Below are positions 1 through 64,000 of a DNA stretch of 64,000 nucleotides, one piece after another (position 1 is the first letter of the stretch; each line of letters opens with the position of its first letter). The notes under the pieces are model-generated. The model saw only the letters and a program-made list of their open reading frames with translations. It was not told the DNA's origin and ran no database searches. This DNA is from Pedobacter sp. SYSU D00535 (GTDB lineage Bacteria > Bacteroidota > Bacteroidia > Sphingobacteriales > Sphingobacteriaceae). A program made the translations under genes and the position numbers. The stretch spans positions 124,001 to 188,000 of the forward strand of contig NZ_JAFEWD010000003.1 of assembly GCF_017355855.1 (NCBI RefSeq), in the 5' to 3' direction.

Positions 1-411
1 GAAGGGACTTTCAGAACACTGGACGAAAGTTGGCGGGCTGAAGCGCATCGGCGGATGAAGAAGATCGCTGAAGGAATTGCAGAAAGCATGGGGGGAAGTT
101 GTGAGTTTAACATTGTGAATGGTTATCCCTATCTGATAAATGAAGAAAATCTCACTGCGCAGGTTCGGGGTTTTGCTGAAGCCTACCTGGGAAGAGAAAA
201 TGTACTCGATCTGGATATCTGGATGGCTGCAGAAGATTTTGCCTATTACTCTCAGGTAGCCGACTCGTGTTTCTATCGTCTCGGTATCCGGAATGAAGAA
301 AAAGGAATAACGTCTTCGGTGCATACACCTACCTTTGATATTGATGAAACTGCGCTGATTACCGGCACGGGCCTGATGGCATACATCGCGATAAAGAGGC
401 TCGGTAATTAA
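1..411 (+). CDS. M20-family amidohydrolase, C-terminal part (cut by window edge)
   Basis: The reading frame is open from base 1 and ends at the TAA at 409-411, so the gene starts upstream of the window. The visible 136 residues begin EGTFRTLDESWR and contain MAAEDFAYY, SVHTPTFDIDE and a C-terminal helix. This is the pattern of the metal-dependent N-acyl-L-amino-acid amidohydrolase / hippurate hydrolase family (M20D). The AAEDF glutamate and the H of SVHTP are typical metal or substrate contacts of the family. The internal ATG at 55 is not the start, since homology-like sequence continues upstream of it. The substrate cannot be told from this fragment. Confidence 0.85.
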   Translation, partial: EGTFRTLDESWRAEAHRRMKKIAEGIAESMGGSCEFNIVNGYPYLINEENLTAQVRGFAEAYLGRENVLDLDIWMAAEDFAYYSQVADSCFYRLGIRNEEKGITSSVHTPTFDIDETALITGTGLMAYIAIKRLGN

Positions 412-426
412 GCTTCAAAATACCAG

Positions 427-459
427 GCCTTCCATATCTTTGTGGAGGGCTTTTTTTTT
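427..459 (+). terminator. Rho-independent terminator after the M20 hydrolase
   Basis: An 8-bp stem, GCCTTCCA-type (427-434) with 443-450 and one G-T pair, is followed by nine T residues (451-459). Its loop is exactly TATCTTTG (435-442), the Bacteroidetes promoter -7 consensus, so terminator and downstream promoter appear nested. Confidence 0.75.
435..442 (+). promoter_or_regulatory. Promoter -7 element TATCTTTG
   Basis: The sequence matches the Bacteroidetes consensus TAnnTTTG and lies 26 nt upstream of the ATG at 469. It forms the loop of the preceding terminator hairpin. No clear -33 TTTG was recognised. Confidence 0.5.
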
Positions 460-468
460 CTAGCTGTG

Positions 469-1413
469 ATGAGAAAGATTCTGTTTTTTTGTTTTTTTGC
501 CTGCCTTACTACTTCTGGCTTTGCCCAAAGAATTCCCCGTTTTAATCCTGATACTGTACTGACCATTACGCTCGATTCTGCTATCAGCATCAAGTCGACC
601 CGCATTAATGTACAAACCTTCATTAACGAAATCCTGAAAGATACCAGTTTCTATGAGGCCTTTAGGAATATGAAAAAGTACAGTTTTACGGCCGAGAACA
701 GAATTTTTACCTACAACAAAAAGAACAAGGTAGAGGGGAAAATTTACCGGAAGATCTTTCATAACAACGACGGGTCCTATAAAATGCAGTATCTGGCCAG
801 GCAGGATAGCGGCAAGGTGTATAAGAAGAATGGCAAGTACCAGTTGTATACGGTGGAGATGTTTGATTACATCTTCATGAACGCCTATAATTCTGATTTT
901 GCCCCCAGTAGTTCGCCCGCCGGCAAAGGCGGTGGAAGTAATGAATCCTACAAAGACAAGCTGAAGACTCTTATTTTTAGTCCTGGTCGACCGATAAAAG
1001 GAGTTCCCTTCATCGGTAGCAAAACACAGATCTTTACTGCAAATATGAAGCAGTACTACGATTATGCTTTTTTCAGTTCTACTTATCTGGATTCTATTCC
1101 TGTTTACAAATTTAAGGTTACCCAGAAGAAAGATCTGTCGAACTGGACGAAAGACGGTATCATGATCAAGGAGCTGACTACCATCTTTGATAAACGGAAT
1201 ATGCAAATCCTGGGAAGGTACGTGGATATGAAATACGATAACCTGGCCTTCGAGTTTGACGTACAGATGAACATCGAGCTGGGGTATTTCGATAATGGGG
1301 AGACTCTGCTTCCTACAAAAATCAGTTATCAGGGAAATTGGGACATACCGCTTAAAGCGGAGGAGCGAGCTGCATTTTTAATCCTCCATAAGGGATATAA
1401 GAAAGAAAAGTAA
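469..1413 (+). CDS. Secreted protein of unknown function
   Basis: This 314-residue protein starts MRKILFFCFFACL and has a clear Sec signal peptide ending at SGFAQ. The frame can be extended to a GTG at 442, but that codon lies inside the terminator/promoter element, so ATG 469 is preferred. The mature part is rich in Lys, Tyr and Phe, with alternating polar and hydrophobic stretches and a Gly/Ser-rich spacer (PAGKGGGS, near residue 160). I do not recognise a family. It lies 13 nt upstream of dnaG on the same strand, so the two may be cotranscribed, but no functional link is evident. Periplasmic or outer-membrane-associated location is inferred from the signal peptide only. Confidence 0.75.
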   Translation: MRKILFFCFFACLTTSGFAQRIPRFNPDTVLTITLDSAISIKSTRINVQTFINEILKDTSFYEAFRNMKKYSFTAENRIFTYNKKNKVEGKIYRKIFHNNDGSYKMQYLARQDSGKVYKKNGKYQLYTVEMFDYIFMNAYNSDFAPSSSPAGKGGGSNESYKDKLKTLIFSPGRPIKGVPFIGSKTQIFTANMKQYYDYAFFSSTYLDSIPVYKFKVTQKKDLSNWTKDGIMIKELTTIFDKRNMQILGRYVDMKYDNLAFEFDVQMNIELGYFDNGETLLPTKISYQGNWDIPLKAEERAAFLILHKGYKKEK

Positions 1414-1426
1414 ATCGTGCTGCGAG

Positions 1427-3373
1427 ATGATTGCTAAGGAAACCGTTGATAAAATTCTTGAAGCTGCCCGTATTGAAGAGGTGGTCGGTGACTTCGTGCA
1501 CCTCAAAAAAAGGGGAACGAGCTTAATCGGCAATTGTCCTTTCCACAATGAAAAAACGCCTTCCTTCAATGTTTCAGTAAGCAAGGGGATCTACAAGTGC
1601 TTTGGCTGTGGTAAGGGTGGAGATTCGGTCCGCTTTATCATGGATCATGAGAAATACTCCTATCCCGAAGCGCTGAAATACCTGGCCAATAAGTACAGCA
1701 TCGAGATTGAGGAGCTGGAGCAGTCGCCTCAGCAGCTGGAAGCAGATAACCGCCGGGAGAGCCTCTACATCGTGTCTTCCTTTGCTGCTAAGTTTTTCGC
1801 AGATACTATGTGGGAGACCAATGAAGGTAAGACCATTGGACTTGGATATTTTAAAGAGCGGGGATTTCGCGACGATATTATTAAAAAGTTCCAGCTGGGA
1901 TATTCTCCCGATAGCTGGGACGCCTTAACAGATAAAGCGGTTCAGGAAGGATTTAAGGAAGAGTTTCTGGAGCTGACAGGACTCTCCATCCGCAACGATA
2001 AAGGGAAGCTTTATGACCGCTTCCGCGGACGGGTGATGTTTCCGATCCATAACTTTACCGGGAGGATCATCGGCTTCGGGGGGCGAACGCTCATCACCGA
2101 CAAAAAAGTACCAAAGTACGTCAACTCGCCGGAGAGCGAGATCTATCATAAGTCCAATGTCCTTTATGGGCTCTTTTTTGCTAAGAAAGCGATAAGAGAC
2201 CTGGACAATTGTTACCTGGTAGAAGGATATGCTGATGTGCTTTCCGTACAGCAAGCCGGTATTGAAAACGTAGTCGCCTCGTCCGGAACGTCCCTTACCA
2301 CCGAACAGATCCGCCTGATCGGTCGTTTCACTAAGAACGTTACCATCTTGTATGATGGCGATGCAGCAGGTATAAAGGCTTCTTTACGGGGCTTGGACAT
2401 GATCCTGGAAGAGGGTCTTAACGTAAAGGTCGTCCTGTTCCCGGATGGACACGATCCCGATTCCTACGTTCAGAAGGTGGGAAGCTCGGAGTTTAAAACC
2501 TACATCGAGAAGAATCAAAAAGACTTCATCCTCTACAAAACTTCCATTCTGCTAAAGGATGCAGCAAATGATCCTATAAAAAAGGCGGGTGTCATTCACG
2601 ACGTGGTTGAAAGCATCGCCAAAATCCCGGACGATATTAAGGCTGCTGTATTCATTCGGGAGTGTAGCTCTTTGTTGCAGATCGAGGAAAGGGTGCTTAT
2701 TTCGGAGTTGAATAAGCTGCGGCTCAATAAGTTTAAGAAGGATAATAAGCCGGAGCAGGCACCGCCTCCGCAGCAATATCCCTCTTATCCGCCCGACGAA
2801 CTTCCTCCCCCGGATGAATTCCTCATCCAGGAAACGGTCGCGGCATCAGACGAACTGCAGGAAAAGGAAATTATCCGACTGTTAATTAACTACGGGCATG
2901 AATTGGTAAACTGGGACGGCATCACCGACACCTATATCGCTCCATATGTGATCTCGAACCTTGCTGATGTTTCTTTTGATCATCCTGAGTGTAAGGCCAT
3001 CATCGAGGAGTATACCCATTACATGGAGCGCGGGGAGCTTCCAACCATTAATGATTTTATCCAGCATCAAAATTCAAAAATTTCGGAGCTAGCGATTTCA
3101 CTGGTCTCTTCACCATATTCTCTAAGTGAAAACTGGTATAACACCAGGAAAATCTACGTGAAGCATGAGTCGGAAAATATGCGTGCTACTGTTCTCGGAG
3201 GCATTTTTCACTTGAAGAAGAAGAAGGTAGATAAGATATTGAAAGAGATCAGGGAGGAGTTGCAAAGGGAAACCAACGAAGACGATCAGGCCATATTAAT
3301 GCAACGCTATATGCGGATCAAAGAGGTAGAGAAAGGCATCTCTTCTTTTCTGGGTTCCGTAGTTGTAAAATAG
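1427..3373 (+). CDS. dnaG: DNA primase
   Basis: This 648-residue protein synthesises RNA primers at the replication fork. The N-terminal CHC2 zinc finger is complete: C37, H40, C58 and C61 (CPFHNEKTPSF, YKCFGCGKGGD). The central catalytic core follows, with the Toprim glutamate in EGYADV at residue 266 and the acidic motif YDGDAAG. A proline-rich linker near 440-460 (QAPPPQQYPSYPPDELPPP) precedes the C-terminal DnaB-binding region. Length is normal for bacterial primases. The start ATG is 13 nt after the preceding stop. Nothing appears truncated or altered. Confidence 0.98.
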   Translation: MIAKETVDKILEAARIEEVVGDFVHLKKRGTSLIGNCPFHNEKTPSFNVSVSKGIYKCFGCGKGGDSVRFIMDHEKYSYPEALKYLANKYSIEIEELEQSPQQLEADNRRESLYIVSSFAAKFFADTMWETNEGKTIGLGYFKERGFRDDIIKKFQLGYSPDSWDALTDKAVQEGFKEEFLELTGLSIRNDKGKLYDRFRGRVMFPIHNFTGRIIGFGGRTLITDKKVPKYVNSPESEIYHKSNVLYGLFFAKKAIRDLDNCYLVEGYADVLSVQQAGIENVVASSGTSLTTEQIRLIGRFTKNVTILYDGDAAGIKASLRGLDMILEEGLNVKVVLFPDGHDPDSYVQKVGSSEFKTYIEKNQKDFILYKTSILLKDAANDPIKKAGVIHDVVESIAKIPDDIKAAVFIRECSSLLQIEERVLISELNKLRLNKFKKDNKPEQAPPPQQYPSYPPDELPPPDEFLIQETVAASDELQEKEIIRLLINYGHELVNWDGITDTYIAPYVISNLADVSFDHPECKAIIEEYTHYMERGELPTINDFIQHQNSKISELAISLVSSPYSLSENWYNTRKIYVKHESENMRATVLGGIFHLKKKKVDKILKEIREELQRETNEDDQAILMQRYMRIKEVEKGISSFLGSVVVK

Positions 3374-3434
3374 ATATTGTTATCCTGCTAAAGATTACCA
3401 TTAAACCCTAAAGAGAATAGCTAATCCTACCTCT

Positions 3435-3791
3435 ATGGCTTCCCACAATCAACTTGGTATTAAGGGCGAAAGGCTTGCTAAAGAATATCTCGAGGCAGCG
3501 GGCTACGAAATCCTGGATGAAAACTGGTGCCACGGGAAAGCCGAAGTAGATTTGATAGCCTACCGAGATCGCAGAATTGTCTTTGTGGAAGTTAAAACGC
3601 GGAGCTCCACCAATTTCGGGGAGCCCGAAGATTTTGTCACGGAGGCCAAACAAAAAAATCTTCAGAAAGCAGCAGAAGAATATATTTACGTTATGAACTT
3701 TAAAGGCGAAATTCGCTTCGATATAATTTCTATAATTTTTAATAAAGTTGGAGAGCACAAATTGCATCACATAGAAGATGCCTTTTGGTAA
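3435..3791 (+). CDS. YraN/UPF0102 nuclease-like protein
   Basis: This small protein of 118 residues has the YraN family pattern: GxxGExxAxxxL near the N-terminus (GIKGERLAKEYLEAAGY), then EVDLIAYRDRRIVFVEVKTR. The latter is the D...ExK core of the restriction-endonuclease-like fold. The family is widespread and thought to be linked to DNA metabolism, but its biochemical role is unsettled. It sits between dnaG and an envelope lipoprotein gene on the same strand. It is close to dnaG (61 nt) but not overlapping. Confidence 0.9.
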   Translation: MASHNQLGIKGERLAKEYLEAAGYEILDENWCHGKAEVDLIAYRDRRIVFVEVKTRSSTNFGEPEDFVTEAKQKNLQKAAEEYIYVMNFKGEIRFDIISIIFNKVGEHKLHHIEDAFW

Positions 3792-3803
3792 TCACAAAGC
3801 ATA

Positions 3804-4856
3804 ATGAGAAAATTACTTATCCCAGCACTGCTTTCTCTTGTTTTTGCCTGTAAGCAAGACAAATCGCGAACGGCCGCATTCCTATCACCGGAGGAAGGAC
3901 AAAATATCACGGTCGGACAGGCAGTGACACTTCAATTAGACATCGAACAAGGTAGTTTCGACTCCATCCGTTACCTGGTAGATACAACGTATATTACTAC
4001 TAAAACAACTGTAGATCCTGTGCAGCTGCCAACAGGGGGTATGCAGTTGGGTGCACGGTTGCTGACGGCCCAAGTGTATAAAGGCGGCGCGGCTCAGGAG
4101 GTAACCTCGAACATCCTTTTGCTGCCGGCAAACGCTCCCGCTCAGTATGGTTATAGTGTAGTGAATACTTATCCCCATGATACTACGTCCTATACCCAGG
4201 GGCTGGAATATCACGACGGAGTGTTCTACGAAAGCGACGGCGAAAATGGCGGCTCCAGCCTGCGGAAGGTCGAAGTGCAAACCGGCAAGGTGCTGAAAAA
4301 GGTAGATCTTCCGGCGATCATATTTGCCGAAGGGCTCACGGTCGTTGGTGACCGGATAATTCAACTAACCTGGAAAAATGGGATTGGCTTCATTTACGAC
4401 AAGAACACCTTCAAAAAACTAGGGGAGTTTTCGTACCAGGCAAGTCAGGAAGGCTGGGGACTCGCCTTTGACGGCACGCAGATCTGGAAGTCAGATGGAT
4501 CCAATCGCCTCTATAAGTTAAATAAGGAAACCTACAAGGAAGAAGGGTTTATTGAAGTTTATGATACAAACGGCGCCGTTGAACAATTGAACGAGCTCGA
4601 GTTCATTGATGGAAAGTTGTACGCAAACGTTTACCAGACAGACAAAATTGTGATTATCAACCCGCAGTCGGGAGCCGTGGAAGGTGTGGTGGATCTGAAA
4701 GGGATACTTCCGGATAGCGAAAGAGTGGAAGGCATCACGGACGTCTTGAATGGAATTGCCTTTGATCCTGCGGGAAAAAGGCTTTTTGTGACCGGTAAAA
4801 AGTGGAGCAAGCTTTTTCAGATAAAGCTCGCGCAACAGGCAATAGCTTCTAATTAG
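3804..4856 (+). CDS. Glutaminyl-peptide cyclotransferase lipoprotein
   Basis: This 350-residue protein resembles the plant/bacterial-type glutamine cyclotransferase family (beta-propeller), which converts N-terminal Gln to pyroglutamate. The signal sequence MRKLLIPALLSLVFAC ends in a lipobox cysteine (residue 16), so it is probably a lipoprotein of the envelope. An N-terminal Ig-like region of roughly 100 residues precedes the propeller. The propeller starts at YPHDTTSYTQGLEY and continues with FYESDGENGGSSLRKV, LNELEFIDGKLYANVYQTD and LNGIAFDPAGKRLFVTGKKW, which are the family repeats. It is followed by a perfect terminator. Confidence 0.92.
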   Translation: MRKLLIPALLSLVFACKQDKSRTAAFLSPEEGQNITVGQAVTLQLDIEQGSFDSIRYLVDTTYITTKTTVDPVQLPTGGMQLGARLLTAQVYKGGAAQEVTSNILLLPANAPAQYGYSVVNTYPHDTTSYTQGLEYHDGVFYESDGENGGSSLRKVEVQTGKVLKKVDLPAIIFAEGLTVVGDRIIQLTWKNGIGFIYDKNTFKKLGEFSYQASQEGWGLAFDGTQIWKSDGSNRLYKLNKETYKEEGFIEVYDTNGAVEQLNELEFIDGKLYANVYQTDKIVIINPQSGAVEGVVDLKGILPDSERVEGITDVLNGIAFDPAGKRLFVTGKKWSKLFQIKLAQQAIASN

Positions 4857-4860
4857 TTTT

Positions 4861-4897
4861 AAAAACGGGGCAAATTTCAAGAGTTTGCCCCGTTTTT
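4861..4897. terminator. Bidirectional terminator between convergent genes
   Basis: A perfect 14-bp inverted repeat (4861-4874 with 4884-4897) has a 9-nt loop, with A5 at one end and T5 at the other. It can therefore terminate both the cyclotransferase gene and the convergent pgi gene. Confidence 0.95.
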
Positions 4898-4903
4898 GTT
4901 ACG

Positions 4904-6583
<1,680 letters not shown>

Positions 6584-6609
6584 TTAATGATAGTAAAAGT
6601 TGATTGATG

Positions 6610-7371
6610 CTATAAGGGCTCGCCTTTTTTAATGGCGCAGCCTTTCAAGGTTTTTCCATTGATGGTAGCGGTGGCCGAGTAGTTATATTTTAGATCAGAC
6701 ATGCCGTCGCTGCAGGCTTCTTTGTTGATTTGTATCCTTAAGTTCTCGTTCCGGTCGTTTTTGAGCGCGTAAATGAAATTGGTGCCTTGCTTTTCAGGGG
6801 CGCGATAAGGAAAAACGTAGGTCTTTTCTGCAGCCACGTCCTTAAGCGCAATTATCTTTTCCGAGGGGATGATTTCTACTGCCCAGAAGGGCTCGTTACC
6901 CCGGACCAGGAACTCATACTCATAGCAAGCTGTGTTGGGTGTTTTTTGCTTCAAGGCCACCACCTCTGTCACTACCAATACCTGATCGTACTCTTCCGCG
7001 TAGCCTATCCGGCTTTTGCCCCGTAAGTAACCTTTGACTTCCGCGTATACGCTTTCATAATCATAGGAAAGGTTAGCTTTTGCGCTTTTATAGAGCGACT
7101 GCAATTTTCCGCTCTCGTCTTCCACCCAATAGGTCTGGTCTGAAGCCGCACAGTCTTTGAAAATATTCACCTCGTTGCCTGTGATATACATTCCTCTGTA
7201 GGTTTTTTTAGGGATGGAGACGGGGTGGACAGAGGAGGTATCGGTAATAACCGTCGTGTCGATCTGAACCCCGTCAGTGGCCAGCGTGTCTCCTGTGGTT
7301 ACCGGTGGTTGTCTTTTTATGCATGCCGAGAGATTTGCAACAATAAGAACAAAGAGAAACCATCTTTTCAT
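6610..7371 (-). CDS. Lipoprotein with COG3650-type C-terminal domain
   Basis: This 253-residue protein has an N-terminal lipoprotein signal MKRWFLFVLIVANLSAC (lipobox LSAC), then a Thr/Val-rich spacer. A middle domain with Cys and Tyr residues (YITGNEVNIFKDCAASDQTY) follows. The C-terminal half contains GNEPFWAVEI, ACSDGMSDLKYNY and GKTLKGCA, the signature of the COG3650/HslJ-like envelope domain. The two cysteines there could form a disulfide. Function is unknown. The gene is divergent from prfB across a 43-nt spacer holding an 18-bp palindrome. Confidence 0.8.
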   Translation of the reverse strand: MKRWFLFVLIVANLSACIKRQPPVTTGDTLATDGVQIDTTVITDTSSVHPVSIPKKTYRGMYITGNEVNIFKDCAASDQTYWVEDESGKLQSLYKSAKANLSYDYESVYAEVKGYLRGKSRIGYAEEYDQVLVVTEVVALKQKTPNTACYEYEFLVRGNEPFWAVEIIPSEKIIALKDVAAEKTYVFPYRAPEKQGTNFIYALKNDRNENLRIQINKEACSDGMSDLKYNYSATATINGKTLKGCAIKKGEPL

Positions 7372-7402
7372 TTTTTCTGAACATTTAAGATCTGCAAAAG
7401 TT

Positions 7403-7410
7403 TACTTTTG
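7403..7410 (+). promoter_or_regulatory. Promoter -7 element TACTTTTG of prfB, in a palindrome
   Basis: TACTTTTG matches the TAnnTTTG consensus and ends only 4 nt before the prfB ATG at 7415. It is embedded in GCAAAAGTTTACTTTTGC (7394-7411), an 8-bp inverted repeat with a 2-nt centre, placed between divergent genes. Confidence 0.6.
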
Positions 7411-7414
7411 CAGC

Positions 7415-8492
7415 ATGACCAAAGAACAACTACAGGATTTAAGGGACAGAGTAGAGTCCCTGAGGAGGCATCTTTGACATCGAACGGAAGCTCGATGAAT
7501 TACGCCTTGAACAAGAATTTACCACTACCGAGGGTTTCTGGGATAAGCCCAAGGAAGCTGAGAAAGTCCTTCACTCCATAAAAAATAAGAAAACCTGGAC
7601 CGATGGCTACACTGCAGTTAAAGCGGCAGTTGAAGATGTTGCCGTCATGTTTGATTTTTACCAGGCCGGAGAAGCAAGTCCGGAGGACCTGAAGGAGCAG
7701 TACGAGATTGCGCTCAAACAGCTGGAGGAACTGGAGTTTAAAAATATGCTGAGCTCCGAAGAGGATCAGCTAAACGCAGTAATGCAGATCACGGCAGGCG
7801 CCGGTGGTACAGAAAGCTGTGACTGGGCTCAGATGCTGATGCGGATGTACATCATGTGGGGTGAGAAGAATGGCTATAAGGTTACCGAGCAGGATTTCCA
7901 GGAAGGGGAGGTTGCAGGAGTTAAATCCGTGACCATTCAGTTTGAAGGAGATTTTGCTTACGGCTATTTGAAAGGCGAGAACGGGGTTCACCGGCTTGTT
8001 CGTATTTCTCCTTTTGATGCAAATGCCAAGCGCCACACTTCCTTTGCCTCGGTTTATGTTTACCCCTTGGTGGATGATACCATCGAAATAGAAGTGAATC
8101 CAGCAGACATTGAATTTGAAACCTTCAGGTCAGGCGGTGCCGGCGGACAGAACGTGAACAAGGTAGAAACTGCTGTTCGCCTTTACCACAAACCTTCCGG
8201 CATCATTATTAAGAACCAGGAATCCCGTTCTCAGCTGCAGAATAAGGAGAACGCGATCCGCTTATTGAAATCACAGTTGTACGAGATCGAAATGCGGAAA
8301 AAGATGGAAACTACAGCCGCTATTGAAGGCTCCAAGAAAAAGATCGAATGGGGCTCACAAATACGGAACTACGTACTTCATCCCTATAAACTGGTAAAAG
8401 ATCTTCGGACGAATTACGAAACCTCTAATGCACAGGCAGTGCTGGATGGGGATCTAAACGATTTTCTGAAGGCTTACCTTATGGAATTTTAA
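7415..8492 (+). CDS. prfB: Peptide chain release factor 2 (programmed +1 frameshift)
   Basis: RF2 releases finished peptides at UGA and UAA. The zero-frame ORF encodes 20 residues ([20 protein letters not shown]) and meets an in-frame TGA at 7475-7477. Skipping one base at 7475 continues with GAC into a 338-residue frame ending at 8492, giving a 358-residue product of normal length. The SPF anticodon-like tripeptide (VRISPFD) that recognises UGA and the catalytic GGQ ([12 protein letters not shown]) are both present. Translating only from the ATG at 7647 would lose the N-terminal domain. Autoregulation by the frameshift is established for this family. Confidence 0.97.
7463..7478 (+). promoter_or_regulatory. 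prfB programmed +1 frameshift site
   Basis: The site has the canonical order: a Shine-Dalgarno-like AGGAGG (7463-7468), a 3-nt spacer, the slippery CTT (7472-7474), the UGA stop and a following C. Low RF2 lets the ribosome slip from CTT to TTT and read GAC. Confidence 0.95.
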
Positions 8493-8496
8493 ATTC

Positions 8497-8531
8497 AAAA
8501 CAGTTAGCAGTGTATTACTGCTAACTGTTTT
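8497..8531. terminator. Bidirectional terminator, prfB / transglutaminase-like gene
   Basis: A perfect 14-bp inverted repeat (8497-8510 with 8518-8531) has a 7-nt loop and A4/T4 flanks, and lies between two convergent stop codons. Confidence 0.93.
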
Positions 8532-8540
8532 ATAATCTGC

Positions 8541-9407
8541 CTACTTCTCGGTTTCTACCACAGAAAGCAGCTCTTCAATTTCTTTCACCTTCTTATCGTA
8601 GCCCAGCTTGGTATAGGCAGCAATAAGATTTCTTAAAATCCTTCGGATGATATCTTCATTCCGGCAAGGTTCATAAAACGACTTTTCCGGCTTCAGCTGC
8701 AACTGTTTCAGAAACGAATCCACGTCACGTTTACCAAAAATGAAGCCTTTATTAAAAGCATTTATGTAAAACAGTACGCCGTCTTCCTGGCTATACTCCT
8801 GGGTTTCGTCTACATATCCCAAAATAAAATGCTGCGGGAGGTTGACGCCGTAGACAGGAATGTCGAGTTTTTGGGCAATGACCGAATAGATGACCGCAAG
8901 CGAGATTTGGTTGCCTTTTTTGCTCTCCAACACCTGGCTGATGTAAGAGTTCTGCGGATCCTGGTGATTGGTGGTGTTGCCCGAGAAACCATAGATGTTG
9001 TACAGCACATGGTTCATCAGCTTTACTTTTTCGATGGCACTCATGTCATACATCATCTGAAGCCAGATCTCCCGTTTGATATCTTCAATTTGGTTGGTGA
9101 TCTTCTGCGGGTCCATATCCGGGTATTGATATTTGTTGATGATGATCACACCCTGCAACAGGTCGAAAGCCCCGCCATGATACCAAAGCTCCAACTCTTT
9201 CTTGACGTCGGTATACTGAATTTTATGTACGAGATTTTCGATCCGCTCTTGTAGTACTGCGTCGAAGGATTGCTCCCAGGCCGACTCCAAATATTCAACT
9301 ACTTCGTTCCCATAAGAAAGAAGCCGTTCTTCCACGTGCTGTGCAATCTCCAGATCCGGATCGTCCAGCAGTTTTATTAATGACTCTACTTCTTTATGAT
9401 TAATCAT
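8541..9407 (-). CDS. Transglutaminase-like (SirB1-type) protein
   Basis: This 288-residue protein has a helical N-terminal half with HEAT-like character (LLDDPDLEIAQHVEERLL). The C-terminal domain of the transglutaminase-core-2/SirB1 type follows (LMNHVLYNIYGF, KGNQISLAVIYSVIAQKLDIPVYG, LPQHFILGY). In the SirB1 family the region between the NHVLY helix and the KGNQIS helix usually corresponds to the thiol-protease-like core; here a Ser is found where a Cys might be expected (KKGNQISLA), so enzymatic activity is doubtful. Role unknown. No signal peptide, so probably cytoplasmic. Confidence 0.8.
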   Translation of the reverse strand: MINHKEVESLIKLLDDPDLEIAQHVEERLLSYGNEVVEYLESAWEQSFDAVLQERIENLVHKIQYTDVKKELELWYHGGAFDLLQGVIIINKYQYPDMDPQKITNQIEDIKREIWLQMMYDMSAIEKVKLMNHVLYNIYGFSGNTTNHQDPQNSYISQVLESKKGNQISLAVIYSVIAQKLDIPVYGVNLPQHFILGYVDETQEYSQEDGVLFYINAFNKGFIFGKRDVDSFLKQLQLKPEKSFYEPCRNEDIIRRILRNLIAAYTKLGYDKKVKEIEELLSVVETEK

Positions 9408-9541
9408 TTCTACTAATTTAAAATAAAACGCGCAATTACCGCCGAGCTTACTTTCTATGATAACCGATTTCGCAGGAAATTGTAGTTGTAAGCCCTGTTA
9501 TATTATAAAAACAGGTAGAAGCCGCGATAAAGTTTTTTATC

Positions 9542-9549
9542 TACTTTTG
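9542..9549 (+). promoter_or_regulatory. Promoter -7 element TACTTTTG
   Basis: Consensus TAnnTTTG octamer ending 6 nt before the methyltransferase ATG at 9556. This predicts a transcript with almost no leader. Confidence 0.6.
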
Positions 9550-9555
9550 CCTCAG

Positions 9556-10341
9556 ATGTTAAATTTTCAGCTGCTTAAATCCTTCATCCAACATCGGCTT
9601 CAGGCCAATACCCGGCATGGCGTTCACTCGCCTTTTGTATACAAGCTTGTTGACGAAGTAATTTACGATTATAGCCCCCGTACGGATTATCAGGAGATCG
9701 AAGCCTTACGGAAGCAACTTTTGACCGACGCTAGAACCGTCACCATCACGGACCTTGGAGCCGGATCTCACATCAACAACAATAAGCAGAAGCAAGTTAA
9801 GCAGCTTGCCAGAAATGCCTTAAAGCCGGCAAAGCTGGCTCAACTGATATACAGGTTAGCTAACGAAAGGAAGCCGAAGAATATTATTGAGCTGGGCACT
9901 TGTTTGGGATTAACGACAGCGTATTTAGCAAAAGCAGCTCCCGCGGCAAAGGTGTTAAGCATTGAGGGGTGTCCTGAAACTGCGGCAGTCGCACAGGAGA
10001 ACCTTCAGCAGTTAGGTGCCTCGAAGGTGGAGATCAGAACCGGAAATTTTGATCATATTCTTCCCGAGGTGATCGCTTCCGCGGATTCCTTAGATGTGGT
10101 ATTCGTGGACGGAAATCACCGTAAGGAGGCAACCTTAAACTACTTCGATTGGTGTTTGCCAAAAGTTCATGAGGATAGCTTACTGATCTTTGACGATATC
10201 TATTGGAGCAAAGGTATGGAAGAAGCCTGGAACACCATTAAAGCTCATCCCCGGGTCACCGTAACCGTTGACTTATTCTGGATCGGATTGGTTTACTTCC
10301 GCAAGGGACAGGTAAAACAGGATTTTAAGATCAGGTACTAG
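9556..10341 (+). CDS. Class I SAM-dependent methyltransferase
   Basis: The start is set at ATG 9556 (MLNFQLLKSFIQHRL), because the longer frame from 9457 would cross the promoter element at 9542. The product has 261 residues. The SAM-binding region IIELGTCLGLTTAYLA (motif I), VLSIEG (motif II) and LDVVFVDGNHRKEAT with DDIYWSKGMEEAW resemble O-methyltransferase-like families (Methyltransf_24 type). The N-terminal segment RHGVHSPFVYKLVDEVIYD is a Bacteroidetes-type extension. Substrate unknown; cytoplasmic by lack of signal. Confidence 0.85.
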   Translation: MLNFQLLKSFIQHRLQANTRHGVHSPFVYKLVDEVIYDYSPRTDYQEIEALRKQLLTDARTVTITDLGAGSHINNNKQKQVKQLARNALKPAKLAQLIYRLANERKPKNIIELGTCLGLTTAYLAKAAPAAKVLSIEGCPETAAVAQENLQQLGASKVEIRTGNFDHILPEVIASADSLDVVFVDGNHRKEATLNYFDWCLPKVHEDSLLIFDDIYWSKGMEEAWNTIKAHPRVTVTVDLFWIGLVYFRKGQVKQDFKIRY

Positions 10342-10391
10342 CGCTATTCGCTCCTGCTTACATTGCGCCCTTTTTCCACCTAAATTTCTAC

Positions 10392-10492
10392 TGAGTCTCC
10401 CTTGATTGAAGCTTGAGTCAGTGATAAATCCACCTTTTTTTTGGCAATAGGTGGACTCAATGTGGACTCATTGCAGACTTATAGAGGACTCA
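10392..10492. repeat. Large dyad of two inverted 4 x 11-bp repeat arrays
   Basis: The left arm has four 11-bp units in perfect phase (starting 10392, 10403, 10414, 10425), first unit TGAGTCTCCCT, last TAAATCCACCT. The right arm (10449-10492) has four units in inverse orientation, reading TGAGTCCACCT, TGAGTCCACAT, TAAGTCTGCAA and TGAGTCCTCTA on the minus strand. A 13-nt T-rich spacer separates them and CCACCT/AGGTGG closes the centre. It lies between the 3' ends of convergent genes. Consensus unit is about TGAGTCCnCnT. See findings. Confidence 0.8.
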
Positions 10493-10572
10493 TACGAGCT
10501 CCGGGCATAACACAGGCAAAACCAGGGAGGAACATAGGAGGTTTTCACCAGGCAACATGAATGGGATGCGTT

Positions 10573-11706
10573 CTAAAACGCTTCGTTCAGCGAGAGATAA
10601 AAGCCCTTTTGTCTTTCTTCACCCGGTCGTTTTTCCCCAAAGGCATAATCAAAGCGTAGCGTCATGCCTTTCTTAGGATCTACAAAGTACCTGATTCCTC
10701 CTCCATAACTCGGTTTTACGTTGTTCAGTCTCAGCAGACGATTGCCATAGACGGTGCCGGCTCCGGCAAAAGCAGCTACTCCAAATCTCGGGATCAACCG
10801 GTAGCGTAACTCCGTTTGTGCGGCAAGTAGATTGTCGTTCCGGTATCTGCCGCTGTAGTATCCCCTCATGATCTGATCATTTCCCAGCTGCGGCATCAGG
10901 TAGAACGGCGTGTTGCTTCCCTGAAGGGTATTGTACACTAAATTAAAGCCAAGAACGGTTTTCGGATTATAGCTTTTGAAGGTTCTTAAGTCGAACTTAA
11001 AGAGACTTCCGGTAAAGTTTTCTCCACCAAACAGGTCGGGGATAAAAGAATAATTGAATTTCAGATACGTTCCCCGGGTCGTATAGGTATTAATGTCCCG
11101 TGAATCAACGATTTGAGAGAGGCCGATATACACTACTTCCCCGCCATTTCTGTCTCTCAAAGAGGGTGAAGTTTCGAAGATACCTCCGCTCTGCTGGTCG
11201 GTGTAACGGTAGTTTTCATAGGATAGGTTGAGACCGAGGTAAGCGCCTCTTTTCAGTAATTTCTCGGCCTCTGCTGCTACCCGGATGAGACGTTGCGTAA
11301 TCACATCTTTATCAGCCTCGCGGGTCTGATCTCCCACGCCATAGAAATTAAATGGAAAGTCTTTGTACCGGAGTTCGACATGGTAGTGGTAGCGGTTGCC
11401 CGGCGACCAAATGTCTGGTTTTAAGACAAAATTGTACTGTTTTTTGGTAGTAAAAGCTGCCAACCCTCCCAGGGTAGAAGGGCGAGTGAGCGTATCTGTT
11501 TTATCGGTATAAAAGGAAGATAATGATACAATTCCAAATTCCCAGCCTGTCTCCTGGGCGTATCCAACCGAAGGGAGTATCAGAAAAGAACCGCTTCGGG
11601 TCGAGTCGCCGTTTGCTGAGGTCAGCTTATCGATTAGCTTCCTTTGCGCAAGCAGTGGCATGCTCGAAAGAAGGATAAATAAAAATATCAGGTGCTTTTG
11701 AAACAT
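10573..11706 (-). CDS. Omp85/BamA-type surface-antigen barrel protein without POTRA domains
   Basis: The protein of 377 residues starts MFQKHLIFLFILLSS; the frame extends to GTG 11715, but ATG 11706 fits the promoter at 11715-11722 better. A signal peptide ends at PLLAQ. The rest looks like an outer-membrane barrel: amphipathic strands ending in a C-terminal Phe (SLNEAF). The loop-6 motif of the Omp85 family is present as IMRGYYSGRYRNDN. It lacks room for the POTRA repeats of BamA, so it is the barrel-only bacterial surface antigen type found often in Bacteroidetes. Specific cargo or role unknown. Confidence 0.85.
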   Translation of the reverse strand: MFQKHLIFLFILLSSMPLLAQRKLIDKLTSANGDSTRSGSFLILPSVGYAQETGWEFGIVSLSSFYTDKTDTLTRPSTLGGLAAFTTKKQYNFVLKPDIWSPGNRYHYHVELRYKDFPFNFYGVGDQTREADKDVITQRLIRVAAEAEKLLKRGAYLGLNLSYENYRYTDQQSGGIFETSPSLRDRNGGEVVYIGLSQIVDSRDINTYTTRGTYLKFNYSFIPDLFGGENFTGSLFKFDLRTFKSYNPKTVLGFNLVYNTLQGSNTPFYLMPQLGNDQIMRGYYSGRYRNDNLLAAQTELRYRLIPRFGVAAFAGAGTVYGNRLLRLNNVKPSYGGGIRYFVDPKKGMTLRFDYAFGEKRPGEERQKGFYLSLNEAF

Positions 11707-11714
11707 ATCAGGCA

Positions 11715-11722
11715 CGAAGATA
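11715..11722 (-). promoter_or_regulatory. Promoter -7 element TATCTTCG of the barrel-protein gene
   Basis: Minus-strand TATCTTCG ends 8 nt before the ATG at 11706. The octamer is identical to that in front of pgi. Confidence 0.55.
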
Positions 11723-11807
11723 GTGGTTGTTACGTTTCTCTGAACAATCTATATGAGAATTACATATAGTAGCTGTAAAGGATATTCATCACCAGATATA
11801 AAAATTG

Positions 11808-11815
11808 TATTTTTG
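11808..11815 (+). promoter_or_regulatory. Promoter -7 element TATTTTTG
   Basis: TAnnTTTG match ending 22 nt upstream of the ATG at 11838. The alternative TTG start at 11805 would overlap this element and is therefore rejected. Confidence 0.55.
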
Positions 11816-11837
11816 CGCCTTTAATTTTAATAAAAAA

Positions 11838-12812
11838 ATGGAAAGAGGACCAGTATCTAAATTTATCGAACATAACTATCGGCACTTCAATGCTGCAGCG
11901 CTTGTTGATGCTGCGAAGGGCTATGAGACTCATCTTGATGAAGGTGGAAAAATGATGATCACGCTGGCTGGTGCCATGAGTACTGCTGAGTTGGGTATTT
12001 CACTAGCCGAAATGATCCGTCAGGATAAGGTGTCGATCATATCATGTACAGGAGCGAATTTAGAAGAAGATATTATGAATCTGGTAGCGCACTCACATTA
12101 CAAGAGGGTGCCTAACTACCGGGATCTTAGTCCGCAGGAAGAGTGGGACTTATTGGAAAACGGTTTCAACCGGGTAACTGATACTTGTATTCCGGAGGAA
12201 GAAGCCTTCCGCCGTATTCAGCAGCATATCCATAAGATCTGGAAAGACGCGGACGATAAGGGCGAGCGCTATTTTCCGCATGAGTACATGTATAAACTCC
12301 TGTTAAGCGGGGTGATGAAGGAGAACTATGAGATTCCGGTTGAGAATAGCTGGATGATAGCTGCCGCAGAAAAAAATCTTCCGATCATCGTACCAGGATG
12401 GGAAGATAGTACCATGGGGAATATTTTCGCCTCCTACGTGATAAAGGGGGAGTTGAAAGCTTCTACTATGAAAAGCGGAATTGAGTACATGACCTGGCTG
12501 GCAGACTGGTACCGGGCTAATTGTGATGGTAAAGGTATCGGCTTCTTCCAGATTGGCGGAGGTATTGCGGGCGACTTCCCGATCTGCGTAGTACCAATGC
12601 TGTACCAGGATCTGGAAATGCACGAAGTGCCTTTTTGGAGCTACTTCTGTCAGATTTCTGATTCTACCACGTCTTATGGATCTTACTCCGGAGCAGTTCC
12701 AAACGAGAAGATTACCTGGGGTAAACTAGACATTCATACACCGAAGTTTATCGTTGAATCAGACGCGACGATTGTTGCTCCTTTGATCTTTGCGTGGGTA
12801 CTAAAGCAATAG
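11838..12812 (+). CDS. Deoxyhypusine synthase-like protein
   Basis: The product of 324 residues starts MERGPVSKFIEHNYRHFN. It has the deoxyhypusine synthase fold signatures: LAGAMSTAELGISLAEMI and SCTGANLEEDIMNL in the NAD-binding half, and a C-terminal NEKITWGKL. K296 in that segment corresponds to the catalytic Lys of the eukaryotic enzyme (WGK motif). Bacteria lack eIF5A, the classical substrate, so this homologue must act elsewhere, for example in polyamine (homospermidine-type) chemistry; this is inference. It is monocistronic, with its own promoter and a perfect terminator. Confidence 0.9.
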   Translation: MERGPVSKFIEHNYRHFNAAALVDAAKGYETHLDEGGKMMITLAGAMSTAELGISLAEMIRQDKVSIISCTGANLEEDIMNLVAHSHYKRVPNYRDLSPQEEWDLLENGFNRVTDTCIPEEEAFRRIQQHIHKIWKDADDKGERYFPHEYMYKLLLSGVMKENYEIPVENSWMIAAAEKNLPIIVPGWEDSTMGNIFASYVIKGELKASTMKSGIEYMTWLADWYRANCDGKGIGFFQIGGGIAGDFPICVVPMLYQDLEMHEVPFWSYFCQISDSTTSYGSYSGAVPNEKITWGKLDIHTPKFIVESDATIVAPLIFAWVLKQ

Positions 12813-12884
12813 CGCAAGAAGAGTATAAAAAAAAGTTTTTTTAAGTTCAAATAGCAGACGCTGAACTAATATTGACTTTAGTAA

Positions 12885-12920
12885 AAAAAGCGCCTTAACG
12901 AATTCGTTAAGGCGCTTTTT
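12885..12920. terminator. Perfect palindromic terminator
   Basis: A fully palindromic 36-nt segment (16-bp arms, AATT centre) with an A5 start and T5 end follows the deoxyhypusine synthase-like gene. Confidence 0.95.
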
Positions 12921-12989
12921 CAATTATTTAGAATGATTATAAATTGATAATACAGGTCATCCAAGTGTCATGGATCAGTTAATTAATTA

Positions 12990-12997
12990 TACTTTTG
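12990..12997 (+). promoter_or_regulatory. Promoter -7 element TACTTTTG of the Act/Cox operon
   Basis: Consensus TAnnTTTG 68 nt before the actA ATG at 13066. It is the only clear promoter-like element between the upstream terminator and the operon. The A/T-rich leader is about 60 nt. Confidence 0.6.
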
Positions 12998-13065
12998 TCA
13001 TCCGAAAATGTGACTTGGACTGCATTTTCGATTTTACATTCAATTTTTTAGCGAAAAATATAAAT

Positions 13066-14427
13066 ATGAGAAGCATCTCATTGGTTTTTAGAAGAATTGC
13101 AAAATCTTTACTTTTAATTTCATCTTTAAGTTTAGGTATCCAGGCTAATGCTCAAAATCAGCCAGCGTCTAATACTGCCGCTCCTCAGGCTGCTTCAGGT
13201 GACGTTGCTGCTGAATCAGGTGCCGCTCCTGCCGGCGACGCTGCTGCAGGTGGCGCGCTGTTTAAGCAGAAGTGTACCTCTTGTCACGCTATGAGTCGTG
13301 TGGTGGTAGGTCCTGCACTTAAGGGTATCAATCAAAAGTATGATGAGGCATGGTTGATTAAGTGGATCAAGAACTCGCAGGCACTTGTTGCGGCGGGCGA
13401 TCCTGCTGCGGTGAAAGTATTCAACGAATACAACAAAGTTGTAATGACTGCCTTCCCTGAATTAAGCGATGATGATATCAGAAACATCCTTGCTTACGTA
13501 GAGGCAGAAAGCAACAAACCAGAAGGAGCTGCTGCAGGAACTGGTACAGGTGCTGAGGGCGAAACCGCCGCGGGTGGAGACGGGGTCAGCGATTTCATGC
13601 TGGGAAGTTTAATCCTGGTGGTGATCGTTGCTTTGTTGGTAATCCTTGTGCTTAACAGGGTCATCAAAACGCTTGAAAAAGTAATCTTGCAAAAACAGGG
13701 GTTACTTACTGAAGAAGATCTTGTAGTAGAGGGCGAAAGTGCTGCGGTTCGTTTCAGAAGGTTAGCTAAGAATAAGAAGTTCGTTTTCTTTACGATCTTA
13801 TTGCTCGTTATCTTCTTTGGTTCATGGGGTTGGGTGACTTTATGGAACGTTGGTGTGCATCAGGGATATCAACCAGAGCAGCCTATCAAATATTCGCACC
13901 AGTTACACGCAGGTACGCTTAAGATAGATTGTCAATACTGTCACTTCAGTGCTTACAAATCTAAAAATGCGGCAATCCCTTCGCTTAACGTGTGTATGAA
14001 CTGTCATAACTACGTTACGGCCAGCGAGAAATACAACGGTGAAACTTCTCCGGAAATCGCTAAGATCTATAAAGCCCTGGACTACGATCCTCAAACAAAA
14101 CAATATGGCGACAATCCAAAGCCAATTCAATGGGTGAGAGTACACAACCTCCCTGATCTTGCATACTTCAATCACTCACAACACGTAACGGTTGCGGGTA
14201 TCCGGTGCCAGGAATGTCACGGTCCTATCCAGACTATGCCAGAGGTGTACCAATATGCTCCTCTTACCATGAAATGGTGTATCAACTGTCACCGTGAGCG
14301 ATCTGTGAATCACAAAGGCAACGCTTATTATGACAAGGTGCTTGCAGTACACGAAACCATCAAGAAGGGTGTGAAAGTTACTCCGGCTGTGTTAGGTGGT
14401 CTTGAGTGTGGTAAATGTCATTATTAA
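13066..14427 (+). CDS. actA: Alternative complex III subunit ActA with fused N-terminal cytochrome c domain
   Basis: The protein has 453 residues; ATG 13066 gives a signal peptide ending GIQANAQ, so the upstream frame from 12970 is rejected. After an Ala/Pro-rich linker comes a class I cytochrome c domain with heme motif C70-T-S-C-H. One transmembrane helix (FMLGSLILVVIVALLVILVL) and a second (FVFFTILLLVIFFGSWGWV) follow. Five CxxCH sites then appear at about C289, C310, C381, C405 and C448, the pentaheme ActA core. Six hemes in total are predicted. It carries electrons from quinol oxidation toward the oxidase and heads the operon. Confidence 0.93.
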   Translation: MRSISLVFRRIAKSLLLISSLSLGIQANAQNQPASNTAAPQAASGDVAAESGAAPAGDAAAGGALFKQKCTSCHAMSRVVVGPALKGINQKYDEAWLIKWIKNSQALVAAGDPAAVKVFNEYNKVVMTAFPELSDDDIRNILAYVEAESNKPEGAAAGTGTGAEGETAAGGDGVSDFMLGSLILVVIVALLVILVLNRVIKTLEKVILQKQGLLTEEDLVVEGESAAVRFRRLAKNKKFVFFTILLLVIFFGSWGWVTLWNVGVHQGYQPEQPIKYSHQLHAGTLKIDCQYCHFSAYKSKNAAIPSLNVCMNCHNYVTASEKYNGETSPEIAKIYKALDYDPQTKQYGDNPKPIQWVRVHNLPDLAYFNHSQHVTVAGIRCQECHGPIQTMPEVYQYAPLTMKWCINCHRERSVNHKGNAYYDKVLAVHETIKKGVKVTPAVLGGLECGKCHY

Positions 14428-14468
14428 TAATTAATTAGAACTTACGAATACAGTTATATATAGCTTAA

Positions 14469-17400
14469 ATGGAAAGCAATAAAAAATACTGGAAAGGTTT
14501 AGAAGAGCTGCAAAAGACTCCTGAGTTTGTTGAAAATAATAAAGGCGAATTCTCTGAGTCACTTCCAATCGAAGAAGTGCTGAACGATGCGGGATTAAAA
14601 ACTGTTACTCCTCGTCGTGACTTTTTAAAAGCGCTGGGATTTGGAGTGGGAGCAGTGACTCTTGCTGCTTGTCAGAAGGCACCAGTACATAAGTCAATTC
14701 CTTATCTTATAAAACCTGAAGAAGTTACTCCAGGTGTTGCAAATTACTATGCTTCGAGTTTTAATGGAGTGGGTGTTCTTGTTAAAACTAGAGAAGGTCG
14801 ACCTATCAAAATCGAAGGAAATCCAGCGTGTTTACTAGGTGAGGGGCGTTTAGATGCAGTAGGTCAGGCATCAATTCTTGATCTTTATGATGTATCGAAA
14901 CTGAAGGGACCGAAACTGAAAGGCGAGAATGTTGGCTGGCAGGAAGTAGATTCTTTTGTTCGTGGTGAATTAAACAAAATACAGGCTGGCGGTAAAAAGA
15001 TCCGAATCGTTTCTTCAACCATCAACAGCCCGTCAGGAAAAGCAGTAATTGCTGATTTTATTGCTCAGTATCCTAATACAAGACATATCCAGTACGACGC
15101 TGTTTCTTACAGCGGTATTATTCAGGCTAATCAGAGCAGCTTTGGAAGAGCGGTAATTCCTCACTATCATTTTGAAAGAGCGGATGTTATCGTAAGCTTC
15201 GGTGCTGACTTTTTGGGTTCATGGATCTCTCCTCTTGAATTCAACCGTCAGTACATCAGGAAGAGAAATATCGCTTCTTTAAAAAATAAGAAGATGTCGA
15301 GACATATCCAGATTGAGTCTGGTATGACGACAACCGGTACCAATGCGGACGTACGTATCGCTGTTAAACCTTCAGAAGAAGCACTGGTACTGCTTAATCT
15401 TTACAGTGCCTTAGGCGGTGCTGCTCAAACGCAAAAATTATCGAATCCAAAAGCTGAAAAGGCATTAACGCTGGTAGCAAAGGAATTAACTGCAGCCAGA
15501 GGACGTGCGCTTGTAGTGAGTGGTTCGAATGATGTGAACGTTCAGATCGTGGTTAACGCCATCAACTCGTTGATCGGCAGCTACGGTACTACTATTGATA
15601 TTAACAATCCTTCTTACCAGTACGCCGGTAACGATGCTGACTTCATGACCTTACTTGGAGAAATGCAACGTGGGGAAGTAGACGGAGTTTTCTTCGTAAA
15701 CGCTAACCCGGCTTACACTTTTGGTAACCAAAAAGAGTTTTCAGAGGCACTATCTAAAGTAAGACTGAAAGTGTCTTTCTCTGATCGTCCGGACGAAACC
15801 GCTGCATTGTGTGATGTACTTGCTCCTGTACCTAATTATTTAGAGACCTGGAACGATGCTAATCCGGTTGCCGGATATTACACGATTGTTCAGCCAACCA
15901 TCAATCCTGTTTATAATACCCGTCAGGCGGAGCAGAGCTTGCTGATCTGGTCGGATAATCCAGTAAAGAACTACTACCAGTATGTTAAGAACAACTGGGA
16001 GAGAACGATTCTTCCATCTGTTGGAATGAGCTGGAAGGAGCTATTACAGAAAGGGGTAGCTACTACAGGTGGTGCTTCAATTATTGCCAATACAGGTTCT
16101 ACTCTGCAGGAAGGAGCTGGAGCGGCCGGAACTATAGCTGCAACATCAGCACCAGTAGCTTCGGGAGCACGTGTTGGCGCGGTAAATATTGGAGCAGCGG
16201 CTCAAAACATTCTTAAAACAAGTCAGGCACTTGCTCAAGGTGCTGAAAAAGGCGCTGAGCTGAGTTTGTACGAATCAGTTGCTCTTCGTGACGGTAGATA
16301 TGCGAACAATGCCTGGTTACAGGAATTACCTGATCCGGTATCTAAGGTTACCTGGGACAACTACGTTGCCATCAACCCTAAATACGCAGAGAAGCTGGGG
16401 ATTGTTGAATTTGACAATGTGATCGTGAAAGCTGGTGATAAGTCTATCGAGCTTCCAGCTCTTTATCAACCAGGTCAGGCTCAGGGAACAGTTTCTATCG
16501 CTCTTGGTTATGGCCGTAGTAAAGTTGGTAAAGCCGGAGACGAGGTAGGTAAAAATGCTTATCCATTCATTACTTATACAAACGGTACATTTCATCGTGT
16601 AGCTTCGGTTACTATTGAAAAGGGCAACGGTCGCTATGAGCTTGCGCAAACACAAACTCACCACTCTTTCGAGGGTCGTAACGTAGTGCGTGAAACCACT
16701 TTCAATCAGTACGCAAACGATCCTTACTCGGGAACCGGAAAGCATGAGATGGAACACAAGACTTATGACTTGTGGCCAGAGCACAAACAGGTAGGTCACA
16801 GCTGGGTAATGGCAATCGACTTGAATGCCTGTACGGGTTGTGGTGCTTGTGTAGTAGCTTGTAACGTGGAGAATAACATCCCGGTTGTTGGTCGTGACGA
16901 AGTTCGCCGTCGCCGTGAAATGACCTGGTTACGTATTGACCGCTATTACAGCATTCAGGATGGCAAAAACTCGGTTACTGAAGAGAACGAGCTGAAGCAC
17001 TTGGATAACAATGACTTTGAAGACGTTACTGTCGTAAATCAGCCGATGCTATGTCAGCACTGTGACCATGCACCTTGCGAAACAGTTTGTCCGGTAATTG
17101 CAACAATGCACTCAACAGACGGCTTGAACCACATGGCTTACAACCGTTGTGTTGGTACTCGTTACTGCGCTAACAACTGTCCATACAAAGTACGTCGATT
17201 CAACTGGTTCAACTACTGGAACGATTCCCGTTTTGACAACTATATGAACAACGAGTTTACACAGTTAGTACTTAACCCTGATGTTACTACACGTTTCCGT
17301 GGGGTAATGGAAAAATGTACGATGTGTATCCAACGTATACAAGCCGGCAGACTTCAGGCTAAAATCGAAAAACGCCCACTACGTGATTTAGAGATTCAAA

Positions 17401-17579
17401 CTGCTTGTCAGCAAACTTGTCCTGGTAACGCGATCATTTTCGGAGACCGCAACGATCCGAATTCAGCAGTACGTAAAGCTTTAGATAATGAGCGGACTTA
17501 CTACGTATTGCAGGAGTTGAACACTCAGCCAGGTATTGGTTATCAAACACTAGTTAGAAATACAGTAGAAGAAGCTTAA
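14469..17579 (+). CDS. actB: Alternative complex III iron-sulfur subunit ActB
   Basis: This 1036-residue protein is the large periplasmic subunit. It has a Tat-like signal (RRDFLKALGFGVGAVTLAAC) preceded by about 50 residues. The N-terminal two thirds resemble a molybdopterin oxidoreductase but serve structurally in this complex. The C-terminal part has four ferredoxin-type cysteine groups: CTGCGACVVACNVEN, CQHCDHAPCETVCP, CVGTRYCANNCPYKVRRFNW and CTMCIQRI...CQQTCPGNAI. In the family these bind three 4Fe-4S clusters and one 3Fe-4S cluster. It lies 41 nt after actA. Confidence 0.95.
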   Translation: MESNKKYWKGLEELQKTPEFVENNKGEFSESLPIEEVLNDAGLKTVTPRRDFLKALGFGVGAVTLAACQKAPVHKSIPYLIKPEEVTPGVANYYASSFNGVGVLVKTREGRPIKIEGNPACLLGEGRLDAVGQASILDLYDVSKLKGPKLKGENVGWQEVDSFVRGELNKIQAGGKKIRIVSSTINSPSGKAVIADFIAQYPNTRHIQYDAVSYSGIIQANQSSFGRAVIPHYHFERADVIVSFGADFLGSWISPLEFNRQYIRKRNIASLKNKKMSRHIQIESGMTTTGTNADVRIAVKPSEEALVLLNLYSALGGAAQTQKLSNPKAEKALTLVAKELTAARGRALVVSGSNDVNVQIVVNAINSLIGSYGTTIDINNPSYQYAGNDADFMTLLGEMQRGEVDGVFFVNANPAYTFGNQKEFSEALSKVRLKVSFSDRPDETAALCDVLAPVPNYLETWNDANPVAGYYTIVQPTINPVYNTRQAEQSLLIWSDNPVKNYYQYVKNNWERTILPSVGMSWKELLQKGVATTGGASIIANTGSTLQEGAGAAGTIAATSAPVASGARVGAVNIGAAAQNILKTSQALAQGAEKGAELSLYESVALRDGRYANNAWLQELPDPVSKVTWDNYVAINPKYAEKLGIVEFDNVIVKAGDKSIELPALYQPGQAQGTVSIALGYGRSKVGKAGDEVGKNAYPFITYTNGTFHRVASVTIEKGNGRYELAQTQTHHSFEGRNVVRETTFNQYANDPYSGTGKHEMEHKTYDLWPEHKQVGHSWVMAIDLNACTGCGACVVACNVENNIPVVGRDEVRRRREMTWLRIDRYYSIQDGKNSVTEENELKHLDNNDFEDVTVVNQPMLCQHCDHAPCETVCPVIATMHSTDGLNHMAYNRCVGTRYCANNCPYKVRRFNWFNYWNDSRFDNYMNNEFTQLVLNPDVTTRFRGVMEKCTMCIQRIQAGRLQAKIEKRPLRDLEIQTACQQTCPGNAIIFGDRNDPNSAVRKALDNERTYYVLQELNTQPGIGYQTLVRNTVEEA

Positions 17580-17607
17580 TTATTATCTATTAAGATTATA
17601 AAAGATT

Positions 17608-19071
17608 ATGGCAGGTCATAACGAATCAATATTAAGGGAACCATTAATCACGGGTGAGAATATAACCTATTCTCAGATCACGGAAGATATATTGGCTCCC
17701 GTTGAAAATAAACCAAATAAAGCCTGGTGGATTGGATTCAGTGTAGCGGTGTTCTTTGCCCTGGTTTGGGTGGGAGCCATCAGCTATACGTTCTGGGTAG
17801 GATTAGGTGTTTGGGGACTAAATAAAACGGTAGGTTGGGCTTGGGATATCACCGGCTTCGTATGGTGGGTAGGTATCGGTCACGCCGGAACACTTATCTC
17901 GGCCGTATTGTTGCTATTCCGTCAAAACTGGCGTAACTCCATCAACCGGTCTGCAGAGGCGATGACGATCTTCGCCGTTATCTGTGCCGCCACCTACATC
18001 TTCGCCCACATGGGTCGTCCATGGTTAGCGTACTGGGTATTCCCGCTTCCGAATCAATTCGGTTCACTATGGGTAAACTTTAACTCACCACTAGTATGGG
18101 ACGTATTTGCGATCTCTACCTACTTCTCAGTGTCTCTGGTGTTCTGGTATACTGGACTTCTTCCTGATATCGCCACTATCCGTGACAGAGCTACAGGTTT
18201 ACGTCGTCGGATTTACTCTATTCTTTCTTTCGGATGGGCTGGCTCTGTAAAGAACTGGCAACGATTTGAAGCAGTATCTCTGATCCTTGCAGGTGTATCT
18301 ACACCACTGGTACTTTCAGTACACACCATCGTATCCTTCGACTTTGCTACTTCCCTTGAACCAGGGTGGCACACTACCATTTTCCCTCCATACTTCGTTG
18401 CGGGAGCGATCTTCTCCGGTTTCGCCATGGTGCAAACACTATTGCTGATTGCTCGTAAGGTGATGAAATGGGAAAATTACATCACTATGTTCCATATCGA
18501 GTCGATGAATAAAATCATCACTGTTACCGGTTCGATAGTAGGGGTGGCGTATTTAACAGAGTTGTTTATTGCCTGGTATTCAGGTGTGGAGTATGAGCAG
18601 TACGCATTCTTGAATCGTATTAGCGGTCCTTACTGGTGGGCCTACTGGAGCATGATGACTTGTAACGTAATCTCTCCTCAGCTTTTCTGGTTCAAAAAGA
18701 TCCGTACCAGCATCTGGGCTTCCTGGTTATTGTCAATAGTAGTAAATATCGGTATGTGGTTCGAGCGTTTCGTAATTATCGTAACCTCCCTGCACCGCGA
18801 TTATATTCCATCCAGCTGGGTAATGTTCTATCCTAGTCTGATCGATGTGCTTCTATTTGTTGGATCAATAGGCGTATTCTTTACTTTATTCCTTTTATTC
18901 CTTCGCGTTCTACCGGGTATTGCAATAGCAGAGGTGAAACTGATTCTGAAAAGCTCAAGTGATCAGGTGAAGCAAAAGCTTATTGCTGATGGTAAAATCA
19001 AGCCTGAGCAAGCGGAAGCTTACCAGGAGTCTCTGGAGAAATTTGATAGCGTAGATTACCTAAAAGTTTAA
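17608..19071 (+). CDS. actC: Alternative complex III quinol-binding membrane subunit ActC
   Basis: An NrfD/PsrC-family integral membrane protein of 487 residues with about ten hydrophobic helices (for example [37 protein letters not shown]). The GHAGTLISA region and downstream [10 protein letters not shown] match the quinol-site subunits of this family. It anchors ActB and oxidises menaquinol. It ends 5 nt before actD. Confidence 0.95.
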
Positions 19072-19076
19072 AGACA

Positions 19077-19613
19077 ATGAGCAACACAAAATATATTTTA
19101 GGTCATTTTACAGATCCTGATGATTTGATGCACGGGATCGATAAATTACAGGAGAATAACATCAAGATCTATGATGTATACACTCCAATGCCTATCCACG
19201 GGATTGAAGATAAGCTTGGTTTAAAACGTTCACGCTTGCCTATCGCAGCTTTTTGCTTCGGTTTAACCGGGACGTTCACTGCTTTCTCAATGATATATTA
19301 CATGCTGGTTTACGACTGGCCAATGAATATCGGTGGTAAGCCTGCCTTTGCAATGCCCGACTTTGTGCCGGTATGTTTCGAGCTTACTATCCTATTTGCT
19401 TCCTACGGAATGATGTTCACCTTTTTCTTTGCGAACCATTTTTTCCCAGGGAGAGCTCCAAGGGTGATGGATCTGCGTGCTACTAACGATCGCTTTGTGA
19501 TCGCTATAGACGCTCAGACTAATCCTTACCCTGATAAAATTAACGATTTGTTAAACTCAGCTGGTGCCGTAGAAATACTGCACAACGAAAGGAAATATGT
19601 TAGTTATGAATAA
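19077..19613 (+). CDS. actD: Alternative complex III subunit ActD (DUF3341)
   Basis: The product has 178 residues, with an N-terminal soluble part (ILGHFTDPDDLMHGIDKLQE) and HGIEDKLGLKRSRLP. Two transmembrane helices (AAFCFGLTGTFTAFSMIYYM, ELTILFASYGMMFTFFFANHF) and a C-terminal soluble tail follow. This is the DUF3341 architecture of ActD. Its stop overlaps the start of actE by 8 nt, consistent with translational coupling. Confidence 0.93.
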   Translation: MSNTKYILGHFTDPDDLMHGIDKLQENNIKIYDVYTPMPIHGIEDKLGLKRSRLPIAAFCFGLTGTFTAFSMIYYMLVYDWPMNIGGKPAFAMPDFVPVCFELTILFASYGMMFTFFFANHFFPGRAPRVMDLRATNDRFVIAIDAQTNPYPDKINDLLNSAGAVEILHNERKYVSYE

Positions 19614-20190
19614 GCTCAGGATATTAGGTATCACCTTTTTAACAGTAGCCGCTGCTTCTGTTATTTCTTCCTGCGGCGATAGTAAAGGCCGTGGCTGGGA
19701 GTTCGCTCGTAATATGTATGACCCGATTGCATACAATTATGATCAACCCAATAAGAATTTCGCCAACGGACAAACTGCTCAGATTCCACCTGCCGGTACA
19801 AATCCGATAGGTTACGATAAAATGGAAGAGTACCCGAACACGCCCGAAGGCCTGGCTGCGGCAGAAGCGACTTTGAAAAATCCGTTTCCTGTAAATCAGC
19901 AAAACCTTGCCCAGGGTAAAGTTCTATACAATCATATGTGTTCTCATTGCCACGGTGCTCAAGGTAACGGTGATGGTGAGATTATAAAGTTGGAAAAATT
20001 CCCCGCTCCCCCTTCATATTCTAAAGGGACGTCTTCAAGAGGCGGTTCTATGAGTGCTATGTCTGACGGTAGAATTTTCCACACTATTACTCATGGACTA
20101 AACCTTATGGGCCCCCATCGTAGTCAACTGTCTCCGGCAGAGAGATGGAAAATTGTAATGTACGTTCATGAATTGCAAAAAGTTCAATAG
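19606..20190 (+). CDS. actE: Alternative complex III monoheme cytochrome c lipoprotein ActE
   Basis: The start is placed at ATG 19606 (MNKLRILGITF) rather than 19597, since it gives a clean lipoprotein signal ending in SSC. The protein of 194 residues has one heme site, CSHCHG, in a class I cytochrome c domain (LAQGKVLYNHMCSHCHGAQG), and a distal Met is likely in the GLNLMGPH region. It is a lipid-anchored periplasmic subunit that takes electrons from ActA. The gene overlaps actD. Confidence 0.93.
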   Translation: MNKLRILGITFLTVAAASVISSCGDSKGRGWEFARNMYDPIAYNYDQPNKNFANGQTAQIPPAGTNPIGYDKMEEYPNTPEGLAAAEATLKNPFPVNQQNLAQGKVLYNHMCSHCHGAQGNGDGEIIKLEKFPAPPSYSKGTSSRGGSMSAMSDGRIFHTITHGLNLMGPHRSQLSPAERWKIVMYVHELQKVQ

Positions 20191-20208
20191 TAAATTGTTT
20201 TAGCCAAA

Positions 20209-21444
20209 ATGGGAACTCACAGTCATACACATAATTTCAACGAGCAATTCGAATTTTCAGGAAAAGCTAAAACCTGGAGTTTAATTGCTATTGCTATAGG
20301 AGTACTTGCAATTGTCTACGGATTCTTTCTGGATCCACACGTAGAACACAGAGCTGAACGTACTTTTTCTAATCTTTTACTGATGGGATATTACTTTACC
20401 TGTGTTTGTGCTGCAGGTGCCTTCTTCCTGGCGCTTCAGTTTGTTGCACAGGCGGGCTGGTCAGCAGGCTTACTTCGCGTGCCTCAGGCTTTTGCCAGAG
20501 TATTACCTATCGCCTCTGTAGTGTTAATCATTATTATCGCTGCAGGATTGCTTTCCCACAACTTGTACCATCACTGGACACTGGAGGGGATTGCTGAGGA
20601 GGGACATCCTAATTATGATCATCTCATTGCTGGTAAGGCAGGTTACCTGAACATTCCGTTCTTTCTTGCACGCCAGGTGATTTTTCTGGGTATCTATAGT
20701 ATTTTCGCTATTGCCCTGGCCAGGTTTTCTTACAATGAAGATTTAGAAGGAGGTTTGAATAGCTACAACAAGAGCTTCAAGTACTCTGCTATTTTTCTTG
20801 TAATCTTCGGTTTTACTACTCCCATCTGGTCTTTTGATACCATCATGTCATTAGAGGCGCACTGGTTTTCTACCATGTTCGGATGGTATAACTTTGCGGC
20901 AATGTGGGTTAGTGGCTTGTGCGCTATTACTTTAACAATCATTCTGCTTAAGAAGTCGGGATACTTAACCTGGGTGAATGAAAATCACTTACACGACTTA
21001 GGTAAATTTATCTTCGCTTTCTCTATCTTCTGGACGTACGTTTGGTTTGCACAGTTCCTTTTGATCTGGTACGCTAACATCCCTGAAGAAACAGTTTATT
21101 TTTATAAAAGATGGGAGCCTAGTTATAAGCCTTGGTTTTGGATAAATATCGCTATCAATTTCCTTGCACCGGTATTGATTCTGATGACGAGGGATGCAAA
21201 GCGAAAGACTGCCGTACTTACATTTGTTTGTATCATGTTGTTATGCGGACACTGGCTGGATTACTACATGATGATCATGCCAGGTACTATGGAGGAAAAC
21301 CATACGTTTGGTATCACTGAAGTTGGTATTGCCCTTGGATTCGCAGGTTTGTTCAGCTTCCTGATGCTTACTCAGCTTGCTAAAAAGCCACTTGTAGCAC
21401 GAAACCACCCTTTCCTGGAGGAAAGTTTACATCACCATATTTAA
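20209..21444 (+). CDS. actF: Alternative complex III membrane subunit ActF
   Basis: A 411-residue, second NrfD-like membrane subunit with roughly ten helices, starting MGTHSHTHNFNEQFEFSG. Segments such as IFWTYVWFAQFLLIWYANIPEE and WLDYYMMIMPG are typical of ActF. It packs against ActC in the membrane. Unlike ActC it is usually thought not to hold the active quinol site. It is 18 nt after actE. Confidence 0.93.
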   Translation: MGTHSHTHNFNEQFEFSGKAKTWSLIAIAIGVLAIVYGFFLDPHVEHRAERTFSNLLLMGYYFTCVCAAGAFFLALQFVAQAGWSAGLLRVPQAFARVLPIASVVLIIIIAAGLLSHNLYHHWTLEGIAEEGHPNYDHLIAGKAGYLNIPFFLARQVIFLGIYSIFAIALARFSYNEDLEGGLNSYNKSFKYSAIFLVIFGFTTPIWSFDTIMSLEAHWFSTMFGWYNFAAMWVSGLCAITLTIILLKKSGYLTWVNENHLHDLGKFIFAFSIFWTYVWFAQFLLIWYANIPEETVYFYKRWEPSYKPWFWINIAINFLAPVLILMTRDAKRKTAVLTFVCIMLLCGHWLDYYMMIMPGTMEENHTFGITEVGIALGFAGLFSFLMLTQLAKKPLVARNHPFLEESLHHHI

Positions 21445-21476
21445 ACGTTAACGGAACTAATTTTATAGATAATAAA

Positions 21477-22778
21477 ATGGGGTTTATTAAAATTTCTAAG
21501 TTCAGGTTTTTGCTCACAGGGCTTGTTCTTTTCTTTCTAATGATAGGGCAAACGGTTTCTGCACAGGAAGAGCCGAACGCCGCTCTGACAGATACTGCTC
21601 AGGAGCTAAATTCTTCTACCGGTTCGATCGGTGATACTCCTTCGGCTGTTATGTCTTCAGATGATTCAGAAACAGACGATGAAAGTACCCTTGCCGCTGC
21701 TGAAGAAGTTGTAGATAATTCTGCATTATATAAGTCGGTATACTTTTACTTATTGTTATTCGTGCTTTTATGTATTTTCCTGGGAATTATCGGGAAGGTG
21801 CTGAAGGTGTATGAACTTACCAGGGAGGTTCAGGGCAAGAAAGGCGGAATTAACTGGAATGCTATACAGAGCGTTCTTTTTATCCTTTTCCTGGTTGCAG
21901 GCCTGTATGGTACTTATTGGTCATACGACATCTGGGGCAATATGGCATCTGGGGAGTCTGCTTCCGTTCATGGAGACAGGTTAGACGCAATGATGTATAT
22001 CACCATCACGATCACTACTATCGTATTTGTAATTACTCAGATCCTGTTGTTTGGCTTCGCGTTCAAATACACAGGGTCTAATACTCGTAAAGCATACTAT
22101 TATCCGCACAACAACGCCCTTGAAAGACTTTGGACAATTATTCCTGCCTTAGTGCTTACTGGATTAGTGGTGTTCGGTTTCTTTACCTGGAGAAGTATCA
22201 CCAACCCAAGCGAAGAAGAGCGGAACAACGCACTTAGTCTTGAAGTAACTGGTGAGCAGTTTAAATGGAACGTACGTTATGCCGGTGCAGACAATCAGTT
22301 AGGTTTACGGAACTATAAGCTGACTACACCTACAAACACGCTGGGTATTGATTTTCGTGATAAGAAGAGCTGGGACGATAAATTGGGTCCTGAAATCGTT
22401 CTTCCTGTAGGTCGTCCGGTTCGGGTGACTATCAACTCTAAAGACGTGTTGCACAGCTTTTACCTGCCTAACTTCCGGGTTCAAATGAACGCGGTTCCGG
22501 GGATGCCAACGTATTTCCAATTTACGCCGAAGTTCACTACGGAAGAGATGAGGGAAAAGATCAACAACCCGACCTTCAACTACACTTTATTATGTGCTAA
22601 AATTTGTGGTTCCGGGCACTATAACATGCAGTACAGAGTTACAGTTGTAAGTGAAAAAGAATATGAAGAATGGATTGTGAAACAGCCTTTATTCTTCAAT
22701 GATGATATGAAAAAGGAACTACAGGCAGCTCAGCAAACAGAAGTTCCTGCCAATAACAACTTAGCTATTAATAATTAA
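21477..22778 (+). CDS. coxB: Cytochrome c oxidase subunit II
   Basis: The protein of 433 residues has a signal peptide (ending TVSAQ), an acidic Ser/Asp-rich stretch, and four hydrophobic helices (SVYFYLLLFVLLCIFLGIIG, VLFILFLVAGLYGTYW, TIVFVITQILLFGFAF, IIPALVLTGLVVFGFFTW). That is two more than the minimal subunit II. The C-terminal cupredoxin domain carries the CuA ligands in LHSFYLPNFR and CAKICGSGHYNM (Cys-x3-Cys-x3-His-x2-Met). No cytochrome c domain is fused, so electrons must come from a separate heme domain such as that of ActA or ActE. Confidence 0.96.
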   Translation: MGFIKISKFRFLLTGLVLFFLMIGQTVSAQEEPNAALTDTAQELNSSTGSIGDTPSAVMSSDDSETDDESTLAAAEEVVDNSALYKSVYFYLLLFVLLCIFLGIIGKVLKVYELTREVQGKKGGINWNAIQSVLFILFLVAGLYGTYWSYDIWGNMASGESASVHGDRLDAMMYITITITTIVFVITQILLFGFAFKYTGSNTRKAYYYPHNNALERLWTIIPALVLTGLVVFGFFTWRSITNPSEEERNNALSLEVTGEQFKWNVRYAGADNQLGLRNYKLTTPTNTLGIDFRDKKSWDDKLGPEIVLPVGRPVRVTINSKDVLHSFYLPNFRVQMNAVPGMPTYFQFTPKFTTEEMREKINNPTFNYTLLCAKICGSGHYNMQYRVTVVSEKEYEEWIVKQPLFFNDDMKKELQAAQQTEVPANNNLAINN

Positions 22779-22800
22779 AATACGATAGAGCGATATTATT

Positions 22801-24696
22801 ATGTCAAGCACTACAATTCATAATACAATAGAGCACTCAGGACATGGGCATGATGACCACGGTCATCACCACCACGAAACCTTCATTACCAAGTACATCT
22901 TCAGCCAGGATCACAAAATGATCGCTAAGCAGTTCCTTATCACCGGAATTATTATGGGGGTGATCGGGATGCTTCTTTCGATCCTTTTCCGTATTCAGCT
23001 GGGTTGGCCTGATCAAAGTTTTCCTTTGCTGGAAACATTTTTAGGTAAATGGGCAGAAGGCGGACGTATTAAGCCGGACTTCTATCTGGCCCTGGTAACC
23101 ATCCATGGTACCATCATGGTGTTCTTTGTGTTGACAGCTGGTTTAAGTGGTACATTCAGTAACTTACTTATCCCGCTTCAGTTAGGCGCACGAGATATGG
23201 CTTCTCCCTTCCTGAACATGCTATCGTACTGGTTTTTCCTTGCGGCGTGCGTGATCATGATGACTTCTTTCTTTGTAGAAAGCGGACCAGCAAGTGCCGG
23301 TTGGACTATCTATCCACCACTTTCGGCCTTACCACAGTCTATCTCCGGATCAGCAGCAGGTATGTCGCTCTGGTTGGCGAGTATGGTATTGTTCATTGCC
23401 TCTTCGTTGATGGGTGCTTTGAATTATATCAGTACTATTCTTAACATGCGTACTAAAGGTATGGACCTCTGGAAAATGCCTTTGACCATATGGGCGTTAT
23501 TCCTTACAGCTGTACTAGGGGTACTTTCATTCCCGGTTCTTGTTGCAGGTGTGGTGTTACTAATCTTTGACCGTAGCGTTGGAACCAGCTTTTATCTTTC
23601 AGACATCGTTGTTCAAGGTCAAATCTTGCCTCAGCAGGGGGGAAGCCCAATCCTGTTCCAACACTTGTTCTGGTTCCTGGGTCACCCAGAGGTATACATT
23701 GTAATTATGCCTGCTTTGGGTATCACATCTGAAGTAATAGCGACTAACGCCCGTAAACCAATTTTCGGGTACCACGCGATGGTTTATTCCTTGATCGGTA
23801 TTACCATTCTTTCCTTCATCGTTTGGGGACACCACATGTTTGTAACTGGTATGAACCCGTTCCTTGGAGGGGTGTTTATGATTACTACGCTGATCATTGC
23901 AGTACCCTCAGCTGTAAAAACGTTTAACTATTTAGCCACCTTGTGGAGAGGAAACATCCGGTTTACTCCAGCAATGTTATTTGCAATCGGGTTGGTATCC
24001 TTCTTTATTTCCGGAGGTTTAACTGGTATCTTTTTGGGTAATGCAGCATTGGATATTAACCTTCACGATACCTATTTCGTAGTTGCCCACTTCCATTTGG
24101 TAATGGGATCTGCAGCTATCTTCGGTATGCTGTGTGGTGTTTACCATTGGTTCCCGAAAATGTTCGGAAGAATGATGGACGATAAACTAGCTTACCTACA
24201 CTTTTGGTTAACATTCATCGGTGCATACCTGGTATTTTTCCCAATGCACTTTATGGGACTGGATGGCGTGCCTCGCCGTTACTACGCTTTCACCGAGTTC
24301 GAATTCATGAAAGAATGGTTAACTGTAAATACATTCGTTTCTTGGGCTGCCATCGTAGCTGCTATTGGTCAGATTGCCTTTCTTTGGAACTTCTTCTACT
24401 CAATTTTCTACGGAAAGAAGGCTACTCAAAATCCATGGGAATCTAATACATTGGAGTGGACAACGCCGGTAGAACACCTGCACGGTAACTGGCCGGGTGA
24501 AATACCAACGGTGTATCGTTGGCCTTACGACTACAGCAAACCTGGTCACTCTGAGGACTTTATCCCTCAGACGACACCTTTCTCTCAAACCATGAGCTCT
24601 AATCTTCCACATGATTTCGAAGGAAATCCAGAGGCAGAGCGTATTCAGTTAGAATGGCAGAAAAAGCAGCAGGCAGAAGCTGAACAAGGGGTTTAA
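22801..24696 (+). CDS. coxA: Cytochrome c oxidase subunit I
   Basis: This is the 631-residue catalytic subunit with twelve helices. Heme a and CuB/heme a3 ligands are visible: HGTIMVFFV, GHPEVYIVIMP (His and the cross-linked Tyr), GHHMFVTGM and DTYFVVAHFHLVMG. The N-terminus is unusually His-rich (HGHDDHGHHHHE), a possible metal-binding tail. The HPEVY tyrosine and K-channel type region mark an A-type oxidase. It sits 22 nt after coxB and is followed by a strong hairpin. Confidence 0.97.
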   Translation: MSSTTIHNTIEHSGHGHDDHGHHHHETFITKYIFSQDHKMIAKQFLITGIIMGVIGMLLSILFRIQLGWPDQSFPLLETFLGKWAEGGRIKPDFYLALVTIHGTIMVFFVLTAGLSGTFSNLLIPLQLGARDMASPFLNMLSYWFFLAACVIMMTSFFVESGPASAGWTIYPPLSALPQSISGSAAGMSLWLASMVLFIASSLMGALNYISTILNMRTKGMDLWKMPLTIWALFLTAVLGVLSFPVLVAGVVLLIFDRSVGTSFYLSDIVVQGQILPQQGGSPILFQHLFWFLGHPEVYIVIMPALGITSEVIATNARKPIFGYHAMVYSLIGITILSFIVWGHHMFVTGMNPFLGGVFMITTLIIAVPSAVKTFNYLATLWRGNIRFTPAMLFAIGLVSFFISGGLTGIFLGNAALDINLHDTYFVVAHFHLVMGSAAIFGMLCGVYHWFPKMFGRMMDDKLAYLHFWLTFIGAYLVFFPMHFMGLDGVPRRYYAFTEFEFMKEWLTVNTFVSWAAIVAAIGQIAFLWNFFYSIFYGKKATQNPWESNTLEWTTPVEHLHGNWPGEIPTVYRWPYDYSKPGHSEDFIPQTTPFSQTMSSNLPHDFEGNPEAERIQLEWQKKQQAEAEQGV

Positions 24697-24718
24697 TAGC
24701 AAAATAAATTAAATTTTT

Positions 24719-24756
24719 GGGGTATCTGCCGTAAGCTAATTACTTACAGATACCCC
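24719..24756 (+). terminator. Long hairpin between coxA and ctaA
   Basis: GGGGTATCTG (24719-24728) and CAGATACCCC (24747-24756) form a perfect 10-bp stem, with an inner TAAG/CTTA pairing. It is flanked by A/T-rich arms but lacks a long T tract, so it may be a weak terminator or mRNA-stability element lowering expression of the assembly genes relative to the structural ones. Confidence 0.6.
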
Positions 24757-24776
24757 AAATTTGTATAAAGAGAGAT

Positions 24777-25832
24777 ATGTATCCGTCAAGCGAAAGGAGG
24801 TTTCTTGCAGCTAATCTGATAGCGATAGTTGCGCTTTTTGTCCTTATCCTTGCCGGAGGGGTAGTTAGAAGTACGGGTTCTGGTATGGGATGCCCGGATT
24901 GGCCGAAGTGTTTCGATCAATATGTACCTCCAACGCATGTCTCACAGCTACCGGAGGGTTATCAGCATAAGTTCGTTGAAGGGCGGGTTAAAAAAAATGA
25001 GCGTTTCGCCAGAAGTTTAGATCTTCTGGGTTTTGGCTCCCTAGCTGAAAAGATCAGAAACGACAAGAGTATTTTGGAGCCGGAGAGCTTTAATGCGGCA
25101 AAGACCTGGACAGAGTATGTCAATCGCTTAATTGGCGCACTTACTGGCTTGGTGTTGCTAGCCTGTGCCGTACTCTCCCTAACCTACATCAAGTCGAAAA
25201 AGAGAATCTTTTTCCTGAGCGTATTTAATCTCTTTTTAGTAGTATTTCAGGCTTGGCTGGGGTCGATTGTGGTCTCCACCAATTTATTATCCTGGGTAGT
25301 AACAATTCATATGTTACTGGCTCTGGCAATTGTTGGGATCACTATTTATACTTATTTCCATGCCCGTATTTTAAGGGACAGGCAAATACTGGCAAACAAA
25401 GCGCCTGGAGTGATAAAAACACTGGCAGTAGTTTCTGTTGGCCTTACGGTAGTTCAAATCGCAATCGGGACAGAGGTCCGCGAAGGTATAGATGCTATAG
25501 CAACGGCTTTGGACTTCGCAAATCGTGATTCATGGGTATCGCAGGTTGGGTTTAGCTTTAGCTTGCACAGGAACTTGTCCATTTTAGTGTTGCTGGTTAA
25601 TCTTGCGCTTCTGGTCCTTATGAGAAGGAAATATCTTGGGAATAGCCATCAATTCAAGTTCGTTAGCTATGTGGTGCTGTTGATATTTGCGCAGTTAATC
25701 ACCGGGATTACACTTTCTTACATGGCGCTGCCACCGGTATCACAAGCCCTGCATATCCTGCTAGCGAGTTTGGCCTTCGGAGCACAGTACTATCTGTTGC
25801 TAATCCTTAAGCAAAGTAAATTGTACAAATAA
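24777..25832 (+). CDS. ctaA: Heme A synthase (COX15/CtaA)
   Basis: A 351-residue membrane protein with about eight helices that oxidises the C8 methyl of heme O to give heme A. Family signatures: ILAGGVVRSTGSGMGCPDWPKCF near residue 25 to 50, EYVNRLIGALTGL, FQAWLGSIVVSTNLL, TIHMLLALAIV and the C-terminal LHRNLSILVLL, with conserved His residues as heme ligands. It follows coxA after the hairpin and is just upstream of ctaB. Confidence 0.95.
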   Translation: MYPSSERRFLAANLIAIVALFVLILAGGVVRSTGSGMGCPDWPKCFDQYVPPTHVSQLPEGYQHKFVEGRVKKNERFARSLDLLGFGSLAEKIRNDKSILEPESFNAAKTWTEYVNRLIGALTGLVLLACAVLSLTYIKSKKRIFFLSVFNLFLVVFQAWLGSIVVSTNLLSWVVTIHMLLALAIVGITIYTYFHARILRDRQILANKAPGVIKTLAVVSVGLTVVQIAIGTEVREGIDAIATALDFANRDSWVSQVGFSFSLHRNLSILVLLVNLALLVLMRRKYLGNSHQFKFVSYVVLLIFAQLITGITLSYMALPPVSQALHILLASLAFGAQYYLLLILKQSKLYK

Positions 25833-25842
25833 TTAGGAAGAA

Positions 25843-26715
25843 TTGGGCGAGGGAAGTTTTATATCGGACTTTAAGAAGCTTATTAAACTTAGGCTTACAT
25901 TTTTAGTGGTTTTTTCAGCTTCTGTTTCCTTCCTCATCGGAAGTAAGGAACAAGGGGCGATTAACTGGATCAACTGGATCATTTTGACTATAGGCGGCTT
26001 TTTAGTCACCGGAGCGGCCAATGGATTCAATGAGATTATTGAAAAGGACTTGGATAAACTGATGTCAAGAACGAGTGATCGCCCGATTCCTGCAGGTAGG
26101 ATGACTACCGGGCAGGCGCTGGTTTTGAGTCTGTTCATGGGCTTAGCTGGGACATTGATTCTTGTTCGGCTGAACTTTCTTACAGGTGTCCTGTCAGTCT
26201 TTTCGATCTTTTTATATGCGTTCTTATACACGCCATCAAAGCGGAAAAGCCCGATTGCTGTCTTTGTTGGAGCATTTCCCGGAGCCTTGCCACCGCTGAT
26301 TGGCTATTTCGCGGCTTTCGACAATCCGCAAATCTCCTGGATACCAATCATCCTCTTTTTGATCCAGTTTGTGTGGCAGTTTCCGCATTTCTGGTCAATT
26401 GCCTGGGTACTCGACGATGATTACAAAAAGGCCGGATTCAGATTGTTACCTACTACAAAAAGGGATAAGATCAGCGCTTTTATGACTTTCCTTTCCACCA
26501 TCGTACTTGTGCCGGTAAGTTTGATTCCCACTTTTATGGGCTTCGGTGGCTATGTAATAGGTGGAGTGTCATTAATTGCAGGACTGGTATTTGTTTGGTA
26601 TGGTTATCTGTTGTATAGAAACCTTGATGTTTCCTCCGCAAGGAAGGTAATGTTCACTTCATTTTTTTATTTGCCTTTAGTTCAGTTAGTGTTGTTGTTT
26701 GATTTTGTTAGATAA
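25843..26715 (+). CDS. ctaB: Protoheme IX farnesyltransferase (COX10/CtaB), TTG start
   Basis: The protein has 290 residues of the UbiA superfamily and attaches farnesyl to heme B to give heme O. The first Asp-rich motif appears as NGFNEIIEKDLDKLMSRTSD and the second as WVLDDDYKKAGFRLLP. About nine helices are predicted. No ATG lies between the in-frame TAG at 25834 and the conserved N-terminus, so TTG 25843 is taken as the start. It begins 10 nt after ctaA. Confidence 0.94.
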   Translation: MGEGSFISDFKKLIKLRLTFLVVFSASVSFLIGSKEQGAINWINWIILTIGGFLVTGAANGFNEIIEKDLDKLMSRTSDRPIPAGRMTTGQALVLSLFMGLAGTLILVRLNFLTGVLSVFSIFLYAFLYTPSKRKSPIAVFVGAFPGALPPLIGYFAAFDNPQISWIPIILFLIQFVWQFPHFWSIAWVLDDDYKKAGFRLLPTTKRDKISAFMTFLSTIVLVPVSLIPTFMGFGGYVIGGVSLIAGLVFVWYGYLLYRNLDVSSARKVMFTSFFYLPLVQLVLLFDFVR

Positions 26716-26717
26716 AT

Positions 26718-27308
26718 ATGTTGACGTATATGGTACCGAGTTCTGTTGATCAGGATAGATTAAACCTGAGACCCAAGAAATTTTTGATGTGGTTATTCAT
26801 CATCACGTCCTTCATGCTTTTTGCTGCCTTAACCAGTGGCTTTATTGTGTACACGGCCGGCGACCCCTCGAGAGGAATAAAAATGATCCTGCCAAAGCTG
26901 TTTTTATATAGCTCTATCGCTATTGTAGCCAGCAGCGTAACCATGCATCTTGCATATGGGGCAGCAAAGAAGTTGCAATTTAGCAGACAGCGCCTGTTCC
27001 TGGCCATCACCATCGTGTTGGGTATCTTATTTTTTGTCATGCAGTTGCTTTCGTGGCGAGGTTTGATTGAGAACGGCGTCTATTTTGTAAACCCAAATGC
27101 TTCTCAATCCTTTCTTTATGTACTAACGGGAGCACATTTACTCCACATTTTTGCGGGGCTCATAGTGCTGCTAACTAGTTTTGCCGGAACTTTCAAAAGC
27201 GTTGCTCAGGTAAAGAACGTTTTTCGGATGGAGATGGCCGCCATTTTCTGGCATTTTCTGGATATACTATGGATTTATTTATATGTTTTCTTACTTTTGA
27301 ACCAATAA
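26718..27308 (+). CDS. Cytochrome c oxidase subunit III (first copy)
   Basis: A membrane protein of 196 residues with five helices of the heme-copper oxidase subunit III family (FLMWLFIITSFMLFAALTSGF, GAHLLHIFAGLIVLL, MEMAAIFWHFLDILWIYLYVF). The conserved Glu/His in the last helices (WHFLDxxW) is present. It starts 2 nt after ctaB, indicating tight coupling. A second subunit III homologue follows 6 nt later. Confidence 0.9.
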   Translation: MLTYMVPSSVDQDRLNLRPKKFLMWLFIITSFMLFAALTSGFIVYTAGDPSRGIKMILPKLFLYSSIAIVASSVTMHLAYGAAKKLQFSRQRLFLAITIVLGILFFVMQLLSWRGLIENGVYFVNPNASQSFLYVLTGAHLLHIFAGLIVLLTSFAGTFKSVAQVKNVFRMEMAAIFWHFLDILWIYLYVFLLLNQ

Positions 27309-27314
27309 CTTAAT

Positions 27315-28007
27315 ATGAGTACTACTACTGTTTCGAAATTAGACGAAGTAAAAACGGGCGCCTGGGACGGTGGCACCTCGCCAGTAAATGTCGAGTACGG
27401 AAAGATCATGATGTGGTTCTTCCTGTTGTCAGATGCTTTTACATTTTCCGCATTTTTGATTTATTACGGTGCAATAAGGTTTAGTAAAGTTTTTTGGCCT
27501 GATCCTGATGTTGTATTCCAGTCTATTCCCGGGGTAGCGGATCATGGTTATCCTCTTGTCTTTGTGGGTATCATGACTTTTATCCTGATCATGAGTTCTG
27601 TTACGATGGTACTAGCGGTAGAAGCAGGCCATAGAGGTTCGAAAAAGGAAGTAGTTAACTGGATGATCTGGACTATCATCGGTGGAATAACATTCCTTGG
27701 CTGTCAGGCTCTTGAGTGGTCACACTTGCATCATGAAGGTTATTGGTGGGGAAGTATCCCTGAAAGTTATAAAGGTATCGAGCAGGTCGGCGCTCTCCAG
27801 TTCGCCAATCTCTTTTTTACCATCACAGGCTTCCATGGATTCCACGTATTTAGCGGGGTAATTATCAACATTATAATCCTGTTTATGACCCTGGGTAACG
27901 TTTTTGAGAAACGCGGTACCTATCTGATGGTTGAGAAGGTAGGTCTTTACTGGCACTTTGTAGACCTTGTTTGGGTCTTCGTATTTACCTTCTTTTATCT
28001 GGTTTAA
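27315..28007 (+). CDS. Cytochrome c oxidase subunit III (second copy)
   Basis: The protein of 230 residues has the five-helix subunit III fold (KIMMWFFLLSDAFTFSAFLI, FHGFHVFSGVIINIIILFM, VGLYWHFVDLVWVFVFTFFYL). It is longer than its neighbour and has an extended first loop with the sequence KVFWPDPDVVFQSIPGVADHG. Tandem divergent subunit III genes are common in Bacteroidetes oxidase operons; which of them is in the purified complex cannot be told here. Confidence 0.92.
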   Translation: MSTTTVSKLDEVKTGAWDGGTSPVNVEYGKIMMWFFLLSDAFTFSAFLIYYGAIRFSKVFWPDPDVVFQSIPGVADHGYPLVFVGIMTFILIMSSVTMVLAVEAGHRGSKKEVVNWMIWTIIGGITFLGCQALEWSHLHHEGYWWGSIPESYKGIEQVGALQFANLFFTITGFHGFHVFSGVIINIIILFMTLGNVFEKRGTYLMVEKVGLYWHFVDLVWVFVFTFFYLV

Positions 28008-28024
28008 CTTTAGATTTTACAGAA

Positions 28025-28372
28025 ATGGCTGAACATACACATTCACACGATAATGGGCATGATGAACATGCCTCAATGTCTAAAAAGAAGATCTGGCAAG
28101 TATTCTTCTATTTGCTGGGAATTACAGCGCTTGAGTTTTTTATCGCTTTAGTTGTTATTCCTAAGTTTGGAATGAGCCAGGGGGTAGCGAACTTTATTTA
28201 TATTGTTCTGACGCTCTGGAAGGCTTTCTATATCGTTGCTTACTTCATGCACTTGAAGTTTGAGAAATATGCCTTCATCTCCAGCATTGTTGTTTCACTA
28301 GTTTTTATAGTTTACTTTATTGTCTTGATGCTGACAGAAGGAGCATATCTCCATACTCATATGCCTCGCTAA
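28025..28372 (+). CDS. Cytochrome c oxidase subunit IV (CyoD-like)
   Basis: This small 115-residue membrane protein starts MAEHTHSHDNGHDEH. The upstream frame from 27971 overlaps the previous gene and is not conserved-looking. Three helices (FFYLLGITALEFFIALVVI, FIYIVLTLWKAFYIVAYFMH, ISSIVVSLVFIVYFIVLML) match the prokaryotic subunit IV family. Its His-rich N-terminus is similar to that of CoxA. Its stop overlaps the next start (TAATG). Confidence 0.88.
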   Translation: MAEHTHSHDNGHDEHASMSKKKIWQVFFYLLGITALEFFIALVVIPKFGMSQGVANFIYIVLTLWKAFYIVAYFMHLKFEKYAFISSIVVSLVFIVYFIVLMLTEGAYLHTHMPR

Positions 28373-29064
28373 TGAGCAACAAATCTTCTTCTTTAAAAAA
28401 AGTTTTAATCCTGGTATCCATCCTTGCGGTACCAGGATTTTTATATTATTTACTACAGGAAAAAGGGAAAAACCGATACCGTCCTCTCAGTATTTACGGG
28501 CCTAAGGAAGTTGCTTCTACCTTTCACACAAAACGTGGTAAGAAAATTCCGGACACCATTTATCATCAAATAGGTAATTTTAAGCTTGTCGGTAGAACAG
28601 GCGACTCGGTAGCTTTTCCGGCTGATACGGGTAAGATAGCGGTCGTTCATTTCTTTGACACAAAGTGTAAAACTTGTCCGGGCATCCCCGTTATGCAAAG
28701 AGTGGCGGAAGTTTACAACGATAACCAAATGGTTCTCTTTTATTCTATTGCGGTTGATAAAACCGGCAACGATTCCGCAGTGCTTGCCAAACTATCCGAC
28801 TCACTCAACACACATGGTGCCAACTGGAGGTTTTTAGGAGGCAACTCGGGGGAGATATCCGATCTAGCGCGGAAGGAGTTTTTAGTTGATGTCTTCGAGC
28901 GAAAAACAGGAGATACGGTGACTAGTCCGATAATTGTGCTGGTAGATCCCAGAAAGCGCATACGTGGTTTTTACGATGCTTCTAGTAGAGAACAGGTTGA
29001 TAAATTATTGGACGAAATAAAGGTCCAGATTGCTGAAGAGCTGCGTCAGGTGGCCCATTACTAA
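28372..29064 (+). CDS. SCO1/SenC-like thioredoxin-fold protein with degenerate copper site
   Basis: The product has 230 residues with an N-terminal signal anchor (VLILVSILAVPGFLYYLLQ) and a redoxin domain. Position in the oxidase operon and the C-terminal IVLVDPRKRIRGFYDAS fit the SCO family of CuA-assembly proteins. However, the expected CxxxCP is C99-K-T-C102-P, a CxxC site. The segment that normally carries the copper His (DHS-type) reads DTVTSPIIVLVD with T184 and no His. It may act as a thiol-disulfide factor rather than a copper chaperone. The start overlaps the subunit IV stop. Confidence 0.78.
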   Translation: MSNKSSSLKKVLILVSILAVPGFLYYLLQEKGKNRYRPLSIYGPKEVASTFHTKRGKKIPDTIYHQIGNFKLVGRTGDSVAFPADTGKIAVVHFFDTKCKTCPGIPVMQRVAEVYNDNQMVLFYSIAVDKTGNDSAVLAKLSDSLNTHGANWRFLGGNSGEISDLARKEFLVDVFERKTGDTVTSPIIVLVDPRKRIRGFYDASSREQVDKLLDEIKVQIAEELRQVAHY

Positions 29065-29071
29065 ATTTGGT

Positions 29072-29611
29072 ATGAACGACAAGGTAGTTTTACGACTGGT
29101 TACAGTTGTTTCCATTTTTGTTTTTTTAGTTGTCGCCGTACTGCAGGCGAAAGTTATTAATATCTTCCCGGAAGGGACTGAGGTCCCTCAGTGGGTATTT
29201 AACCTGCCGAGGCTAAATGCGTTTATCAATGGAACCTGTAGCGTTCTTTTGGTGATTTCCCTAATTCAAATTAAGAATCGCAACATACGTACGCACAAGA
29301 TACTTAACGTCATTACGTTTATTCTGTCTTCTCTGTTCCTGGTTTCGTATATCATCTTTCATGCAACAGGTATTCGTACTAGTTACGGAGGCGAAGGGCT
29401 GGTGCGATATATCTATTATTTTATCCTGATCACACACATAATCCTTGCCGCGGTCGTCCTACCACTGGTGTTACTTAGCTTTTATAGTGGACTCCAGATG
29501 AATGTTGCGCGGCATCGGAAGCTCGTGCGTTGGAGCTTCCCGATATGGTTATATGTAACGGTGACCGGCGTAATTGTTTATGTAATGATTGCCCCTTATT
29601 ATACCTTTTAG
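29072..29611 (+). CDS. DUF420 membrane protein, probable oxidase assembly factor
   Basis: The product has 179 residues, start MNDKVVLRLVTV (7 nt after the SCO-like gene; the longer frame from 29030 is overlapping). It has five hydrophobic helices and conserved His residues in ATGIRTSYGG context, LITHIILAAVVLP and ARHRKLVRWSFPIWLYVTVTG. The family (DUF420, related to CtaM/YozB) has been tied to heme-copper oxidase assembly in Firmicutes. The placement here agrees. Confidence 0.88.
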   Translation: MNDKVVLRLVTVVSIFVFLVVAVLQAKVINIFPEGTEVPQWVFNLPRLNAFINGTCSVLLVISLIQIKNRNIRTHKILNVITFILSSLFLVSYIIFHATGIRTSYGGEGLVRYIYYFILITHIILAAVVLPLVLLSFYSGLQMNVARHRKLVRWSFPIWLYVTVTGVIVYVMIAPYYTF

Positions 29612-29656
29612 CCTGGAAAATGATAGCAGGATAGTCGTTTATAGGGATCTTTAGTA

Positions 29657-29664
29657 TAATTTTG
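29657..29664 (+). promoter_or_regulatory. Promoter -7 element TAATTTTG
   Basis: TAnnTTTG match ending 4 nt before the ATG at 29669. It would allow separate expression of the small CxxC protein downstream of the long operon. Confidence 0.5.
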
Positions 29665-29668
29665 TACT

Positions 29669-29944
29669 ATGAAAGTTTTTAGGTTTTGTGTTGTCGCTTT
29701 ATGCTTGGGGATGGTCCTGACTTTTCATAACCAGGCTTCTGCTCAGTGTGCTATGTGTAGTATGAATGCAGAGAATTCCGTGCAAAACGGAAATACACAA
29801 GGGAAGGGGTTGAACGATGGGATTCTATACTTGCTCGCTGCACCTTATTTGGCAGTGGCTGCAGTAGGTTATCTATGGTACAAGCGATATAGGAAGAAGA
29901 ACGTTACTATCGAACTGCCGGAAGAAAGAATTCATCTCAATTAA
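29669..29944 (+). CDS. Small membrane protein with CxxC motif
   Basis: A 91-residue protein with signal peptide (ending ASAQ) directly followed by CAMCSMNAEN, a CxxC pair that would face the periplasm. One C-terminal helix (ILYLLAAPYLAVAAVGYLWY) and a basic cytoplasmic tail follow. I recognise this shape as a conserved small protein near oxidase clusters in Bacteroidetes, but no function is known to me. The paired Cys could bind metal or act in thiol exchange next to the SCO-like protein. Confidence 0.75.
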   Translation: MKVFRFCVVALCLGMVLTFHNQASAQCAMCSMNAENSVQNGNTQGKGLNDGILYLLAAPYLAVAAVGYLWYKRYRKKNVTIELPEERIHLN

Positions 29945-29963
29945 GTGGAGATATTGAAGGCTG

Positions 29964-30336
29964 ATGACTTCAATATTCAAAGCAGTAGCTGAGTCAAGGT
30001 GCCCCAGGTGCCGGAGAGGAAAAATTTTTCCCGGAGCCACGTATAGTCTGGGAGTGCAACGAATGGACGAGCATTGCCCGAACTGAGGTTTGAAGTTTGA
30101 GGTGGAGCCGGGCTACTTTTAGGCAGCACTATGTATAAGTTAGGCCTTTAACGTGGCCGAAATGCAGGAACAGCCCTTCTGACCTTCTATGTTACTGCTT
30201 AAGGTCCTTTACTCTATCTCGGGGTGATTTTTGCCGTGATCTTGATGCTCGTTCCATTTAATTACCGGTATTCGCGGGTAATTTTTCTGCATTGGTTGTC
30301 TCAAAAGTAAAATATAACCCTGATCTTGATAAATGA
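29964..30336 (+). pseudogene. Decayed DUF983 gene
   Basis: Translation from ATG 29964 gives the DUF983 zinc-ribbon start (RCPRCRRGKIFPGATYSL, DEHCPN), but the gene is broken. In-frame stops: TGA 30084 where a Cys codon is expected, TAG 30120 and TAG 30141 where Tyr codons are expected. A one-base loss near 30163 shifts the frame, in which TAGTALLTFYV-type helix sequence continues to TAA 30200, then LLYLGVIFAVILMLVPFNY. A second one-base loss near 30307 shifts to the tail KYNPDLDK. The tail's TGA (30334-30336) overlaps the ATG of the next gene, the relic of an operon junction. Confidence 0.85.
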
Positions 30337-30995
30337 TTACTAGATCCACCTTAGATTTTCTTTCCAAGCTCCAGGAAAACAACCACCGGGAATGGTTTCA
30401 GGAGCATAAGAGTGAGTATGAAAGTGCCAGAGAGAACGTTTATGAGTTTACTTTGGCTCTTATAAAAATATTATCTGAAATTGATCCGACGGTGCCAGCT
30501 GATCTCGACCCCAAAAACTGTGTGATGAGGATCTACAGGGATATTCGTTTCAGCAAAGACAAAACGCCCTACAAAACTAATTTTGGCATTGCCATTTCTG
30601 GAAATGGGAAAAACTTTAAGGGGCCCGGATATTACTTCCATATCCAGCCGGGAAAGTCGTTCATTGCGGGAGGCTCCTGGTTTCCCGGAGCGGAGGAATT
30701 GAAAGCCATAAGGCAAGAGATCGACTATAATGCAAGCGACTTTCATGACTTAGTTAACGATGCCGCTTTTAAGGAGATGTTTGGGGATCTCGATACAGAG
30801 GGCAAGTTAAAGACTGTACCAAAAGGCTATTCTGCCGATCATCCTGAGATCGAATATCTGAAGCTTAAGAGCTTTACCGTTAGCCGGTTGGTGACAGATG
30901 CTGAGCTATCTAGCCCTAAGGTAAACGCTTTAGCGCAGGCAGCTTTCGAAAAATTATATCCTTTAATCGTTTTTTTACGTAATGCCATTGCTTAA
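30333..30995 (+). CDS. DUF2461 family protein
   Basis: The product has 220 residues. Family features: ENNHREWFQEHKSEYESAREN at the N-terminus, NCVMRIYRDIRFSKDKTPYKTNFG in the centre, and GPGYYFHIQPGKSFIAGGSW. DUF2461 proteins are soluble and of unknown function. The ATG overlaps the stop of the decayed DUF983 gene (ATGA), so it was probably translated by coupling and now starts behind a nonfunctional cistron. Confidence 0.92.
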   Translation: MITRSTLDFLSKLQENNHREWFQEHKSEYESARENVYEFTLALIKILSEIDPTVPADLDPKNCVMRIYRDIRFSKDKTPYKTNFGIAISGNGKNFKGPGYYFHIQPGKSFIAGGSWFPGAEELKAIRQEIDYNASDFHDLVNDAAFKEMFGDLDTEGKLKTVPKGYSADHPEIEYLKLKSFTVSRLVTDAELSSPKVNALAQAAFEKLYPLIVFLRNAIA

Positions 30996-31005
30996 TATTG
31001 CAATT

Positions 31006-31836
31006 ATGAAGAAATTGTTTTTCCTACTTTTTACGACTATGTGCCTCAGTTCTTGTGTAGTTTTATCTACAAAAAAATACAAAACACTGGTGGCAGAGCG
31101 TGATTCTCTTGCTAATGGCCTGAACGGCGCAAATGTTAAAATTACTAGCTTGGAGGAGGAGTTGACTCGTCTGCGTGCAGATACGGCTTCTCTTAATAAT
31201 AGAATAGCTGCTCTGGAAGCTAAGCTTACCGGCCTGGATGCTAATTACGCATCTTTAAGGGCTAATAGTTCGTCAGAAATTAAGAAGCTGTCTGCTGATC
31301 TTCAGAAAAGGGAAGCCCGCTTGAAAGAGGTGGAAGATATCTTGCGCAAGCGGGACGAAGCGACTAACGCACTTCGCGATAAGCTCCAGAAGGCATTGCT
31401 GGGTTTTCAACAAAGCGGACTTACGGTAGAGATTCGGCATGGTAAGGTATACGTTTCGCTGACTGACAAACTCCTTTTCGATACGGGAAGTATCATCATT
31501 GATGAAAAAGGGAAGCAAGCCCTCACTGAACTTGCGAAGGTTTTGAAGACGCAGCCGGAAATCAATATTTCGGTGGAAGGTCATACCGACAATCAGCGGG
31601 TTGCTAATTTGGGTCAGATTAAGGATAACTGGGACTTAAGTGTGTTGAGAGCCACTTCAGTGGTTCGTTACCTTACTGACGTGCAGAAGATCGAAAATAC
31701 GAGGATTACGGCAACCGGGAAAGGGCAGTATCAGCCCCTGGCAAGTGGTAACACACCTGAGGAACGTAGCCGCAACCGGAGAATTGAGATCGTTCTTTCG
31801 CCAAAGCTTGATGAACTGTACGATCTAATAAAGTAA
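31006..31836 (+). CDS. OmpA-family lipoprotein with coiled coil
   Basis: The product has 276 residues from ATG 31006 (MKKLFFLLFTTMCLSSC; the frame from 30982 precedes the signal). The lipobox Cys is followed by a long coiled coil (about residues 35-125, heptads of Leu/Ile with Asn/Lys/Glu). An OmpA-like peptidoglycan-binding domain comes last (LFDTGSIIIDEKGKQALTEL, ISVEGHTDN, SRNRRIEIVL). It presumably tethers the outer membrane to peptidoglycan. A strong terminator follows. Confidence 0.93.
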   Translation: MKKLFFLLFTTMCLSSCVVLSTKKYKTLVAERDSLANGLNGANVKITSLEEELTRLRADTASLNNRIAALEAKLTGLDANYASLRANSSSEIKKLSADLQKREARLKEVEDILRKRDEATNALRDKLQKALLGFQQSGLTVEIRHGKVYVSLTDKLLFDTGSIIIDEKGKQALTELAKVLKTQPEINISVEGHTDNQRVANLGQIKDNWDLSVLRATSVVRYLTDVQKIENTRITATGKGQYQPLASGNTPEERSRNRRIEIVLSPKLDELYDLIK

Positions 31837-31859
31837 GAGACGTTCGAAAAATTATATGG

Positions 31860-31890
31860 AAAAGCTGTAATGAGACTCATTACAGCTTTT
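31860..31890. terminator. Bidirectional terminator, OmpA-family gene / rfbC
   Basis: Perfect 15-bp inverted repeat around a single central A, with A4/T4 ends, between two convergent genes. Confidence 0.93.
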
Positions 31891-31896
31891 TAAGTT

Positions 31897-32445
31897 TTAG
31901 AAAGGACTGTTGAATTCGTTAAAGCGAGGAAGTACTTTGTCTTTTGCGGACAAGATCACCTCGTCCTCGCTCAACCCCCACTTGATATTCAATTCAGGAT
32001 CGTTCCATATCACACCGATCTCAGAGGCCTTGTCATACAGATTAGTCACTTTATAGCTGAAGATGGTGTTGTCTTCAAGGGTGACGAAACCGTGCAGAAA
32101 TCCAGGTGGGATCCAGAACATTTTAAAGTTATCGCCGCTCATTTCAATGCTTACATGTTGTCCGTAAGTTGCTGAGCCCTTCCTGATATCTACTGCGACA
32201 TCAATGACCCTTCCCTGGATAACCCGTACTAATTTTCCCTGAGCAAATGGGTTTGCTTGTCCGTGAAGCCCCCGTAGTGTACCCCGTTGGGAGAAGGACT
32301 GATTATCCTGTACAAAATCTTCGTCAATACCTGCTTCGCTAAAAAGTTTCTTGTTATAGCTTTCGTAGAAGTAGCCGCGATCGTCTTTCCAGATTTTTGG
32401 TTCAATAATAATTAAGTCGGGGATAGAGGTTTGGATGAAGTTCAT
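31897..32445 (-). CDS. rfbC: dTDP-4-dehydrorhamnose 3,5-epimerase
   Basis: This 182-residue cupin-fold epimerase acts in dTDP-L-rhamnose synthesis for surface polysaccharide. Motifs: FVQDNQSFSQRGTLRGLHGQ with the active-site His, QGKLVRVIQGRVIDVAVDIR, FWIPPGFLHGFVTLEDN and IGVIWNDPELNIKW. The usual GLHYQ reads GLHGQ here. It starts 2 nt after the DUF4286 gene. No other rhamnose genes (rfbA, B, D) are nearby. Confidence 0.95.
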   Translation of the reverse strand: MNFIQTSIPDLIIIEPKIWKDDRGYFYESYNKKLFSEAGIDEDFVQDNQSFSQRGTLRGLHGQANPFAQGKLVRVIQGRVIDVAVDIRKGSATYGQHVSIEMSGDNFKMFWIPPGFLHGFVTLEDNTIFSYKVTNLYDKASEIGVIWNDPELNIKWGLSEDEVILSAKDKVLPRFNEFNSPF

Positions 32446-32447
32446 TA

Positions 32448-32750
32448 TTAATCTACGTATTCCATCAAGGAGCTAAAGGAAACAAATCTATTTTTGAATT
32501 CTGCTGCATGCAGATCCATGATTTTTGGGATGTGATTTTCCTGAAAATCTTTCAGATTCCCAACGGTATCGATGACGAATTGAAGACAATAGGTGGTGCC
32601 TTCATTGGGCGAATCAAGAACTTTAAGAAGCCGTTTGGAAACCACCAGCGTGCTATCCATTACTTCTGGAATAAATCTATCGTTCATCCAATTCAACCAC
32701 TCTTCATTTATGGCATCATCAATGATTATCGTGATGTTGTATAAAATCAT
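32448..32750 (-). CDS. DUF4286 family protein
   Basis: A small, soluble 100-residue protein with the pattern MILYNITIIIDDAINEEWLNWM...IPEVMDS, then GTTYCLQFVI and a hydrophilic helix. This is the ferredoxin-like-fold DUF4286 family found almost only in Bacteroidetes; function unknown. It is the first gene of a two-gene unit with rfbC and its start is only 3 nt behind a promoter octamer. Confidence 0.88.
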   Translation of the reverse strand: MILYNITIIIDDAINEEWLNWMNDRFIPEVMDSTLVVSKRLLKVLDSPNEGTTYCLQFVIDTVGNLKDFQENHIPKIMDLHAAEFKNRFVSFSSLMEYVD

Positions 32751-32753
32751 TCG

Positions 32754-32761
32754 CGAAGATA
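32754..32761 (-). promoter_or_regulatory. Promoter -7 element TATCTTCG of DUF4286-rfbC
   Basis: Minus-strand TATCTTCG ending 3 nt before the ATG at 32750, so the transcript would be nearly leaderless. Confidence 0.6.
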
Positions 32762-32777
32762 AAACTTTAAATTCAGC

Positions 32778-34589
32778 TTAGCCCAGTGAATCGCCACGCA
32801 AAGTACGAAAGCGCTTCCGTGCTTCAGTAACATGCAGGCTTCCGGGATAGTCGGTGATTATTTTTTGGTAGAACACCTTTGCTTTTTCGGCGTCATTCAG
32901 CCGGGTTTCATAAAGATCCCCCAAAATAAAAAGAGCGTCGTCGGCCCATAGGTCGAAGCTAAAATTGTCTACGATAAGTTGCAATTGTGCTGTGGCCTTC
33001 GACAAATCGTTTTGTTTTAAATAGATTCTTGATTTCGCCATCAGGATATCATCGGCCAGGGAATTTCCCGGAAAAAGCACGTTAATGCTATCGAGCGCCG
33101 TTAACGCTTTATCCAGCATGTTGCTGAAGATGTAATGGTCAGCACGAGCATAGATCTTTAACGCATTTGTATCCGCTCTTGTGGCGGTGTTTTCCTGAAT
33201 TAGCAAACTCAGATTCAGTGCGTCATTTGCAATTAGTTGAGAGGTGGAGCTCTTCAATACGTCCAGCTGGGCTTTAGCCCAGGCAAAATCCCCCTGAAAA
33301 TAAGAAAGCTTGGCATTCCGGAATTTTGCTTCCTGGCCCGCGGGCTCGTTCGCGAAATCTTTCTCTACCTGGCCGTAAATTAAGGCAGCTTCCCAAACTT
33401 CACCTGTTAGTATGTAGACGTCGGCTAGTTCCAGCTTAATTTGGGAAACTATAGAGGGGGGCAAGGCTGGTACTTTTAGAGTCTCCTCTAATAGAAGTTC
33501 GGCCTCTTTCGCTTTTCCCAGATGCTGAGCTTGCAGCCGTGCCAATTGTCGCATCGCAAACACAGTGTTCCTGCCTTTACCAAATTCTTTTAGCATCTCC
33601 AGGTATTCTTTTTCCAGGGTAGTGAGCTCTGCCGGACTAAACTTCCTGGCAGTAAGCTGCTCGCTTTTAGCACTGAGGATCTGGATTTTGGAAGGGATGT
33701 AATATTGGTTTTTATCTCCCTTGGTAAGCAGGTATTGAAAACCTTCGACGGCTGGTGCGTAAGCTTTATTAGCTACAAGTAAAAGCGACAAATCATATAC
33801 ACGGTCTCCTTCTTCCTTCAATCGTTTGTCAAGCGCGATCGTCTGCCGCAAAGCTAAATCATATTGCTTCTGCTGCAGATAGACCCAGGAAAGCAGCTCA
33901 GAATAGGCAAGGTTCTGAGGATTTTTTTGTAGTCTTTTGATAAGCGTTTGTCTTAGCCCATTGTAATCTTCCGGTGTTTCAAATACCATCGAAAAGGTAC
34001 TCTTCGCCTGATTCACGATCTGATCGCTCTCCTGCGGAACACTCATCAGGTTAATATATTCCTCTACCAGCATGGGCTTGTTCTTCTGAAAGCGATACAA
34101 AGACAGCAGGTCAAAGGCAAATGCCATGTCGTCATTTAAAACTTTTCTGCCGTTCAGCAGCGTCTTTATGGCATAGTCAAACGCATCAGCACGGTAGAAG
34201 TTGATTGACAACTCGCGGATAGCGTATTCATTTTTTTGAAGATTCCGAACCAGGCCGTTGTACCAGTCGGCCGCCTTTTCTTGCTGACCGCGTTCCTGCA
34301 GTAATTTCCCGTAATCTACCTGGTAGGTGTAGTTGTCAGGGAATGTTTTTATCATGTTTTTGATCACCTTTTCTGCTTCATCATGTTTTTTTAAGTTGAA
34401 AAGGGAATTCAGATACTGGTCGTAGTAGCCCGCGCTATTTTGCCTGAAAAGCTTCTCATAGATAGTGAGAGCCTTATCAAACTCGCCGTTCTGATAATAT
34501 TGCGCAGCCAGGGCATCCTCATTGCTTCTTTGAGAGAAAGCGGAGGAGATAGTAAAAATGAGTAGTAAATGCAGAACCAGTTTTTTCAT
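32778..34589 (-). CDS. Tetratricopeptide-repeat protein, periplasmic
   Basis: The product has 603 residues with an N-terminal signal peptide (ending SSAFSQ). It is all-helical with many TPR-type repeats (AAQYYQNGEFDKALTIYEKLF at residue 30 on, ADDILMAKSRIYLKQNDLSKA, ADDALFILGDLYETRLND near the C-terminus). The arrangement resembles gliding/BamD-like TPR scaffolds of Bacteroidetes. A TAnnTTTA octamer at 34610-34617 on the minus strand may be its promoter. Partner unknown; probably an envelope assembly scaffold. Confidence 0.85.
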   Translation of the reverse strand: MKKLVLHLLLIFTISSAFSQRSNEDALAAQYYQNGEFDKALTIYEKLFRQNSAGYYDQYLNSLFNLKKHDEAEKVIKNMIKTFPDNYTYQVDYGKLLQERGQQEKAADWYNGLVRNLQKNEYAIRELSINFYRADAFDYAIKTLLNGRKVLNDDMAFAFDLLSLYRFQKNKPMLVEEYINLMSVPQESDQIVNQAKSTFSMVFETPEDYNGLRQTLIKRLQKNPQNLAYSELLSWVYLQQKQYDLALRQTIALDKRLKEEGDRVYDLSLLLVANKAYAPAVEGFQYLLTKGDKNQYYIPSKIQILSAKSEQLTARKFSPAELTTLEKEYLEMLKEFGKGRNTVFAMRQLARLQAQHLGKAKEAELLLEETLKVPALPPSIVSQIKLELADVYILTGEVWEAALIYGQVEKDFANEPAGQEAKFRNAKLSYFQGDFAWAKAQLDVLKSSTSQLIANDALNLSLLIQENTATRADTNALKIYARADHYIFSNMLDKALTALDSINVLFPGNSLADDILMAKSRIYLKQNDLSKATAQLQLIVDNFSFDLWADDALFILGDLYETRLNDAEKAKVFYQKIITDYPGSLHVTEARKRFRTLRGDSLG

Positions 34590-34738
34590 GCAGCGCTATC
34601 CTTGCTAGTTAAAGATAACGACTAATGCTTTGTTTTAATGTATCTATGTAAAAATGCTGTATTCTAAATGTTACTTCTCTTAAAACCTAAAACGGTTATT
34701 TTAGTAATTCAAACTTGGTTTTTCACAGAGGGGTTCGG

Positions 34739-36625
34739 ATGCTTATGCAAATTATAGTTAAGATCGTTTTATGTATTTTTCTGTTAGGGATCGGTGCCAG
34801 CTGTCGGGAGGGTAAAAATGTAAGAATTGTCCCCGTTGAGGACTTTTTCAGAAGCCCTGAAATGACTAGCTTCCAGATTTCCCCTGACGGACAGTACATC
34901 TCTTACCTGAAACCCTTCAAAAATCGTCTTAATATTTTCGTCCAAACGTTGGATGGCAAAAATGTAAAACGTATCACTGAAATAGACAATAGTAACGTTA
35001 CTTATTATAGTTGGGCCAGCAATGATCAGCTGTTGTTCAGAACGGATCGGAGCAGTGGCGCTTTCCTGTATTCAGTGTTTAAAGATGGGAGCAATTTTAA
35101 AGAGCTGATTTCGGATGAACGGGTTAATTTGAAGCTAATCAATACCAAAAATTTTTATGGAAACCGGGTGCTGGTGGGGTTGAACAGGCGCGACTCTACC
35201 GTGTTTGATGCCTATAGCCTCAATCTCCGCACTGGCGACCTGAAGCTGGAGGAGAAAAATCCAGGAAACATTTTCCAATGGTATGCCGACGAGAATGGAA
35301 AGCTTAGGATGGCAATGGCTAGCGACGGTGTGAATGAAACCTTGCTATTTCGGATCAGTGAGAATGATCGGTTTAAGCCTGTTATCTCAAATAACTTCAA
35401 GAGCCGGATTATTCCTGTAGGCTTTTGCGGAAGCAACAAGAATTGTATTTATGCATTGTCGAATGTCAATCGCGACAAGCTGCATCTTGTCAAATTCAAC
35501 TGCAATACGGGTAAAGAGATGGAGACGATCTTTAGTCATGACGAGGTGGATGTTTCCGAAGGGGGCTACTCGAACAAACGCCGTAAACTTATCTTCGCTG
35601 GTTATGAAACCTGGAAAAAGGAACGGCACTATATAGACGATTCTTCAAGAGTTGTTTACGCAGCTTTGCAGAAGCAAATGCCGAATACAGAGATCGTTCT
35701 AGTTGATCAGGACGCTCTAGGCACGAAATACATTGTTAAAACGTTTACTGATCGCTCTCCCGGTGCCTTCTACCTCTATACAACAGCTGATAATAAACTT
35801 CTGAAGCTTAGTGATGTTAACTCTTCTATTCAAGAGGAAGAGATGTGTAAAATGGAGCCGCTATCTTTCAAGAGCCGCGACGGAAAGGTAATCCATGGGT
35901 ACCTGACCCTGCCTCTGAACGGAACCGCTAAAAATTTACCCGTAGTGGTGCTGCCTCATGGAGGTCCGTCCAATAGAAACTCCTGGGGATTTAGTGCCGA
36001 AGTGCAATTTCTGGCCAACAGGGGATATGCCGTTTTCCAGATCAACTATCGGGGCTCCGATGGCTATGGGAAGCAGTTTTGGATCAGTGGCTTTAAAAAG
36101 TGGGGAACGGATATGCAGAATGATATTACGGATGGAGTAAAATGGTTGATTAGTGAAGGCGTAGCCAACCCAAAGAAAATTGCTATTTACGGCTCCGGTT
36201 TCGGTGGGTTCAGCGCCATGCATGGCCTCTGTTTTCAACCCGATTTGTATGTCTGCGGTGCCTCTCAGTCGGGATATTTAAATTTGTTTACCTATCTCAA
36301 AGCCGTTCCGCCTTATTATAAACCTATCCTCCAGATGTATTATGAGATGGTAGGGAATCCCGAAAAGGACATGGATTACCTGAGAGCCGTTTCTCCTGTT
36401 TTTCATGCGGATAAGATAAAAGCTCCGGTTCTGATTGCGCAGGATGCGAAGGATCCACGGGTTAAGGTGAACGAAACAAACCAGTTTGTGAAGGAGCTCA
36501 AGAAAAGGCAAATTCCTGTTACCTACATCGTGAAAGAGAAGGAGCGTTATACCTTGCGTAACCCCGAGAACAGAATTGATTTCTACAGGCAGTTGGAAGA
36601 TTTTCTTGAAAAAAATCTGAAATAG
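34739..36625 (+). CDS. S9 prolyl-oligopeptidase-family lipoprotein lacking catalytic Ser and His
   Basis: The start is ATG 34739 (MLMQIIVKIVLCIFLLGIGASC), a lipoprotein-type signal with C22; the frame from TTG 34715 is less likely. The 628 residues comprise an N-terminal beta-propeller (FQISPDGQYISYLKP and WD-like repeats) and an alpha/beta-hydrolase domain. The domain is well preserved (VVLPHGGPSNRNSWGF, GYAVFQINYRGSDGYGKQFW). Yet the nucleophile elbow reads YGSGFGGF, placing Gly at 487 where Ser stands in GGSxGG. The catalytic His position reads ERYTLRNPEN with Y604. Asp572 (KDPRV) remains. Probably non-catalytic. It is 11 nt upstream of a histidine kinase. Confidence 0.88.
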   Translation: MLMQIIVKIVLCIFLLGIGASCREGKNVRIVPVEDFFRSPEMTSFQISPDGQYISYLKPFKNRLNIFVQTLDGKNVKRITEIDNSNVTYYSWASNDQLLFRTDRSSGAFLYSVFKDGSNFKELISDERVNLKLINTKNFYGNRVLVGLNRRDSTVFDAYSLNLRTGDLKLEEKNPGNIFQWYADENGKLRMAMASDGVNETLLFRISENDRFKPVISNNFKSRIIPVGFCGSNKNCIYALSNVNRDKLHLVKFNCNTGKEMETIFSHDEVDVSEGGYSNKRRKLIFAGYETWKKERHYIDDSSRVVYAALQKQMPNTEIVLVDQDALGTKYIVKTFTDRSPGAFYLYTTADNKLLKLSDVNSSIQEEEMCKMEPLSFKSRDGKVIHGYLTLPLNGTAKNLPVVVLPHGGPSNRNSWGFSAEVQFLANRGYAVFQINYRGSDGYGKQFWISGFKKWGTDMQNDITDGVKWLISEGVANPKKIAIYGSGFGGFSAMHGLCFQPDLYVCGASQSGYLNLFTYLKAVPPYYKPILQMYYEMVGNPEKDMDYLRAVSPVFHADKIKAPVLIAQDAKDPRVKVNETNQFVKELKKRQIPVTYIVKEKERYTLRNPENRIDFYRQLEDFLEKNLK

Positions 36626-36636
36626 AGATTTGTGGA

Positions 36637-38304
36637 ATGAGATTTCAAGCTTCTTCATACCGGAAAAATTTCTTCCTTAATATAACCTTCATCGTTTTAG
36701 TGCTATTGTCTTTGCTGGCAGCACTGTCTATCGCTTATAATCTTACGAAAGACCAAGTTCGAAGTGAGTTTGAGGCAAAAAAAATAGATGTGCTGGAGGA
36801 AACCGTGAGGCCCTATAATGATTTTTTTCAGAACACGTTGCCTGAGGTCTCTTTTTATCAAGGCTACCTTGATTCTACTTCTGCTGCAAAGTTTGCATAC
36901 ACTGTTTTGCGGGAGTACAAGTTTATTTCCAGCATCGTCTTTTACGATACTCAGATCTCGAACCGGCCTTCACCGATTGCTTTTCGATCGCATAATCTCT
37001 ATATATCCCCGGTCTCCATTTATCAATTCAAAAGAGATAGCACCAATTTTACGCTTATTTATCACCGTCGAAATGAGGGTCCTATTTCACTGCGTTACCT
37101 GGAGGAGTTTAATAAAGTTGCCGGGAAATTAGCTGCGCATGTTGAGGTTACAGACTCGGTAAAGGCAATGGCAGGCGAAGAGTTTGCAAACGTATTTTAC
37201 AATATCACGCAAAATCGCGTAACGTATATGAATATCCCCCGGGAGGAAGATCTGAAGGTATTTAAACAGCTGATGTTTGACCCCTCAGAGCGACCGGTTG
37301 TTTTTGAGCAGGATGTGCTATCGTTTAAACTTAACGCCTACGAGTTCAGAGTGGTAAATAGCCACCCACAACTCTATCAATTCGTGACTATTAAACCAAT
37401 TGTTTATGAGGCGGTGGGCGAAGGCGACAGGTACGTTACTACGGAAATACCACTATCAGGCGCTTTTGCCGATTATAAGCTCTATTTCAGGTCCACTGAA
37501 GAACACCTGTTGTCCCGGGTTAATAGTAAATTCTTGCCGGTGGCGCTAATTATCCTGGTTGTATATCTGGTGCTCGGCTTTATCGGTTACTTGATTTACA
37601 GGAACCTCTATATCAATAACCGCCTGTTCAAGCTGCAATACGACTTCCTCAATAACCTAACTCACGAGTTTAAGACACCTGTAAGTGTAATCAAGATTGC
37701 CGGGAATAATATCAGAAGCGCAAAAGAGCTTTCAGAGCGGGAGCGTTTGCATTATGGAAAAATTCTTGATGAGGAGGCGGATAAGCTGAATGATCTGATG
37801 AACAAGCTGCTGTCGTTCACACAGATCGAAAACCAGAGTATTCAAATCAAAAAGGAGGAGATTAACCTCGACGTTTTTGTTCAGAATCTTGTTGATGCTT
37901 ACCAGATCAAGTATCCGGAGTTTGAGATCAAGTATGATATCCGCAATGTAGAGCGATTTAACAGCGACCCTGTATTGCTTACCAGCATTTTTCAGAATTT
38001 GATTGATAATGCCTATAAATATTCCATGCCCAAACGAAAGATCCTGGATATTTCTATTAGTTTAGAGAGGGGCAATATTATCTTCCGATTTGCTGATCAG
38101 GGTATTGGCATCCCCAAAGAAGAGATGAACAATATTTTCCAGAAGTTCTACCGCATTCAAAGTCAGTACAACCAGCAGGGTAGCGTGGGCCTGGGATTGG
38201 CTTTTTGCAAAGAACTGGTTAATTTTATGAACGGACAGATTTCTGTAAAGAGTAAAGTCGGAGTCGGCTCTGAGTTTACTATAATACTTCCTTATAATGA
38301 CTAA
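36637..38304 (+). CDS. Membrane sensor histidine kinase
   Basis: The product has 555 residues. A first helix (FFLNITFIVLVLLSLLAALSI), a periplasmic sensor region of about 270 residues and a second helix (VALIILVVYLVLGFIGYLIY) precede the kinase. The phosphorylated His is H343 in NNLTHEFKTPVSVIK, followed by the N box LIDNAYKYS, G1 DQGIGIPKEE and G2 VGLGLAFCKE. The sensor region has no recognisable domain. It overlaps the response-regulator start by 8 nt and follows the S9-like lipoprotein gene by 11 nt, so the three likely form one operon. Confidence 0.94.
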   Translation: MRFQASSYRKNFFLNITFIVLVLLSLLAALSIAYNLTKDQVRSEFEAKKIDVLEETVRPYNDFFQNTLPEVSFYQGYLDSTSAAKFAYTVLREYKFISSIVFYDTQISNRPSPIAFRSHNLYISPVSIYQFKRDSTNFTLIYHRRNEGPISLRYLEEFNKVAGKLAAHVEVTDSVKAMAGEEFANVFYNITQNRVTYMNIPREEDLKVFKQLMFDPSERPVVFEQDVLSFKLNAYEFRVVNSHPQLYQFVTIKPIVYEAVGEGDRYVTTEIPLSGAFADYKLYFRSTEEHLLSRVNSKFLPVALIILVVYLVLGFIGYLIYRNLYINNRLFKLQYDFLNNLTHEFKTPVSVIKIAGNNIRSAKELSERERLHYGKILDEEADKLNDLMNKLLSFTQIENQSIQIKKEEINLDVFVQNLVDAYQIKYPEFEIKYDIRNVERFNSDPVLLTSIFQNLIDNAYKYSMPKRKILDISISLERGNIIFRFADQGIGIPKEEMNNIFQKFYRIQSQYNQQGSVGLGLAFCKELVNFMNGQISVKSKVGVGSEFTIILPYND

Positions 38305-38992
38305 CATGAAGAAAGATATCAAAGTTGCCATTGTTGAAGATGATGAAAACCTTCGGTTTCTGGTTGCCCACCGCCTGCAATCAGAAGGGTATACAGTACT
38401 TGAAGCATCGGATGGAGATGAAGCTGAGAAATTGATTCTGGAAGAAAAGCCAGAAATTGTATTGTTGGACTGGATGCTGCCAGGAAAACAAGGATCGGAT
38501 GTGTGCAAGGCCGTGAGGGAAAAAGGTTTTGAAAACATCGTGATTATGATGACTGCTAAAGCGCAGGACGTTGATAAGATTGATGCCTATAGTTTCGGAG
38601 TAAGCGACTATGTCACTAAGCCGTTTAACATGGACGTATTGGTAGCGCTGATTGAGAACAAGGTGAAATTTGTAATTAACAACGAACGCTCTGAGGTAGG
38701 CAAGTTCGGAAATATGGAACATCATCCGAATACTCATTCGCTATTGAAGGATGGAAAGAAGATCGAACTTACTATTCTTGAGAACCGAATTCTGCTTTAT
38801 TTTCTTAAAAATGCCAATAAGGTGATTCACCGGGATGAGCTGATGATGGTAGTATGGGGATATAATTCGGATGTGAACACGCGCACGCTAGACATGCACA
38901 TCGTACGGCTGCGTAAGAAGATTGAAGACAATCCGGACTCACCTCATTATCTCCAAACGGTACGGGGAATAGGGTATAAATTTGTAGCATAA
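38297..38992 (+). CDS. OmpR/PhoB-family response regulator
   Basis: The product has 231 residues. Receiver domain with acidic pocket IVEDDEN and phospho-acceptor D58 in VLLDWMLPGKQG, switch MMTAKAQ, and Lys in YVTKPFN. The C-terminal winged-helix domain has LDMHIVRLRKKIEDNP and TVRGIGYKF. ATG 38297 is used; ATG 38306 is an alternative. It is coupled to the kinase gene. Target genes are not evident from the sequence. Confidence 0.95.
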   Translation: MTNMKKDIKVAIVEDDENLRFLVAHRLQSEGYTVLEASDGDEAEKLILEEKPEIVLLDWMLPGKQGSDVCKAVREKGFENIVIMMTAKAQDVDKIDAYSFGVSDYVTKPFNMDVLVALIENKVKFVINNERSEVGKFGNMEHHPNTHSLLKDGKKIELTILENRILLYFLKNANKVIHRDELMMVVWGYNSDVNTRTLDMHIVRLRKKIEDNPDSPHYLQTVRGIGYKFVA

Positions 38993-38997
38993 GCATG

Positions 38998-39024
38998 AAA
39001 ACCGGGCGACCGGTTTTTTTTTTT
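38998..39024 (+). terminator. Terminator after the two-component operon
   Basis: An 8-bp stem AAAACCGG / CCGGTTTT with a GCGA loop (39006-39009) and a run of eleven T (39014-39024). Confidence 0.92.
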
Positions 39025-39064
39025 GTCTTGTTGTCTCTACCTAAAACTCCGGATAGGTACAGTC

Positions 39065-39970
39065 TTACAGTGGGCTAACCAGACTGGCAAGATAAACCAG
39101 AATAAACTGTAAGATCATCGTCCCGTCAAGGAGAAGAAAATAGTAGTATTCGTTTTTCTTAAATTCCGATTTGAAGATCAGCCACCCGGTGAGTACGATG
39201 GTCAGTGTTAAGGCGAAGAAATATGCGTCGAACTCTTGTGTGAAGGCAAAAAGCAGCGTTACATAGGCTCCCAGCAGAAGTTGACAGAAATAATAAGCCT
39301 TTTTCTCGCCCAAAATAACGGGAATCGTTTTCAGCTCGTACCGTTTGTCCTGGTACAGATCCCGGATATCGAAAGGTACGGTGATGGCAGCAATGAAGAG
39401 AAAGCGCTTTGCTATTAAAAGAATGGTGTTGTTGACCGAAACGTTAAAGTCCTCCTGTTGCCCGATCTCCAGAATAGGCAGCAGGACACAGCTGAGGGAC
39501 CAGATCAGGGCGATGAGAAACAGCTTCAAGCCCGGCACATTTCGCAAACCAAACTTTTTATCATTGATGCTGAAAATCGGCAAATTGTAGGTGACGGCAG
39601 TTACTGCCAGGAAAAACAACAGGACCTTCGAGGCGGTAGATACAAACAGCACTAAGGGGATGATCGAAAGCACGGCGATCAAGGTAAGTGTAATGATCAT
39701 CCGGTAATGCGAAAATACCCATTTTACCCGCCTGAACAGTGATTGTTCAGGCTTTGCCGGCTTCGACATAATAGCGCTAAAGTTATAGAGCGCTAACGTC
39801 GAGCAAAATAGTAGTGCCAGCACGTACTCGTCACACCGGGCATCTAAAAGATGATAGGTTACACAAGCTTGAGCTACAGCACAAAGAGCTATAAAAACGT
39901 TGCTGAAAAGCAGGAAGTCTAACGTTTGCCTGATGGTTTTTTGTATGCTAAACGATCGGGGGTCTGGCAT
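39065..39970 (-). CDS. UbiA-like prenyltransferase-family membrane protein
   Basis: This 301-residue membrane protein has about eight helices. The second UbiA signature is present as PFDIRDLYQDKRYELKTIPVILG. The first Asp-rich motif, expected after helix 2 as NxxxDxxxD, reads LYNFSAIMSKPAKPEQ and lacks the aspartates. It may bind an unusual substrate or be inactive. It starts 22 nt downstream of the metallophosphoesterase gene and is probably cotranscribed. Confidence 0.75.
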   Translation of the reverse strand: MPDPRSFSIQKTIRQTLDFLLFSNVFIALCAVAQACVTYHLLDARCDEYVLALLFCSTLALYNFSAIMSKPAKPEQSLFRRVKWVFSHYRMIITLTLIAVLSIIPLVLFVSTASKVLLFFLAVTAVTYNLPIFSINDKKFGLRNVPGLKLFLIALIWSLSCVLLPILEIGQQEDFNVSVNNTILLIAKRFLFIAAITVPFDIRDLYQDKRYELKTIPVILGEKKAYYFCQLLLGAYVTLLFAFTQEFDAYFFALTLTIVLTGWLIFKSEFKKNEYYYFLLLDGTMILQFILVYLASLVSPL

Positions 39971-39992
39971 TAAACTATTGTTTTAAAGACGG

Positions 39993-41252
39993 TTAAGCCC
40001 GCTTTAACTCAAATATAGTTATTTCGGGTAATATTCCAACCCGGCCCGGGTAGCCCAGAAAACCGTATCCAACGTTTACATACAATTGCTGCTCTTGCTC
40101 CTGGTACAAGCCTGCCCATTCCTTATAGATGTATTGAACCGGGCTCCATTGCAGTTCCTCTAATCGTACACCAAATTGCATTCCGTGGGTGTGGCCACTG
40201 AACATTGCATCAATGTTTGTTTGTCCCAGGACCTGGGCACGCCAATGTGACGGGTCGTGCGATAGTAGCAACTTCACAGGTAAGTCGTCGGTGTTTTGCA
40301 CGGCCAGATCAAGCCGCCCATGGCGGACGAAGCGTCCCGCTCCCCAGTTTTCTATGCCCAGTACTCCAATTTCCTCGCCATCTACTTTAAGTCGCCTATG
40401 GGTGTTCAATAGTAAATCCCAACCCATATTCTTGTGCGTTGCTTTCACGTCGGCAAGGTTTTTAGCCTTTGCAGCCGAGGGGCCCTTCCCATAATAATAA
40501 TCACCGTAATCGTGATTTCCCAATACCGAGTAGACGCCGAGAGGCGCTTTTATTTTCGAGAAGATGTCTTGATAGTCGCGCATCTCAGAAGCAACGTTGT
40601 TGACAAGATCACCAGTGAAGAACACAAAATCAGGTTTTTCAGCCATTAGCATTTCTACGCCGCCCAGCACCGCTTTTTTATTATAAAAGCTGCCTGAATG
40701 CACATCTGAAATTTGAGCCATCCGTATGCCATCAAAAGCCTTGGGAAGATTCTTGAGGTAGAGCTTCCGTCGTTTTACCTGATAGTCGTGTGCTCCTGAG
40801 GCTATTCCCCAGGTTAAGGAGGCAAGCGGAATTGAGGCCATCACGAGTCCTGCTTTCACCAGAAACTCTGACCGTGGAATTTTATCTTCCTCCAAAGCGG
40901 TGTTGCTCGCTTTCGACAAAGCTGGCTCTTGCTTCTTTTTGCCCGTCCATTTGATAATTGCCCGCCTGATGTCGTCAGCAAACAGAAAAGGAAGGTAAAA
41001 TACCTTTGTAACAAAGGTCAAAAAGAAAGCGACCAGAATAATGGCCCGGATGGAAAGGATCAGATTGAAGAAAATGCTGGCGAAAACCCCTGCAATCAAC
41101 AGAAAAGAATAGCCCCACCAAATGTAGGTGAAGGTGTTTCTGGTTTTTTCTGTCTTCTTTTTGCTTAAGGTTTTAAGAGCATTGAGAATATACCAATCGA
41201 TTATGAGCAGTAGTGAGCTGATAATAAGAAGCGGAATAATGCGATCTGACAT
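39993..41252 (-). CDS. Membrane metallophosphoesterase (YkuE-like)
   Basis: The product has 419 residues. Four N-terminal hydrophobic segments (for example IIPLLIISSLLLIIDWYIL, FTYIWWGYSFLLIAGVFASI) anchor the protein. The phosphoesterase domain has the metal-site motifs AQISDVHSG, FFTGDLVNN, LGNHDYG, LLSHDPSHW and FSGHTHGMQFG. The long linker includes EFLVKAGLVMASIPLASL, which resembles a Tat-like helix but is internal. Substrate unknown. It is the likely first gene of a unit with the UbiA-like gene. Confidence 0.9.
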   Translation of the reverse strand: MSDRIIPLLIISSLLLIIDWYILNALKTLSKKKTEKTRNTFTYIWWGYSFLLIAGVFASIFFNLILSIRAIILVAFFLTFVTKVFYLPFLFADDIRRAIIKWTGKKKQEPALSKASNTALEEDKIPRSEFLVKAGLVMASIPLASLTWGIASGAHDYQVKRRKLYLKNLPKAFDGIRMAQISDVHSGSFYNKKAVLGGVEMLMAEKPDFVFFTGDLVNNVASEMRDYQDIFSKIKAPLGVYSVLGNHDYGDYYYGKGPSAAKAKNLADVKATHKNMGWDLLLNTHRRLKVDGEEIGVLGIENWGAGRFVRHGRLDLAVQNTDDLPVKLLLSHDPSHWRAQVLGQTNIDAMFSGHTHGMQFGVRLEELQWSPVQYIYKEWAGLYQEQEQQLYVNVGYGFLGYPGRVGILPEITIFELKRA

Positions 41253-41326
41253 CTTTATGAAAAGTCCGTTTTAGTTCAAAAGTCGTTAAGGCCGATTGAA
41301 ATAATTTCTTCGGCAACTTAATCGGG

Positions 41327-41334
41327 CAAAAGTA
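41327..41334 (-). promoter_or_regulatory. Promoter -7 element TACTTTTG for the metallophosphoesterase gene
   Basis: Minus-strand TACTTTTG, 74 nt upstream of the ATG at 41252 and between the MoxR stop and that gene. Confidence 0.5.
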
Positions 41335-41346
41335 ATACTTGTTGGC

Positions 41347-42858
41347 TTAATACTTGTCGTCATCGAAGCCTTCTTCGTCATCATCATCGTTAAAGGAGGC
41401 ATTGAACAAGCTGCCAAACATGTCTTTGAATGCATATCCCTTATCAAGGAACGATTTGCTGACTTGCGAAAACTCAGAAAGGCCATGAAGCAAGAATTCC
41501 ATCAATAACAATTGCTGGTTTTCACTTAGACGGGGATGGAATTGTTTTATTACAGCTTTTAATCCGGGTACTGAATGTAACAGGTCCTTATATTCCTGTT
41601 GCGACTGGTCGTCCAGTAAAGTCAGGCTATTTCCACTGCCGAACCAGTTGATAATTTCGGAGTAAGGATTATTACCTTTTGATCTTTTTAGCTTTTCCGG
41701 ATCCGGAAAGTACTGGATCATGAGCGTTTTAATGGCCTTTCCAACCAGAATATTTGCCACTTTCGCCGGACCTTCCTGCTCGCCTTCATAAACCAGCTCA
41801 ATTTTGCCGGTGATGGCAGGGATTACACCAAGGAAGTCGGAGATGCGCACGAAGGTTTGCTTTTCTCCATTTACCAGCATCCTTCTTTCGGCGGTACTGA
41901 TTAGGTTTTCGTAGGCCGAAATAGTAAGCCTTGCGGACACACCTGATTTCTTATCGATATACTCTGAATTTCTTGCTTCAAACGCAATCTGTTCCACCAG
42001 GTCTTTCACTAAACCGTCGGCTTCCACAGTTTCCCGTTGTTCTTTGGTTAAGGATGCCTCCTGCTGGGTAATCTTCCTGGAGATATCGATGCTTCTCGGG
42101 TAGTGGGTCAGGATTTGGCTTTCGATACGGTCTTTCAGCGGGGTAACAATCGAGCCGCGGTTGGTATAATCTTCAGGGTTTGCCGTAAATACAAACTGGA
42201 CATCGAGGGGAAGCCGTAGTTTGAAGCCCCTGATCTGAATGTCTTTTTCTTGTAGGATGTTGAATAAAGCTACTTGAATACGCGCCTGCAAATCCGGTAG
42301 CTCGTTGATGACGAAGATGCTCCGGTGAGCGCGCGGAATCAGTCCAAAGTGAATTACCCGTTCATCCGAATACGTAAGTTTCAGGGTTGCAGCTTTGATC
42401 GGGTCAACGTCACCAATTAGATCCGCAACAGTTACGTCGGGAGTAGCCAATTTTTCTGTATAACGTTCTGATCGGTGTAGCCAGGCGATGGGAGTGTTGT
42501 CTCCCTGTTCTTCGATGCTGGTTCGGGCAAACCAGGAAATCGGTGCGAAGGGATCATCATACAGTTCTGATCCCGCTACATAGGGAATGTACTCATCCAG
42601 CAGGTTCACCATTAACCTTGCTAAACGCGTTTTTGCTTGTCCCCTCAGCCCTAGCAGCAGAATATTATGCTGTGACAAGATCGCAGTTTGAAGATCAGGC
42701 ATCACCGTGTCCTCATACCCAATGATTCCTTCGAAACCAGCTTCTTTATTCTTAAGTTGTTTGATCAGATTTTCACGTAGTTCCTGTTTTATGGAGCGCG
42801 GCGTATATCCAGATTTTTTTAACTCACCAAATGTTTTAATATCAAGTAGTTTGTTCAT
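41347..42858 (-). CDS. MoxR-type AAA+ ATPase
   Basis: The product has 503 residues. Walker A appears as LLLGLRGQAKTRLARL, Walker B as IFVINELPDLQ, with sensor-like FVFTANPEDYTNRGSIVTPLKDRI. A helical lid and a C-terminal extension ending in an acidic tail (DDDDEEGFDDDKY) follow. MoxR-type ATPases act as chaperones with vWA partners, and the next gene downstream is such a partner, so the two are likely one functional pair. Target of the pair is unknown. Confidence 0.9.
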   Translation of the reverse strand: MNKLLDIKTFGELKKSGYTPRSIKQELRENLIKQLKNKEAGFEGIIGYEDTVMPDLQTAILSQHNILLLGLRGQAKTRLARLMVNLLDEYIPYVAGSELYDDPFAPISWFARTSIEEQGDNTPIAWLHRSERYTEKLATPDVTVADLIGDVDPIKAATLKLTYSDERVIHFGLIPRAHRSIFVINELPDLQARIQVALFNILQEKDIQIRGFKLRLPLDVQFVFTANPEDYTNRGSIVTPLKDRIESQILTHYPRSIDISRKITQQEASLTKEQRETVEADGLVKDLVEQIAFEARNSEYIDKKSGVSARLTISAYENLISTAERRMLVNGEKQTFVRISDFLGVIPAITGKIELVYEGEQEGPAKVANILVGKAIKTLMIQYFPDPEKLKRSKGNNPYSEIINWFGSGNSLTLLDDQSQQEYKDLLHSVPGLKAVIKQFHPRLSENQQLLLMEFLLHGLSEFSQVSKSFLDKGYAFKDMFGSLFNASFNDDDDEEGFDDDKY

Positions 42859-42934
42859 TGTTTTTCTTTTTGTTGATGCTCAGCGTGAGCTGTTTCTGTG
42901 CTCTTCTGCAAATTGATGCAGCTTCGGATGCTGG

Positions 42935-44035
42935 CTATCTTACGGTTCTTCTCCGGTTGCGGATATAGTCTTCAAAGATATATTCACCTAAGCCTTTCAA
43001 GGAGCTGTAGAAAGCTTTACCACCATTTATTTCGGTAAACTTCCTGACGAATTGTTGTAAATAGGGGTCCCGTGCAATCATGAATGTAGTGATGGGGATG
43101 TTAAGTCGTTTACATTCGGCCGCTTTGTTCAACGTCTTGTTCACCACCTTTCTATCCAGACCTATACTGTTTTTGTAGTATTTCGCTCCTTCTTTTAAGC
43201 AGGTCGGCTTACCGTCGGTGATCATAAAGATCTGCTTATTGTGCGTTTTCCTGCGCCGTAAAATATCTACCGCCAACTCGAGGCCAGCATAAGTATTGGT
43301 ATGGTACGGTCCCACCTGAAGGTAGGGGAGGTCTTTTAACGTGATCGGCCAGGCATCGTTCCCAAAAACCACAATATCGAGAGTATCTTTGGGGTACTTC
43401 GTCCGAATTAATTCGGCCAGCGCCATTGCCACTTTTTTTGCCGGCGTGATGCGGTCCTCTCCATACAGGATCATCGAGTGTGAAATGTCAATCATCAGCA
43501 CGGTAGAGGTCAAGGTCTTGTAGTCTTTTTCTTCGACTTCCAGGTCTCGCTCCGTCATAGTAAAATCGCCTATGCCATGATTGATCTGTGCATTGTGGAT
43601 GGAGGCAGTCATGTCAATTTGATCAAGACTGTCGCCAAATTGAAATTCCCGCCGGTCGGCGTTTTTCTCCTCTCCAAGCCCCGATAGATTCGTGTTGTGG
43701 CTCCCCTTTCCTGATTTTTTTAGTTTCCCGAAAATCTCTTCGAGCGCCGACTGCCGGATGCTTTGCTCGGTTTTGCCTGTTATCTTAAAGCCCCCTGGGT
43801 TGTTATCATCGTTGTCGATATACCCGCGCTGCTTCAGGTCGTCAATAAAATCGCCCATGCCGTACTCATCGGTGGTCAGATTGTACTGCTTATCAAGTTC
43901 GTTCATCCAGGCTAAAGCTTCGTTTGCGTCGCCGGCGGTATAGTTAAGTAGTTCGAGGAAAAGCTTTAGCAGTTCATCAAATCCACCCTTTGGTATTTCA
44001 CGTGGAACATATTTGGAAAATGAATAACCCCGCAT
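42935..44035 (-). CDS. von Willebrand factor A domain protein, partner of the MoxR ATPase
   Basis: The product has 366 residues. An N-terminal helical region with charged and Gly-rich stretches precedes a vWA domain with MIDAS motif DISHS ([15 protein letters not shown]), the Thr loop TNTYAGLEL and [10 protein letters not shown]. It is soluble with no signal peptide. Being transcribed immediately upstream of the MoxR gene on the same strand (76 nt apart) supports the ATPase/vWA pairing known for MoxR systems. A TAnnTTCG element on the minus strand at 44071-44078 may be the promoter. Confidence 0.9.
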
Positions 44036-44123
44036 ATTTCGCCTTTCTTCAGTTAATGATAACGGATAAACGAAGTTAATAGTTTGTGGCAGAGGGGATG
44101 TTAAGGGGATGTAAAATTGATGC

Positions 44124-45002
44124 TTAACCGATGATCGCCGCGATGTCGCTGAGGGTATAGTCAGGTGTAGCCCCGGTTTTAGAAGCTACGAGCGCACCCG
44201 CTCCACAAGCCTGGGTTAGAATGGTCCCTACCGGGAGCTCATCCAGCCATCCTTTCACGAAACTGGCCAAGAAGGCATCGCCGGCACCCACAGTGTCTGC
44301 TACGGTAACTTTGAATCCTTTATGGCTGAAGTACTCCCCTTCGTGATACGCTGCAGCTCCTTCGGCGCCAAGAGTAACACAGATAGTAGGAGTGTTTATT
44401 GCAATGCTTAACTCGGTAAGCAGGGTTTTTGTGTCTGATCCCCGAAGGTGGTATAAATTTTTAAGATAATCCAGTTCATGTTCGTTGATCTTCAAAAGGT
44501 TGCAGTGTTGCATCAGCTCCTCAAGAATTACAGAACTAAAATGAGGCGGGCGAAGGTTCATATCAAACACTTTGAACTTAGCCAGTGCCAGCAACTGCAT
44601 AAGGGTTTTTCGGCTTATTTCGTTTCTGGCTGCCAGACTGCCATAGACCATTGCGTCTGCAGCTTGCGTAATGCGGGATAGTGCTTCATTAAAGTAGATT
44701 TCATCCCAGGCAACTGGTTCGACTATGATGTAGCTGGCTTGCATGTACTCATCCAGTTCTACATCAACTATTCCCGTTGGCAAGTCAAAATGCTCCTGTA
44801 CCAGAGAAAAATCGAGCTTATACTGTTTCAGAAAATGTTTTAATTCCTGGCCCTCTTCGTCGCGGCCAATGCTGCTAATTAGCCGACTATCTACACCCTG
44901 CCGGGATAGGTGAAGCGCGACGTTCAAAGGCGCTCCGCCCACTTTTTTTCCGCTGGGCAATTTGTCCCACAAAACTTCACCAAAACATATTACCTGATGC
45001 AT
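44124..45002 (-). CDS. PfkB-family sugar kinase, probable fructokinase
   Basis: This 292-residue cytosolic kinase has the N-terminal PfkB signature GEVLWDKLPSGKKVGGAPLNVA and C-terminal DTVGAGDAFLASFVKGW with the catalytic Asp. The opening FGEVLWD and PTGIVDVELD fit fructokinase-like members; the sugar cannot be proven. It stands alone between the vWA gene and hemW. Confidence 0.88.
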   Translation of the reverse strand: MHQVICFGEVLWDKLPSGKKVGGAPLNVALHLSRQGVDSRLISSIGRDEEGQELKHFLKQYKLDFSLVQEHFDLPTGIVDVELDEYMQASYIIVEPVAWDEIYFNEALSRITQAADAMVYGSLAARNEISRKTLMQLLALAKFKVFDMNLRPPHFSSVILEELMQHCNLLKINEHELDYLKNLYHLRGSDTKTLLTELSIAINTPTICVTLGAEGAAAYHEGEYFSHKGFKVTVADTVGAGDAFLASFVKGWLDELPVGTILTQACGAGALVASKTGATPDYTLSDIAAIIG

Positions 45003-45118
45003 AAGGCGCTATTTTAAAGAGGGTAATTCATAAATGCTAAATCAGGAAAAAGTGTTTTAGATCTTGAAAGTATTTTTCGAAATAAGAACTTCGGGGAAAG
45101 ACCGGAAATGATTGGACC

Positions 45119-46258
45119 TCAACCGATTTCTGAATCTACAAAAAGCTCGGCAGCGATGTGATCTGCAAAAAGCTTCCCCTCCCGTGTTAGCGTGATGATT
45201 TCGTCACTAACTTGAAGCCATCCTTTTTCAATAAATTCCTGAGCGTCTCCTGCGATGGCGGCCGCGACATCCGATCCATAAACAGAGCGAAGGTGGTTTA
45301 AGTTGAGCCCCCAGGCTGTTCTCAGCGCAGTCATGATGTATTCATTCACCCTATCCTCCGTCCTTAGTTTTTCTGTTTCGGCAGCTAGTTGGCCCAACTG
45401 AAGAGCTTCGATATACTTGCTGTTGTTGGCTACGTTCCATTGTCTGCTTTCGCCATTAAAGGAGTGCGCGGAGGGCCCTAATCCCAGATAGGAAACTCCT
45501 TTCCAATAGTTGGAGTTATGTTTGGAGTAACACCCTGGCTTTGCAAAATTTGAAATTTCGTAGTGCTCAAACCCAGCTTCCTCCAGCATCTCCATCAAAA
45601 TAATAAACTGCTCAGCACTCTGCGTATCGTTCATCCCCGGCTGAGTTCCCTTGCGGATGGAGTGGGCCAGGGCAGTCTTTTGTTCCACCGTCATGGAATA
45701 GGCGGAGACGTGGGGTACCTCAAATTCTATAACCTTAGCGATGTTGCTTTTCCATTTTTTGTCGCTCAGAAGTGGATAACCGTAAATCAGATCAACAGTG
45801 ATGTTTTCGAACCCTGCATCCTGCACTCGTTTAACAGCACTTTCGGCTTCAACAGCATTATGAGCACGGTTCATCCATTTCAGATCTTCCTCATAGAACG
45901 ATTGAATGCCGATACTGAATCTGTTGATCGCAGTTTCCCTTAACGCTTTTACACTTATCGCATCCAGATCATCGGGATTTGCTTCGAGAGTAATTTCCGC
46001 GTTGGCTGCAAGCGAGAAGGTAGCCGCTATCTGATCTATAAATTTCTGAATCTCCGATGCTCCAATCAAAGAAGGTGTCCCTCCACCGAAATAAACCGTT
46101 TGAATCTCCTCTCCCTGGAGATAGTTGCTCTGCAGTTCCATCTCTTTATGCATGGCCCGTAGAAGCTCGTCCTTATATTTAAAGGAGGTGGTAAAATGGA
46201 AGTCGCAGTAGTGACATGCCTGTTTGCAGAAAGGAATGTGTAAATAGATGCCGGCCAT
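45119..46258 (-). CDS. hemW: Radical SAM heme chaperone HemW
   Basis: The product has 379 residues. Radical SAM cluster motif CKQACHYCDFHF (C-x3-C-x2-C), then YFGGGTPSLI (SAM), EANPDDL and FSIGIQSF as in the HemN/HemW family. The C-terminal HemW domain carries EYIMTALRTAWGLNL. The Phe after the CxxxCxxCxF site separates HemW from true HemN. It inserts heme into targets such as respiratory proteins, which suits the respiratory cluster in this window. Its start is 4 nt behind a promoter element. Confidence 0.95.
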   Translation of the reverse strand: MAGIYLHIPFCKQACHYCDFHFTTSFKYKDELLRAMHKEMELQSNYLQGEEIQTVYFGGGTPSLIGASEIQKFIDQIAATFSLAANAEITLEANPDDLDAISVKALRETAINRFSIGIQSFYEEDLKWMNRAHNAVEAESAVKRVQDAGFENITVDLIYGYPLLSDKKWKSNIAKVIEFEVPHVSAYSMTVEQKTALAHSIRKGTQPGMNDTQSAEQFIILMEMLEEAGFEHYEISNFAKPGCYSKHNSNYWKGVSYLGLGPSAHSFNGESRQWNVANNSKYIEALQLGQLAAETEKLRTEDRVNEYIMTALRTAWGLNLNHLRSVYGSDVAAAIAGDAQEFIEKGWLQVSDEIITLTREGKLFADHIAAELFVDSEIG

Positions 46259-46262
46259 TATG

Positions 46263-46270
46263 CAAAGTTA
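46263..46270 (-). promoter_or_regulatory. Promoter -7 element TAACTTTG of hemW
   Basis: Minus-strand TAACTTTG ends 4 nt before the hemW ATG at 46258. Confidence 0.6.
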
Positions 46271-46660
46271 CGCTCAAAAATTTGCCGGACTGCAAAAAAT
46301 GTTATCGGAAGGGCAGGAAAGAGGGTAGGCTAAAAACCTGAACAAATGTTTATAAAATGATTTCTTGCTAGTTAACCAAAAGTTTTACCTTTATTAGGCA
46401 TCTGCCTGTGCCTATCGAAATTAATACATAACTTTCTGCTAATCCCGTAGTTTTTTGGTTTTTGACAGATGATAAGTGACTGCTGATCAGTAGACGAAGG
46501 CTCATGTAGCACTATTTAATCTAGCTCCTATTGTCATGTCGATTGATTGTCTTAAAACTTAAACTTTTTTCATTTGTTAAACATTAAGTCCTCTTTTCTA
46601 GCTCCAAGCGGCGAGTTGAAGTGAGGATATCTATCTATCCATCTTAAAAATTCTATCACT
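46271..46660. other. Intergenic region before the envelope-protein pair
   Basis: About 390 bases, A/T-rich toward the 3' side. I see no convincing gene, RNA or strong hairpin. A TTTG at 46574-46577 (TTCATTTGTT) could be part of a promoter for the gene at 46661, but no consensus -7 element follows at the right distance. Confidence 0.4.
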
Positions 46661-47350
46661 ATGAAAAAAAACTTTACCCTTCTATTGCTATTTCTGTCAG
46701 CAGCTATTGCCAATGCTCAGGCCATTCGTCCATTTAGTGCGATTGATTTAGGTGCCGGCTTAAGCATGAATACCGCAACGGGGGACGCAGAAACGTTCAG
46801 GCGTACCCAGTCGTTTCACTTGAATCTCAGTTATAATATCGACCCTTACTTGAATGCGATAGCCGAAGTGCAGAGCGGGAGTCTTGCTGGCGGAGATTCT
46901 TTGCGTACCATTACAGGCAGGCAGTTTCTCAATCGTTTTAATGCCCTCAATCTGCGGGGACAGCTACAACTTGGGATGTTTTTGCCTTACAGTAAAGATC
47001 CTATCACCAATCTTGCTAAAAACATCTATACGGGCGTTGGCATCGGCATGATCATGAATAATATTACAGACGTGAATCGCAGATCTTCCGCTCATCCCGA
47101 CTTTTTCTCTGGCGGCGTAAACAGGAGTATGAATGTGTTCGTACCTGTCCGTTTGGGTTATGAATTCAAAATCCAGGACGCCTACCGCGAAACTAGGATG
47201 AAAATAGATTTGGCCTACACGCACAACTTTGTGCTGGGCGACGAAGTTGACGGGTTCACTGTCGGCAGGTATAAGGATGCCATCTCGCAATTAACGCTCG
47301 GTTTCAAAGCTTGTCTGTTTGGGAAAAGATGGTATCGGCAGCACTACTAA
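46661..47350 (+). CDS. Outer-membrane beta-barrel protein of unknown function
   Basis: The product has 229 residues. Signal peptide MKKNFTLLLLFLSAAIANAQ. The rest is strand-rich with alternating residues (FSAIDLGAGLSMNTAT, FHLNLSYNIDPYLNAIAEVQ, NVFVPVRLGYEFKIQDAY, LTLGFKACLF), suggesting an eight-stranded-type barrel. It is followed 11 nt later by a lipoprotein gene, so they probably form an operon. No ligand suggested. Confidence 0.8.
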   Translation: MKKNFTLLLLFLSAAIANAQAIRPFSAIDLGAGLSMNTATGDAETFRRTQSFHLNLSYNIDPYLNAIAEVQSGSLAGGDSLRTITGRQFLNRFNALNLRGQLQLGMFLPYSKDPITNLAKNIYTGVGIGMIMNNITDVNRRSSAHPDFFSGGVNRSMNVFVPVRLGYEFKIQDAYRETRMKIDLAYTHNFVLGDEVDGFTVGRYKDAISQLTLGFKACLFGKRWYRQHY

Positions 47351-47361
47351 TACTTTAGACT

Positions 47362-48021
47362 ATGAAAAAACTATTACTCCTATTTTTGCCCCTTGTAATT
47401 TCTCTGGCCTCCTGCCGTGAAGACACTCCGGAACTTCCAGAGGAAATGACCGTGGAAGCTGGCATATTTCAGTCCACAACCGAAGGTAGTTACTGGACCT
47501 ACGCCGCCACCGATATGCTTGGGCAGTACGCAGAGTTTACCCATACCCTTACCGGAAAAAAAGAGATGAAGGGTGGGAAGGAATTTTATGAGGCCTCGGT
47601 AATGTATGATGGTCAGCCTTCGGATGAGAAGGCTTACTACCACTGTTCTTCGGCAGGACTTTATAGCATCATTTCATCAAATATCAATCAGGACGAAGAG
47701 ACGCCATGCGATTACCTGGACACGAAGAAGGCTATAAATACCAGCTGGACTACCAATTATGAGTTGGGTGCAGGTTTGCCGGAAGCAAGGACGCAGGTGA
47801 CGTCAAAGGCTAAAAATTTTGCGATGCAGGTGGCAGGAAAACAATACAAAGACGTGATTCAAACGTCCGTTGCCTACCAGCTTAAAAGCAATGGTGCTTT
47901 TGTTACTGTCGTCACTGCCGACTACTACATTGCAAAAAACGTAGGAATTATTAAAGTCGTGGCGTCCAACGGTCCAAGCGTCATCGGCTCTGTAGAGTTA
48001 ATTGACTACCTGATAAAATAA
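47362..48021 (+). CDS. Small lipoprotein of unknown function
   Basis: The product has 219 residues. Lipoprotein signal MKKLLLLFLPLVISLASC, then an acidic stretch (REDTPELPEEMTVEA). The mature domain starts FQSTTEGSYWTYAATDM and is rich in Tyr and Thr, with beta-strand character (AYYHCSSAGLYSI, AFVTVVTADYYIAKNVGIIKVV). I do not recognise a family. Paired with the preceding barrel gene. Confidence 0.78.
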   Translation: MKKLLLLFLPLVISLASCREDTPELPEEMTVEAGIFQSTTEGSYWTYAATDMLGQYAEFTHTLTGKKEMKGGKEFYEASVMYDGQPSDEKAYYHCSSAGLYSIISSNINQDEETPCDYLDTKKAINTSWTTNYELGAGLPEARTQVTSKAKNFAMQVAGKQYKDVIQTSVAYQLKSNGAFVTVVTADYYIAKNVGIIKVVASNGPSVIGSVELIDYLIK

Positions 48022-48030
48022 CACCTTTAT

Positions 48031-48267
48031 CTAAAGGTTATAGGCTTCAATTTTTTCGGCGAGCAGGTGCAGAATTTGTTTGTCGATCTTGCCGAAATTA
48101 TTACAAAGATGCAAGTGTCCGTGCCGATCAGGCTCGAAGCTGGCTACTAGTTCATTTCCTAATGTCACCTCAAACTTACAACGATGTGTCTCGTCATGAA
48201 CATAGTCTACCACTTCGAATTCAAAAACTTCGTCGTCTCTATTTATTGGTATCAAGAGTTTATCCAT
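48031..48267 (-). CDS. Small conserved-looking protein, 78 residues
   Basis: Soluble and charged: MDKLLIPINRDDEVFEFEVVDYVHDETHRCKFEV... and ending in a helix (KQILHLLAEKIEAYNL). Tidy start and compact strand-strand-helix layout look like a real gene. No family recognised; convergent to the lipoprotein gene with a 9-nt gap. Confidence 0.65.
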   Translation of the reverse strand: MDKLLIPINRDDEVFEFEVVDYVHDETHRCKFEVTLGNELVASFEPDRHGHLHLCNNFGKIDKQILHLLAEKIEAYNL

Positions 48268-48328
48268 GGGCTATTTGTAAATGAACAGGAAACAGCACTT
48301 CTGCAGAAAAGTTAGTCAACGTTGATAA

Positions 48329-48544
48329 CTAATCTTCCAGTTCCCGGCAGTAGAAACCGAAGGCTAATAGCAGCGACTCAATAAATTTAGGTTGCAGCCC
48401 TTCTGTCACTACTCTAAGAATCTTGTCCCGGTCTTCGAGGTCAAAATTCCAGTCGATGATGGACCGTACGGGATTAAGTAACTGTTTAATTTGCCCAACT
48501 TGTTCCTGCCTTTTTACGTTTGTTCGAAATACCAGTACTTTCAT
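48329..48544 (-). CDS. Small conserved-looking protein, 71 residues
   Basis: Sequence starts MKVLVFRTNVKRQEQVGQIK and includes VRSIIDWNFDLEDRDKILRVV. This beta-alpha-beta pattern resembles heavy-metal-associated-fold-like small proteins of Bacteroidetes, without their Cys pair. I infer a ferredoxin-like fold; function unknown. Confidence 0.65.
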   Translation of the reverse strand: MKVLVFRTNVKRQEQVGQIKQLLNPVRSIIDWNFDLEDRDKILRVVTEGLQPKFIESLLLAFGFYCRELED

Positions 48545-48727
48545 TTTTGATCTTATGGCTTTTGCGATTAATTAGATGCTCTTCCCTGCAAATTGTTGCA
48601 CAGGAATTTATTTCGCACAAAAATGATTGCCACCGGTGACAGCGGTATGTCAGCAGCAAGAATTTGATAAAGATTTTTTATGCTCTTCTAAAACGGTAAC
48701 GACTGCTTCCAAAATAAAATGAGAACG

Positions 48728-48772
48728 GAGTAGCTGTACCTTTTCTGAAAAGGTTGATGTCCAGCTCTACTC
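48728..48772. repeat. Nested inverted repeat downstream of the DedA gene
   Basis: GAGTAGCTG (48728-48736) pairs with CAG..CTACTC (48762-48772, two-base bulge), and inside it CCTTTT pairs with AAAAGG around CTG. It lies 15 nt past the DedA stop on the minus strand and may be its terminator, although no T-run follows. Confidence 0.45.
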
Positions 48773-48786
48773 GTAGTTGCTGCAGT

Positions 48787-49518
48787 TTAACTTTGCACGT
48801 CCTCGCCCATCTTCTGCTCGGAAGTGGTGACAGGAACTACTGCGAATGGTGCTTCATCAGCTGGCACAACAGGTTTTGCTTTTTTAATCCTGGATCGCAC
48901 TGCTGCGATAATAGGAGGCGTACTGCTAAGAATCGTGATAGCAATTATTACGATGCTGAAATTCTCTTTTACGATTGTGATATTTCCAAACAGATAACCT
49001 AAAAACAGGAAAGTAACAATCCAGAAGATACCTCCGGTGATGTTATACAACGCGAAGAGCCTGAATCTCATTTTTCCAACTCCGGCAACAAAGGGAACGA
49101 ATGTTCTAAAAATGGGGAAAAAGCGACTAAAGATGACAGCTTTCCCGCCATGTTTTTTGAAAAACTCTTTTGTGCTCTCGTAGTATTCGGGCTTGAGGAT
49201 TTTATTCGTAGGCTTAAATATTCGGGTACCAAGGAAACCTCCTATGGTGTAATTGACGAAGTTTCCGGCTATAGCGGCAACACTTAGGATAAGCGTCAGC
49301 ATGTAAATATCAAGACCTGTACCTCCAGCTGCAATTAAAGCTCCGGCTGCAAAGAGAAGCGGGTCACCTGGTAAAAATGGTGTAACCACAAAGCCTGTTT
49401 CCGCGAAGATGACGATGAATAGAATAAGATAGGTCCAGACTTGATAATCCTGGATGATGACGTTTAGGTGTTTGTCAATATGTAATAAAATATCTATAAT
49501 CCCCTGAATCGCTTCCAT
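48787..49518 (-). CDS. DedA-family membrane protein
   Basis: The product has 243 residues with several helices. DedA/SNARE-associated signature: FVVTPFLPGDPLLFAAGALIA and later FFKKHGGKAVIFSRFFPIFRTFVPFVAGVGKM. DedA proteins are inner-membrane lipid-flippase-like proteins needed for envelope homeostasis. The Pro/Glu-rich C-terminal tail is probably cytoplasmic. Promoter element TATTTTTG lies 17 nt upstream (49536-49543). Confidence 0.93.
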   Translation of the reverse strand: MEAIQGIIDILLHIDKHLNVIIQDYQVWTYLILFIVIFAETGFVVTPFLPGDPLLFAAGALIAAGGTGLDIYMLTLILSVAAIAGNFVNYTIGGFLGTRIFKPTNKILKPEYYESTKEFFKKHGGKAVIFSRFFPIFRTFVPFVAGVGKMRFRLFALYNITGGIFWIVTFLFLGYLFGNITIVKENFSIVIIAITILSSTPPIIAAVRSRIKKAKPVVPADEAPFAVVPVTTSEQKMGEDVQS

Positions 49519-49535
49519 AAGTTTAATTAGGATGG

Positions 49536-49543
49536 CAAAAATA
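49536..49543 (-). promoter_or_regulatory. Promoter -7 element TATTTTTG of the DedA gene
   Basis: Minus-strand TAnnTTTG 17 nt before the ATG at 49518. Confidence 0.55.
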
Positions 49544-49601
49544 GGAGAAATCTGATAATCACAAAGTCATTTTAGACCAGTGCTTTAGCAGAAAAAGGAA
49601 G

Positions 49602-49707
49602 GAGGGTGCCTCAAAAGTTTCTTTCGCTCTGGCACCTCAGGCCGAGGTGCCAAATCTGCAAGTAGTACTGCTAGTTGTTTTATCGATTCAACTTCTGAGA
49701 CTCCCTC
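49602..49707. mobile_element. Short inverted-repeat element, possible MITE
   Basis: A 106-bp segment is bounded by 18-nt imperfect inverted repeats: GAGGGTGCCTCAAAAGTT (49602-49619) and, on the minus strand, GAGGGAGTCTCAGAAGTT (49707-49690). The GAGGGTGCCTCAAAA-type end resembles insertion-sequence termini common in Bacteroidetes. The interior contains a perfect hairpin (TGGCACCTC / GAGGTGCCA, 49630-49652) and no ORF. No target duplication was recognised. Confidence 0.5.
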
Positions 49708-49740
49708 GGTTTTTCAAGAGGGTAGATGTTCAGTGTATGG

Positions 49741-49875
49741 TTAAGCGGCTTTTAAAGTTTGCTCATTTTTGGTTTTATCTTTTTGCTTCATCTTAAAGTT
49801 CAATAAATCAGCTTTCAAGATGGCAAGAAGTTCTAATTCTGTTTGTTTTTCAAGAGTTGTATTTATTGTATTCAT
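49741..49875 (-). CDS. Possible 44-residue protein in the gap upstream of DedA
   Basis: ATG at 49875 and TAA at 49743-49741 enclose MNTINTTLEKQTELELLAIL then KADLLNFKMKQ and a Lys/Thr-rich tail ending LKAA. The composition is coding-like (helical, Leu/Lys/Glu). It is a short ORF between the MITE-like element and mutT. No family recognised. It could be a real small protein or a chance ORF. Confidence 0.35.
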   Translation of the reverse strand: MNTINTTLEKQTELELLAILKADLLNFKMKQKDKTKNEQTLKAA

Positions 49876-50090
49876 AAAATTTCAATTTAGATGTTTAAAC
49901 GTATGCTAATTGTGTGCCAGCGGAACGGATACCACCTTTTTCAGCTTATTAGCTATTCGCATTTAAAATTTTTGTATATAAAAGTAGACATTCTCGGGAA
50001 GCCGTATTCAAAATACTGGGCAAAAAAGCTTCCAAGCGTTAAACCAATGGCTGGCAGCAAAGCGTTTCATCTAGGCGGGGGAATGATCTG

Positions 50091-50486
50091 ATGATAAAAG
50101 TTAGCTGTGCAGTCCTGCTTGCAGGAGGAAAAGTTTTGGTCGCGCAACGGAGTGAGACGATGAGTCATCCCTTGAAATGGGAGTTTCCCGGAGGGAAAGT
50201 AGAAAAAGGCGAAAGTGAGGAGGGGAGCCTGATACGGGAGATCACGGAAGAGCTGGAGGTTGAGATTGACATCAAAAATCGCTTGAGTCCGGTGATGCAC
50301 TCCTACGGAGACAAGACAATTTTATTAATCCCATTCATAGCTCAAATTGCCCGTGGCGAGATAAAACTCAAGGAGCATAAGGCTTATCTCTGGCTTGCTC
50401 CGGGGGAGCTGCTGCAACTAGACTGGGCGGAGGCAGATCTTCCCATCGTGCAGGAGTTGATATCGCTGTTTCCCCGGCTAGTTTAA
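50091..50486 (+). CDS. MutT-like Nudix hydrolase (8-oxo-dGTP diphosphatase)
   Basis: The product has 131 residues. The Nudix box reads GGKVEKGESEEGSLIREITE then ELEVEI: the G-x5-E-x7-REUxEE core is intact; the usual last Gly is Glu, as in some members. The start and the GEFPGGK-type entrance (LKWEFPGGKVEKGE) fit the MutT subgroup that hydrolyses oxidised dGTP. The preceding open frame is not convincing coding sequence (see rejected list). Confidence 0.9.
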   Translation: MIKVSCAVLLAGGKVLVAQRSETMSHPLKWEFPGGKVEKGESEEGSLIREITEELEVEIDIKNRLSPVMHSYGDKTILLIPFIAQIARGEIKLKEHKAYLWLAPGELLQLDWAEADLPIVQELISLFPRLV

Positions 50487-50570
50487 GTACTCTATCAATT
50501 CGACATCCTTTTACCAATACGAGTATAACTTATCTAAACGACTTCCCGTAGAAGATTGAAAAACATCGCT

Positions 50571-50774
50571 ATGAACAAGAAAAAATCAGCTTTAGGTTTA
50601 ATTAGTACTGATGGCCACTTCCAGGAGATCTCTTCCTTAACTGTTGATAGTTTATTTTATGTTTCAAAATCTAAAAATGAACTTGAGCAGCTTTTGGAGG
50701 AGAAAGTCGCGGTCGAAGAGTATGAAGAATGTGCGATCATTAGAGATGAGCTGATAAAGCGAAACAAACGTTAA
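50571..50774 (+). CDS. Small protein with UvrB/UvrC-type (UVR) motif
   Basis: The 67-residue protein (ATG 50571, MNKKKSALGLISTDGHFQE) ends in LEQLLEEKVAVEEYEECAII then RDELIKRNKR. This closely resembles the UVR helical hairpin (a coiled-coil-type interaction motif in UvrB, UvrC and Clp-type proteins). It is a stand-alone short protein with a Ser/Asn-rich N-terminus; it may be an adaptor. The TTG start at 50556 is an alternative. Confidence 0.65.
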   Translation: MNKKKSALGLISTDGHFQEISSLTVDSLFYVSKSKNELEQLLEEKVAVEEYEECAIIRDELIKRNKR

Positions 50775-50843
50775 TTTATTCTTGGAAAGAGCTGGTTATG
50801 GCATAGTTATTTGAATTCAATACTCAAATAAATTCATCTACCT

Positions 50844-51653
50844 ATGGAAACTAATCAGAAATATGCACTGATAACGGGTGCGACAAGCGGTATTGGATAC
50901 GAGCTGGCGAAGCTCTTTGCAAGAGACAAGTATAATCTTGTCATCGTTGCCAGGAGTGGTGAGGAGCTTGAACGAACAGCAGGAGAGTTCAGGCAGGAAT
51001 TTGGTGTTGAAGTAGTACCTATTGCAAAAGACCTTTTCTTGCGGGAAGCGCCCTTCGAAGTCTTTGACGAAGTAACACAAAGAGGAATCAGTATCAATGC
51101 GCTTATCAATAATGCCGGTCAGGGGCAGTATGGCGAGTTTGTAGATATCGATATCAATCGGGAATTAGATCTGATTCAACTAAACATTGGGGCCTATGTT
51201 ACCCTTACAAAGCTTTTTCTGCAAGACATGATCGCGAGGGGAGAAGGTAAAATATTGAACGTATCTTCCATCGGAGGTGAGATGCCTGGTCCGCTTCAGG
51301 CTGTTTATCATGCTACAAAGGCGTTCGTTACGTCTTTCACGGAAGCAATCAGAAGTGAGACCAAAGACCGGAATATTACCATTACTCTTCTGCTGCCTGG
51401 TGTTACCGATACCGACTTCTTCAATAAAGCAGATATGGAAGAAGCAAGGATGGTCAAAGAAGGCCATCGTGCAGATCCGGCAAAGGTGGCCAAGGATGGC
51501 TTTGAAGCGCTAATGGCAGGCGATGATAAAATAATTTCGGGCTTTGCAAACAAGGCAATGGTAGCAACAAGTACTATCCTGCCAGATGAAACAGTAGCAG
51601 ACATGATGCACAAAAACGTCAAGCCTTCAAAAGACGAAGAATCAGAAAAATAA
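50844..51653 (+). CDS. Short-chain dehydrogenase/reductase
   Basis: The product has 269 residues. NAD(P)-binding ITGATSGIGYELAKLFA, NNAGQGQYGEF, catalytic Ser in VSSIGG and YxxxK as YHATKAFVTSF. This resembles the YqjQ/DltE-like SDR group with a C-terminal helical extension (ADMMHKNVKPSKDEESEK). Substrate unknown. A hairpin with T-rich tail follows at 51658-51696. Confidence 0.92.
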   Translation: METNQKYALITGATSGIGYELAKLFARDKYNLVIVARSGEELERTAGEFRQEFGVEVVPIAKDLFLREAPFEVFDEVTQRGISINALINNAGQGQYGEFVDIDINRELDLIQLNIGAYVTLTKLFLQDMIARGEGKILNVSSIGGEMPGPLQAVYHATKAFVTSFTEAIRSETKDRNITITLLLPGVTDTDFFNKADMEEARMVKEGHRADPAKVAKDGFEALMAGDDKIISGFANKAMVATSTILPDETVADMMHKNVKPSKDEESEK

Positions 51654-51657
51654 ACTT

Positions 51658-51696
51658 AAAGCCGGTCGCGCTTCCCTTTTTTGCAGGCCGGCTTTT
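51658..51696 (+). terminator. Probable terminator after the SDR gene
   Basis: AAAGCCGG (51658-51665) pairs with CCGGCTTT (51688-51695) across a 22-nt loop, then TT. The long loop lowers confidence. Confidence 0.6.
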
Positions 51697-51745
51697 CAAC
51701 GAACCTTAAATTCTATCCTCCCACCCGAAGCTCATCTCAATCTGC

Positions 51746-51753
51746 TATTTTTG
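51746..51753 (+). promoter_or_regulatory. Promoter -7 element TATTTTTG
   Basis: TAnnTTTG match upstream of the secreted-protein gene (start 51775 or 51799). Confidence 0.5.
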
Positions 51754-51798
51754 TTCCTCGTAAAACATTTATTGATGCTTGCCCGAACTAGTGAATTG

Positions 51799-52818
51799 AT
51801 GAGAACTTCCTTCTTCTTATTGTTAATGCTTGCGCTGAGCCAGTTGGCCTTTGCACAAACTTTAATTGACGTTACTGATCAGACACTAAAAATTGCAGCC
51901 AGAACTGAAGAAGACTTTTTCTACAGCTTCGCGGAGGGCGATAAGATCATTATCAGCCTGCAGGAATTGAATGAGAAGGAGCTGAAGTCGTTCGAGGTGG
52001 TTGAGTTGCCGGGGAATACCGTCTTTGCGGATTATAAAACTACCAGGATAAACAGTAAGACCCTCAAAGCAAATAAGAACAGCATCTATAAATTCAGTAT
52101 TTCGAATAGTTCGCTCTCCGGAAGGGTATGCAAGCTCAAGATTCAGAGAGTACCTTTCCGTCCTGCCAATGCTACCCACAATACCAGCGTTTATAGGGAG
52201 GTCCGCGGGGATTCCGTCTTTTTTTCCATCACCGAAAGGTATTTAAAAAGAAGTGATACCGTGGCCGTGTCGCTGGTGAATCAAATTGCAAAAGTGTCTT
52301 CCAGATCGGCTTTAAATCAGAATAGCAATCAGACTATCGTCGACTTTACCTTGCCTGCTGGCACCGTTTCCTGGGCTTATTACATCGGCGTAGGCACGGA
52401 GGGGATGAAAGCGGAGGCTGAGGCTCGTTCTAAGTTTTTGAATACTTCCGCGTCTCTACTTTCTAAGTTTGAAGGATATGGCACCATGGCTGCACTGGCC
52501 CTTTATGGAATAAATGCGTTTGATAAAGCGCAGGGTGATGATAACGTCAAATACTGGTTTTTGCCAGGCTGGGAGCAAGTACAGAAGTACAGGAGGGGAC
52601 AAAAATTTACGCATTACAAACAAGGTAACGTTGTGAACGATGCGGTCCAGATGAAGAGTCCGGTAACAGGGAAGATTTTCCTGGCGCTGGAAAACGATAA
52701 TCTTATTGAACCGATAGATGTCCTGGTTAAGGTAACGGCGGTACAGGTGAAGCAACAGTGGGCAACCAGAACTGTTCGTGTCCTCGCCCTGAAAGCAATC
52801 AAAAGGCCGGTGCTGTAG
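51799..52818 (+). CDS. Secreted protein of unknown function
   Basis: The product has 339 residues from ATG 51799, giving MRTSFFLLLMLALSQLAFAQ as signal peptide (ATG 51775 would lengthen it). The mature part has an N-terminal strand-rich region (IYKFSISNSSLSGRVCKLKI, reminiscent of a GOLD-like beta-sandwich), a middle EGMKAEAEARSKFLNT helix and a C-terminal region with Trp/Tyr (DNVKYWFLPGWEQVQKYRRG). I do not recognise a family. It lies alone between the SDR gene and the SusC operon. Confidence 0.75.
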   Translation: MRTSFFLLLMLALSQLAFAQTLIDVTDQTLKIAARTEEDFFYSFAEGDKIIISLQELNEKELKSFEVVELPGNTVFADYKTTRINSKTLKANKNSIYKFSISNSSLSGRVCKLKIQRVPFRPANATHNTSVYREVRGDSVFFSITERYLKRSDTVAVSLVNQIAKVSSRSALNQNSNQTIVDFTLPAGTVSWAYYIGVGTEGMKAEAEARSKFLNTSASLLSKFEGYGTMAALALYGINAFDKAQGDDNVKYWFLPGWEQVQKYRRGQKFTHYKQGNVVNDAVQMKSPVTGKIFLALENDNLIEPIDVLVKVTAVQVKQQWATRTVRVLALKAIKRPVL

Positions 52819-52930
52819 TTCTTTCAACCGGGAAGTGGCAGGTCTCTTTCTGTTCCAGGTTATCTAAATATTAATTTTCAAAATTTCTAAACAGCTTTCC
52901 TTAAAGATTTCGAAACAAAGGCGGGTAGGT

Positions 52931-52968
52931 CTTAACCTTATCCTAATTCCGCTTTGATCTTCCCTTAA
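52931..52968 (+). promoter_or_regulatory. Four 11-bp-phased half-sites upstream of the SusC promoter
   Basis: CTTAA (52931), CCTAA (52942), TTTGA (52953) and CTTAA (52964) start at exact 11-bp steps, ending 11 nt before the -7 element at 52980. PhoB/OmpR-type regulators bind 11-bp direct repeats of this form. Operator role is inferred. Confidence 0.5.
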
Positions 52969-52979
52969 TACTCCTGAGG

Positions 52980-52987
52980 TACTTTTG
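52980..52987 (+). promoter_or_regulatory. Promoter -7 element TACTTTTG of the SusCD-phosphoesterase operon
   Basis: TAnnTTTG 5 nt before the ATG at 52993. The start at 53008 (MNSIVKKG) would leave a 20-nt spacing; both frames are the same. Confidence 0.6.
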
Positions 52988-52992
52988 CCGCA

Positions 52993-55900
52993 ATGAAAGT
53001 AATGAGTATGAATTCAATTGTTAAAAAAGGGAAATACCTAAGGCAGGCGGCACTTGTCTTAGTAATGTTCATCTCCTGCTTAAGGGCAGGGGCGCAAACA
53101 CAAAGTCTTTCCGGAACAGTAACTGACGAGGAAGGGCTCACGCTTCCCGGGGTTAGTGTTTCTATTCAAGGAACAACTTTAGTTACTTCAACTAACGCAG
53201 AAGGAAAATTTACACTTCGGCTGGAGAAAGCATTAACAACATCTGATAATATTATTTTTAAATACCTCGGATTTCAGACCTTAACGCTTCCATATTCTGG
53301 AAGCAATACCATCTCGGTTAAGATGAAGGAGGATAGCCAAAAACTGAATGAGGTAGTGGTAACCGCTCTTGGTATCAAAAGAGAAGAGAAAGCCTTAGGG
53401 TACGCTATTCAGAACATTGATTCAGAACAGTTAAACGACGCTCGTTCCAATAACTGGATCAGCGCTTTATCTGGTAAAGTGGCTGGTTTAACCCTGATCT
53501 CTCCTGGGTCAGGTCCAGTGAATTCTACACGTGTTACTCTACGTGGAAATACTTCATTAAATACCGACGGAAACTTCGCTCTTATTGTGTTGGATGGGGT
53601 GCCGGTTAATAGCGGAATGACCAGTTCAGGTGTTGATAATGCTTATGGCGCAGGCTCTGGTAATGATGTTCCTATTGACTTCGGAAATGGTATTTCGGAT
53701 ATCAACCCGGATGACATTGAAAGTATTACTGTTTTAAAAGGAGCAAGCGCTACAGCTCTTTACGGAAACAGAGCGGCCAACGGCGCCCTCATCATCACCA
53801 CCAAATCCGGGAAAAGAAGAGATAAAGGATTGGGTGTCACTGTGAACTCAAACGTAAGCTTTAATGACGTATTGAAATGGCCAGATTTCCAGTATGAATA
53901 CGGCCAGGGTACCATGACTGCTCAACAAGGATTAATTCCAGCCAGCCAAAAATATTACTCTTATGGCAACTCTGCCGATGGAGCCGGAAACAGCGGAACC
54001 AGTAGTGCTTTTGGCCCCAGGTTCAACGGGCAAATGTATTACCAGTACGACCCTACTGTGCAAGGTCAGAGTCCCGAAAGGAGATTATGGCAACCTTACA
54101 AAGACAACGTAACAGGATTTTTCAGAACCGGTTCAACAATTACAAACAGTGTTGCGCTTGAAGGTGGATCTGAAAAAGCTTCAGCAAGAGCATCTATCAC
54201 CCATTCGAAGAATGAGTGGATTATGCCTAACACTGGTTATCAGCGCTTGAACGCTGCATTGAGCTTGAGCTACGATATTTCTGATAAGATAAAGCTTAAC
54301 TCGAAGGTGAACTTTTCAAACAAGTCAAGCGACAATTTGCCGGCTACGGGTTACAACAACCAGTCGATGTCCTACTTCATGATCTTCCAGAATCCGAACG
54401 TTGACTTGTCCTGGTATGAACCGCGCTGGAAAAATGGATTGAACCAGATTGATCAGATCCACCCGTTCAGCTCTTTCATCGATAACCCTTATCTCATTGC
54501 ATATGAGATGACCAACGCTGTGGATAACAACAAAGCTGTAGGAAATATCTCTGCTCACCTGGATCTCACCCCCAAGTTGAATTTAATGATCAGGACCGCT
54601 CTTGATTACAGTACAGAAGATCGCGATACCCGCCGTCCTTACAGTACCGCTAATTTTCAGCGAGGCTACTACAAGCAGCAGAATATCTACAACTATGAGC
54701 TAAATAACGACGCGTTGCTAACCTATAAAACCAACATAAATACTGCATTCAACTTCAGTGCTACTGTCGGTGGAAATCTTCGTACTCAGCGCTATCGCGG
54801 CTTAGACCGTTCTGTAGATGGATTGGTTACTCCCGGCGTATACAAGCTTGCGAACGGCATAAATACACCTTTATCAAAATCGAACTACTGGAACAAGCAG
54901 GTGAACAGTGTGTACGGAATAGCTTCGTTTGATTACAAGAGCAAGATCTTCTTGGATCTTACAGGAAGAAATGATTGGTCGAGTACATTACCGGTAAATA
55001 ATAATTCTTTCTTCTATCCCTCAGCCAGCGCCAGCTTTATTCTTAATGAGTTAATTAGGCTGCCGGAGCAAGTCTCTTATGCAAAACTTCGTCTTTCCGC
55101 CGCTCAGGCGGGTAACGATACCGATGCCTATAAGACTAGCAAATACTATGGTATAAGCGATTTTCCAAGCTCTGCTGTAGCTCCAACCACCCTTCATAAC
55201 GCAGATTTCAAGCCCGAGCTTACTACCAGCTACGAGGGAGGTTTAGAATTAAACCTGTTCGGAAACAGATTGGGTGCAGATATTACCTTGTATGAAAATA
55301 CCACCGAGAACCAAATCCTTGACGTTCCTCTGGATCCTACAACAGGATACACAAGAGCCGTATTAAATGCTGGAACCGTTCGGAATCGGGGTATCGAACT
55401 GATGCTGCGTGCTCGTCCAATTGATACCAAGAACTTCAAGTGGAATACCAGTATCAACTGGGCGAAAAATGACAACAAAGTGCTGGAACTTGCCGAAGGG
55501 ATGACCGACAGACAGGATATTGGCTATGGAGGTAATGCAACCTTACAAGCCAGAGTGGGTGGCAGTACCGGAGATATTTATGGATTTGGATTCGTAAGAT
55601 CACCAGAAGGAGAGATTGTTTACACTGCGGCAGGTCTACCTGCTCGTCCGGCGGAAATTCAACGTATCGGTAACGCTTACGCGGACTGGAAGGGCGGTTT
55701 CTTCAACGAGTTTTCCTACAAAGCGTTCCGCTTCAACTTCCTTCTCGACGGGCAGTACGGCGGCATCATCTACTCTCAAACACACCATAAGATGTCAGAA
55801 CAGGGTAAGCTGAAACATACTCTACCAGGCCGGGAAGAGGGTTATATCATCGGAAAGGGTGTTGTGTTGAACGCTGACGGTACTTACTCTCCCAATACTA

Positions 55901-56217
55901 CAAAAGTAGCGGTAGGAGATTATTACGGAGATTACTATCGCCGTGCTAACGTAGAATCAAACTCCTTTGATGCATCGTTCCTGAAATTACGCGAGGTTCG
56001 TTTTGAATACACATTGCCAAAGTCGCTGACAAGCAAAATCCGCGTGAACGGAGCTAGCCTGGCAGTCTACGGTAGGGATCTGGCCATGATCACCAATTTC
56101 CCAATGTTCGATCCTGAAACAGCTGCATTAAACGGTTCTACTTTATTGCCGGGTATCGAGATGGGACAGTTGCCATCTACCAGAACTTTCGGGATGAATC
56201 TTACACTCAGATTTTAA
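52993..56217 (+). CDS. SusC/RagA-type TonB-linked outer-membrane transporter
   Basis: The product has 1074 residues. Signal peptide to GAQT, then a carboxypeptidase-regulatory-like domain (LSGTVTDEEGLTLPGVSVSI), a plug domain beginning EVVVTALGIKREEKALGYAI with the VAGL...VTLRGNTSLN motif, and a long barrel ending RTFGMNLTLRF. The layout is that of SusC-type importers that work with a SusD lipoprotein. The downstream phosphoesterase genes suggest a phosphorylated organic ligand. The first Met at 52993 is used; 53002 and 53008 are alternatives. Confidence 0.96.
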   Translation: MKVMSMNSIVKKGKYLRQAALVLVMFISCLRAGAQTQSLSGTVTDEEGLTLPGVSVSIQGTTLVTSTNAEGKFTLRLEKALTTSDNIIFKYLGFQTLTLPYSGSNTISVKMKEDSQKLNEVVVTALGIKREEKALGYAIQNIDSEQLNDARSNNWISALSGKVAGLTLISPGSGPVNSTRVTLRGNTSLNTDGNFALIVLDGVPVNSGMTSSGVDNAYGAGSGNDVPIDFGNGISDINPDDIESITVLKGASATALYGNRAANGALIITTKSGKRRDKGLGVTVNSNVSFNDVLKWPDFQYEYGQGTMTAQQGLIPASQKYYSYGNSADGAGNSGTSSAFGPRFNGQMYYQYDPTVQGQSPERRLWQPYKDNVTGFFRTGSTITNSVALEGGSEKASARASITHSKNEWIMPNTGYQRLNAALSLSYDISDKIKLNSKVNFSNKSSDNLPATGYNNQSMSYFMIFQNPNVDLSWYEPRWKNGLNQIDQIHPFSSFIDNPYLIAYEMTNAVDNNKAVGNISAHLDLTPKLNLMIRTALDYSTEDRDTRRPYSTANFQRGYYKQQNIYNYELNNDALLTYKTNINTAFNFSATVGGNLRTQRYRGLDRSVDGLVTPGVYKLANGINTPLSKSNYWNKQVNSVYGIASFDYKSKIFLDLTGRNDWSSTLPVNNNSFFYPSASASFILNELIRLPEQVSYAKLRLSAAQAGNDTDAYKTSKYYGISDFPSSAVAPTTLHNADFKPELTTSYEGGLELNLFGNRLGADITLYENTTENQILDVPLDPTTGYTRAVLNAGTVRNRGIELMLRARPIDTKNFKWNTSINWAKNDNKVLELAEGMTDRQDIGYGGNATLQARVGGSTGDIYGFGFVRSPEGEIVYTAAGLPARPAEIQRIGNAYADWKGGFFNEFSYKAFRFNFLLDGQYGGIIYSQTHHKMSEQGKLKHTLPGREEGYIIGKGVVLNADGTYSPNTTKVAVGDYYGDYYRRANVESNSFDASFLKLREVRFEYTLPKSLTSKIRVNGASLAVYGRDLAMITNFPMFDPETAALNGSTLLPGIEMGQLPSTRTFGMNLTLRF

Positions 56218-56236
56218 TTAAAGTTGATTTATAACG

Positions 56237-56265
56237 GAAGTGGATATCTCCTGTAGCTCCACTTT
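56237..56265 (+). repeat. Intercistronic hairpin between susC-like and susD-like genes
   Basis: GAAGTGGA (56237-56244) pairs with TCCACTTT (56258-56265) around TATCTCCTGTAGC. It shares the AGTGGA..CTCCTG..CACT pattern with the hairpin at 57796-57825, so it may set relative transcript stability. Confidence 0.5.
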
Positions 56266-56282
56266 CTAAAAAACTCTATACA

Positions 56283-57776
56283 ATGACCATTTTTAAAAAA
56301 TTTACTATAGCCGCAATTATAGGTCTTAGTTCGCTTCACACGTCCTGTACGGACGAGTTTGCAGAGTTGAACACCGATCCTAATCGTTTGGACCAGGTAA
56401 GTCCGGGCACACTTCTGAATCCCATTATCTATGAAGTAGCCAGTTTTAATACTGAGCGGAGCGATGCGTTCACCTTCGATCTGATGCAGGTGTCTCTGCC
56501 CTTTCCAAGTGTGTCAGGAGGAATTCACCGTTATGATGTAAGCGAGAGCGCTGGAAACTCGACCTGGAACACCTATTACAGGTGGTTGAAAAACATTGAT
56601 GAGATGGAAGCTGCAGCAGAGGCTGTTGGTGATCCAAATTATAAAGCAATTGCTCTTACGCTCAATGCATGGGTCTACTCTCTCCTGACAGACAGCTTTG
56701 GAGATGTGCCAATGGAGGAAGCAGGAAAGGGCGACGAAAAGATCTACCGTCCAGCTTTCAATACTCAAAAAGAGATTTACACAAAGATCCTGGCTGATCT
56801 CGAAACTGCAAATACCCTGTTCGATCCTACTAAAACCTTACGTTATGGTACAGACATCCTTTATGCTGTAAATACCTCCGGCACTAACGCGAATCAGCTT
56901 ACAGTAGATAAATGGAGGAAGTTTTGCAACTCACTTCGCCTGCGTCTGTTATTGCGCGTTTCCAATAAACCTGAAATGAATGCAGCGGCCAAAATGGCTG
57001 AGATAGTAAATAATCCTACTCAACATCCTGTTTTTGGTAGTAATGACGACTCTGCAATTCTAAAAATTACCGGTGTTACGCCCAATATTTCTCCATGGGG
57101 CCGGTCTATCGACTTTACAAATGCAAGGGCAACCGCCGAATTTTTTATCGGCAACCTGAATAATTTTGACGATCCGAGACGTGCAAAATGGATAACTGCG
57201 GCTACCCGACTAAATCCTGCAACTAACAAGAACGAGAGCATTGGATACAAAGGTATTCCAAGTGCATTTGCTGGTAGCAGTACTTTCGATTACACCCCGT
57301 CAAACATGCTTAGAAGTTTGGTGGAGGCTCCCATGATTTCGGTGCTCATGACCTATGCCGAAGTGGAGTTTATCAAGGCTGAGCTTGCATTTAAAGGCAT
57401 TATTGCAAGCGATCCAAGGACGCATTATGAAAAGGGAGTGAAAGCTTCTATAGAGCAGTGGGGGGCTGTAATGCCGGCAGATTATTTTACGAAGGCTACT
57501 ACAGCTACTCATACAGCCTATAATGGTACGCTGGAGCGCATCATGCTGCAAAAGTACTACGCCTTGTTTTTCAACGATTATCAGCAGTGGTTTGAGTATC
57601 GCCGTACTGGTTTGCCGGTGTTACCTAAAGGTGCTGGTTTGATGAATAATGGCGTGATGCCGGTGCGGTTCAAATATCCTACCACTGTTGCATCTCTAAA
57701 CCGCGACAACTATCTGAAGGCGGTGCAGAACATGGGAGGAGATGATATCAATACCAAAGTTTGGTGGGAAAAATAA
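56283..57776 (+). CDS. SusD/RagB-type substrate-binding lipoprotein
   Basis: The product has 497 residues. Lipoprotein signal MTIFKKFTIAAIIGLSSLHTSC, then TDEFAELNTDPNRLDQVSPG, typical of SusD-like members with NTDPN near the start. The helical TPR-like scaffold continues with WVYSLLTDSFGDVPMEEA, WRKFCNSLRLRLLLR and MTYAEVEFIKAELAFKG. It lies 65 nt after susC-like and would cap its barrel. Confidence 0.95.
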   Translation: MTIFKKFTIAAIIGLSSLHTSCTDEFAELNTDPNRLDQVSPGTLLNPIIYEVASFNTERSDAFTFDLMQVSLPFPSVSGGIHRYDVSESAGNSTWNTYYRWLKNIDEMEAAAEAVGDPNYKAIALTLNAWVYSLLTDSFGDVPMEEAGKGDEKIYRPAFNTQKEIYTKILADLETANTLFDPTKTLRYGTDILYAVNTSGTNANQLTVDKWRKFCNSLRLRLLLRVSNKPEMNAAAKMAEIVNNPTQHPVFGSNDDSAILKITGVTPNISPWGRSIDFTNARATAEFFIGNLNNFDDPRRAKWITAATRLNPATNKNESIGYKGIPSAFAGSSTFDYTPSNMLRSLVEAPMISVLMTYAEVEFIKAELAFKGIIASDPRTHYEKGVKASIEQWGAVMPADYFTKATTATHTAYNGTLERIMLQKYYALFFNDYQQWFEYRRTGLPVLPKGAGLMNNGVMPVRFKYPTTVASLNRDNYLKAVQNMGGDDINTKVWWEK

Positions 57777-57795
57777 TTGATTAACAGAAAAGGGT

Positions 57796-57825
57796 AGATG
57801 AGTGGAGCTCCTGCTTCACTCATCT
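57796..57825 (+). repeat. Intercistronic hairpin before the phosphoesterase gene
   Basis: AGATGAGTG (57796-57804) pairs perfectly with CACTCATCT (57817-57825). The loop GAGCTCCTGCTT carries the CTCCTG shared with the hairpin at 56237. Confidence 0.5.
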
Positions 57826-57844
57826 TACTTAAAGAATATTTACA

Positions 57845-59344
57845 ATGATTAGAAGAAGTTTCATTAAAAATTTAGGTGTTCTGGGAGTAGCAGCTGCAGC
57901 GCCCGTTGAATTGATAAAGGCAGCGGAAGCCCCTGTAAGCACCGAAGGAATTGACCTTTCTACCACTACGCTAAAGGGTAGGGTAAGTGCCGGAGGTAAG
58001 GGTATAGAAGGTGTTGCCGTAACAGACGGCATCAATGTTACCCGCACCAACGGAAGTGGAAGCTATGAGTTACTAAGCAATAAAACGACAGGCTTTGTGT
58101 ACATCTCACTTCCTGCAGGGTACGAGTTTCCTCATCAAAATAGCATTAGCCAGTTCTATAAAAAGATCGATCATTCTAAAAATACTTTCGCAGCGGACTT
58201 TCAGCTGACTAAACTTTCCCAGAGCGACGACAAGCATGCTTTCGTGGTGTGGGCAGATCCGCAAATTCAGAATAGAAAAGATGCGGACTTACTCCTTACG
58301 CAGTCAGCTCCCGACCTGAAAGAACTGGTTGATTCTTACGGGAAGAATATGCTGATGCATGGCATCGGCTGCGGCGACCTGATATTCGATCGTTTTGAGC
58401 TTTTCGCTGATTATAAAAAAGCAATTGCGATGAGCGGTATCCCTTTCTTCAATGTCATCGGTAATCACGACATGGATTTGGAAGCGCGTACGGATGAAGG
58501 CTCGACTGAAACTTTTAAAGAACAGTTTGGTCCCACCTACTACTCGTTCAACCGCGGTAAAATTCACTACGTGGTACTCGACGATGTATTCTTTATGGGG
58601 GTGCCTAAGCGGTATATGGGCTATATCAATGAAACGCAGCTGAAGTGGCTGGAGCAGGATTTGAAACAGGTAAAACCGGGTACTACAGTGGTACTAAGCG
58701 TTCACATTCCTACCAACACTGGGCAGCGCCAGCGCGACCAATCAACAGAACCCGAATTGGGTGGAGTAGTGATCAATCGTCAGCGCTTGTATGACCTGTT
58801 GAAGCCTTATACAGTTCACATCATGTCCGGACATACCCATTTTAACGAGGTTTGGATTAATGAAAATATTACTGAACATAATCACGGTACTGTTTGCGGC
58901 GCCTGGTGGACGGGGCCCATTTGCGGCGACGGTACTCCAAACGGCTACGGCGTGTATGAAGTAGATGGGGATAAACTAAGCTGGTACTACAAAGCAACGG
59001 GTAAACCTAAAACCCACCAGCTGCGGATCTATGGCCGTGGTCGCCATAAAAGTTTCCCAGAAGATGTAGCAGTGAACGTTTGGAACTACGATAAAAACTG
59101 GAAGCTGGAGTGGTTTGCCGACGGAAGATCGATGGGGCAACCCGAACAGCGCACAGCTCATGACCCATGGGCATTGGAAACGCTGTTGGGAAAATCACTG
59201 CCGGCAACAAGAGGCTGGGCTGAGCCAAACCTTACTGATCATATCTTTTTCATGAAGCCTGCGGCTGATGTTAAAAATATTCGGGTAACGGCTACTGATC
59301 CTTTTGGAAATACGTACGGCGAAACGCTGGCACTTAACGCATAA
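57845..59344 (+). CDS. Secreted calcineurin-like phosphoesterase (MetallophosN/C type)
   Basis: The product has 499 residues. Tat-like N-terminus MIRRSFIKNLGVLGVAAAAP. A carboxypeptidase-regulatory/MetallophosN-like domain (LKGRVSAGGKGIEGVAV) is followed by the metallophosphoesterase core: FVVWADPQIQ, GIGCGDLIFD, NVIGNHDMD, VLSVHIPTN and IMSGHTHFNE supply the metal ligands. The C-terminal MetallophosC-type domain follows (NVWNYDKNWKLEWFADGRSM). It would hydrolyse phosphoesters in the periplasm next to the SusCD importer. Confidence 0.93.
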   Translation: MIRRSFIKNLGVLGVAAAAPVELIKAAEAPVSTEGIDLSTTTLKGRVSAGGKGIEGVAVTDGINVTRTNGSGSYELLSNKTTGFVYISLPAGYEFPHQNSISQFYKKIDHSKNTFAADFQLTKLSQSDDKHAFVVWADPQIQNRKDADLLLTQSAPDLKELVDSYGKNMLMHGIGCGDLIFDRFELFADYKKAIAMSGIPFFNVIGNHDMDLEARTDEGSTETFKEQFGPTYYSFNRGKIHYVVLDDVFFMGVPKRYMGYINETQLKWLEQDLKQVKPGTTVVLSVHIPTNTGQRQRDQSTEPELGGVVINRQRLYDLLKPYTVHIMSGHTHFNEVWINENITEHNHGTVCGAWWTGPICGDGTPNGYGVYEVDGDKLSWYYKATGKPKTHQLRIYGRGRHKSFPEDVAVNVWNYDKNWKLEWFADGRSMGQPEQRTAHDPWALETLLGKSLPATRGWAEPNLTDHIFFMKPAADVKNIRVTATDPFGNTYGETLALNA

Positions 59345-59348
59345 GCTG

Positions 59349-60392
59349 ATGAGAATGGTAAACAAGATACTTCCGGTGATGGTATTCCTTCTGATGATGG
59401 CAGTAGGAAGTTTACTGGCCCAGGTGGCCCAAATTACACTCAGCAACTACACCTTTTCCCCGAAAAGGACATCGGTTGGAGTAATTGCGTTTACTGATCC
59501 CAACATAGCTTTGCAGAAAATAGTGTTATCAGGTGTAGATGCCCGGCTGTTTAAAGTCAAACAGGGAAAACTTATCCTGAACCAACAACCGGCTGCAGAC
59601 AAAAAATGGTTAGATCTGAGAATTAGTGCAGAGACTAAGAATGGACCGGTTTCAGCCGACTTTCGTCTTGTAAAGGACGAGTTCCTGACAAACAAGGTGA
59701 TTGCCCATCGGGGAGCCTGGAAACATACGGGAGCCACTGAAAATTCCATCGCCGCTCTAAAGCATGCCATTGCCATGGGATGTCAGGGAAGCGAATTCGA
59801 TGTGCATATGTCGGCAGATTCAGTTCCTTTTATTAATCATGATCCTCATTTGGGGGGAGTTTCCATTGCAAAATCAGCTTCGAAAACCTTGTCAGAGTTG
59901 AAACTTTCTAACGGAGAGAGCCTGCCGACCCTTCGGGCATACCTCGAAAATGGGATGAATCAAAACCAGACAAAGCTTATCCTGGAGATCAAGCCGTCAG
60001 AGTTGGGAAAGGCTTCGTCTCTGGCTCTTAGCCATAAGGTAATGGATATTGTGCGGGAGCTGAAGGCGCAAGCCTGGGTGGAGTACATCAGCTTTGATTA
60101 TGATGTCTGCAAGGAATTGCAGCGGCTCGACCCCTATGTTAAGGTGGCCTACTTAAACGGAGATAAAACTCCTGCGGAACTCGCTGCTGAGAATTTTTAT
60201 GGCTTCGACTACAACCTGAAAGTGGTTCAGAAAAACAAAGAATGGATCAAACAGGCACAGGAGCAGAAGCTAACCGTTAACGTTTGGACCGTCAATGATC
60301 CTGACGCTATGGACTGGCTGCTGGAGCAGCAGGTGGATTTCATCACCACCAACGAACCCGAACTCTTGCTTAAGAAAATAAGCAAACTTTAA
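59349..60392 (+). CDS. Glycerophosphodiester phosphodiesterase, secreted
   Basis: The product has 347 residues from ATG 59349 (MRMVNKILPVMVFLLMMAVG); the frame from 59304 overlaps the previous gene. After a signal peptide comes a beta-rich domain of about 90 residues. The GDPD catalytic core follows: VIAHRGAWKHTGATENS, GSEFDVHMSADSVPFINHDPH, LILEIKPSE and the closing VNVWTVNDPDAMDWLLEQ. It is transcribed 4 nt after the phosphoesterase gene, so it belongs to the same operon. Products would be glycerol-3-phosphate and an alcohol. Confidence 0.94.
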   Translation: MRMVNKILPVMVFLLMMAVGSLLAQVAQITLSNYTFSPKRTSVGVIAFTDPNIALQKIVLSGVDARLFKVKQGKLILNQQPAADKKWLDLRISAETKNGPVSADFRLVKDEFLTNKVIAHRGAWKHTGATENSIAALKHAIAMGCQGSEFDVHMSADSVPFINHDPHLGGVSIAKSASKTLSELKLSNGESLPTLRAYLENGMNQNQTKLILEIKPSELGKASSLALSHKVMDIVRELKAQAWVEYISFDYDVCKELQRLDPYVKVAYLNGDKTPAELAAENFYGFDYNLKVVQKNKEWIKQAQEQKLTVNVWTVNDPDAMDWLLEQQVDFITTNEPELLLKKISKL

Positions 60393-60421
60393 TCTGGCTT
60401 TATTTAAGTTCAAATACCCCG

Positions 60422-60448
60422 AACCCTTCTGAGTTTTTCAGAGGGGTT
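60422..60448 (+). terminator. Terminator after the phosphodiesterase operon
   Basis: AACCCTTCTGA (60422-60432) pairs with TCAGAGGGGTT (60438-60448) with one T-G pair and a T-rich loop; a T-rich tail follows. Confidence 0.8.
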
Positions 60449-60495
60449 TATTGTTTAAGGTGAGATAGTACAAAAGTCCGATACCGCGAAATTCT

Positions 60496-60503
60496 TATCT
60501 TCG
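60496..60503 (+). promoter_or_regulatory. Promoter -7 element TATCTTCG
   Basis: TAnnTTCG match 22 nt before the ATG at 60526. Confidence 0.5.
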
Positions 60504-60525
60504 GGAGAAACCGAGGTCACCCTGT

Positions 60526-61017
60526 ATGGACAGCTCAATGAAGTTCAGCGCAGTAATCGAAATCATAGGGATTAACCCGTTCGTTTATGTTCCCGATGCT
60601 ATTTTGGAACTAATCTTCCAGCAAGCGGGGAAAAGGAAAGGGCCTATTCCTATTCGTGGTCTAATCAATGGCCAACCCTACCGGCAGACCTTAGTGAAGT
60701 ACGGCGGTGCCTGGCGTCTCTACATCAACACCCGCATGCTAAAAGATTCTCCAAACCGAGTTGGGGAGCTGATTGAAATAAGCATCGAGCTAGATAGAGA
60801 AAGCAGAGAAATTGAAATGCCGACTAAGTTTAGGGAGGCTCTGGCTGCTGATTCCCAAGCTAAATCCGTTTTCGAGCAGCTTCCGCCTTCCCGCGCCCTT
60901 GAAATTGTGCGGTACCTGGCACAATTGAAGACAGAAGAAAGCCTGGATCGGAATGTGAAGAGAGCCATTGATTTCCTTAAAGGGAATGGGAGGTTTGTAG
61001 GGAGAGATAAACCCTGA
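60526..61017 (+). CDS. DUF1905 / YdeI-OmpD-associated family protein
   Basis: The product has 163 residues. DUF1905-type beta-barrel N-terminus (FSAVIEIIGINPFVYVPDAIL, GPIPIRGLINGQPYRQTLVK, AWRLYINTRMLKD) and a C-terminal helical YdeI-like part (FEQLPPSRALEIVRYLAQLK, NVKRAIDFLKG). Soluble; role unknown. ATG 60538 is an alternative start. Confidence 0.85.
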   Translation: MDSSMKFSAVIEIIGINPFVYVPDAILELIFQQAGKRKGPIPIRGLINGQPYRQTLVKYGGAWRLYINTRMLKDSPNRVGELIEISIELDRESREIEMPTKFREALAADSQAKSVFEQLPPSRALEIVRYLAQLKTEESLDRNVKRAIDFLKGNGRFVGRDKP

Positions 61018-61095
61018 AAGCTGCATTACAGCCCTTGCCCATCTTTTTCTAATCTTTCTGCGAAGTCGATTGTAATTATCTAAAAAACAACAAAA

Positions 61096-62145
61096 ATGGA
61101 ATACAGACAACTAGGAGCATCCGGACTGGAAGTTTCGGTATTAAGCTTTGGGACGGCTACTTTCGGAGGAGGTAACGAATTTTTCAAAGCCTGGGGAAGC
61201 ACAGAAGTTAACGAAGCAACACGTCTCGTTGATATTTGCCTTGACGCGGGCATCAATCTCTTTGATACCGCTGATACCTACTCCGACGGCATGGCCGAAG
61301 AGATTTTCGGGAAAGCTATTGCGGGAAAAAGAGATCAAATTCTTATTTCCACCAAAGCAACTTTTCCTGTTGGTAAGGGACCGAACAATCAGGGGTCGAG
61401 CCGCTACAGACTGATCCGTCAGCTGGAGGGCAGCCTGAAGCGGATGAACACGGATTACGTGGACATTTATCATATGCATGGCTTCGATGGGAACACGCCC
61501 GTAGAAGAGACGTTGCGGGCACTGGATGACCTGGTGGCAAGTGGAAAAGTGCGATACCTGGCTGCTTCTAATTTTTCGGGCTGGCACTTGATGAAATCAC
61601 TTTCTATATCCGATCGTTACGGATGGAACCGCTACGTAGGACACCAGGTGTATTACTCGTTGCTCAACCGGGAATATGAATGGGAACTAATGCCCCTTGG
61701 ATTGGACCAGAACGTAGGAGCAATTATTTGGTCTCCTCTGTCGGCTGGCCGCTTGGGAGGCCGTTATCGACGCAACCAGCCCTTACCGCCAGAAGGTCGG
61801 GTTGCACAGGGAGGAAGCCCGGTTCCGGAAGCTGTAATTAATGAAGAAGTGTTTTATAATATTATTGATGTACTGGATGAGATAGCTGCAGAAACGGGTA
61901 AGACGGTGGCACAAGTCGCCCTCAACTGGCTACTGCAACGTCCAACTGTTTCCAGTATCATCTTTGGAGCACGTAATGAGGAGCAATTGAAGCAAAACCT
62001 CGCTGCTGCCGGCTGGAATCTCAGTTTGGAGCAGATGCAGCGATTGGATGCGGTGAGTGACCAGCCTACTATTTATCCTTACTGGCATCAGCGGCAGAAC
62101 ACCCGGTTGAATCCGCTGCCCGATCTTTATGGGCGCTTGAAATAG
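61096..62145 (+). CDS. Aldo/keto reductase
   Basis: The product has 349 residues. Opens MEYRQLGASGLEVSVLSFGTATFGGG, then FDTADTYSDGMAEE (catalytic Asp/Tyr), ILISTKATF (Lys) and DIYHMHGFDGNTP (His), and closing IIFGARNEEQLKQNLAA of the NADPH site. Fits the YghZ/voltage-gated-channel-beta-like AKR group. Substrate unknown. Confidence 0.94.
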   Translation: MEYRQLGASGLEVSVLSFGTATFGGGNEFFKAWGSTEVNEATRLVDICLDAGINLFDTADTYSDGMAEEIFGKAIAGKRDQILISTKATFPVGKGPNNQGSSRYRLIRQLEGSLKRMNTDYVDIYHMHGFDGNTPVEETLRALDDLVASGKVRYLAASNFSGWHLMKSLSISDRYGWNRYVGHQVYYSLLNREYEWELMPLGLDQNVGAIIWSPLSAGRLGGRYRRNQPLPPEGRVAQGGSPVPEAVINEEVFYNIIDVLDEIAAETGKTVAQVALNWLLQRPTVSSIIFGARNEEQLKQNLAAAGWNLSLEQMQRLDAVSDQPTIYPYWHQRQNTRLNPLPDLYGRLK

Positions 62146-62185
62146 TCCAAGCACCTCGGGTAAAAGCCGTGCACGGACTTTTGGG

Positions 62186-62205
62186 GCCAAAAGCCGCTTT
62201 TTGGC
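62186..62205 (+). terminator. Weak hairpin after the aldo/keto reductase gene
   Basis: GCCAAAA (62186-62192) pairs with TTTTGGC (62199-62205). It has no good T tract after it. Confidence 0.35.
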
Positions 62206-62221
62206 TTCTCCGATAATTTGT

Positions 62222-62229
62222 TATGTTTG
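62222..62229 (+). promoter_or_regulatory. Promoter -7 element TATGTTTG
   Basis: TAnnTTTG match ending 3 nt before the ATG of the PAS kinase gene at 62233. Confidence 0.5.
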
Positions 62230-62232
62230 AAT

Positions 62233-64000
62233 ATGACGTCTATCCCGCTCTCTTCGATCTCAAAAAGCAATATACCTGTTCTCCTCCTTCATCCTGATCC
62301 ACCGTATTCTATTGCCCAGGCCAATAGCCTCTATTTAGATTGGATTCAGAAGAACGAGAATGACTTGCTGGGGAAAAGCCTTTTTGAAATAATAACACCT
62401 TATGAAGGCGAGAGCAGGAGGGCGTTGGAGGATTCCCTTTCCATCGTGGTAGAATCGATGGCAACACAGTTTTTTCCCCAGACAACTTATCGCGTGCAGA
62501 GGAACAACGGGGAGGAGAAGGAGCAGGTTGCTTTTATTCACGCTCCGGTCTTGAACGACGCAGGGGAACTGGTTTATATCAGTCAAAGTGTAATAAAAAT
62601 AAATGTTGAAGAGCGGGGGCCGAGTCAGGATAATGTATGGAAAAGATCTTCGAATGAGCAGCTGAAGTCAGTTTATAATCTCTTCGATAACGCTCCTGCT
62701 CGTATTGTCGTTTTCAGTGGTCCTGACCTAGTCTTTGAGCTCATCAATCCCACCTATCAGTCTTTCTTTCCTGGCCGGGAACTGCTGGGTAAACCGTTGT
62801 TAGAGGCAATTCCCGAGTTAGCAGGGCACCCCTTAGTTGATGGTTTTAAGCGAGCATATCACCAGGGGGAGACGTTTGAAGGAAATGAAGTGATGACGCA
62901 GCTGTACCGAGGCAACAACGTTGAACCGGATGAAAGTTACTGGAACTTCGTGGGGCTGCCGCGACATAGTGAGAACGGCGACATCGACGGGGTATATATG
63001 TTCGGCTTCGAAGTGACCGAGCTGGTACAATCTCGCAGGCAGTTGGAAGTGATATTGAATGAAAAACTGGCGGCGGAGAATGAATTGCTGAACACGGAAG
63101 TGCGGTTTAATCAGGTACTTGAAGCCATGGCCGAAGGAGTAGGAATTATAGACACGGAAGGTAACCTGATTTACGCTAATCGGATGGCTCAGGAGATACT
63201 GGGTTTAAAACGAGACGAAATTTTGGACAGGACTTATCACGACGCTAAGTGGACGAACCTTCGGCTCGATGGCAGTCCCTTGCCGGAGCACGAACATCCC
63301 ATGTATATTTCCCTTAGCACAGGTAAGCAGGTGTTTGACCATGAGATAGCGGTACAACCTCCGAATGGCGAGCGTTTTTATATCTCTATCAATGCGGCGC
63401 CCTTGAAGGACTTAAACGGGAATATTACAGGGGGAATCGGCTCCTTTATGGATGTCACCGCCCGCAGGAAATCCCTGCAGTTGAAAGATGAATTTATAAG
63501 TACTGTAAGCCACGAGTTGAAGACTCCCGTCACCTCCATCAAAGCTTATGCACAGGTGTTGCAACGCCTGTTAACAGGAGATCAAAACAACACTAAAAAT
63601 TTCCTTCAGCGGATCAACGTCCAAATAAATCGCCTTGAACAGCTGATTAAGGATCTGCTGGAAATCGCCCGTCTGGACCACGGAAAATTAGCTTTGAAGC
63701 AGGAGGAGGTGCATTTGGACATACTGCTGCTAGAGGTAGTAGAAGAGCTACAGCTCCTCAACGCAAGCCACGAGCTCAAAATTGAAGAAAGTGAATCCCT
63801 CTGGGTGCTTGCCGATCGGCACCGTGTGATTCAAGTGATTACCAATATTGTGAACAATGCGGTGAAATATTCTCCGGGAGCCGAAAAGATTGAGATCAGG
63901 CTCAGAGAAGAGCAAGGGCTTGCCTTGTGTAGCGTGCGGGATTTCGGGATGGGGATAGCCGAAGAGCAAAAACCTTATGTTTTTGAGCGCTTCCATCAAG
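62233..64000 (+). CDS. PAS-domain sensor histidine kinase (cut by window end)
   Basis: At least 589 residues, open to the window end. ATG 62233 (MTSIPLSSISKSNIPVLLLH) begins a soluble protein. Three PAS-like regions follow: about residues 20-125, 140-270 (LFDNAPARIVVFSGPDLVFE), and 295-415 (LEAMAEGVGIIDTEGNLIYA). HisKA has H427 in STVSHELKTPVTSIKAY, then the N box NIVNNAVKYSPG and G1 RDFGMGIAEEQ. The final residues FERFH are at the edge. No transmembrane helix is seen, so it is probably a cytoplasmic sensor. Confidence 0.93.
   Translation, partial: MTSIPLSSISKSNIPVLLLHPDPPYSIAQANSLYLDWIQKNENDLLGKSLFEIITPYEGESRRALEDSLSIVVESMATQFFPQTTYRVQRNNGEEKEQVAFIHAPVLNDAGELVYISQSVIKINVEERGPSQDNVWKRSSNEQLKSVYNLFDNAPARIVVFSGPDLVFELINPTYQSFFPGRELLGKPLLEAIPELAGHPLVDGFKRAYHQGETFEGNEVMTQLYRGNNVEPDESYWNFVGLPRHSENGDIDGVYMFGFEVTELVQSRRQLEVILNEKLAAENELLNTEVRFNQVLEAMAEGVGIIDTEGNLIYANRMAQEILGLKRDEILDRTYHDAKWTNLRLDGSPLPEHEHPMYISLSTGKQVFDHEIAVQPPNGERFYISINAAPLKDLNGNITGGIGSFMDVTARRKSLQLKDEFISTVSHELKTPVTSIKAYAQVLQRLLTGDQNNTKNFLQRINVQINRLEQLIKDLLEIARLDHGKLALKQEEVHLDILLLEVVEELQLLNASHELKIEESESLWVLADRHRVIQVITNIVNNAVKYSPGAEKIEIRLREEQGLALCSVRDFGMGIAEEQKPYVFERFHQ

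Follow-up and report, generated by a model that had tools for sequence, protein, structure and literature searches.

The window analyzed here is a 64,000-nucleotide stretch of the Pedobacter sp. SYSU D00535 genome. It contains a predicted three-gene operon with a short conserved element 5' of it and a divergent neighboring gene, as follows:

32778..34589, minus strand: divergent TPR protein, syntenic neighbor of the S9 operon (Pfam and locus scan)
34659..34674, plus strand: 16-bp element GTATTCTAAATGTTAC, 5' of the operon, with a pattern conserved in many genera
34739..36625, plus strand: S9-fold pseudopeptidase lipoprotein (propeller plus alpha/beta-hydrolase), 628 aa (Pfam, phmmer)
36637..38304, plus strand: sensor histidine kinase (HK), HisKA plus HATPase_c (Pfam)
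38297..38992, plus strand: OmpR/PhoB-type response regulator, Response_reg plus Trans_reg_C (Pfam)

The start of the S9 gene was taken as the ATG at 34739, as in an earlier sequence-only reading of this DNA; the open frame itself opens at a TTG at 34715. In the window sequence, 11 nt separate the S9 stop from the HK start (36625 and 36637) and the HK and regulator genes share 8 nt (38297-38304), in agreement with the spacing and overlap reported by that reading. The S9 protein matches Peptidase_S9 (E 1.5e-40, Pfam), and by reading of its sequence Cys22 is a putative lipidation site; this column is a Cys in 137/137 readable S9 copies of the Sphingobacteriaceae-like family. The window genome contains two other S9 matches, both of them distant, with identities of 24 and 23% across a portion of the query. 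The TPR neighbor was matched in 72 of the 89 related loci scanned.

The S9 protein of the window lacks the catalytic Ser and His

The translated S9 protein contains the motif G485 S486 G487 F488 G489 G490, together with D572 and Y604. When compared with solved structures by phmmer, its closest relative was the S9 acylaminoacyl peptidase 5l8s (4.6e-41); in the alignment, G487 occupies the place of the Ser in the GGSYGG of this enzyme, and Y604 that of the His in its EGHGF. 5l8s carries Ser and His where the window protein has Gly and Tyr. Sequence similarity (Pfam, phmmer) and fold (by way of a model of the relative L004, which resembles 5l8s) place the protein in the S9 family, and D572 is the one member of the catalytic Ser-Asp-His that it retains. 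The sequence-only reading had claimed this combination, with Gly487 in place of the nucleophile, Tyr604 in place of the His, and Asp572 and the S9 fold preserved, and had named an alignment with active S9 peptidases as a check; each of these claims held.

Ser486 was considered as a substitute nucleophile and rejected, as this position varies freely among the 137 readable copies (N 38, S 24, F 20, T 17, A 16, Y 11, G 7, and four more residues in 1 copy each). The window protein has its final His at residue 556, leaving none close to 604 in the sequence. A working Ser486 with a nearby His, which the earlier reading had named as grounds for its own refutation, is therefore not what the sequence indicates. 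A sequencing error or a lone pseudogene was likewise rejected, since the Gly and Tyr are also found in both other genomes of the genus; the low dN/dS of dead pairs elsewhere (see below) counters it too.

The S9, HK, and regulator genes are linked across the family

Among 301 genomes drawn at the level of the Sphingobacteriaceae-like family, 291 had an S9 match at 1e-30 or better. We read 140 of these 291: the top 30 matches, another 30 selected by genus and for a weak score, and 80 of the listed matches; this sample is non-random. The HK gene lies directly 3' of the S9 gene, on the same strand, in 138/138 loci uncut by a contig end; L065 and L067 were left out of this count, and show no HK because both reach the contig end. 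The gap between the two genes, estimated from the alignment start, is -4 to 43 nt in 136/138 loci; the exceptions are L143 (186 nt) and L064, which is a split copy. The regulator is present in 80/80 relatives with sufficient flank, so that the lipoprotein gene adjoins kinase and regulator genes, and 133 of the 140 S9 copies are 600 aa or longer and are followed by a kinase gene.

Unlinking of the S9-HK pair in relatives, another condition under which the sequence-only reading would have failed, is rejected by these counts. That reading had proposed to look for co-occurrence of S9-like pseudoenzymes with this kinase; an S9 copy adjoins the kinase in all 138 loci, and the catalytic Ser is replaced in 104/137 readable copies. 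Judged from these gene orders, the S9-HK pair is no local accident. Shared transcription alone would likewise hold the genes together, which counts against reading their linkage as a partnership. Distances among the S9 proteins follow those among the HK sensor regions beyond what the kinase domain accounts for (partial r 0.58 over 130 loci, with pairs non-independent); this is a soft result, open to shared-locus and rate effects.

Some loci lack S9 or carry a broken copy

Ten family genomes have no S9 match. Five of these, all of genus g10, have a full-length HK (43 to 46% identical); at all five loci (L186-L190) the HK and regulator were matched and S9 was not, the TPR neighbor is also present, and the genomes are small. 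In L168 (g10), 74 nt separate the HK from the divergent TPR gene. The sensor/kinase distance ratio is 1.76-1.81 in g10 versus a mean of 1.70 (sd 0.15) in other loci, so by this measure the g10 sensor region appears to evolve at no unusual speed. Both S9 and the HK sensor are missing from G066, although its completeness is rated at 100%, and no full-length HK was found in the remaining four S9-less genomes, which are rated 71 to 83% complete.

S9 is split over two frames, with HK and regulator intact, in two g16 loci (L196 of G186 and L197 of G141); these splits may be assembly errors. The g10 kinases without S9, with their ordinary sensor rate, and the two split copies speak against an obligate role of S9. 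Additional S9 copies were also seen: the second copy in G030 (L198:3964-7293) has EGHGF and is interrupted by a 444-aa frame that is transposase-like by eye, and the single g16 paralogue read, in G180, has GGSHGG and EGHGF.

A 16-bp element precedes the operon in most loci

The pattern GTAnnnTnnnnGTTRC occurs 5' of S9 in 102/132 loci tested versus 0/132 for the reversed pattern, a count that flatters the element because these loci also served to derive the pattern. It is absent from 30/132 upstream regions, including each of the 10 regions read from genera g3, g7, and g14. None was found on the HK strand in the g10 loci read, and 4/5 of these have one match on the opposite strand. The exact GTATTCTAAATGTTAC form occurs once in the window genome. 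With at most 2 mismatches, the genome has 38 sites for the element and 42 for the reversed control, which does not permit other regulon targets to be named, and with at most 3 mismatches there are 3 sites in the window versus 4.19 expected; a regulon acting through the element was rejected on these counts. We propose the element as a putative binding site of the regulator, which may serve autoregulation.

The data on linkage, S9-less loci, and the upstream element bear on an explanation in which the S9 protein is an output of the system, that is, a periplasmic binding or scaffold protein that would be co-expressed because it is controlled by the kinase and regulator, and would make no contact with the kinase. 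Such an output would fit the tight spacing of the genes, the conserved upstream element, and the retention of the HK without S9 in g10, but the same order and tight spacing throughout the family and, more softly, the correlation between S9 and sensor distances point away from it, and we regard it as unlikely.

The HK sensor region appears to be specific to the family

The N-terminal region of the HK (36637-37626) has two long helices, which we interpret as TM1 and TM2, on either side of a periplasmic region in which no Pfam match was found. When the sensor regions of 68 relatives were compared with Pfam, each family that was matched came up in 3 members at most, with a best E of 0.0073; matches of this kind, such as one to a viral capsid name (3/68), were rejected as being at chance level. 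The first 330 residues of the window HK gave an AlphaFold2 model with a pLDDT of 86.9 and a pTM of 0.76. In VIA, this model moderately matched double-Cache sensors (best Z 9.8), and most of the 50 matches listed were chemoreceptor and kinase sensor domains, the majority of which we take to be Cache domains. The best Foldseek E was 2e-3, with none at or below 0.001. The earlier statement that the periplasmic region has no recognizable domain therefore stands for sequence and holds in part for fold, where the model has a moderate double-Cache likeness.

A single chain that fused the S9 protein and HK sensor of L004 was modeled with a mean pLDDT of 85.3 and a pTM of 0.62, and had no readable interface. 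The S9 part of this model resembles acylaminoacyl peptidases; 5l8s, the top solved relative by sequence, is also the top one by structure for L004 (Z 35.4, rmsd 3.5 over 580 residues).

We compared these proteins with S9 homologues from outside the family, taking the best 22 (41 to 47% identity) of the 48 genomes from the class that matched at 1e-40 and a flank of up to 1.5 kb, less at contig ends (∼0.2 kb in L213). All of these 22 carry GxSYGG, Asp, and EGHGF, and within that flank an HK match was found beside none of them. BLAST with the HK sensor matched 10/295 class genomes, all ten from the Sphingobacteriaceae-like family. A profile of 68 HK-sensor members gave a weak and partial match in 1/285 outside genomes (G562, E 4e-4, model positions 11-75); we interpret the matched part as the first membrane helix with adjoining residues, and remote homologues outside the family were rejected on this search. 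From these searches, the HK sensor region looks family-specific. Since the outside S9 proteins read are intact without an HK in the flank covered and the sensor seems restricted to the family, the kinase appears to be a partner, particular to this family, of an enzyme that was captured.

Catalytic residues have been lost repeatedly at this locus

The active site was readable in 137 of the 140 copies (L064, L065, and L067 being unreadable). The Ser column of these copies contains G 98, S 33, N 2, E 2, and R 2, the catalytic Asp is kept in 135/137, and the whole Ser, Asp, and His triad is kept in 32/137, so catalysis may matter in some lineages. The Gly codons are mostly GGT or GGC and the Ser codons AGT or AGC; a single base change thus suffices for Ser to Gly.

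A tree was built from 110 family rows and 21 outside rows, with the active-site columns removed, and rooted on the active homologues. Copies shorter than 600 aa or unreadable at Ser and the short outside row L223 were excluded, and genus g13 was thinned from 46 to 23 rows. The outside rows form a single clade. On the rooted tree there are ∼16 Ser losses (parsimony gives 15 changes), a count that is approximate because the fast tree warns of long branches, and 10 His losses (parsimony gives 10 changes). Every His loss falls within a Ser-loss lineage, and 11 rows have lost Ser and kept His. L129 is the single row with Ser and without His; it lies within a Ser-less clade and was counted as part of it. 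The window protein sits in an 11-row clade (genera g1, g11, and g20) without Ser and His.

Residues around the active site have also changed. Phe has replaced the Tyr after Ser (position 488), which is invariant in the outside rows, in 97% of the 31 intact rows and in 96% of the 78 dead ones. Two more residues invariant outside, the HGGPW Trp and the Gly that follows His, are no longer the commonest residues in the 31 intact-triad rows. Relaxation of pocket residues even where the triad is intact suggests that catalysis may have weakened before Ser was lost.

This relaxation and the ∼16 Ser losses with linkage kept make it improbable that the S9 protein is a working peptidase in many species, with its product, or its action on the kinase or a ligand, as the signal and the dead copies limited to binding. 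The 32/137 copies that hold Ser, Asp, and His would agree with a working peptidase, as would proteolysis of the kinase VgrS in Xanthomonas, with which one study (PMC6237974) is reportedly concerned. Fly DPP10, which retains activity, would be a further parallel, as excerpts of PMC4873792 describe it as combining a partner role and catalysis.

Dead S9 copies are under purifying selection

For dN/dS we sampled 25 pairs, 18 dead and 7 intact. The ratio is 0.012-0.151 in 10 of the 18 dead S9 pairs, the other 8 having saturated dS and no ratio, and 0.012-0.076 for the HKs of those dead pairs; in 5 of the 7 intact S9 pairs it is 0.040-0.086. The dead S9 copies are still under purifying selection. 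In each of the three groups (dead, intact, and outside), the propeller is more variable than the hydrolase domain. The hydrolase domain itself is less constrained among dead copies (mean entropy 1.30) than among outside ones (0.68, with group sizes that differ), which weighs against a partner role.

That the S9 gene is a decaying leftover carried by the kinase, as its splitting in G141 and G186 and its absence beside the HK in g10 might imply, is hardly credible given the low dN/dS of dead pairs, which largely refutes decay where dS is measurable, the 133/140 long copies with a downstream kinase, and the Asp kept in 135/137.

Discussion

Based on the above results, we favor, with a probability of about 0.62, a three-component signaling system in which a new kinase captured an active S9 enzyme as its partner in the periplasm, with catalysis dispensable. 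In the ancestor of the Sphingobacteriaceae-like family, an active acylaminoacyl-peptidase-like S9 would have been joined to a new HK with a family-specific periplasmic sensor. The lipoprotein would bind the HK sensor region in the periplasm and, once bound, may tune the kinase in one direction or the other and hence the OmpR-type regulator; this regulator may in addition act on the operon itself via the 16-bp element. Ser, and then His, would have been lost many times with the gene and its place retained, because the partner role would need the fold and not catalysis. Retention of S9 beside the sensor through many losses of catalytic residues suggests that S9 was repurposed as a component for sensing. 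The earlier proposal of a dead peptidase as sensor partner of the kinase survives in part: a pseudoenzyme partner is well supported by comparative genomics, because neither a working Ser486 nor an unlinked gene pair was found at the sequence level, and its dead state is not uniform, as 32/137 copies keep the triad.

The nearest mechanistic precedents, by analogy, would be DPP6 and DPP10, QseG-QseE, and LpqB-MtrB. To our knowledge, QseG is not an S9 protein and LpqB is not an S9 peptidase. According to excerpts of PMC4350108, DPP6 and DPP10 are S9B pseudopeptidases that serve as auxiliary subunits of Kv4 channels, the catalytic Ser being replaced by Asp in DPP6 and by Gly in DPP10, which retains its catalytic His. 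They share with the window protein the S9 propeller-hydrolase fold, the replaced Ser, and, if our reading holds, a role as extracytoplasmic partner of a membrane signaling protein. They differ in serving animal ion channels rather than a bacterial kinase, in having no operon, and in their type II membrane anchor, whereas the window protein has a predicted lipid anchor; DPP10 also has the His where the window protein has Y604.

In E. coli QseE/QseG/QseF, excerpts of PMC6075780 describe the lipoprotein QseG as binding the periplasmic loop of the kinase and controlling its activity. The likeness lies in an operon with kinase, regulator, and lipoprotein, and for the window extends to gene arrangement only; QseEGF differs in gene order and in that QseF, in the same excerpts (PMC6075780), acts on sigma-54 promoters. 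Actinobacterial MtrAB-LpqB also combines a kinase and regulator with an adjoining lipoprotein, and LpqB is reported, in the parts of PMC3353115 and PMC12338722 that concern it, to bind the extracellular domain of the kinase; this system belongs to another phylum and has LpqB downstream (PMC3353115, PMC12338722). No S9-kinase operon appeared among the matches listed in the open-licence PubMed Central literature.

Whether these kinases form a bacterial counterpart of DPP6/DPP10, sensing the periplasm via a captured peptidase with a series from intact to double-dead at the same locus, we judge to be an even question. From such a series, the order of events could be read directly at one locus: Ser first (mostly to Gly), then His, with Asp kept. 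If the partner reading is true, this family offers a bacterial case of an S9 peptidase turned signaling partner, its ∼16 parallel losses at one locus would be replicate natural experiments on the change from enzyme to pseudoenzyme, and the input of this kinase family would be directly testable.
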